Shown: positions 1 through 35,513, counted from the first letter of the stretch. The stretch is DNA of 35,513 bases from an uncultured Porphyromonadaceae bacterium (GCA_947175665.1 CAMWNR010000009.1:1-35513); one strand, 5' to 3'. Notes: generated from the letters alone by a model not told the origin. Made by a program: numbers and translations.

Positions 1-256
1 GAAGATTTTTGCTGATACGTGCCTATGCTGAAATCCCGCTACGCGGGATGCTGGTGCTAAAAATATTTTAATACCTCGTGTGTATTCGCTACGCGGGATG
101 GTCGCCCCAAGTATCAACGTAAGTTTTTAACACTTTAACGAACTTTTGCACTTGATCCGATAGGAGTACACTCACGACATAGGGTATTTACACAATTATT
201 CTGTTTTTTATAAAAAGTTTACGCAACTTCATTAAGCATAATAACAAAAAAAATTG

Positions 257-264
257 TAACTTTG
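257..264 (+). promoter_or_regulatory. Bacteroidetes -7 box candidate (TAACTTTG) upstream of hpt
   Basis: Matches TAnnTTTG consensus; no clear -33 box identified. Confidence 0.4.
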
Positions 265-350
265 CACACAAGAGTTTCTACACCCGTACTTTGGCCCTCT
301 CCGCAAAGACTTATAATACCAGAGGCTCTCACAGAAGATTAAAAACACCA

Positions 351-896
351 ATGGAAAATAAAGTTAAAGTCAACGGACTGACATTTGTACCATTCCTTAC
401 CCATGATAATATCTTGAAAGAGGTTAAGAGAGTGGCCGGTGAGATTCATTCCGATCTCAAGGATAGCGATCCGGTTTTTATATGCGTACTTAACGGTGCC
501 TTTATATTTGCGGCCGACCTGATACGTGAAATCGGTCTTAATGATGCAAAGATAGCATTTGTGCGCTATGCCTCTTACGAAGGCACAAGTTCTACCGGCA
601 ATGTTCGCCAACTCACCGGTCTTACCGAAGATATTACCGGTAAAGATGTGGTTATAATCGAGGATATCGTAGATACCGGTCTTACCGCCGTGAAGATGAT
701 CGATGACCTCAAGAAACATAATCCGCGCAGTGTGCGCTTTGCCACTCTTCTCCACAAACCGGCGTCTTCTCATACCGGTTTTACCCCGGATTATGTAGCA
801 TTTGAGATTGAGCCGAAGTTTATAATCGGTTATGGACTCGATCTTGACGGTAAAGTTCGCAATCTCAAGGACATTTATGTAATCGAAGAGGAATAA
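351..896 (+). CDS. hpt: Hypoxanthine phosphoribosyltransferase (start trimmed from ORF start 291 to ATG at 351)
   Basis: PRTase motif VVIIEDIVDTGLTA and VCVLNGAFIFAADL-like segment; FIIGYGLDLDGKVRNLKDIYVI C-terminus typical of Hpt. Confidence 0.92.
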   Translation: MENKVKVNGLTFVPFLTHDNILKEVKRVAGEIHSDLKDSDPVFICVLNGAFIFAADLIREIGLNDAKIAFVRYASYEGTSSTGNVRQLTGLTEDITGKDVVIIEDIVDTGLTAVKMIDDLKKHNPRSVRFATLLHKPASSHTGFTPDYVAFEIEPKFIIGYGLDLDGKVRNLKDIYVIEEE

Positions 897-983
897 GAAT
901 CCTCCGTCGCGCACTCTCCTTACTACAGGTAATAAAAAATCTAATTTCGCCGGTTATTTAAACCGGCCTATCTCTTCAACGTT

Positions 984-1586
984 ATGCTTAATTTAATACT
1001 TTTTGGGGCTCCGGGCTCCGGAAAGGGTACTCAAAGTGCCAAACTCATAGATCAATTCGGTTTATTTCATATCTCTACAGGCGAAGTTCTGCGTGACCAT
1101 ATAGCACGCGGCACCGAACTTGGCAAAATTGCCAATACTTATATCTCCAAAGGTAATCTTATACCCGATGACCTTATCATCGATATTATCGAGCATGTTA
1201 TAGACAATGAGGCCAAAGATTCTAAAGGGGTTGTATTTGACGGCTTCCCCCGCACTATCCCTCAGGCGGAAGCGCTCAAGACTCTTCTGGAGAAACGCGG
1301 TCATAAAGTAGATGCGGTGATCGGGCTTGAAGTGCCTGAAGAGGAACTCATCGAGCGCCTTCTGCTACGTGGCAAGGATTCCGGTCGAGCAGATGATAAT
1401 CTTGATGTGATACGCCAGCGTCTTGAAGTTTATCACAATCAGACTCACCCGCTCAAGGACTTTTACATCACCGAGGGTAATTATCTCCCGGTAGAAGGCT
1501 CCGGCAATGTCGATGACATCTTCAACAGCATTGCCGAGGGTATAGAAAAAGCCACCGGCAAAATCCGCCGCTCACACAAAAAATAA
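984..1586 (+). CDS. adk: Adenylate kinase
   Basis: LILFGAPGSGKGTQSAKL P-loop, DGFPRTIPQAEAL, LRGKDSGRADDN LID-type motifs. Confidence 0.95.
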   Translation: MLNLILFGAPGSGKGTQSAKLIDQFGLFHISTGEVLRDHIARGTELGKIANTYISKGNLIPDDLIIDIIEHVIDNEAKDSKGVVFDGFPRTIPQAEALKTLLEKRGHKVDAVIGLEVPEEELIERLLLRGKDSGRADDNLDVIRQRLEVYHNQTHPLKDFYITEGNYLPVEGSGNVDDIFNSIAEGIEKATGKIRRSHKK

Positions 1587-1610
1587 ATAATCACGCATAG
1601 CGGGATTCCA

Positions 1611-1663
1611 CCATATACACGTATCGGCAAAAATCAAAGATTTTTGCCGATACGTGTATATGG
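1611..1663. terminator. Perfect 25-bp inverted repeat with 3-nt loop between convergent adk and PorE-like gene; possible bidirectional terminator or repeat element
   Basis: CCATATACACGTATCGGCAAAAATC-AAA-GATTTTTGCCGATACGTGTATATGG read directly. Confidence 0.7.
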
Positions 1664-1690
1664 CCGCCTGCTCTGCAGGCGCTTCGGGCG

Positions 1691-3715
1691 CTAAAATATG
1701 TCGTAGGTGATTGAGGTTACCTGAAACTCTGTGCGGCGGTTGATCTGATCGGCTGCATCACGATCCGATTCCTCTTCGAGTCCCATGATAAACTCTTCGT
1801 TAAGTATCGTACCCTCTTCAAACTGAGGATACTCTTTGTTGATGCGTTTGGTAACGGTTTTCGGACGACTCTCTCCGTAACCTTTCCAAGTTAACCGGTC
1901 GGCATTTATACCAGCGGCTACCAGATAATCCACTACACTCTTCGCCCGGCGGTCTGACAGAGCGTTATTATACGCATCCGAACCGTGACGGTCGGTATGC
2001 GATCCCATTTCGAGTGTCACATTCGGATTATCTCTGAGCATCTGAGCCATCTCATCAAGTGCCGCTTTTGACTCCGGTCGCAAAGTAGCCTTGTCAAAAT
2101 CATAAAATATATTTTCCACGACCTGCGGTTTATTGATTGCCGCAAGTATGAAGTCTACTCCATATTCCGCATCGGCCTCTTCGATATCACTCTCAAACTC
2201 CTGCTTTACATTAAGATAACCCGGCGCACCGGCCATCATTACATATTTCACTCCGCGCTCCAGTTTGAAGCGGAAACTACCGTCATCGCGAGCCACTTCC
2301 TTCTGATTTGAACCATCATCGCCCACAATTCGTATTATCGCGTTAGGTACCGGTTCGTCATCTTTATCTACCACCCAACCGGATATGCCTATTTTCAGTT
2401 CCGGAAGTTCAAAAGAGAATATATGGTCGTATCCGCGGCCGTCACCTCGGTTTGAAGAGAAGAAGCCACTCTCTCCGGGACCGAATGTTATACCGAAGTC
2501 ATCACCTGCCGAGTTGAGAGGTATCCCCATATTCTCTATACTCCAACGCTCTCGGGTAGAGTTCAGAGAGGCTTTGAAAAGGTCAAGACCACCAAACCCG
2601 GGATGACCGTCAGAGGAGAAATATAGCGTAGAGTCATTGCGCACGTATGGAAACATCTCATCGCCGGGAGTATTGATTTGCGGGCCGAGGTTTTCCAGAC
2701 TGCCTGCGCGCTCATTGAGATTTATACGCCATATATCTTTGCCTCCGAATCCTCCGGGCATATCAGATGCAAAATATAGATAAGCACCATCGGGCGATAC
2801 CGACGGATGTCCCAAAGCAGAGATAGTATCGTTTATAATATCAAACTTTACAGGAGCACTCCATGTCGCATCAGAGCGTCGCGATGTGTAAATCTCAACT
2901 GATGTAGAGGCCGTAGGAGAGCGCCGGGCCATAGTGAGATACATAGTCTGGCCGTCGGGCGAGAACCCTACTATACCCTCATCCATCTCTGAATTCAGTT
3001 CTCCGCCTGCAGGTTCGGGGCGTTGCCATTCTCCCCTTTCATTCTTCTTACTATACCATATATCACTCTTCTTCATGCCGGTAATTTCAGATTTGTTGGT
3101 ACCGGTCACCTTCTCATTGGTCGTGGTAAAATAGAGTTGGTCGAAGTTTTTATCAAGATACATCGGGGCGAAATCGGCTCGGCGGGAATTGAACAGTTTG
3201 GCATTCTTTACGACATATCTTGATTTCTTGTTTTTATTTCTTTCTGCCTGCATGGCTCCTTTCAAACCTTCCTTGGCCAGCAGGTTGTCGGGTTGCCACT
3301 CCAGAAATGTACGATAAGCCTGTGCCGCAGCGTTATATTTACCCTCAGCCTGAAGCGATCTGCCCAGGTAATAAAACGACATGGAGTCAGGATACTCATA
3401 GCGTATCGCGTTTTGATATGCTGCTGATGCCCGGGCAGCCTGATTAAGTTTGCGATAACAGGTAGCCATCTTATACGCTACTTCTCCGCGAAGAGGGCGC
3501 TCCTCCCGCTTGGTGAGTTTATTATATATCTTACGGTAACTCTTGGCGGCATCAGCATATTCCCCCCTATCCAACTGCTGGTCGGCATCACTCATCTTCA
3601 CACTTTTACATCCTGCTGCTGTAAAAATTATAATCAGAGCAAGCACACTGCATATACAGGTAATAGCGTTACTGAAAAAATTACCGGAGCGTAGGGAAGA
3701 TATATATCTGTTCAT
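1691..3715 (-). CDS. porE: OmpA-family lipoprotein with TPR, PD40/beta-propeller, carboxypeptidase-regulatory-like and OmpA_C-like domains; PorE-like (type IX secretion)
   Basis: Lipobox-like AAGC; TPR repeats; repeated SPDG.xxYF/ LYFSSDGHPGFGGLDLF propeller motifs; GWVVDKDDEPVPNAIIRIVGDDG; IFYDFDKATLRPES...TDRHGSDAYNNALSDRRAKSVVDYL OmpA motif. Domain architecture equals that described for PorE. Confidence 0.75.
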   Translation of the reverse strand: MNRYISSLRSGNFFSNAITCICSVLALIIIFTAAGCKSVKMSDADQQLDRGEYADAAKSYRKIYNKLTKREERPLRGEVAYKMATCYRKLNQAARASAAYQNAIRYEYPDSMSFYYLGRSLQAEGKYNAAAQAYRTFLEWQPDNLLAKEGLKGAMQAERNKNKKSRYVVKNAKLFNSRRADFAPMYLDKNFDQLYFTTTNEKVTGTNKSEITGMKKSDIWYSKKNERGEWQRPEPAGGELNSEMDEGIVGFSPDGQTMYLTMARRSPTASTSVEIYTSRRSDATWSAPVKFDIINDTISALGHPSVSPDGAYLYFASDMPGGFGGKDIWRINLNERAGSLENLGPQINTPGDEMFPYVRNDSTLYFSSDGHPGFGGLDLFKASLNSTRERWSIENMGIPLNSAGDDFGITFGPGESGFFSSNRGDGRGYDHIFSFELPELKIGISGWVVDKDDEPVPNAIIRIVGDDGSNQKEVARDDGSFRFKLERGVKYVMMAGAPGYLNVKQEFESDIEEADAEYGVDFILAAINKPQVVENIFYDFDKATLRPESKAALDEMAQMLRDNPNVTLEMGSHTDRHGSDAYNNALSDRRAKSVVDYLVAAGINADRLTWKGYGESRPKTVTKRINKEYPQFEEGTILNEEFIMGLEEESDRDAADQINRRTEFQVTSITYDIF

Positions 3716-3796
3716 AAGTAAGATTAGACAATACGAATAATTAACTACTTATATAACGTGAATCATGGTTGCAAATTATTTATTAAGGTGCAGAAT

Positions 3797-3827
3797 TTTG
3801 ATTTTCGCCGATCGTTGACTATATTTG
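3797..3827 (+). promoter_or_regulatory. Bacteroidetes-type promoter: TTTG - 19 nt - TATATTTG
   Basis: -33 TTTG at 3797-3800 and -7 TATATTTG at 3820-3827, upstream of CDS 3891. Confidence 0.55.
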
Positions 3828-3890
3828 CATAAGTTTGTATTAAAACTCACATTTCGCACACACTACCTTTTAATTACTTAACGTAACATC

Positions 3891-5324
3891 ATGAATAAAT
3901 ATATTGCTACTCTATTTACATTGGCAGGGATAACCGTCTCGGCTTTTGCCGCCACCGATGATTTATCTTCTCATCATAATTATCAAGTCGTTGCCAACGA
4001 TATTTTTTACGACGGTTATAACACCAAGGAGATTTTAGATGCAGACCGCAATGACGGTGTGATTCGCCATACCAATTACCTGCATGAGTATCCTCTTGAT
4101 CTCAACACGCTCACCGATATTGACAGTAATCTGAAACTTGAGGTCGAGATTGGGGCGCGCTGCGACAATTATGACCGCATGGGGCGCGTTATGCTCGTAT
4201 TTAAACCGAAAGGTGAGGATGCAACCGGCACCGGTGAGAATGCCGACCGCATAGAATTGGCGCGTTTTATCACCCCGTTCATGAATATGAATCGCCAGCC
4301 CAATACTGTACCATACATCTATGAACTTAATGATCTCTCATATATCTTTAACGACCGGAGTCTGCGTGATAATTATGATTTCTCTCTTCAGGTAGAGGTC
4401 TTCGGCATACCTTACGCGGCCAATCAGCAGATTATAGGTTGCGCAAACCGGCAGGATGTTTTTGCGATAAACGCTTCTTTCTCGTGGGATAGTAACGCAG
4501 ATGTTGCCCTTCCGGATTCGAAGCCGGCCTCTGCTGCCGCTCCCGCATCTTCTACCGCCTCACTTATCCCTATCTATACTTCCAAGACAGAGATACATGG
4601 TAATGTAAACTTTAACAATTACAAGGAGGCCGCTACCGACACTCTCGGTGTCGCTACGCGTACCTTTGACTTCGAGGTGGATAAAGATCTGCAATACTCA
4701 CGCCTGATGCTGATACTTACCAATCACGGGGCTGCGGTAAATGGTGAAGAGTATATCAGACGCACTCACCTCGTTTATGTAGACGGTCAACTTGTACACT
4801 CCTTTATCCCCGGTGGTGTATCGTGCGAGCCTTATCGAGTATACAACACTCAGCGCAATGGTATCTATATGGATACTCCTCAGGATGATTGGGAAGAATG
4901 GAACAACTGGTGCCCCGGCCAGGCAGTACCTATACGTCGCATAGATCTTGGACTGCTTAAGCAAGGTCATCATAAAGTAATGATAAGAGTGCCTGATGCA
5001 GAATTTTATGGTCAGGACGGCGACTTCCGCCCCTCTCTTTATCTGCACGGGCGTACTGACAGTGATTTTGCTGAAACCGGCATCAATACTGTTCAAGCCG
5101 ATGACAGACTTGCGGTGACCCTCACCCGTCAGGGCGAAAACCTGCTGTTTGAAAGCACCGAAGAGATTGCCGAACTCGCACTTTACTCTATCGATGGTTA
5201 CCTGCTCGAAGGTTTATATAATCCCGGTAATTCATACTCCATTTCAGACTATGCTCAAGGTCAATATATATTGATGCTTATAGGCCGAAGCGGCAAATAT
5301 GAATCATTTAAACTGATTAAATAA
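3891..5324 (+). CDS. Secreted peptide-N-glycosidase F (PNGase F)-like protein with T9SS C-terminal sorting tail
   Basis: Segments aligning by eye with PNGase F: RCDNYDRMGRVMLVF / CDEWDRYANVYV; ARFITPF / GRFITPY; GEEYIRRTH / GCAEWCFRTH; NNWCPGQAVPIRRIDL / AGWCPGMAVPTRIDV. N-terminal signal peptide; C-terminal ALYSIDGYLLEGLYN...YAQGQYILMLIGRSGKYESFKLIK resembles a Por secretion tail. Confidence 0.82.
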   Translation: MNKYIATLFTLAGITVSAFAATDDLSSHHNYQVVANDIFYDGYNTKEILDADRNDGVIRHTNYLHEYPLDLNTLTDIDSNLKLEVEIGARCDNYDRMGRVMLVFKPKGEDATGTGENADRIELARFITPFMNMNRQPNTVPYIYELNDLSYIFNDRSLRDNYDFSLQVEVFGIPYAANQQIIGCANRQDVFAINASFSWDSNADVALPDSKPASAAAPASSTASLIPIYTSKTEIHGNVNFNNYKEAATDTLGVATRTFDFEVDKDLQYSRLMLILTNHGAAVNGEEYIRRTHLVYVDGQLVHSFIPGGVSCEPYRVYNTQRNGIYMDTPQDDWEEWNNWCPGQAVPIRRIDLGLLKQGHHKVMIRVPDAEFYGQDGDFRPSLYLHGRTDSDFAETGINTVQADDRLAVTLTRQGENLLFESTEEIAELALYSIDGYLLEGLYNPGNSYSISDYAQGQYILMLIGRSGKYESFKLIK

Positions 5325-5368
5325 TGCATTTTTTTTATTCCGATATATGGGATATTGAAAAATTTGTT

Positions 5369-5376
5369 TAAATTTG
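5369..5376 (+). promoter_or_regulatory. Bacteroidetes -7 box candidate (TAAATTTG) upstream of lipoprotein gene 5512
   Basis: Matches TAnnTTTG; no convincing -33 box at ~19 nt. Confidence 0.35.
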
Positions 5377-5511
5377 CAAATATGCTTTATGTATTCAGTA
5401 TCTCTAATGTTTTCACCAACACCATAAGAATCTGTAATACTACAAGTTAAATCTAACCTTAAATAAAATCTAACGATTTTCAACCAAGCAAATTAACACT
5501 TTATCATAGAA

Positions 5512-6588
5512 ATGAAAAAAATAGCACTTCTTCCCGCTATCGCGCTTCTGCTTTTAGGCGCGTGCTCAGACAATGACGATCCCCGTCCCGTACCTACCGA
5601 TAAGGTTATCTCTGTTCAACCGGTACCCGACAATCAGACTCTTGTCGCTCCTGAGCAGATTAAAGAATATCAAAGAGAGGTAGCCTACGGTTCTTCTGCG
5701 TATCGTTTTAAATATACTAATGGTCAGGAGATTATTTACGATGTACTTACTGATGGCACAAATTATTTCGCTGCCGTCAAGAAGATTGAGGGTACTGCTG
5801 AAAATGTAATCCTCCCCCCGACCATTACCGCTGTACTTAACGATGTGGTTACCGATATACCCGTGTCGGCTCTCAACCTGTTTGTTGACGCCACCTCTGA
5901 TAATATTAAAAGTATCGGTGTTTCGGGCGCTACCCACTATATGGTAGTTACTGCCAACAATGTCAACACCTTGGAGCCTGCTACCGCTGATCATATCCGC
6001 GTTCAGGTTTCAAAATGTCCCGGCGTATCAAAATTCATTTTTGATGCTTCTTATCCCGACTATACTACTATGGAGGGTGCCATCTATACTGCTGATTTCT
6101 CTGAACTCGTAGCCGTACCTATGGCTTACGAAGGCAACTTCACAGTAACCGACGGTACTGTGAAGATTCAGGATCGCGCACTCTTCAAATGTACTGAAAT
6201 CAACTCTCTTACTATCCCCGCTTCTGTAAAGAGCATCGGCCATGAGGCTGTAGTAAACACTACCAAACTGGCTCTGGTAAATATGCTCTCCGACGAAGCA
6301 CCGATAGCATACGATGACTCTTTCGGTTCGTACGCATTTACAGGTCTGCTCCGCATACCTGAAGATTCTATCGGCAACTACACTTTTGCCAAGCCTGATC
6401 TTACCGAACCCACTGAGCCCGCTTTCCCCTCGGTAGATGATCCCGATGAGGTTTGGGACGCTTATTATGATGCGCTCGATAAGTATGACGAAGAACTTGC
6501 AGAGTACAATAATGCAATGTCTACTTATACCAACCACGCAGCGTATACTCACTTTACCCGCATAGAGCAGGTAAAATTTGAATTTTGA
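5512..6588 (+). CDS. Hypothetical lipoprotein, C-terminal half with leucine-rich/BspA-like features
   Basis: MKKIALLPAIALLLLGAC lipobox; ALFKCTEINSLTIPASVKSIGHEAVVNTTKL resembles BspA-type LRR. Confidence 0.7.
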   Translation: MKKIALLPAIALLLLGACSDNDDPRPVPTDKVISVQPVPDNQTLVAPEQIKEYQREVAYGSSAYRFKYTNGQEIIYDVLTDGTNYFAAVKKIEGTAENVILPPTITAVLNDVVTDIPVSALNLFVDATSDNIKSIGVSGATHYMVVTANNVNTLEPATADHIRVQVSKCPGVSKFIFDASYPDYTTMEGAIYTADFSELVAVPMAYEGNFTVTDGTVKIQDRALFKCTEINSLTIPASVKSIGHEAVVNTTKLALVNMLSDEAPIAYDDSFGSYAFTGLLRIPEDSIGNYTFAKPDLTEPTEPAFPSVDDPDEVWDAYYDALDKYDEELAEYNNAMSTYTNHAAYTHFTRIEQVKFEF

Positions 6589-6637
6589 ATTAAAATTTCC
6601 TTATAGGATTTTAATTGGTTATAGTTATAATGAATGG

Positions 6638-6671
6638 AAAAGAGGCTGTGTGATACCGCCTCTTTTTTTTT
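6638..6671 (+). terminator. Rho-independent terminator
   Basis: AGAGGC (6641-6646) ... GCCTCT (6658-6663) followed by a T tract. Confidence 0.75.
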
Positions 6672-6764
6672 GTAACTAATGCTTAAGTTAATCATTAATA
6701 CCTAATACATAAAACTTCTAACTAATCACTAATACTTAATAACTAAAACTTAATACTTAAAGAC

Positions 6765-7649
6765 ATGGGACGCAAAGCCAAACTTATAGATCAGCAATTA
6801 GACCTTTTACGCAAGCGAGGTATGCTCATTTCCTCGCCCGATAAGGCTTCTAACGCCCTGCTCGAAATAGGATGGTACAGGTTGAGTATGTATTGGTTCC
6901 CCTTCGAACGCCGTTATCCTGACCTCCTATCGGAAGATCATTATTTTGTACCCCATACTCGCTTTGAGGATGCCATGATGCTCTATGCCTTTGATTTCAA
7001 AATGCGTAATCTGCTCATACGGATGCTCGAACGCATAGAGACCTCTTTTCGCACTTTCCTGATATATAATGTCTCTAACCGCTACCCGGAATCTCCTACC
7101 TGGTTTGCTGATGAGAAAGTGGTAGGGCGCGGCAATGCCAATGCTTTTGAGAGAACCGTATATCAACCCTTGCGCCGTCTCAATGCGGATATAATCTTGC
7201 ACCATAAGCGTTTCCCGCGCGATAGATTCGCACCGGCCTGGAAGACTCTGGAGTTCGCTACCCTCGGCACTGTCATCAATCTCTACTCATCACTGCGCAG
7301 CAGTAATCTGCGTGAGGAGATCTCGGCGCATTTCGGTGTCCGCCATCCTGAGGTTTTCGAGAATTATCTGGATATAGTAAGAGACCTCCGCAATATCTGC
7401 GCGCATGGCAATCTCCTTTACAACTTCCGACCCAAGCAGATAATGCGCGGCCCGGCTATGGGCGGCACAGCCACACCACCGACAAATCTATACGGGGCAA
7501 TTACAGTCATAGAGCATTTCCTATCGGTTATTTCTCCACGATTACATGGAGAGTTTCGCAACGAATTGTCGGCTATAAAAAAGGAATTTTTCAAAACAGA
7601 GGGTACCGCGAGAATTTTACGCAAAATCTCAGGATTGAAAAACCGATAA
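6765..7649 (+). CDS. Abi_2 / AbiD-AbiF family abortive-infection protein (HEPN ribonuclease fold)
   Basis: KQQLDLLRKRGM-like N-terminus, EIGWYRLSMYWFPF, MMLYAFDFKMRNLLIRMLERIETSFRTFLIY, and HEPN R-x4-H motif within VRDLRNICAHGNLLYN. Confidence 0.85.
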   Translation: MGRKAKLIDQQLDLLRKRGMLISSPDKASNALLEIGWYRLSMYWFPFERRYPDLLSEDHYFVPHTRFEDAMMLYAFDFKMRNLLIRMLERIETSFRTFLIYNVSNRYPESPTWFADEKVVGRGNANAFERTVYQPLRRLNADIILHHKRFPRDRFAPAWKTLEFATLGTVINLYSSLRSSNLREEISAHFGVRHPEVFENYLDIVRDLRNICAHGNLLYNFRPKQIMRGPAMGGTATPPTNLYGAITVIEHFLSVISPRLHGEFRNELSAIKKEFFKTEGTARILRKISGLKNR

Positions 7650-7667
7650 ATTTGTAAATAAACAAGT

Positions 7668-7693
7668 CAGGGCAACTCTCGCGAGTCGCCCTG
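7668..7693. terminator. GC-rich hairpin immediately downstream of the Abi gene
   Basis: CAGGGCAACTC-TCGC-GAGTCGCCCTG, one mismatch; no long U tract. Confidence 0.4.
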
Positions 7694-7894
7694 CCTATTG
7701 CGTTGAATGTCTAAATTTTGTTTTGGCGGACGATACGGTATTATCGCTTTTCCAAGGCTTCCGTATCGTTTGCGTAAGATGGTTATATTAATAATTTCAT
7801 AATTCTAACACTCTGCTCATCTTTTTGGTTGATGTAATGCTTTTATTTAACATTTATTTAAAAACCGATATTACGCCATTAGGTATTTTTTGAC

Positions 7895-7902
7895 TAATTT
7901 TG
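7895..7902 (+). promoter_or_regulatory. Bacteroidetes -7 box candidate (TAATTTTG) upstream of helicase
   Basis: Matches TAnnTTTG. Confidence 0.4.
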
Positions 7903-7933
7903 CATAACTTTCTTTAAGTATTAAGTGCCCTCC

Positions 7934-10093
7934 ATGAATCCGACTCCCGAGTGTAAAACCGACATCATCACCCCTACATCTCCCCCCGATCCCGTAAAGG
8001 CTGCCGAAGAGATTGTAAACTCGACAGGCATCAATCTTTTCCTTACCGGTAAAGCCGGTACGGGCAAGACCACATTCTTACACAATCTTGCCAACTCTAC
8101 TTCTAAACGTTTTGTTGTGCTTGCGCCCACCGGTGTGGCCGCTATCAATGCAGGTGGTAATACAATACACTCGTTTTTTCAACTTTCTTTCGCACCATTT
8201 ATACCCGGAGCCACGGTGTCTGACAGTAACAAGAGTTTTAGAAGGATGACCAAACATAAATTGAAACTCATCCGTACTCTCGACCTGATAATTATAGATG
8301 AGATTTCTATGGTGCGCCCTGATCTTCTCGATGCTGTCGACGATGTATTGCGCAGGCTTCGCAATCCCCTTAAGCCTTTCGGCGGTGTGCAGTTATTACT
8401 TATCGGTGACTTGCGCCAACTCGCGCCTGTAATGCCCGATGATGAATGGGCATTACTGCGTCAGCACTATAACTCCCCTTATTTCTTTGAGAGTCAGGCG
8501 CTGCGCAAAGCCGGATTTCTGATGATCGAACTCACTAAAGTCTATCGTCAGAGCGATCCTGTCTTCCTCGACATCCTCAACAAGATTCGCGATAATAATG
8601 CCGATGAGCAGACTCTCGCTTTGCTCAACACCCGCGCTGATGTGAGTATTATGCCTAAGCCTGAAGAGGGTGTGATACGCCTTACCAGTCATAACTATCG
8701 CGCTAACACTATCAATAACAAGCATCTTAATGACCTCGATACCCCCGTATTTACTTACGAGGCGGCAATACAAGGCAATTTCCCTGAAAGTTCGTATCCG
8801 GCTGATATATCTCTGCAACTTAAACTTGGTGCGCAGGTGATGTTTATCAAAAATGACATATCCAACGAACACCGATTCTATAATGGTCTTATCGGCCATA
8901 TCGTCGAACTTGATGATACATCTGTGACCGTTAAGGCTCATACTCCCGCGGGGGAAATTATCAAAGTGACATCGGTATCCTGGGAAAATCTGAAATATAC
9001 TCTCAACCCTTCAGGTGAAATCAAGGAGGAAGTAGAGGGAGTTTTCACCCAGATACCTCTCAGGCCGGCTTGGGCTATCACAATTCACAAGAGTCAGGGG
9101 CTTACCTTTGACAGGGCAATTGTCGATGCAGCACAGAGTTTCGCCCCGGGGCAGACATACGTGGCATTATCACGATGCCGCAGTATGGAGGGTCTCTATC
9201 TCGAATCTCCTCTCCCTGCAAGCGCTATAATGACCGATCCATCAGTTAACCGGTTTATCTCCTCCCAGCCGCGTATGGAGGGTAATGACGAGGAGTTGGC
9301 CGCTTTTAAAGATTCCTATTACCGCGAACTCGTAATGGAACTCTTTAATTTCTCTACCCTTGATCTGGCTTTTGACTCCTATTTCAGAGCCGCTACTTCA
9401 GCACTCTCTTCACTTTATCCTATATTTATATCAGATCTGTATGAGTATAAGGATACCCTTAATGACAAGGTAATTAAAGTCTCTGATAACTTCTCTCGTT
9501 TTCTGCGTAATAACCTTCCTATCCGTTCTCTGCCTGAGGTTAAGGAAATATTATGCGACAAAATGAGAAATGCCGCTGCCTATTATTGCGATATCCTCTC
9601 TTCAATATCGCATTTTGTGGCGGATACCCCCTTGGAGATTGATAATCAGGTGCTGTTAAAGCGACTCGCAAGAGACACCGAAGAGTTGCTGGCTCTGCTT
9701 AAACTTAAAATCTATATCCTGCGTCATTTCAAGAGTCATGAGTTTGATCCTCAGGAATATCTTACTGCCAAGACTCAGGCCATTTTGCAACGGGATTCAA
9801 AACCCTCGGTCACTGCTGCCGCTAAAAAGGTTCGCACCGCATCTCCTAAGAATACTTTGCCTGCCGACATTTCAGATCCTAAACTTTACCGCGCTCTGCA
9901 ACAGTGGCGTAAAGATAGAGCAGATGGCAAACCGGCATATACGGTACTCAGTAATAAAGTTCTGATGGAGATTTGCCGTGAGTTGCCTGTAAACCTCTCC
10001 GAATTGAAGATGGTAAAAGGTATGGGACCTGTAAAGTTAAAAGAGTATGGCGTTGAAATTCTCGATATAATCAGCCGCACATTATCTGATTAA
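7934..10093 (+). CDS. PIF1/RecD2-like ATP-dependent helicase with C-terminal HRDC domain (ATG at 7934; ORF track begins at GTG 7925)
   Basis: Walker A NLFLTGKAGTGKTTFLHNL, LIIIDEISMVRPDLLDAVD, WAITIHKSQGLTFDRAIVDAAQSFAPGQTYVALSRCRSMEGL; HRDC-like LYRALQQWRKDRADGKPAYTVLSNKVLMEI. Confidence 0.9.
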   Translation: MNPTPECKTDIITPTSPPDPVKAAEEIVNSTGINLFLTGKAGTGKTTFLHNLANSTSKRFVVLAPTGVAAINAGGNTIHSFFQLSFAPFIPGATVSDSNKSFRRMTKHKLKLIRTLDLIIIDEISMVRPDLLDAVDDVLRRLRNPLKPFGGVQLLLIGDLRQLAPVMPDDEWALLRQHYNSPYFFESQALRKAGFLMIELTKVYRQSDPVFLDILNKIRDNNADEQTLALLNTRADVSIMPKPEEGVIRLTSHNYRANTINNKHLNDLDTPVFTYEAAIQGNFPESSYPADISLQLKLGAQVMFIKNDISNEHRFYNGLIGHIVELDDTSVTVKAHTPAGEIIKVTSVSWENLKYTLNPSGEIKEEVEGVFTQIPLRPAWAITIHKSQGLTFDRAIVDAAQSFAPGQTYVALSRCRSMEGLYLESPLPASAIMTDPSVNRFISSQPRMEGNDEELAAFKDSYYRELVMELFNFSTLDLAFDSYFRAATSALSSLYPIFISDLYEYKDTLNDKVIKVSDNFSRFLRNNLPIRSLPEVKEILCDKMRNAAAYYCDILSSISHFVADTPLEIDNQVLLKRLARDTEELLALLKLKIYILRHFKSHEFDPQEYLTAKTQAILQRDSKPSVTAAAKKVRTASPKNTLPADISDPKLYRALQQWRKDRADGKPAYTVLSNKVLMEICRELPVNLSELKMVKGMGPVKLKEYGVEILDIISRTLSD

Positions 10094-10183
10094 TCTTCCG
10101 ATAGACCTACCTTTTTCAGCATACTTTATTTACCTACTCAATTCAAAAATACTTTAAACTATATTTATCTGTAAGTCTGACTA

Positions 10184-12577
10184 ATGAACTTTAAATTTTT
10201 ACTTAAATATTCTCTCGCCGGCATTATCTCGTTAATACCTTTTGCTGATTCTGTCGCTGACTCGGATCTTGATAATAGTATCACGGATACCGAAGAGACG
10301 GGTTATTACGATCTCATTCTTAAAGTTGATGTAGATGATCCGGATACCGACATTCAATTCCTGCGTGATAACGGTATCATCGTACCTAACCATCGCGGTG
10401 AGATATGCTTGACTTTTGTGCCGGAAGATCTTGATATTGATGCAGTTTTAGAAAATCTACCCTCTCTGCGTGTTGATGATGAGGTCGCTAATGCTAACCG
10501 GAGCAAAACCGTCAGATCGGTTCAAAAAGTACGCAGACTGAATAATATACGCAACTCCGTGCGCAGGACACAGTCAAGAAAACGCAACTCTCTGATTCAT
10601 AACACCCCGGCTATGAATATGAACCGACATAATTTTGACCTGCAATCTACGCTGCTCTCTCCGGAGGTCACTACAAGGTTTCCGGAATTGACCGGCAAAG
10701 GTGTTGTAGTAGGTTTTAATGACATCGGTTTTGATGCCCGGCATATCAATTTCCGCAATGCCGACGGTTCTCAATTAAGGGTTAAGAAGGCTGTGCAGGT
10801 TAAGGAGAGCGAGGGAACCATAGAGATTTATGAAACTCCTGAAGATATTTTGGCGTGGCATACAGATACCGATGATAATTTTCATGCCACTCACGTAGCG
10901 GGTATATTGACCGGCGGTTATACGGTCAACGATATGCACGGTCTTGCTCCGGCAGCGGATATTGTTGCCACCACCTCCGAACTCACCGACTGCGGTATTC
11001 TGGCAGGTATAGAAGAGGTCATCTCTTACGCCAAGGCCGTAGGTAAACCTGCAGTTATCAATCTCTCGCTGGCCAATTACACCGGTCCGCATGACGGCTC
11101 ATCTCTCTTTTGCCAATATCTGGACCGGTGTGCCGAAGATGCCGTGATTTGTGTGGCATCAGGCAATGAGGGTAATATTAATGCATCTTTCTCTACAACT
11201 CTGACTACTCAGAAGGATTATATCATGCTTGAGGTGGAGAGCATGGACTGGGTTCATTTCAACGTATCAGGAATGACCGATATTTACGGTCAATCGGCCG
11301 ATCCGATCACCATTTCCCTCATGGTGCTCTCTTACCCCGTCAAAACCGCCAATATCCACTATGAGACACCGAAACTGGACTTCACTAAACGAAGTCAATA
11401 TATCCTCACCTCGGATATAAGTATGAAAGATGTGGATGGATACATTTATTCCGATGCTTTTGCGGAGGCTATGTCGGGCGAAGTGCTTGCATACGGTGAG
11501 GTTGACCCGGAAAACGGGAGATACCATGTAACTGTGATTTACGACACTATTACCGAACGTAAGGCTTCTGATAAATATAATTGGGCGCATTATTATACCG
11601 GTATCAAGGCTTGGGGTACTCCGGGTGAGCGCATCGATGCTTTTGCCGATGGTATACAGAGCCGTTTTGGATATATTTCGGGCTATACCCCTCGTCCGGG
11701 TTCGATGATGTCGGTCAACGACCTTGCTACCGGTCATAATGTAGTGTCGGTGGGTGCGTATGTAGGTCGCGAAGAAGTGGCCAACCTTGGCGGAGGCGTA
11801 TGGGGAGCAGGTCTTACACCTATGGATATATGCGATTATTCCGGCTACGGCACTCTTATAGATGGCAGAGTCTTGCCGCTTACCGTCGCTCCGGGTGTAC
11901 CTTTGGTTTCCAGTCTTTCCGGTGCGTATATACGTAAATATCAGGATGAGAGCCTTACAAACCTTAAAGTAGGAGAATCCAAGGCTTATCCTACTACTAA
12001 GATTGATGATAAAGAACCGGAAAATAACCCGGATGATAATATGGGAGATATTATCGGTAACGATGATGATAATGACGTGACCGAGGAGATTTATCATTAT
12101 TGGGGTCCTTACGGTGGTACCTCCATGGCAAGTCCTTACGCTGCCGGATTTATAGCGTTGTTACAGCAGGTCAACCCCGATCTGACTTCGGCAGAGGTTA
12201 TCGAACGTATCAAGCAATCGAATGACTCGGAAAATCATCCTTATTCCGCCAATCCCCGCAACGGTCAGGGATACCTGAATACCTCAAAAATGCTCTTGAA
12301 CCTGATCAAGGATATTCCGACCTCAGTAGAGACCATTACCGATGGGAAGATGAGTTATATGACTTCTGTAGATGCTGAAAAGGTTCACATCCTTAACCCG
12401 GCACAACATAACCTGACTATCGAGATATTCACCGCCACAGGTCTGCGTCTCTCCACTACCGGGTATACCGATACCAAGGAAATTACCCACGACCTCACCG
12501 GTTTACCCAGCGGCATACTCCTTATCCACATCACCTCTCCGACAGCCGAAAGCCGCACCCTAAAGATAGTCCGCTAA
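10184..12577 (+). CDS. Subtilisin-like S8 serine peptidase with T9SS C-terminal sorting domain
   Basis: GVVVGFNDIGFD, HATHVAGILTG, GGTSMASPYAAGFIALL catalytic blocks; C-terminal VHILNPAQHNLTIEIFTATGLRLSTTGY...LTGLPSGILLIHITSPTAESRTLKIVR. Confidence 0.88.
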   Translation: MNFKFLLKYSLAGIISLIPFADSVADSDLDNSITDTEETGYYDLILKVDVDDPDTDIQFLRDNGIIVPNHRGEICLTFVPEDLDIDAVLENLPSLRVDDEVANANRSKTVRSVQKVRRLNNIRNSVRRTQSRKRNSLIHNTPAMNMNRHNFDLQSTLLSPEVTTRFPELTGKGVVVGFNDIGFDARHINFRNADGSQLRVKKAVQVKESEGTIEIYETPEDILAWHTDTDDNFHATHVAGILTGGYTVNDMHGLAPAADIVATTSELTDCGILAGIEEVISYAKAVGKPAVINLSLANYTGPHDGSSLFCQYLDRCAEDAVICVASGNEGNINASFSTTLTTQKDYIMLEVESMDWVHFNVSGMTDIYGQSADPITISLMVLSYPVKTANIHYETPKLDFTKRSQYILTSDISMKDVDGYIYSDAFAEAMSGEVLAYGEVDPENGRYHVTVIYDTITERKASDKYNWAHYYTGIKAWGTPGERIDAFADGIQSRFGYISGYTPRPGSMMSVNDLATGHNVVSVGAYVGREEVANLGGGVWGAGLTPMDICDYSGYGTLIDGRVLPLTVAPGVPLVSSLSGAYIRKYQDESLTNLKVGESKAYPTTKIDDKEPENNPDDNMGDIIGNDDDNDVTEEIYHYWGPYGGTSMASPYAAGFIALLQQVNPDLTSAEVIERIKQSNDSENHPYSANPRNGQGYLNTSKMLLNLIKDIPTSVETITDGKMSYMTSVDAEKVHILNPAQHNLTIEIFTATGLRLSTTGYTDTKEITHDLTGLPSGILLIHITSPTAESRTLKIVR

Positions 12578-12609
12578 AGAAACCGGATATTCACCGCTTC
12601 GATATATGC

Positions 12610-12650
12610 CAAAGAGGTAAAATCTTATTACTCAGGATTTTACCTCTTTG
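12610..12650. terminator. Bidirectional terminator between convergent peptidase and glycosyltransferase genes
   Basis: CAAAGAGGTAAAATC (12610-12624) / GATTTTACCTCTTTG (12636-12650), 15-bp perfect stem. Confidence 0.75.
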
Positions 12651-12724
12651 TTATATGTTCGATATAAGGGATATATATTCAAGATATATGTGCGCGGGAT
12701 GATTCTGCGTAGTGTGATTTTTGA

Positions 12725-13807
12725 TTACCCTTTACTCAAGGCAAGACGATACGTGTCTTCGTAATCTTTGACTATCTTTTTCCATGTATAGTGACGGTCG
12801 GCGAGTCTGCGCATTTCCGCACCATTATCTTCATAGTTATTTAATAGAGTCTTGAGCGATTCCACATCGTTATAGTATCCTGCCTTGTTATATGTAGTCT
12901 CTCTATTATAGATTACATCGTAGCATAATATGGGTATGCCGAAAAACATCGCTTCTACAAGCGATGGATTGGTGCCACCTACCTTATGACCGTGTATGTA
13001 CACTCCGGCATTCTTACGCAACGCGTAAAGTGTATCAAGATCATATATCGGATCCTGAATATGGATATTCGGGCATTCCGAATACTCCGATTTTAGATTT
13101 CTACCGTATTCACTGCGATCCCAGTTGCCTATAAAGATGATCGGCATACCGGTCTGCTTGCAGGCCTCCAAGGTAATGTGACAATTATTCTCGGGCTCTA
13201 TACGACACACTGATACTGCGTATTGACCGCGTTTAAGATTGTATTTATCCAGAATCTTCTGTTGTTCTGCGTCTGATAATTCACGCAGTACCTGATCTCC
13301 CCCGTATGGTATCATTATAGTATCTTTGCCATATTTATCTTTGGCAAAGTCCTGTATCCCTTTGTTATCCGCTATCACTATATCGGGAGCAAGTATCTTG
13401 TTTTTGGTTAGAAAGTTGAGATATGTCTTCTTTAACCAATTGAATTTATCCCTCTCCTGATCCAGACCGTCTATGTTGGCTACAATCTTACCTTTACAGA
13501 ACTTCTTGAGTAGTGAAAACAGAGGAATACACACCCCTAAATACAATATTACATCGTAATCTCGCATCGAACGCAATAAAGATATCGCATCAAATGGAAT
13601 ACACTGTATATCGTTGGCTCTCAGCGGTATATATTTTAATTTCGCATTCTTATACCTGTCGAGTTTTTCTTTGTATGCCTTTGAGGAGCAGAACACCGTA
13701 TATTCTACATCCGGTGCACAGTACTCTCCTACCAGGTTCTCGGCAAGTGTTTCAAAACCTCCGTAACAGGCGGGTACACCTACCGTTCCGATTATGGCAA
13801 CTTTCAT
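12725..13807 (-). CDS. Glycosyltransferase (DUF1972 / rhamnosyltransferase-like, GT4)
   Basis: MKVAIIGTVGVPACYGGFETLAENLV start, GLDQERDKFNW, VCRIEPENNCHITLEA, HGHKVGGTNPSLVEAMFFGIPI. Confidence 0.85.
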   Translation of the reverse strand: MKVAIIGTVGVPACYGGFETLAENLVGEYCAPDVEYTVFCSSKAYKEKLDRYKNAKLKYIPLRANDIQCIPFDAISLLRSMRDYDVILYLGVCIPLFSLLKKFCKGKIVANIDGLDQERDKFNWLKKTYLNFLTKNKILAPDIVIADNKGIQDFAKDKYGKDTIMIPYGGDQVLRELSDAEQQKILDKYNLKRGQYAVSVCRIEPENNCHITLEACKQTGMPIIFIGNWDRSEYGRNLKSEYSECPNIHIQDPIYDLDTLYALRKNAGVYIHGHKVGGTNPSLVEAMFFGIPILCYDVIYNRETTYNKAGYYNDVESLKTLLNNYEDNGAEMRRLADRHYTWKKIVKDYEDTYRLALSKG

Positions 13808-14010
13808 ATATTTTGTCGGGGTATTAGTTTCTGTAAAGTGATCAAGCCTCTATTATGGGCGTGTATATAATGAGTTTAATTCACTTCTGTCTACAAAAAT
13901 AAACATTTATACTATTATATGCAATTTTATACTCTTTTTTATAAGTAAGTAATTAAAATTAATGTGCAAATAAAACTTAAAGGTTTTTGAGATAATTTAC
14001 ATGCGGAGCG

Positions 14011-14035
14011 CAGTCAGATACTTTGTATCTGACTG
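14011..14035. repeat. Perfect 11-bp inverted repeat, 3-nt loop
   Basis: CAGTCAGATAC-TTT-GTATCTGACTG. Confidence 0.6.
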
Positions 14036-14083
14036 AGTGACAATTGGAAATTAGTCACATTAGGGGGTTGCATTTTCTATGGG

Positions 14084-14114
14084 TTGGGGTCTAAGAAAAA
14101 ATGTATTATCTTTG
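14084..14114 (+). promoter_or_regulatory. Bacteroidetes-type promoter (TTG - 20 nt - TATCTTTG)
   Basis: TTG at 14084-14086, TATCTTTG at 14107-14114; lies just upstream of ATG 14124. Confidence 0.45.
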
Positions 14115-14123
14115 CGCTGTATT

Positions 14124-15383
14124 ATGAAGCAATCTTTTAGAAATTCCCAATCGGGTGAAATATCACGATTTGTGGCCAAAACTTTAATTTTGGCTCTCAT
14201 CGTCATATTACCTCTGATCGGTGTGTATATCTGGCTGGACCCCTATAGGTTTATCCGTAGCGAAGCGGCCTTTCTCCCTAATCCTACGGGCAAAGTTTTT
14301 GGAGAGTGGGAGGGTAAAGATTTTTTCGGTCCCCACAATTCCGGTCATTTATATCTCAACAATTATTTGAAGCAGTTGGGAAAGGGTCATAATTATACCG
14401 GCTTCATATTCGGCGCTTCTATAAGTCAAAATGTTACAGTTGATGATTGGCGTCATGCCGCCTCTATACCTGACTCTATTGAAATAATACATCTCGGCAC
14501 CGATTCCGAATCCCTTATGTTTATGGATGAGAAGGTTAAGTATCTCGACCGCAATAATATTGATATTAGATACGCACTCCTTATTATTGATGCAAATACA
14601 ATCAAATTCTCTCGCCCTGACGGAATCGCAAATATAAACCCGCCGGTGATTCCTCCGGAGACACCTTTGCGACCGTTTCATCCCATAATCTTTCATTACA
14701 AGGGGTTTAGGGCTGTTATGAATATCCCGTTTATTGCGTCTTATATCCCCTCTGTTTTAAATGATACTTCTTTTAGTGTCAGGGGGATCGATCCTTTATC
14801 TCCGGCCGTCATGGGTTTTGACGGTATAAAAGGTGAGGAGAGTCCGAGAGGTATCGAACGTCTCAGACATGAGGATTACCGATATTTTAGAAAACTTTAC
14901 CCTCTGAAAAATCAGGATACTGTCAGCAGAGTTCCCACCCGCTACACTCTTGCCTACAATAATAGTTTTGATAACATCAAAGATGCGCTTACCGACTCTT
15001 TAGGCCTCTTTATTTCTGGCGAGGGGATTGGCAACTATCTTGAACAAGGTTTCCCCTCTTCGATTGCCGCCGCTTTCAGCACAATGGAGCATAGACGGCT
15101 TCAAAAGGTTAAGGCTCTCGAAGATATTGCCGGGATATTCCGAAGGCATAATACGGAGTTTATGGTTTTTATCCCTCCTACGTCAGGTGGTGCATATATC
15201 GGTGGTGAGGATTTGGATATGCTTTACCGTATATTCGGTAAGGATAGGGTTAAATGTCTTGATGACGAGTATAAGATTCTCAGCACCGACTCGATGATGC
15301 TCGATGGCGCTCACTTCTCTCCCGCTGCCGGCAGATACCTGATACGCAAAGCATACGGCAAGACTCCTGATCAGAATAAATAA
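14124..15383 (+). CDS. Membrane-anchored SGNH-hydrolase-like protein (start trimmed from 14079)
   Basis: N-terminal TM TLILALIVILPLIGVYIWLDPYRF; FIFGASISQNV as possible nucleophile block; C-terminal DGAHFSPAAGRYLI as possible D-x-x-H block. Confidence 0.6.
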   Translation: MKQSFRNSQSGEISRFVAKTLILALIVILPLIGVYIWLDPYRFIRSEAAFLPNPTGKVFGEWEGKDFFGPHNSGHLYLNNYLKQLGKGHNYTGFIFGASISQNVTVDDWRHAASIPDSIEIIHLGTDSESLMFMDEKVKYLDRNNIDIRYALLIIDANTIKFSRPDGIANINPPVIPPETPLRPFHPIIFHYKGFRAVMNIPFIASYIPSVLNDTSFSVRGIDPLSPAVMGFDGIKGEESPRGIERLRHEDYRYFRKLYPLKNQDTVSRVPTRYTLAYNNSFDNIKDALTDSLGLFISGEGIGNYLEQGFPSSIAAAFSTMEHRRLQKVKALEDIAGIFRRHNTEFMVFIPPTSGGAYIGGEDLDMLYRIFGKDRVKCLDDEYKILSTDSMMLDGAHFSPAAGRYLIRKAYGKTPDQNK

Positions 15384-15532
15384 TGACACCGGGTTGACAT
15401 TATTTTTAATTACCTGCTTGATAATATATGTTTAACCGGGACGTTATTCTATTAACCTCTCCCCTTTCTTTTTTTGCATCATCAGATATGATGCATTAAT
15501 CTCTGATTAACCCTTATCCCGGTAAGTGAAGT

Positions 15533-16990
15533 ATGAAACTGACCTTTTTAGTTCCCCCTTGTTATGATAATAAGCAACCTGCCGAAAGATCGGCCGGCTG
15601 TACACGTGTGGTATACCCGATGATCAATATCTACGAGTTGACCGCTGCGGCTGCGCTGCGCGATCTCGGCGGATACGAGGTCGATTATCAGGATTTCGTA
15701 TTCAACGGTACCGGTAGCGCTTCTGAAAAAGATTTCAAGGATTTTCTGCAAAAGGATAACTCGGACGTCTATCTTATATGGACAGTTAATCTCTCGCTAA
15801 ATTCTGACCTTACCGCTATAAGCATTATCAGAGAGTTTCATCCCGATACTCCCGTCATTCTTATGGGTCCGGGGGCGACTTACTTTATCAACCGCGCTCT
15901 ACAGACTCATCAGAATATCTTTATCGTACGCGGCGAACCGGAATTGACTCTGCTCGAACTCCTTGATGCTCTGAGCAGTGGCCGCGAACCGGAAGGTATT
16001 AAAGGTGTTTCTTACACCGATAAGAATGGGAAGATAGTCAATAATCCGTCACGCCCGCTCAATGAGGATCTTGATGCCCTCCCCTTTCCTGCCCGCGATC
16101 TTCTTAAGGGTAAGATTTATCATAATCCCAAACTTAAGACAGGTCCATACACTACGATGTTTACATCGCGTAATTGCCCTTACAGATGCATCTATTGTGT
16201 ACCCTCATCTCTTACATTCGCGCGCGAGATTGAGTTTCGTAAGGATCATCCCGGCCGTAAACCTACCATCGGCTTCCGTTCGCTTGAGAGCGTGAAGAAG
16301 GAGATAGATATGCTTGCCGCGCAGGGGGTAAAGGCCATCGGGTTTATGGATGATAATTTCATCTGGAATGAAGAGCGCACCAGGGGTATATGCGATATTC
16401 TGCGCCCTCACGGCATCGTATGGGGGTGTCAGGCGCGCGTGGACGCCATCACCGAACCGATAGCCAAGATGCTCGGAGAGAGCGGTTGCCGATATGTGGA
16501 TCTCGGCATAGAGTCGTTTGATGAGGGTATCCTCAAATATATCAAGAAGGGGATCACCCCCGAAGATATTTACAGATCTGTCAATCTGCTCAAGAAGTAT
16601 AATGTACCTGTTAAACTTAATGTCCTTCTCGGCAGTTCGCCGCTTGAAACCCGCGATACTATACGCCATACGCTTAAAGAGGCTAAGAAACTTGATGTAG
16701 ATCAGGTGATGTTTAATATCGTGTCACCTTTCCCTGGCACCGAGTATTATGAGATTTGTATGGAAAACGGATGGATAAAAGGCAACCAATACCGTCCCAC
16801 AGATGTGCAGCACGAGTCAATACTTAATCTGCCTCAAATCTCGGCTGAGGAGATGGAGAAACTTCTGTTTCGCAATAACATAAGTTATTTCCTCTCTCCT
16901 CGATTTATCTCCAAACAGATCCGTCGCTTTTCTTCATGGTCTGAATTTAAAGCCGCAGCCAAGGCTCTGAAACTCAAACTATTCCATTAA
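15533..16990 (+). CDS. B12-binding-domain radical SAM protein
   Basis: N-terminal PMINIYELTAAAALRDLGGYEVDYQDF / ILMGPGATY B12-binding-like; radical SAM CxxxCxxC in RNCPYRCIYCVPSS. Confidence 0.88.
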   Translation: MKLTFLVPPCYDNKQPAERSAGCTRVVYPMINIYELTAAAALRDLGGYEVDYQDFVFNGTGSASEKDFKDFLQKDNSDVYLIWTVNLSLNSDLTAISIIREFHPDTPVILMGPGATYFINRALQTHQNIFIVRGEPELTLLELLDALSSGREPEGIKGVSYTDKNGKIVNNPSRPLNEDLDALPFPARDLLKGKIYHNPKLKTGPYTTMFTSRNCPYRCIYCVPSSLTFAREIEFRKDHPGRKPTIGFRSLESVKKEIDMLAAQGVKAIGFMDDNFIWNEERTRGICDILRPHGIVWGCQARVDAITEPIAKMLGESGCRYVDLGIESFDEGILKYIKKGITPEDIYRSVNLLKKYNVPVKLNVLLGSSPLETRDTIRHTLKEAKKLDVDQVMFNIVSPFPGTEYYEICMENGWIKGNQYRPTDVQHESILNLPQISAEEMEKLLFRNNISYFLSPRFISKQIRRFSSWSEFKAAAKALKLKLFH

Positions 16991-17024
16991 GCAGGTTTTA
17001 GACTGATTTTAACATCCTCGCGTT

Positions 17025-17789
17025 ATGCTGAATATATCTGTTGTCGTTTTGACTTGCAATCAGGCCACATACACTCTCCGCTTGTTGGAGACCCTCACAC
17101 CGTGGCTTAAGAATAATCCTGATTCTGAATTGATTATAGTCGATAACGGATCTACAGATAATACTTCGAAGATAATTGAAGAGTCGGGACTGATCTCCCC
17201 GTCGCAACTTCATTATATCTATAATGCTAAGAACTTAGGAGTGGCTGGCGGACGCAACATCGGGCTGCGTAAAGCATCTAAGGATCTTGTACTTATCCTT
17301 GATAATGATACCGAAGTCTCTCCGGCTGCTATCGATGGATTGCGATCACATATCGCTAGCCGTCAGAATTGCGGATTGTGCGCACCGGCTTTAATTTCCC
17401 CCTCGGGAGATATTCAGGATAGCGCCAAGCCTTTCCCCGGCCTGGGTATAAAGATTGCCCACATTTTGGATCGTAAGGGAAGGTCGCGATCTGAAGAGGA
17501 GGCTATGAAATCGCCTCACCCGTTTTACGTGATAGGTGCTTGCCAGATGTTCAGACGCTCGATTATTGATGAGATAGGACTTCTCGATGAGAACATCTTT
17601 TACGGCCCTGAAGATGCCGACTGGTGCATGCGTATACGCAACGCCGGTTATACGATTGATTATCTCCCTCAATACAATATCATCCATCATTGGCAACGCG
17701 CCACCAATCGCTCCCCTTTCTCTCCACTTTCGCGTCTTCACTTGAGGGCATTGCTCTATTTCTACCGCAAACATCATCGACTTTTCTAA
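17025..17789 (+). CDS. Family 2 glycosyltransferase
   Basis: NISVVVLTCNQATYTLRLLETL, ELIIVDNGSTDNTSKIIEES, VLILDNDTEVSP, GPEDADWCMRIRNAGY. Confidence 0.93.
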   Translation: MLNISVVVLTCNQATYTLRLLETLTPWLKNNPDSELIIVDNGSTDNTSKIIEESGLISPSQLHYIYNAKNLGVAGGRNIGLRKASKDLVLILDNDTEVSPAAIDGLRSHIASRQNCGLCAPALISPSGDIQDSAKPFPGLGIKIAHILDRKGRSRSEEEAMKSPHPFYVIGACQMFRRSIIDEIGLLDENIFYGPEDADWCMRIRNAGYTIDYLPQYNIIHHWQRATNRSPFSPLSRLHLRALLYFYRKHHRLF

Positions 17790-17837
17790 AATGCTATCGT
17801 TTTTTCCAAGATACTAAATCACAAATATTGTAACTAT

Positions 17838-17888
17838 ACAAAGCAAAAAATGTTAATGCCGGGTAAGCATTAACATTTTTTGCTTTGT
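17838..17888. terminator. Bidirectional terminator between convergent GT2 and DXS-like genes
   Basis: ACAAAGCAAAAAATGTTAATGC (17838-17859) / GCATTAACATTTTTTGCTTTGT (17867-17888), perfect 22-bp stem. Confidence 0.8.
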
Positions 17889-17907
17889 TAAGATATAAAC
17901 TTACTTA

Positions 17908-19644
17908 TCACTCATGTATCAATGCGGCGATCTGCTCCGGGAGCATACCGTTATCGCGAAGTACACTCTTTGCATCGTACTTATCCATAAACTCCTTTTG
18001 CAGTCCAAGACAAGTTACTTTCGGGCCTTTATCACCGAGATAAGCGGCCACTTTCTGGCCAAATCCGCCATCAACGATACCATCGTCTATCGTCACGACA
18101 CGCTTGTAGTCACGCAATCTATCGAGTGCCTCTTTATCCACCTCCGAGATTATACGGGGATTTATCACCGTTACCTCCACACCTTTCTCCTTGAGAATAT
18201 CAGCCGCTTGCAATGCATTTTGCAACATAGCGCCTTCGCCGATTATGGCAAAGTCCTTACCCTCTCTTAGTATCTCGTAACGGTAGAAATCGGTATCTAC
18301 CTTACGGTCGGAATGGAGCAGTCTGCCTCCGGGAGTACGCACTACCACGGGTGATTCTGTCTGTGCCACTCCCATTCTTATCATGGCTTCATACTCTTCT
18401 GCATTGGTGGCAGAGAACATCTTGATATTCGGGATATTTGATACCATTGCCACATCAAAGAGACCTAAGTGAGTCACATCGTTCATGCCATATACACCGC
18501 AATAGAAATCTACTATCACCGAGGGGAGATTATTTACGGCAATATCATGACTGAGTTGGTCGTAGGCTCGCTGCAGGAATGTGGATACCACTCCCATCAC
18601 CGGACGCAGACCACCCTTGGCCATACCGGCAGTCATGGTCACACCGTCCTGCTCGGCTATACCGACATCTATAAATTGCTTACCGGCACGCTCTCTGCGC
18701 GGTTTGTCGAATCCCATGGCACCGGGTGTACCTGCGGTCAGCAATACCACTTTATCATTCTCCTCTATAAGAGAAAGCATCGTGTTGGCAAAAATATCCA
18801 GATATGACTCACCTCCCTGATATTCCGGTGCTCCTGTTTCGGCATTAAACGGTCCGGAGTAATGGAAGGCTTCCTTATTGGCTTCGGCTACCGGCAGCCC
18901 TTTACCTTTCATTGTATTAAGATGCACCACCACTGCCTTATCGGTATCTTTTACCTCTTCAAAAGCCTTGATAAGGTGTCGCAAGTCATTACCTTCGGCT
19001 ACATAAAGGTATTCGTAACCCAAAGCCTTGAATATATTGTTGGGCGATTGGCCGTCGGTGTCACGCAATTCTTTAAGATGGGCGTAAAGTTCACCGTGAT
19101 TTTCGGCTATAGACATCTGATTGTCATTAAGTACCAGAATGAAATTACTACCTAGACACGGTGCGTAGTTAAGAGCCTCCAGTGCCATACCTCCACCCAA
19201 TGAGGCATCACCTATAAAGGCTATGACATTCTGCTTGCCTCCCTGAAGATCTCGCGCTTTGGCAAGACCTGTGGCAAGTGAGATGGAGGTGGATGTATGA
19301 CCTACCTCAAACAGGTCATATTTACTCTCATCAGGCGATGTATAGCCGGTAACCTCATCATATCGGGCAGGATCGATAAACGCTCCTATACGTCCGGTGA
19401 GCATCTTATGCACATAACTCTGGTGAGATACATCAAATACTATCTCATCAGTAGGAGCATTAAATACATAATGTAGCGCCACAGTAGCCTCTACTACTCC
19501 TAAATTGGGGCCTACATGACCACCATGCACCGCTAATTTCTTGATAAGGGCGGCTCTCAGTTCGCCGCTGAGTAATTCCAGTTGATCAATACTCATCTCC
19601 TTTATATCTGAAGGAGATTTGATCTTAGATAAATCTATCTGCAT
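17908..19644 (-). CDS. 1-deoxy-D-xylulose-5-phosphate synthase-like TPP enzyme (divergent DXS paralogue)
   Basis: HGGHVGPNLGVVEATVALHYVF, VGHTSTSISLATGLAKARDL, IGDASLGGGMALEALNYA, VVSTFLQRAYDQLSHDIAVNNLP. Confidence 0.8.
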   Translation of the reverse strand: MQIDLSKIKSPSDIKEMSIDQLELLSGELRAALIKKLAVHGGHVGPNLGVVEATVALHYVFNAPTDEIVFDVSHQSYVHKMLTGRIGAFIDPARYDEVTGYTSPDESKYDLFEVGHTSTSISLATGLAKARDLQGGKQNVIAFIGDASLGGGMALEALNYAPCLGSNFILVLNDNQMSIAENHGELYAHLKELRDTDGQSPNNIFKALGYEYLYVAEGNDLRHLIKAFEEVKDTDKAVVVHLNTMKGKGLPVAEANKEAFHYSGPFNAETGAPEYQGGESYLDIFANTMLSLIEENDKVVLLTAGTPGAMGFDKPRRERAGKQFIDVGIAEQDGVTMTAGMAKGGLRPVMGVVSTFLQRAYDQLSHDIAVNNLPSVIVDFYCGVYGMNDVTHLGLFDVAMVSNIPNIKMFSATNAEEYEAMIRMGVAQTESPVVVRTPGGRLLHSDRKVDTDFYRYEILREGKDFAIIGEGAMLQNALQAADILKEKGVEVTVINPRIISEVDKEALDRLRDYKRVVTIDDGIVDGGFGQKVAAYLGDKGPKVTCLGLQKEFMDKYDAKSVLRDNGMLPEQIAALIHE

Positions 19645-19783
19645 TTTATAATATGTTAATCTCTGACCGGTGTAATCTTTCTGTATATTACATTTAGTTA
19701 TTTGGAGTTCTCAGGAAATCCGTTTTGAATAAGTACACCAGTCTTTTAATATTCTATCTATTATTGAAAACGTGGTAATTAGG

Positions 19784-20233
19784 TTATTTGTTTACGCACT
19801 CCTTACAGACCCCCTTAAACATCAGATTTACTGATTTGGGCAAAAAATTATCAGGAAGTGAAAACTCCGGCATTTTCACTTCATCCAGACAATACACCGA
19901 CCCGCATTTCTCACAATAGAAATGGGCATGCTGATCAGCAAGGGAATGCTCTCCATGACCGTGACACAATTCATACTTGAGCGACCGGCTACCATCTTCT
20001 ATCACATGTATGATGTCATTGGCCGAAAAGAGTTCGAGAGTGCGAAATATACTCGCTTTATCCATCGGGTCTAAAAGGCGCGACAGATCCGCAAGACTCA
20101 CCGGATGACTGCATCCCATCAATTCTCTCAACACCAGTATACGGTTTGCGGTAGGTTTTACACCCTTTTCTTTTAATATCTGCTCTATCTCGGAATTGTT
20201 CATTTTATCATAAGTAATTGAAATCTTGTACAA
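19784..20233 (-). CDS. Fur-family metal-dependent transcriptional regulator
   Basis: EQILKEKGVKPTANRILVLRELMG, HFYCEKCGSVYCLDEV and VCKECVNK Cys pairs. Confidence 0.88.
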   Translation of the reverse strand: MYKISITYDKMNNSEIEQILKEKGVKPTANRILVLRELMGCSHPVSLADLSRLLDPMDKASIFRTLELFSANDIIHVIEDGSRSLKYELCHGHGEHSLADQHAHFYCEKCGSVYCLDEVKMPEFSLPDNFLPKSVNLMFKGVCKECVNK

Positions 20234-21952
20234 TTATACAAATATTATCACAAGAATACTTGAGAAAATAAGTATAAAATTGGCCGCAGCATAAGTTACC
20301 GTGTACCCGATCGCCGGGAGATTACTCCCTAACGCATCCTGTATTGCACCGATTGATGCCACACCGCATCTGCTACCTGCCACACATCCCAAAGTCTCCG
20401 CACGTCCGAACTTGAAAATACGGTGCCCTACAAGTGTCATAACCACCAGCGGTATAAGCGTACAGATAATTCCTACGATAAAAAGGCTTATCCCGACCTC
20501 GGCAATGCCGTGTATAAAGGTAGGACCTGATGAGAGTCCGATGACGGCTATAAACATATTTAGCCCGAGTTTGTCAAACATCCATGACACCTGAGGTGGT
20601 ATATATCCGAACGTTGGTTTCCGCGACCGGAGCCAACCGAAGAAAAGACCCGAGAACAAGGCACCTCCACTGGTGCTGAGAGATACCGGAATACCATCGA
20701 CCATAAAGGATAATGCTCCGATAAAACAACCCAACGCCACGCCTAACCCTATCAACACCATATCGGTAGATTCCGACTGTCTGTCTGCATAACCAATATT
20801 CTCTGCAGCATTCTGCACCTGACTTGGCAACCCTACAAGTGTCAGAACGTCACCTCTCTGTATCTCAGTCTTCTGACGCGCCGGCAGACTCACACCGTTG
20901 CGCGTCATAGTCTTGATTATCACACCCTTCATATACGGCTGACGGCGTATTTCACCAAATGTCATTCCGGCTGCACCCTTCTTTGACACGGTTACCGGCA
21001 GATTCTCCGCACCGAAACTCATCAACTCATTGTCAGACACTTCCGGACCTATAATCGATGCCTCATCCACTATCACTTCGCGTCGTCCGCTCAATACTAT
21101 CGTATCACCCCGACGTATTTTCAATCCCGGTTTCGGGTCATATATCTTACCGTTTAACCTTAACCGCTCGATAAAGAGACGTACATTCTTGCCGGCAAAA
21201 AGATCCTCCACATACTGCACCGTGCGCGGCTCCGAGAACATATCCGACTCAGCACGGTATGCTCTAAAGGCTACCGGGCGATTGGCCTCTATCATACCAT
21301 CATCTGGGGTAAACTCTCCATCATCCATCTTAGCCTCGATTTCTGCAGTCTCCTCCTTTACCTTCTTCATACCTCCCAGCAACCACGGCCCTACATTCGA
21401 CAAAATCCAGGCCGAACCGATTGTGCCGAAAATATAAGTCACAGCATAGCAAGCCGGTATCATGTCGGTAATCTTCTTCTTAGCCTCAGCCGACATAGTC
21501 ATGGAGTTAATGGTATCGGTAGTCACGCCAAGAGAGGCGGAGGCCGTCTGCGAACCGGCGAAAAGGCCGCACGCAGTACCGGTATCATAACCCATAATTT
21601 TAGCGGCAATGATAACGGTCGAAGCACACACCACCGCCTCAAGAATGGCAAAACCCACCTGCTTCAGACCGCTCCCCCTTAACGAACGGAAGAACTGCGG
21701 TCCCACACTATAGCCGATACTAAACAGAAAGAGCATAAAGAACACCACCCGGACTGTAGGTGAAATATCAATCCCGATCTGACCGATCATAACCCCGATA
21801 ATCAAGGTTGCGGCCACCGCTCCCAACGAAAAAGACTTATACTTAAGTTGTCCCACCCAGAACCCAAGTCCCAGAGTAAGGAAAATAGGTATCACCGGAT
21901 TCTGCCGCAACACCTCAAAAACATAGTCAATCAACCACATAATCAAAAACAA
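20234..21952 (-). CDS. AspT/YidE/YbjL-type transporter (AAE family) with RCK_C (TrkA-C) domains
   Basis: Repeated TM halves with GxxxGSQTASASLG and CVAGSRCGVASIGAIQDALGSNLPAIGYTVTYA; RLNGKIYDPKPGLKIRRGDTIVLSGRR TrkA-C-like. Confidence 0.85.
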   Translation of the reverse strand: MFLIMWLIDYVFEVLRQNPVIPIFLTLGLGFWVGQLKYKSFSLGAVAATLIIGVMIGQIGIDISPTVRVVFFMLFLFSIGYSVGPQFFRSLRGSGLKQVGFAILEAVVCASTVIIAAKIMGYDTGTACGLFAGSQTASASLGVTTDTINSMTMSAEAKKKITDMIPACYAVTYIFGTIGSAWILSNVGPWLLGGMKKVKEETAEIEAKMDDGEFTPDDGMIEANRPVAFRAYRAESDMFSEPRTVQYVEDLFAGKNVRLFIERLRLNGKIYDPKPGLKIRRGDTIVLSGRREVIVDEASIIGPEVSDNELMSFGAENLPVTVSKKGAAGMTFGEIRRQPYMKGVIIKTMTRNGVSLPARQKTEIQRGDVLTLVGLPSQVQNAAENIGYADRQSESTDMVLIGLGVALGCFIGALSFMVDGIPVSLSTSGGALFSGLFFGWLRSRKPTFGYIPPQVSWMFDKLGLNMFIAVIGLSSGPTFIHGIAEVGISLFIVGIICTLIPLVVMTLVGHRIFKFGRAETLGCVAGSRCGVASIGAIQDALGSNLPAIGYTVTYAAANFILIFSSILVIIFV

Positions 21953-22094
21953 ATTTTACCAACCAACCACCCCCGAAAACCTCCATTCCCCCCTATCCTA
22001 CCAAATCCTATGCAAATATACCGAATACTTTCGAGATAACAACTCTCCCACTCCATAAATTCTTTTCTCGGCCCCTGCATCTCAATCCCATTAT

Positions 22095-22137
22095 TAAAAA
22101 TCACTATCCGCTAAAAATTATTGAGCGGACAGTGATT
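22095..22137 (-). terminator. Rho-independent terminator for the minus-strand operon
   Basis: On minus strand AATCACTGTCCGCT...AGCGGATAGTGATTTTTAATAA: 14-bp stem with one G-U pair followed by U-rich tail. Confidence 0.65.
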
Positions 22138-22288
22138 AATATAAATCATTGATTGACAACGTTGACGGCTTAATAATTATTTCAAAACCTCACATTTTAT
22201 ATATCTATTGTTATATAACTATTGATTTTATTTATATACCTTAAAAATAAGATTATCCTTGCCATATTGCATACATTGTTAGCATACA

Positions 22289-22807
22289 CTATTGTATCTC
22301 TTGGATATATAAACTTGGCACTTCTTTAGTCAGCCAAATTCCTTCACTCGCTTTAAAAAATAAGAATCCACATTTTGACATAGAATACGAATCAATAACC
22401 AATAAAACCGCCTCTCCATGCCGTGTGCCGGTCAATATTGCTAAGTCTTTATCTTCTGTCAGATGTACATATTGTCTGGATTTCGGTCTGAGTCCATATT
22501 TCTTAATTGAATCAATATATTTTAATGCAGTTCCATGATACAACACTCCGGGCGGAACTTGGCTATGTAGGGATAAGTCTACATTTACAGAGTGGCCATA
22601 CAACGCCCTAACCTTAGTCTTATCTAAATTAACCTCGAATCTACCCTTGCTATCGTTGGATACAATATCTATTATCTCCTCAGTCGTAAACGAGTATCTC
22701 TGACATAAATCATCCATATTTCTCCACCCACCGGATTCTAATTCATAATTATGATCGTGCCGCAAGAGGAATGCTAATTGCTTGCTTTTATTTGTGTTGA
22801 ATTCCAT
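22289..22807 (-). CDS. kptA: RNA 2'-phosphotransferase (Tpt1/KptA family)
   Basis: KSKQLAFLLRHDHNYELESGGWRNMDDL, GRFEVNLDKTKVRALYGHSV, PGVLYHGTALKYIDSIKKYGLRPKSRQYVHLTED. Confidence 0.92.
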   Translation of the reverse strand: MEFNTNKSKQLAFLLRHDHNYELESGGWRNMDDLCQRYSFTTEEIIDIVSNDSKGRFEVNLDKTKVRALYGHSVNVDLSLHSQVPPGVLYHGTALKYIDSIKKYGLRPKSRQYVHLTEDKDLAILTGTRHGEAVLLVIDSYSMSKCGFLFFKASEGIWLTKEVPSLYIQEIQ

Positions 22808-22906
22808 TATTGTGTGTATACTGATTATTTATATTAAACACTAATTAATTGAAGGACCACCATATAATTATTAAAGTATGGTTTTCACTCATACCGAATA
22901 ACTAAC

Positions 22907-24064
22907 CTAATGTATCTCTTCAAAATTACCTGTATATAGTAAATCGCCATCCGAGTTATAAACTCTCAATTCATTTAATAAATATCCATGCGACATTCCC
23001 GTTAAGAATCGATATTTGTAGCCATCAATACAAAAGATAAATTCATCGGCATCGGGAACAGACTCATCATCAGAGATCCATTCATTATACGGAAATCTAT
23101 AATCCCAACTAATGAGTTGTCTAATCCCATTCTTGACTATCAAGTTTGGGTTACCGTTTTTTTCGCCCCCATTCCAACACATATATGTACATCTACCATC
23201 ATTTTCCTGTTCAATCCTGATAAAGTAATCTTCATTGAAGAACTCAAGAGGACTTATCAAGGTTATATCGCAAAAAATATTTCCATTCCAATGATAATGT
23301 CTGAACGTCCCTATCATTACTTGTGAACCTTCTGATGTCATACCGGTATCGGCCACATAGAGATCCTTGCGAAATTTATTATAAAGAATGGCTAATTTAT
23401 CTATCTCATCAATATCTTCTATTATAGCCTGGTTGCGATAGGCAAGCAATACATAAATCTCATCATCTTTTGAAGAATAATTTCGCTCGTACCTGACTGC
23501 TATCTCATCTATTCTCTCTTTTCCTAAGAGAAAAGCATCTGATAATTTGCTGAAATTTTGATTTTCTATCTTATATACATTGGCATACTTATTTGTTTCA
23601 CGGTCTCCAAGAAAAATTCCCCGAGCCACACTTTGGCATGATTGTATAAATAAATAACGATTATTTGAAAGGTAATATATATTTTCTATAGGGGTAATAG
23701 TATCATGGAATAGTACGGTGTTTATCTTTCCTGATACATTATTTTGCAGAATTACCCTACACGCACCGTTATAATCATGAATACTGTCACATATTCCTAT
23801 GCAATAAGCCTTGACTTTTTTATCATCCGATAAAACGCTGTTAAAACAATTAATATCTTCAAGAACCATATTAAATGTTTCAGGATTCTCTTTGATAAGT
23901 TTATAGATATTTTCTATTTGTTCATTTGAATATTCTCCCAAGCCGTCTTGATCATGAAGAATATTAGAAATTTGATCTTCAATACTAATATTCTTTGAAC
24001 ACCCTATAAGTATCAAAAAACTGATGCAATAACTACACAGTGATTTATAATACATACTCTTCAT
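22907..24064 (-). CDS. Hypothetical lipoprotein
   Basis: SFLILIGCSKN lipobox; 22-nt gap from upstream gene in the same operon. Confidence 0.6.
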   Translation of the reverse strand: MKSMYYKSLCSYCISFLILIGCSKNISIEDQISNILHDQDGLGEYSNEQIENIYKLIKENPETFNMVLEDINCFNSVLSDDKKVKAYCIGICDSIHDYNGACRVILQNNVSGKINTVLFHDTITPIENIYYLSNNRYLFIQSCQSVARGIFLGDRETNKYANVYKIENQNFSKLSDAFLLGKERIDEIAVRYERNYSSKDDEIYVLLAYRNQAIIEDIDEIDKLAILYNKFRKDLYVADTGMTSEGSQVMIGTFRHYHWNGNIFCDITLISPLEFFNEDYFIRIEQENDGRCTYMCWNGGEKNGNPNLIVKNGIRQLISWDYRFPYNEWISDDESVPDADEFIFCIDGYKYRFLTGMSHGYLLNELRVYNSDGDLLYTGNFEEIH

Positions 24065-24086
24065 ATTCTAAGAAGTGAATTATAGA

Positions 24087-25271
24087 TTAAAAGAACATGC
24101 CTATTCCTAAGATAAATTGATTTAAACCACTCACTCCACTTACAATATTATATCCAGCCATTATCATAAGTCCACATGTATAATCAGAATTAAATGGGAT
24201 GAAGCCATTTATGGTGGGCCTAACAAGCAGTCGGGTTTTATTTGACTCATCACCAGATAAAGATCCGGATCTAAAACCATCTTCTATTGATAGTTCTTTA
24301 GTCATCATCGTTCCTAAACCTACTCCCAATCCGAAATATTTAAGATTAATTCCAGGTGTTATTGCTAACTGCATTTTACCCTGAACATAGGTTTTATCAT
24401 TTATTTTTACGCAATTCTTGATATATTTTTCATAAAGAAAACCATCTTCAATACCTTCTTGATTCATTGGTCCTCCGCCATCAAGACTTAACTGAAAGTA
24501 CGACACATTGAATCCAATACCACCTCCAAATGCTACAGGGTTAGAAAATCCACTATATATGAAATAGTTGAATTTATTCTTAAAGGGACGTAAAGACTTT
24601 TTTGTTGGTTCTTTAACGAATACTGTTTTAATTTTCTGATTTAAACTGTTGACTTCTGCTAAACGATGAGCACTGATTGCATCTGTGGAGTTATAGGAAA
24701 GGATTTTATCTAAGTAGATTTTAGCAATATCGTATTTTTTATTGTTTATTGCATCATTTGCTTCATTTCTCCATGTTATACATTCAGTTATAGAAATTAA
24801 TAATTCCTCATCTGTTTGTCCGGAGATACACGTATATTCACGCAATTTATCTCTCGCTTCGAGATATTTCCCTTCCCGGTACAAGTTGCGAGCATTATCC
24901 AACATTGGTTGGTACTGTTTTTTCTTACAATTGGCAATGTACCCGGCCATATTAGGGTCTTTGCTATTAAGTCTCAGGATGGATTTATAGTTATCTATTG
25001 CACCCGAATAATTGTCCTCGCGTTCAAAACTCATTGCTTTTGACAATAAATTGAGGCATTCTGTACAAACATCTACTTTGTCAAGCGCATCTCGATTGCC
25101 GTAATCTAGATACACATCAGAATATTTATCTTTAGCGTGTTTATATTCTCCGGATTCAAAAAGCCTATTCGCTTCTGTCATTAATTGTGTGCTACTGCCG
25201 TTAGACGTTTGCGATATTGCCCAAAGTGGCATAAGTAACAGAAAGATAATTATATTGATTACCCTTTTCAT
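24087..25271 (-). CDS. Signal-peptide TPR protein with C-terminal outer-membrane beta-barrel-like region
   Basis: Signal peptide MKRVINIIIFLLLMPLWAISQ; TPR repeats (ANRLFESGEYKHAKDKYSDVYLDYG etc.); C-terminal alternating strands ending ...QFILGIGMFF. Confidence 0.65.
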   Translation of the reverse strand: MKRVINIIIFLLLMPLWAISQTSNGSSTQLMTEANRLFESGEYKHAKDKYSDVYLDYGNRDALDKVDVCTECLNLLSKAMSFEREDNYSGAIDNYKSILRLNSKDPNMAGYIANCKKKQYQPMLDNARNLYREGKYLEARDKLREYTCISGQTDEELLISITECITWRNEANDAINNKKYDIAKIYLDKILSYNSTDAISAHRLAEVNSLNQKIKTVFVKEPTKKSLRPFKNKFNYFIYSGFSNPVAFGGGIGFNVSYFQLSLDGGGPMNQEGIEDGFLYEKYIKNCVKINDKTYVQGKMQLAITPGINLKYFGLGVGLGTMMTKELSIEDGFRSGSLSGDESNKTRLLVRPTINGFIPFNSDYTCGLMIMAGYNIVSGVSGLNQFILGIGMFF

Positions 25272-25295
25272 ATATAAGTTTGAATACTAAAATGA

Positions 25296-26126
25296 TTAAT
25301 CCACTCCTTGATGTGCAAAGGGCACAGAATTTGTATGTGGGTTATTGAATGTAATTCTGAAATAAACTAAGTTTGACAAATTAATTACGTCACCTTCTTT
25401 CAAGTAAGGAAGTGCCTTGTGTGATAGAGTAACTAATTCCTCTTCAATACCATTTGCTCTATTTATTTTAGTAAAGACTTTATTCTGATTATTTTTCGCC
25501 CTGCAGCCTCTCGGCTTACATTTTAAATAATATTTTCCTTCATCTAAAATAATGGCAGCATGCAATCTACTTATCCCTTTACAATCATCCAAAATTACTA
25601 TGTCGTTTTTTTCAACAACCGAGAGGTTTTCTGAGCGACCGATATTCCACACATATCGAGTATTGGGCTCTAATTCAAAAATCTTTTGATTGACATTCTC
25701 CACTCCGCCAATGCACACGAGCCATGCTGGAGCAAATCCATGAATAGAAGTCGAACCTTGCTCAGAGATACCATGAGTCCTATAATATAAACGTCCTTTT
25801 ATTATAGGTAAAATCATATTTTCTCCGGTAATGAGACCACATATATCATCGGGAGAAATATGATGTAATTCTATAGATTTAATACCTGTTATCAACTCCT
25901 GTTGAAGGCGCGATTTAAGTTCTTTTATAAATGTACCATCAGCCCATTCAACATGCTCGTCATCTAACGTAGATACAATCCACAACTCAAGGACTGCTAA
26001 ATTACGATCTGTTGAACGAGAATATCTTGAGAGATGGCTGCATATAATGTTTAAGGCATCATTTTTATTCTCAATGAAGTTTTCCTTGTGATTAAGGAGC
26101 CTTTTAACTGACTGTATAATAGACAT
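25296..26126 (-). CDS. FHA-domain protein
   Basis: C-terminal RYVWNIGRSENLSVVEKNDIVILDDCKGISRLHAAIILDEGKYYLKCKPRGCRAKNNQNKVFTKIN...LKEGDVINLSNLVYFRI, a canonical FHA layout. Confidence 0.8.
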   Translation of the reverse strand: MSIIQSVKRLLNHKENFIENKNDALNIICSHLSRYSRSTDRNLAVLELWIVSTLDDEHVEWADGTFIKELKSRLQQELITGIKSIELHHISPDDICGLITGENMILPIIKGRLYYRTHGISEQGSTSIHGFAPAWLVCIGGVENVNQKIFELEPNTRYVWNIGRSENLSVVEKNDIVILDDCKGISRLHAAIILDEGKYYLKCKPRGCRAKNNQNKVFTKINRANGIEEELVTLSHKALPYLKEGDVINLSNLVYFRITFNNPHTNSVPFAHQGVD

Positions 26127-26134
26127 AAATACTT

Positions 26135-27712
26135 TTACTTTTTTCGAGCCAATTCAACTGCGCGGTCTGCACGTGCACGCTCGTTTTGAACTTTAGTTTG
26201 TAAATTTGAAATTTCTCTTCTGAGTTGATTCAACTCATTTTGCACATTTTGAGGTATCCGATACTCGATTTTTGTTTCGATAACCGGGACTTTGACTTTA
26301 ACTGTATCTTTTTGAGTAATTTTTACAGTATCGCGTTTTGTAACTTGAATCGTATCATGAACTATCTTTTCAATAATTTCCTTATTACCAACGTAACTTA
26401 TTGTTGAATCAACAACAGCAACACGTCCTGAATTATTATCACTGCTTTTACTTCCGGTTGTTACAAATGCAATACTAAGAGCAAGAAAAATTATAGGTAT
26501 CAATATCGACAAAATTTTCCACTTCCTAACGGCAGATTTATTTGTCTTCAAGACTCTTTCAATCTGTTGCGCCTCATTTCTGGAACTTTCAAGTTCTGAA
26601 GATAATGTTGAAATCTTCTTTTCTTGTTCTATTGAAGAAGCATCTTGTTCCGAGATACGATCATAGGCCAAAGTGAGTTGATTCGATAATTCCACATTAA
26701 CATCTTCAAGGTGTTTTGAAGTATCATATGAATTATACGCTGATTCGAGAGCAAGAAGGATTTCCTTAGCATTTGAATACCGATTTTTGGGTTCTTTAGA
26801 AAGACACTTATTGATAATTGTATCAAATTCCTCTGGATAATCCCTTACATAGGTAATGTCTCCAGATGCTTTTTTTCTAAGACTCAAAATATCCGGAACC
26901 GGGTTATGCAGTACCGCTTGCCAGAAATCACTTTCTCCCTTTGGACTTTCTTCTTTTAATCTGAAAGGTACTGTTCCGGTCAATACTTTAAATAATAATA
27001 CCCCTAATGAATAGACATCCGACTTTACCGTAGGTGGGTCTTGGTTGTATTTCTCCGGAGCCATATATTCCGTGCAACCTTTTCTTGCATTGGAAGAATT
27101 TACAGCATGGTGGTTTTGAATTGCCAAACCAAAATCTAATAGCACATACGAGCCATCAAGATTACGACGCATAACATTGCTTGCATGTAAATCGTTATGA
27201 CAAACACCATATTTTTTTACCAGTTCTCTCTCTTTTTCTACGTTAGGATATATATATTTTCGACCATCCTTAGGATCTGAAATTAGACCATCCTGTTGCG
27301 GATTCTGCAAAAATTTGTAAACATCAACATGGCAATATGCCATGGCTCCAACAATTTGCTGAATAAATTTCCAAACTTCTTGAAAAGGTAAGAATCTGAC
27401 TTTTTCTATATAGTCATGCAAGGTATCACCATCGATATAATCCATTTCTACCATGGCTTGATTATTTTCAAGACGCGGGTGATAGATCTTAACTATATTG
27501 GGATGTCCTCCGTTACCTATTTGTAGAAGGAGACGACATTCTTTAAAGAATTTGATCCATTCCTTATCTCTCTCTCCATGAATTATCGGTTCTTTACTAA
27601 CCTTAAGGGCGCGAATATAACCAAGAGATTTATGTCGCACCAAGTAAACGTTAGCAAATCCGCCGCTTCCTAAAGGGCAAATCTCGTCGTAATCTTTTAT
27701 ATTTAAACTCAT
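26135..27712 (-). CDS. Transmembrane Ser/Thr protein kinase (PknB-like catalytic domain, coiled-coil extracytoplasmic tail; start trimmed from ORF 27733 to ATG at 27712)
   Basis: LGSGGFANVYLVRH, ALKVSKE, CHNDLHASNVM, LLDFGLAIQN, EYMAPEKYN; TM WKILSILIPIIFLALSIAFVTTG; C-terminal LNQLRREISNLQTKVQNERARADRAVELARKK. Confidence 0.92.
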   Translation of the reverse strand: MSLNIKDYDEICPLGSGGFANVYLVRHKSLGYIRALKVSKEPIIHGERDKEWIKFFKECRLLLQIGNGGHPNIVKIYHPRLENNQAMVEMDYIDGDTLHDYIEKVRFLPFQEVWKFIQQIVGAMAYCHVDVYKFLQNPQQDGLISDPKDGRKYIYPNVEKERELVKKYGVCHNDLHASNVMRRNLDGSYVLLDFGLAIQNHHAVNSSNARKGCTEYMAPEKYNQDPPTVKSDVYSLGVLLFKVLTGTVPFRLKEESPKGESDFWQAVLHNPVPDILSLRKKASGDITYVRDYPEEFDTIINKCLSKEPKNRYSNAKEILLALESAYNSYDTSKHLEDVNVELSNQLTLAYDRISEQDASSIEQEKKISTLSSELESSRNEAQQIERVLKTNKSAVRKWKILSILIPIIFLALSIAFVTTGSKSSDNNSGRVAVVDSTISYVGNKEIIEKIVHDTIQVTKRDTVKITQKDTVKVKVPVIETKIEYRIPQNVQNELNQLRREISNLQTKVQNERARADRAVELARKK

Positions 27713-27713
27713 A

Positions 27714-30700
27714 CTAATAAGATATATAGCCACAATCTCTAAGAGCGGGAAGAATCGCTGTCTTTACCACTTCTACTGCAGAAGAAGAAATTGTCTTATC
27801 AGGAAGTCTTTCTAATCTCAGGGCGATTGATATGACACGATTATCTTTGGCATTCCGGATGTAACATATATACCATCCGTCATTCATAATTCCATTTTTT
27901 ACTCCTTTGATTTCTCGCATTGGAGTTCCTGTTTTACCTCCCATAACCGAGAGAATGTTTTTAGGAAATGAATGCGAAGGTTTTGATGCTTCACTATTCA
28001 TTGCAGAAGCCAGTAACTCATTAGTTTTACTCTCAAGTATCCTAATGCCCTCTTGAACCGGTTTATCTAATATATACCGGGTAGGAATTAGAACTCCATC
28101 ATTGCCAACTATACCTGCCACCTTTGCCATATTCAACGGGGACGCTTCTAATTGTGATTGTCCCCATGCTATGCCGGTATATTCCTGAATATTATTCATT
28201 CTGTTGTTGTGATGTTTGTCACCTCTGCTCCAACGGGTATTTGCCGGCAACTTACCCTTGGTCTGCATATAATTTTTATAGTCTCTTAGCCCCTTTTCTC
28301 TGAAATTCCGAGTGATGCTATCAAATTGGTATGTATCACCTTTTTCTCTCATACTGAAGAAATAAGGACGTTGATTTGCCAAGGATACACCGGTATTCCA
28401 ATAAATCCTGCCTAATTCTTGATACAAATCGTTTTCGTTGAGCGACATGATGAAATAGCAGTTAGAAGATGATTTTATGGCATTTTCCATAAATGTCTTT
28501 CTTCCTCCATTCCTATTCTTATCTCGTGTATTTATATTTGGCTCAGTCCCGGCAGGTTCCACACTCATAAAAGGTAATATTTCATATCCTTGATTATAGG
28601 CATCCGTTCCTAATTTTTGCAATCCTGCAATAGCGGTCATTACTTTGGCTGTGGAACCTGGTGCAGTCTGATAAGTCGTACCCAAGTCGCGCTCTGTTAT
28701 AGGTGATCCTACTCGCCATTCCGAAGGTGCGCCACCTTTACGATCTAACTCTAAATCCCGAATCTTGGATATTGAGTCTGTAATAGGAAGTGGATAATTG
28801 GCAGATGTAAGGAGGTCTCCCGTAGTTGCATCAAGAATTACAGCACTTGCGCGTAGGTACTTCAAATTCTTAAGTTTGGCATTTGATTGAACACTTTTTG
28901 CGAGATTATCTTCAATTTTTGCCTGAAGAATAGCATCTAAGGTAAGATTGATATCGCGTTTATTTCGTTCCTTGTTAAATCTTTCTATCCAAGGATTTCG
29001 ATAAATTGGACGAGATAAAGCGGGTAACAACGCTGAATAATCCCTTAAATAGTCTTTACTTAAATCTCCTACATTCGTGATAGGATCAACAAATCGATTA
29101 TATCGATACTTTGAATCAGGGAGATTAAACGGTTGAGGATGGGTTTCAAACCCTCGTAGCAAATCTTCTTCACGTGTTTCAGCGAAGAACCCCATAGGCA
29201 CTGTTTTCTCTTGTGAATTTTGGTAATTTGCATAAATGCCAGGATTGTTTAAATCACCGACCATAAACACAGTATACGATCCAAACGGATAATAACGTTT
29301 AAGTCTTCTATTCTTTTGTTCAGAAAGAGATAATAATTTTATCCCGATACGGTCTTGCAAATTCTTCCAATACTCATTATCGCTCAGATTTGATGTGTCT
29401 GATGTCGCAAGTAATATATTATTTCGATCATAAATATTACCCCGCTCAAGCATATTCTTTATTTGAGCAATACGTGGATTGTACTCTAAAACACGAAGAC
29501 CGGAAGATGTGGAAGTTATTGCAGGACGTATCTGAGTTTTTCCTGCCACTATTAATTGGTAATATGCATTTATTGCTGTAAAAAATACTATCCCAACAAA
29601 GAATAGTGTCATTCCCCAAAAAATATTCTTTTCAAGAGATTTTGCTTCTCGACTTTCAGGCGTTTCTTTTATCCTATGTTCGTTATACACATACGATTTA
29701 AGTGCTTCTTTTGTCCCTTTAGCACGAGAGATCGATAAGACGATACCATAGGCTCCAAGGGCCATTACGATACTTGTACCGCTGTAACTTAAGAATGGTA
29801 CAGGCACTCCGGACAGAGTTATCGCACCAACACACCCTAACGCTACGAATAAAAACTGAACGCCGGTTAGAAGTCCTATACCAAGACATAGATACAAAGT
29901 AAATCTATGCCCGGAATATTGCGCCACCATGGCTGTTCTTGAAATCAATAAGTAGAAACATACAGCGACAATGGCGATACCGAGCCATCCCATTTGTTCC
30001 CCGAGACTGTTTAATATAAGATCTGTGTGACCTGCCGGGATAAAATAAGGTGAGCCACCACCTAATCCCATTCCGGACATTCCGCCGGCCGCTGTTCCCC
30101 ATAAACCTTGAGCAATCTGATCTCCTTGTGGAATTGCATTGTCAAATATTCCTGACCAAGCCATATTTGTTCTGTTAAACAGACGGTCTGCCATGTGAGG
30201 CAATAATGGCCTAAGAACATATCCGCCTACTAAAAACAGAGAAACTAATGTACTAAAATATATGGCACTCTCAAATATAGTCTTATATTTCTTTATGCCT
30301 ATCCATATCCATAATACATACCAGACAATGACTGCCGCTATCCTTATAATCGGTATATCAGTCAGCATATATACACTTCCTACAAACGCGATGTAACTCA
30401 TTATCCCCACTATAAGTGGTAGGAAATCCCTTCTTACCACAGAATATAGAAGAATGAATGCGACCAAAATTACAATGCCAGGTCCCATATCCTTCAACAT
30501 TGCGAGGAATAGCAGGCTAACTATTGCAATGACGGCTACAATTACACCTACTATTGCGAAATGTCGTCTTTTTGAAAGTTTAGTAGTCACTTTCTCCCCA
30601 AATGTCTTTATCACATCTCCCTTTGCAATAAAGAAAAAGACGATGAACAAAAGCAGTATATATTTAACCACTTCACTTGGTTGGAAGAAACCAAAAAGAT

Positions 30701-32000
30701 TTACTCTGGCATCACTTCCTTCCGGTGCTGTACCGGCAAAACGTAATACAACCATTAACAGAATGGCGAGTATTAGGAAAGGATATCCGGGAGCAATACT
30801 TACTAAAGTACTACTGCCTAATCCGATGTGGTTATTCCACAATATACGGTAGCGTTGGAATAGTTTAAGATAGTTGATATAAGAGAAAATTAGCATTAAC
30901 CCACATCCAAGAACCATATACCCAACCATTTTATACGCATAGAATATGTCTGTAAGCGGTAGCATCTGCCCATAAAGAGTCAATAACCCCATACCACTTA
31001 AAATCATAAGTGTCAGCAATATGACGCGTTCTGTTTGATCTCCTTGCTTTTTATCTATCCAGCCCGCAACAAGAAAAACTATTAGCCAGCAAACAATAAA
31101 AATTGCAATTCCGAAAATCACCGCATCCTTATATTCTGCAGGTGTACGCGCTATAAGCGCTTTGTCAGACTTAAGCAACTTATAGGTTGAACCTTTAAAT
31201 GGTGTTAGTTGATGGCTGGTTTGTGTAAACTTTATATCATCTATATTTTTATCCAGACATCCGTTTGTTGTTCCCTTTTCTTGTCCATATTGAAATCCGG
31301 CACGAATAGGAATTACACTGTAAAAATGACCCTTTGGGACGTAAAATTGAGCAACACCCTTTTCGTCAGTTTTTGCGTAGCCGAGAATTCTGCTTTCATG
31401 GGATACCGGTAAATTGTTTGATTTAACCTTCGTATTAGTCCAATGTTCCGTGATACGAACAATGACATTCTTCTCCGGCGCACCACTACGAGGTATTACC
31501 TTGAGTAAGTTTGATCGTTCTATTTCAACCTTAACTTCAATAAGAGCCGTGCTGTCACTTTTACTACCGAAAGTTGATTTAAGAGTATTTAGATCTTGAG
31601 ATGCCCACAATGAGTCCTGACCGAGATTTTCAATCTCAGTGCTCAATCGGTCTTTCAATTCGTTTCCTCCATATAATAGAGCCGTGTCTGCGGGTATTTT
31701 GAAATCCTTGCCATTGATGGCTCCAAGATTTTCAATAGGGTCGTTCGTTTTTAACTTCTTTTCAAACCATTCCCCTATAAACTTGGCATCCTGAGGATCT
31801 GAAACATACCCTCCGGTCAATAGCAACATCGACAAACTATCTGCCTTGAGATCTTGGCCCATAACAATAGTCTCACCGCATTCAATTTGTTCATTTACTT
31901 TGTCAAACAGAGGCTGAAAGTTATATAACAACGACGCTGCCCCCAATATCATGAACATTGAGACCAAACAGAAAGCATATAGGGTTGTTTTCTTATTCAT
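27714..32000 (-). CDS. Fusion protein: N-terminal TM/beta-sandwich-like extension + SEDS (RodA/FtsW) polymerase + class B penicillin-binding protein transpeptidase
   Basis: SEDS blocks FQPSEVVKY, LKDMGPGIVILV, QIAQGLWGTAAGGMSGMGLGGGSPYFIPAGHTDLILNSLGEQMGWLG, GVPVPFLSYSGTSIVMALG; PBP blocks RGNIYDRNNILLA, APGSTAKV (SxxK), SSN, GGKTGTPM (KTG). Confidence 0.93.
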   Translation of the reverse strand: MNKKTTLYAFCLVSMFMILGAASLLYNFQPLFDKVNEQIECGETIVMGQDLKADSLSMLLLTGGYVSDPQDAKFIGEWFEKKLKTNDPIENLGAINGKDFKIPADTALLYGGNELKDRLSTEIENLGQDSLWASQDLNTLKSTFGSKSDSTALIEVKVEIERSNLLKVIPRSGAPEKNVIVRITEHWTNTKVKSNNLPVSHESRILGYAKTDEKGVAQFYVPKGHFYSVIPIRAGFQYGQEKGTTNGCLDKNIDDIKFTQTSHQLTPFKGSTYKLLKSDKALIARTPAEYKDAVIFGIAIFIVCWLIVFLVAGWIDKKQGDQTERVILLTLMILSGMGLLTLYGQMLPLTDIFYAYKMVGYMVLGCGLMLIFSYINYLKLFQRYRILWNNHIGLGSSTLVSIAPGYPFLILAILLMVVLRFAGTAPEGSDARVNLFGFFQPSEVVKYILLLFIVFFFIAKGDVIKTFGEKVTTKLSKRRHFAIVGVIVAVIAIVSLLFLAMLKDMGPGIVILVAFILLYSVVRRDFLPLIVGIMSYIAFVGSVYMLTDIPIIRIAAVIVWYVLWIWIGIKKYKTIFESAIYFSTLVSLFLVGGYVLRPLLPHMADRLFNRTNMAWSGIFDNAIPQGDQIAQGLWGTAAGGMSGMGLGGGSPYFIPAGHTDLILNSLGEQMGWLGIAIVAVCFYLLISRTAMVAQYSGHRFTLYLCLGIGLLTGVQFLFVALGCVGAITLSGVPVPFLSYSGTSIVMALGAYGIVLSISRAKGTKEALKSYVYNEHRIKETPESREAKSLEKNIFWGMTLFFVGIVFFTAINAYYQLIVAGKTQIRPAITSTSSGLRVLEYNPRIAQIKNMLERGNIYDRNNILLATSDTSNLSDNEYWKNLQDRIGIKLLSLSEQKNRRLKRYYPFGSYTVFMVGDLNNPGIYANYQNSQEKTVPMGFFAETREEDLLRGFETHPQPFNLPDSKYRYNRFVDPITNVGDLSKDYLRDYSALLPALSRPIYRNPWIERFNKERNKRDINLTLDAILQAKIEDNLAKSVQSNAKLKNLKYLRASAVILDATTGDLLTSANYPLPITDSISKIRDLELDRKGGAPSEWRVGSPITERDLGTTYQTAPGSTAKVMTAIAGLQKLGTDAYNQGYEILPFMSVEPAGTEPNINTRDKNRNGGRKTFMENAIKSSSNCYFIMSLNENDLYQELGRIYWNTGVSLANQRPYFFSMREKGDTYQFDSITRNFREKGLRDYKNYMQTKGKLPANTRWSRGDKHHNNRMNNIQEYTGIAWGQSQLEASPLNMAKVAGIVGNDGVLIPTRYILDKPVQEGIRILESKTNELLASAMNSEASKPSHSFPKNILSVMGGKTGTPMREIKGVKNGIMNDGWYICYIRNAKDNRVISIALRLERLPDKTISSSAVEVVKTAILPALRDCGYISY

Positions 32001-33066
32001 TGTTAATTATGGTATCATTGTTTAAGGCGAAAGTATCCGGAGGCATAATATTCCCTTTAATTTCTGCATCATTAGTCACAGAAATTTTGGGAGTTATAGT
32101 GATGGTTGTGTTATTTTGGAGGGATTCATACTTGATCCCTATCCAAAAACCTAATGTTAGTAAAAATACAGAGTATAATATGATAATCAGACTCTTAATA
32201 ATAACTCGTTTTAATTTTGACTTATTAGTAGAATGCCCACATGAGACTTCAGTATTATCCTCTGCATCACATTCTGATATTTGCTCACTTATACTCATAT
32301 CCTTAGATTCAGAGATATGGGCAATTACTACAGTAATATTATCTTTACCTCCTGCGTTATTAGCATTTGTGATCAATTTATCGCATTCACTTTCAGGAGA
32401 TAACTTTGATGAAAGGCAATTTCCTATCTGGGACGAAGTTAATACATCGCATAATCCGTCAGAGCAAAACAGATAAGTTTCTTCATCAAACAATGGGAAG
32501 ACAGCGGCTTCGATAAACGAAGCATCGTCTGCCAAGTGGTTGTCACTACCTAAGCACCTTTCAATAACAGACCTTCTGGGATGTTTCATAGCCTGTTCTT
32601 CTGTTAGGATACCTTCCTCTTCTTGATAACCAACAAGGCTGTGGTCGTGGGTTAACTTTATAAGTTCTCCATGAGAATACCTATAAAGGCGGGAATCGCC
32701 TACATGAGCAACTGAGAGTGTTTTTTCGTCAAGGTCTATTATGCCTGCGGTAGCGACACATCCCATTCTCCTGTATCGAGGTTGTGCCTCTTTATTTCGG
32801 ACAATTTCATTATTGGCATCTGCTACCGCTCTCTTAATCAAATTAAGAATGGTGTCATTTGGGAACTCTTCCAAATACCTGACAATGGAAGAACGTGCGA
32901 TCTCCGCAGCAACCTCTCCGCCTTCTTCTCCGCCCATGCCGTCTATGACAACAAGAAGTATGTGCCTGTCATCCCATATTGTCTGTGCAATAAAGGTATC
33001 TTCGTTATTGGTTCTTACTTTACCAACATCGGTCGCACCGAAATAAGTTACATTTAACGACGACAT
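31993..33066 (-). CDS. PP2C/PPM-family Ser/Thr phosphatase with C-terminal TM (PstP-like)
   Basis: VRTNNEDTF, LLVVIDGMGGEEGGEVAAEIA, VAHVGDSRLYRY, LTHDHSLV, YLFCSDGLCDVLT, GGKDNITVVIAHI; TM VIIKSLIIILYSVFLLTLGFWIG. Overlaps next gene by 8 nt. Confidence 0.93.
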   Translation of the reverse strand: MSSLNVTYFGATDVGKVRTNNEDTFIAQTIWDDRHILLVVIDGMGGEEGGEVAAEIARSSIVRYLEEFPNDTILNLIKRAVADANNEIVRNKEAQPRYRRMGCVATAGIIDLDEKTLSVAHVGDSRLYRYSHGELIKLTHDHSLVGYQEEEGILTEEQAMKHPRRSVIERCLGSDNHLADDASFIEAAVFPLFDEETYLFCSDGLCDVLTSSQIGNCLSSKLSPESECDKLITNANNAGGKDNITVVIAHISESKDMSISEQISECDAEDNTEVSCGHSTNKSKLKRVIIKSLIIILYSVFLLTLGFWIGIKYESLQNNTTITITPKISVTNDAEIKGNIMPPDTFALNNDTIINNE

Positions 33067-33158
33067 TATCGTTTGTGGTTTTGGCTGTTAAGAAGAATGG
33101 TGCTTACAAGAAAAATCAGTAGTACGACTTCAATTACAATGAAAAACAGATCCCACAT
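33066..33158 (-). CDS. 30-aa single-transmembrane micro-protein (not in ORF track)
   Basis: Translated by hand: MWDLFFIVIEVVLLIFLVSTILLNSQNHKR*. ATG 3 nt after upstream stop (TAAGCCATG) and TAATG overlap with the PP2C start. Confidence 0.6.
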   Translation of the reverse strand: MWDLFFIVIEVVLLIFLVSTILLNSQNHKR

Positions 33159-33161
33159 GGC

Positions 33162-34157
33162 TTACTTTTTATTGAAAACAAACTCAATACTGCCATTCAG
33201 TTTTATTGTAGTATTTTTATCAGAAAGTCTTGTCCATTTGTTACGAGTGGCTGGAATCTGATTTACTTCGACATCCCCGATAGGCCGAATATAAAAACCA
33301 CCGTCAGTATCCCTGCGTATTTCAAAGTGCGGGCTTTGGATAGTCTCTGAATCAAGTGCTACCATAGGTTTTCCTTGATACATTGGTGATGCTGAACGTC
33401 CGCCAAAGAACATATCAGTTAATCGAATATCAAATATGGAATATTTGTTTTTATGAGCATCTAAGAAAGAAATTCCATCACACGATTTTAAGGTAGCCAA
33501 TGCTTCATCATTGTTTAACGCAGAATTTACAGGAGCAACAGGAACCCCCTCAATACTTATTGGGTATGAATATCCGGTACCACTTGGCTTAAGTCCTGCG
33601 ATAGCACGAATACTAAGCCGCTGCATATTTTCATATTTGCTGTTTGGCTTTGAACGATTGGTTTTAACTTCAGCATCTTCGTCAAGCGCAGTAAAATTAT
33701 ACAATTCTGTTGGAACAAAAGACGATCGAACCGCAACGAAGTTCTCTTCAAGATCTTCGTAAGTTACCCTACTATCCGGATTATCTTCATCAGGAATATC
33801 TGATCCTTCTTCCTTTAACGATATAATATCAAATGACCAACTATCACAGATTGGCTTCATTCTCAGATTCCTGTTCTTTTTAAGTCGTTCAACAAGAATT
33901 TCATTGAACCTCTCTACCGCTTCTTGAGTTGCAACGCCAAAAGCAAGATGCAAATCCCGAAAGTTGCTATGAGGAACATATACAACGTAAGCAGTATGAA
34001 ACATCAAAGTCCGCTCCGTTGACATCTGCTCAATCGATTCCTCGAACGCACACACAATCTCATCGATCACAAGCGAAACCTTGTTCCTTTTTGATGATAA
34101 TCTTCCCATATATTGCTTAGGAAGAATGATATTTTTTAGTTTTGTAACCAAGTCCAT
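33162..34157 (-). CDS. FhaA-like protein: N-terminal DUF3662-like region plus divergent C-terminal FHA domain
   Basis: N-terminal FEESIEQMSTERTLMFHTAYVVYVPHSNFRDL resembles FhaA N-domain; C-terminal MFFGGRSA...SPHFEIRRDTDGGFYIRPIGD...LSDKNTTIKLNGSIEFVF resembles FHA. Confidence 0.6.
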   Translation of the reverse strand: MDLVTKLKNIILPKQYMGRLSSKRNKVSLVIDEIVCAFEESIEQMSTERTLMFHTAYVVYVPHSNFRDLHLAFGVATQEAVERFNEILVERLKKNRNLRMKPICDSWSFDIISLKEEGSDIPDEDNPDSRVTYEDLEENFVAVRSSFVPTELYNFTALDEDAEVKTNRSKPNSKYENMQRLSIRAIAGLKPSGTGYSYPISIEGVPVAPVNSALNNDEALATLKSCDGISFLDAHKNKYSIFDIRLTDMFFGGRSASPMYQGKPMVALDSETIQSPHFEIRRDTDGGFYIRPIGDVEVNQIPATRNKWTRLSDKNTTIKLNGSIEFVFNKK

Positions 34158-34250
34158 GATTATTTGGATATATAAGTATTTCTGTTTCTGTTGAAATATG
34201 CGTTATAATAGTAGTATATTTCTCAAAGCATGATATCCCTTGAAATGATG

Positions 34251-34523
34251 TTAATGTTTTTTATTCCTTGATATGGAGATAGAATAGTTTAAAAATTTAA
34301 AAATATTTATAATCCAGAGTATTCCACATGTTAATAAAGACCAGAATACAAACCAAATAATTTTAAACAGAAAACCAAAAGAATTACCCTCAAATGACAT
34401 TCCTTTATCTGAATCTTTTGATGAATTATATAAGAAATTCCAGGGTGCTTCAGATAACCCTAAAGTACATATAGCAATGATTGCTTTTTTACGTTTTACT
34501 CTCCACACTTCAATTGTATTCAT
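34251..34523 (-). CDS. Small membrane protein, hypothetical
   Basis: 90-aa ORF with hydrophobic FGFLFKIIWFVFWSLLTCGILWIINIF; AAAGGA-like sequence just upstream of ATG. Confidence 0.5.
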   Translation of the reverse strand: MNTIEVWRVKRKKAIIAICTLGLSEAPWNFLYNSSKDSDKGMSFEGNSFGFLFKIIWFVFWSLLTCGILWIINIFKFLNYSISISRNKKH

Positions 34524-34800
34524 TATTCCTTTATTCTAATAGATTTAATTTTTCTTTATTTATAATATGATTATTTCAGCAAATATTTTCTTCAACTTAT
34601 AACCATAACGCCCTTTTTAGATACTCATAAGTTATTATTTGTAACATTTATTCTTTGTGTGAAATCACGATTCTCTATCGTACTTGAATTCCATTAAACC
34701 TAAAGAATCTATATGCTACCTTTATTGTATTGGATTTTATTATTGCTATTCAATACTATATTAACCGCTATTAAACCTGCATATCCAACCTTCATTTTCC

Positions 34801-34841
34801 CAAATAGGAAGGGTATTTTAAGGAGATACCTTTCCTATTTG
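34801..34841. repeat. 16-bp inverted repeat (one G-T pair), terminator-like hairpin
   Basis: CAAATAGGAAGGGTAT (34801-34816) / ATACCTTTCCTATTTG (34826-34841). Confidence 0.5.
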
Positions 34842-34981
34842 AGACGTAGAATACCTATGATGCAGTGGCAAAAGAAGTTATAATCAAAGTTTAACTGGAC
34901 TTATCAAAAAGATGTAGCAATGTTAAGAGATTTAGAATAAAAATCACATAACCTCAAAAATATAGCCACAACAGGAACATA

Positions 34982-35155
34982 TTAAACCCATTCACCTTCT
35001 GTTATTTCATGCCAGTCGTGGCTATCGCCACATGGACATGGACCACTTTTAAGTTGGCCAGATCCATAACCATTTACAAAACCTGCATCTTTTTGAACAG
35101 TTCGTACGATGGCTCTACAATTATAGCATTGCCAGGTAGTTACATAAGTAGACAT
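34982..35155 (-). CDS. 57-aa putative zinc-ribbon protein (not in ORF track)
   Basis: Translated by hand: MSTYVTTWQCYNCRAIVRTVQKDAGFVNGYGSGQLKSGPCPCGDSHDWHEITEGEWV*; CxxC ... CPC arrangement. Confidence 0.55.
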   Translation of the reverse strand: MSTYVTTWQCYNCRAIVRTVQKDAGFVNGYGSGQLKSGPCPCGDSHDWHEITEGEWV

Positions 35156-35246
35156 ATCATATACTTTTTATTGATGCCCTCTTCTCGGGTGTCGGGCTTG
35201 ACCCATAATTATTTAGTACTTTCTTCCTGTCAGAGGATTGGCGTAT

Positions 35247-35417
35247 TTATTTCTGGATTGGCAAGTAAATCTCAATTCCCATTTTATCCAGAATTTCCTT
35301 AACTTTCTTTTCGCTACGAGGGCGTGTATAGAGGGCATTCCAAAATTTTGGATGCGCTTCGCGGTCGTCAGTCCCATTTATCGATGATTCTCTTTGCGTT
35401 GTTCCAAATCTTACCAT
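35247..35417 (-). pseudogene. Truncated UpxY/NusG-like transcription antiterminator (NGN domain remnant)
   Basis: MVRFGTTQRESSINGTDDREAHPKFWNALYTRPRSEKKVKEILDKMGIEIYLPIQK* followed in the same frame by IRQSSDRKKVL, the usual continuation of UpxY-type NGN domains. Confidence 0.65.
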
Positions 35418-35440
35418 CGCACGATATTATTAAGGTGTTT

Positions 35441-35467
35441 TAATTATCTCTAAATAAGAGATAATTA
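35441..35467. repeat. Perfect 10-bp inverted repeat in the presumptive leader of the NusG-like remnant
   Basis: TAATTATCTC-TAAATAA-GAGATAATTA. Confidence 0.6.
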
Positions 35468-35476
35468 ATCTGAATG

Positions 35477-35484
35477 CAAATATA
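35477..35484 (-). promoter_or_regulatory. Bacteroidetes -7 box candidate (TATATTTG on minus strand)
   Basis: Plus-strand CAAATATA; upstream of the NusG-like remnant. Confidence 0.4.
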
Positions 35485-35513
35485 GTTATTTTCATATAAA
35501 AGAGCATATAAAC

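Follow-up and report, generated by a model that had tools for sequence, protein, structure and literature searches.

Phosphorylation-based control of wall growth, exerted through Ser/Thr kinases and FHA proteins, has been studied mainly in Gram-positive bacteria. The actinobacterial fhaA-fhaB-pstP-rodA-pbpA-pknAB locus controls wall synthesis (PMC6554272; PMC11898655). Loss of RodA D262 inactivates RodA-PBP2 (PMC10449877; PMC6207328), and synthetic SEDS-bPBP fusions are active peptidoglycan synthases (PMC6207328). A natural SEDS-PBP fusion receives a passing mention, citing the Rhodococcus RHA1 genome, in one of these papers (PMC10449877). Our literature search, which covered open-access full text, returned no description of the cassette reported here in Bacteroidota or Acidobacteriota.

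The window, meaning the whole stretch of 35,513 nt that was analysed, comes from an uncultured Porphyromonadaceae bacterium (GCA_947175665.1 CAMWNR010000009.1:1-35513), a Bacteroidales genome of gut type. Its minus strand carries a run from 34157 down to 22907 in which sequence reading, Pfam and TM prediction together recover all eight of the features expected:

33162..34157, minus strand: FhaA-like protein, 331 aa, with an FhaA_N-related N-terminal domain and a C-terminal FHA fold
33066..33158, minus strand: single-TM microprotein, 30 aa, MWDLFFIVIEVVLLIFLVSTILLNSQNHKR, a small ORF between fhaA and the PP2C gene
31993..33066, minus strand: PP2C Ser/Thr phosphatase of PstP/Stp1 type with one C-terminal TM (PP2C_2)
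27714..32000, minus strand: SEDS/class B PBP fusion, 1428 aa (FTSW_RODA_SPOVE and Transpeptidase)
26135..27733, minus strand: Ser/Thr protein kinase with one TM and without PASTA (Pkinase)
25296..26126, minus strand: FHA2, the second FHA protein (FHA)
24087..25271, minus strand: secreted TPR protein with a barrel-like C-terminal part, accessory (TPR_2)
22907..24064, minus strand: lipoprotein with an LIGC lipobox, accessory (read from sequence)

The earlier note on this DNA described a tightly packed run with overlaps, and this is confirmed, with spacings from -20 to 24 nt besides a 95-nt gap between the FhaA-like and PP2C genes, which is occupied by the 30-codon ORF 33158-33066. The microprotein stop overlaps the PP2C start (TAATG), the PP2C-fusion spacing is -8 nt, and that between fusion and kinase is -20 nt from the GTG start of the kinase or 1 nt from an internal ATG. 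Gaps of 8, 24 and 22 nt separate kinase from FHA2, FHA2 from the TPR gene and the TPR gene from the lipoprotein gene, respectively. A promoter scan gave no more sites than shuffled sequence (51 vs 55). The SEDS, transpeptidase, PP2C, kinase and FHA domains that had been called at the outset were all found by Pfam in these ORFs.

Like the actinobacterial fhaA-fhaB-pstP-rodA-pbpA-pknA-pknB locus, the run is co-directional, begins with a protein of the FhaA_N plus FHA type, and continues with a small membrane protein slot, a PP2C with a TM, SEDS, class B PBP and a membrane kinase. The gene order, which had been equated with that of Mycobacterium, is similar but not identical, with FhaB absent, a TM peptide of ~30 aa between fhaA and the phosphatase, and kinases without PASTA. 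Instead of separate rodA and pbpA genes there is a single fusion ORF of 1428 codons with an added N-terminal periplasmic domain, and a second FHA protein is encoded downstream. The cassette also differs from the actinobacterial locus in being extra and patchy, beside separate RodA and FtsW, in Gram-negative hosts. With RodA-PBP2 and FtsW-FtsI it shares the GT Asp, the SEDS fold, the class B TP motifs and the same domain pair, whereas its synthase is one polypeptide in a separate SEDS clade and is predicted to bring its own kinase, phosphatase and FHA control. The linkage of a PP2C to a membrane Ser/Thr kinase, apparently tied to wall growth, recalls the Stp1/PrkC pairs of Firmicutes, although PrkC is a PASTA kinase and the cassette, without PASTA, holds the synthase and FHA proteins as well.

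To assess recurrence of the gene set, a profile was run against a single genome for each species, which yielded 79 fusion loci in Sphingobacteriaceae, Chitinophagaceae, Cytophagales, Flavobacterium, a Bacteroidaceae MAG, Rhodothermales and Acidobacteriota. Neighbour clustering gave four recurring partners, each in 66-72 of 81 loci, and flanking families in at most 9. The earlier note had tied its proposal to the set being present in other genomes, and the set does recur: partner profiles placed FhaA, PP2C, FHA2 and kinase together, all on the strand of the fusion, in 52/56 complete loci, defined as those with at least 6 kb on both sides of the fusion. Matches to the partner profiles numbered 312 near the fusion (one on the opposite strand) vs one in 397 kb of flanks. 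The cassette is real and recurrent, far beyond chance, and its conserved core of fusion, kinase, PP2C and FHA proteins spans Bacteroidota, Rhodothermota and Acidobacteriota. Its occurrence is patchy, at 15/396 in Bacteroidota, 2/393 in Bacteroidales and 2/37 genomes of the genus of the window, and so sporadic a distribution excludes it from the core wall genes. Two other Bacteroidales copies (L082 and L170) have the order fusion - kinase - FHA2 - FhaA - PP2C, and the secreted or membrane proteins adjoining them are different ones; one genome (G192) holds two distinct fusion-type SEDS-PBP proteins in separate clusters (L172 on contig C121, and L171).

The synthase combines both Pfam families, FTSW_RODA_SPOVE (PF01098; 1.3e-26) and Transpeptidase (2.4e-14), within a single ORF, arranged as an N-terminal TM, a periplasmic domain at ~40-265, a TM, the SEDS region at ~325-765, a further TM and the class B PBP. 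In an alignment of 14 homologues, of which 13 share 23-54% identity with the window protein, H658-T659-D660 (the HTD motif), QPSE..K, S1116xxK1119, S1178xN1180 and K1356-T1357-G1358 are invariant across all 14 fusions. D660 corresponds by alignment to E. coli RodA D262, so that the SEDS half has a catalytic Asp in the HTD motif of a periplasmic loop together with the SEDS fold region, and the class B PBP half has SxxK, SxN and KTG complete. The periplasmic region of ~230 residues is modelled (pLDDT 86.6) as helices followed by an Ig-like sandwich, a part that Acidobacteriota lack. Assigning a fold identity or a function to this N-terminal domain was dropped, the structural matches being weak, of CnaB/Ig type and with low TM-scores.

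The relationship of the fusions to canonical SEDS proteins was examined in a tree of 65 SEDS domains, 32 from fusions. All 32 are split by a branch with SH-aLRT 100 from both canonical groups and lie outside the RodA and FtsW clades, and the branch between fusion and canonical SEDS is long (1.7). The window copy clusters with three other Bacteroidales copies (support 98), its relatives being other Bacteroidota, then Rhodothermota and Acidobacteriota. Every checked, reasonably complete fusion genome has two further SEDS genes, RodA and FtsW; in one acidobacterial genome (G827) only fusion-type SEDS matches were obtained. The genome of the window likewise has its own RodA and FtsW besides the fusion, in agreement with the original description of the synthase as auxiliary. 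Given the single separate clade and the retention of separate RodA and FtsW, the fusion SEDS is a third SEDS lineage in this tree, which is without actinobacterial RodA.

The predicted control enzymes retain their active-site residues. The kinase (Pkinase, 4.3e-40) has a TM at 404-429 and a coiled-coil-like C-terminal tail, and its HxDxxxxN, DFG and PE motifs are invariant in 27 homologues. No PASTA match was found among 27 members, namely the window kinase and 26 homologues. An insert of ~40 residues just before the catalytic HxD loop is common to the Bacteroidales kinases (window, L048, L082 and L170); in the window it covers ~136-178, with the pattern D..DG.KY...EKE.LI.KY. The phosphatase (PP2C_2, 7.2e-12) scores 208 bits against Stp1_PP2C, below the equivalog cut-off of 230. 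Its metal-site Asp/Gly residues are invariant in 18 homologues and a TM lies at 285-313, giving it both the metal-binding residues and the membrane anchor of a PstP/Stp1-type PP2C.

The two FHA proteins differ in the state of their phosphopeptide sites. FHA2 matches FHA at 5.9e-6, and 17/17 members of its family give an FHA match; G163, R164 and N174 are invariant, S186, R187 and H189 nearly so, and the phosphothreonine-site residues are the canonical ones of an active FHA domain (GR / S-R-x-H). In the FhaA-like protein, the C-terminal half is an FHA fold according to an AF2 model (pLDDT 77.7) and Foldseek FHA matches. Its phosphopeptide site is degenerate in the Bacteroidota proteins, those of Acidobacteriota having a canonical one. 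For the N-terminal domain, no direct Pfam FhaA_N match exists in the window genome and no PDB sequence match was found. FhaA_N was for this reason reached through acidobacterial intermediates: the domain family aligns with acidobacterial FhaA N-termini (hhalign probability 97.2%, E 2.9e-11), and these proteins in turn match PF12401 FhaA_N at 7.6e-5 to 0.004, just below the cut-off. Searched alone, the protein falls below the Pfam cut-off, but its FHA fold is detected by model and Foldseek, and the initial FhaA-like call stands. We take the protein, from these sequence comparisons, as an FhaA family member at long distance.

The small ORF was followed through 65 adjacent FhaA/PP2C pairs, most of which enclose a one-TM ORF 27-33 codons long, and positional homologues of 27-33 aa were recovered at >50 loci. 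Alignment of 53 microproteins gives the pattern L..(H/N)F..(I/L) with the Phe invariant, where the rows were selected by HF/NF, so that these two columns cannot count as independent support. Mean pN is 0.22 vs a pS of 0.71, with pN<pS in 24/24 disjoint pairs, and the microprotein is under strong purifying selection. A TM ORF of 27-31 aa also directly follows fhaA in acidobacterial loci (L119, L125) and in loci of other classes (L171, L173, L174), and is kept even in those cases where the fusion comes directly next. In Bacteroidota, Rhodothermota-like genomes and Acidobacteriota alike, the microprotein goes with fhaA. The window and L048 copies keep the size, place and TM and have no HF motif; none was found in L073, L082, L089 and L170, whose genes abut or are rearranged (for L082 and L170, in the gaps searched). 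No named family was found for it. The earlier note had listed the TM microprotein, which is present as described, but had missed its conservation and selection. The N-terminus of actinobacterial FhaB is a TM, and we conjecture that the microprotein sits in the FhaB slot.

The intact site residues of the GT, TP, kinase, PP2C and FHA2 components are consistent with a phospho-regulated peptidoglycan synthase, and the gene set suggests a cell-wall synthase toggled by protein phosphorylation. The cassette is probably functional, as judged from its sequence, and on balance we favour the reading that it is an extra peptidoglycan synthase under Ser/Thr phosphorylation control, for which we infer enzymatic activity, phosphorylation targets, complex formation and physiological trigger. 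The SEDS half of the fusion would polymerise lipid II and the class B PBP half would crosslink the product, alongside the normal RodA and FtsW machines. The membrane kinase and membrane PP2C would govern how cytoplasmic parts of the complex are phosphorylated, FHA2 would read phosphothreonine, and the FhaA-like protein, with its degenerate FHA site in Bacteroidota, may be a scaffold positioning the synthase. The single-TM microprotein could serve as an intramembrane subunit that connects the FhaA-like protein with either the fusion or the phosphatase. Among cytoplasmic residues, no conserved Thr emerged as a target. The initial proposal of a self-contained, phospho-regulated auxiliary synthase is upheld for the recurring set with its kept catalytic residues, but does not extend to the TPR and lipoprotein genes. 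More tentatively, and at somewhat under even chances, the cassette may represent a third SEDS-bPBP class, a self-contained phospho-regulated unit in several Gram-negative phyla with an essential TM microprotein of ~30 residues as intramembrane switch between FHA reader and synthase; the new parts are the conserved microprotein and the third SEDS lineage.

Composition and placement bear on how the cassette spreads and on what it may be for. GC3 is 0.28-0.34 in the operon and 0.36 in the adjoining kptA, vs 0.468 (sd 0.029) in 13 other window genes. The second copy in the genus (L048) occupies another chromosomal site, next to typA and a restriction-modification-like set, with GC near 0.45-0.51, and in the SEDS tree the Flavobacterium copy is nested within Spirosoma. 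Low GC3, rarity, differing sites and this nesting make lateral movement of the cassette likely, and the window copy was probably acquired in this way. The same features, namely sporadic distribution, an AT-rich window copy with low GC3, different sites within the genus (window vs L048) and the Flavobacterium copy among Spirosoma, together with restriction-modification-like genes adjoining one copy (G027), would also fit a module on mobile DNA that counters envelope stress or antagonism. Its kinase would sense envelope damage from beta-lactam, bacteriocin, phage or T6SS attack, its fusion being a repair rather than a growth synthase. We regard this as unlikely, though the most serious of the alternatives, since flanking genes differ between loci and PADLOC matches only the generic kinase, no other protein belonging to a defence family; on the PADLOC result an anti-phage defence system was rejected as a candidate. 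This alternative differs from the favoured synthase reading in physiology more than in biochemistry.

A deeper departure would be a fusion that has diverged from peptidoglycan polymerisation into signalling or scaffolding, with kinase, FHA and PP2C proteins as a general phospho-signalling unit. The long branch parting its SEDS domain from RodA and FtsW and the added N-terminal periplasmic domain would agree with such a change, but the catalytic Asp, QPSE..K, SxxK, SxN and KTG are invariant in the aligned fusions, and we consider it very improbable. Given how common SEDS, PBP, PP2C and kinase domains are, a plain duplicate of the elongation machinery could also have come to lie beside a kinase operon by chance. 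This is contradicted by the recurrence data, in which the same co-directional gene set appears across distant phyla and is absent from flanks, and by the single clade of fusion SEDS, which is separate from RodA as well as from FtsW, leaving coincidence the least credible explanation.

As an extra phospho-regulated synthase, the cassette places an entire circuit, with its enzyme fused 1:1, in Gram-negative phyla beside RodA and FtsW, and should for that reason be deletable without touching the core machines. Structural studies gain from it a SEDS-PBP fusion that occurs in nature. It also provides a conserved microprotein without a named family, and might yield a beta-lactam target or a bypass synthase.

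The last two genes of the run stand apart from the core. The TPR protein (TPR_2, 3.1e-6) is encoded by a gene with GC3 as low as the rest of the operon, and the lipoprotein has no family above the cut-off. Neither gene has a tblastn match in any fetched locus; they are therefore regarded as accessory and were ruled out as core parts, and the suggestion that TPR/barrel and lipoprotein components adapt the system to a Gram-negative envelope was not sustained. Upstream of the FhaA-like gene, 34251-34523 (minus strand) encodes a hydrophobic protein of 90 aa with GC 0.27; with no family and no relative at other loci in the cluster survey, it was rejected as a cassette part. Upstream of the cassette in L048, two adenine methylases and an endonuclease that form a DpnII-like set, with typA after them, were noted by eye (L048:2760-5432). 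In the window, a KptA/Tpt1 RNA 2'-phosphotransferase (PF01885, E 4e-33) at 22289-22807 (minus strand) lies directly downstream of the operon in the same AT-rich stretch, and a short frame at 35213-35420 (minus strand), cut by a stop near the contig end, resembles by eye the start of a NusG/UpxY-type antiterminator.
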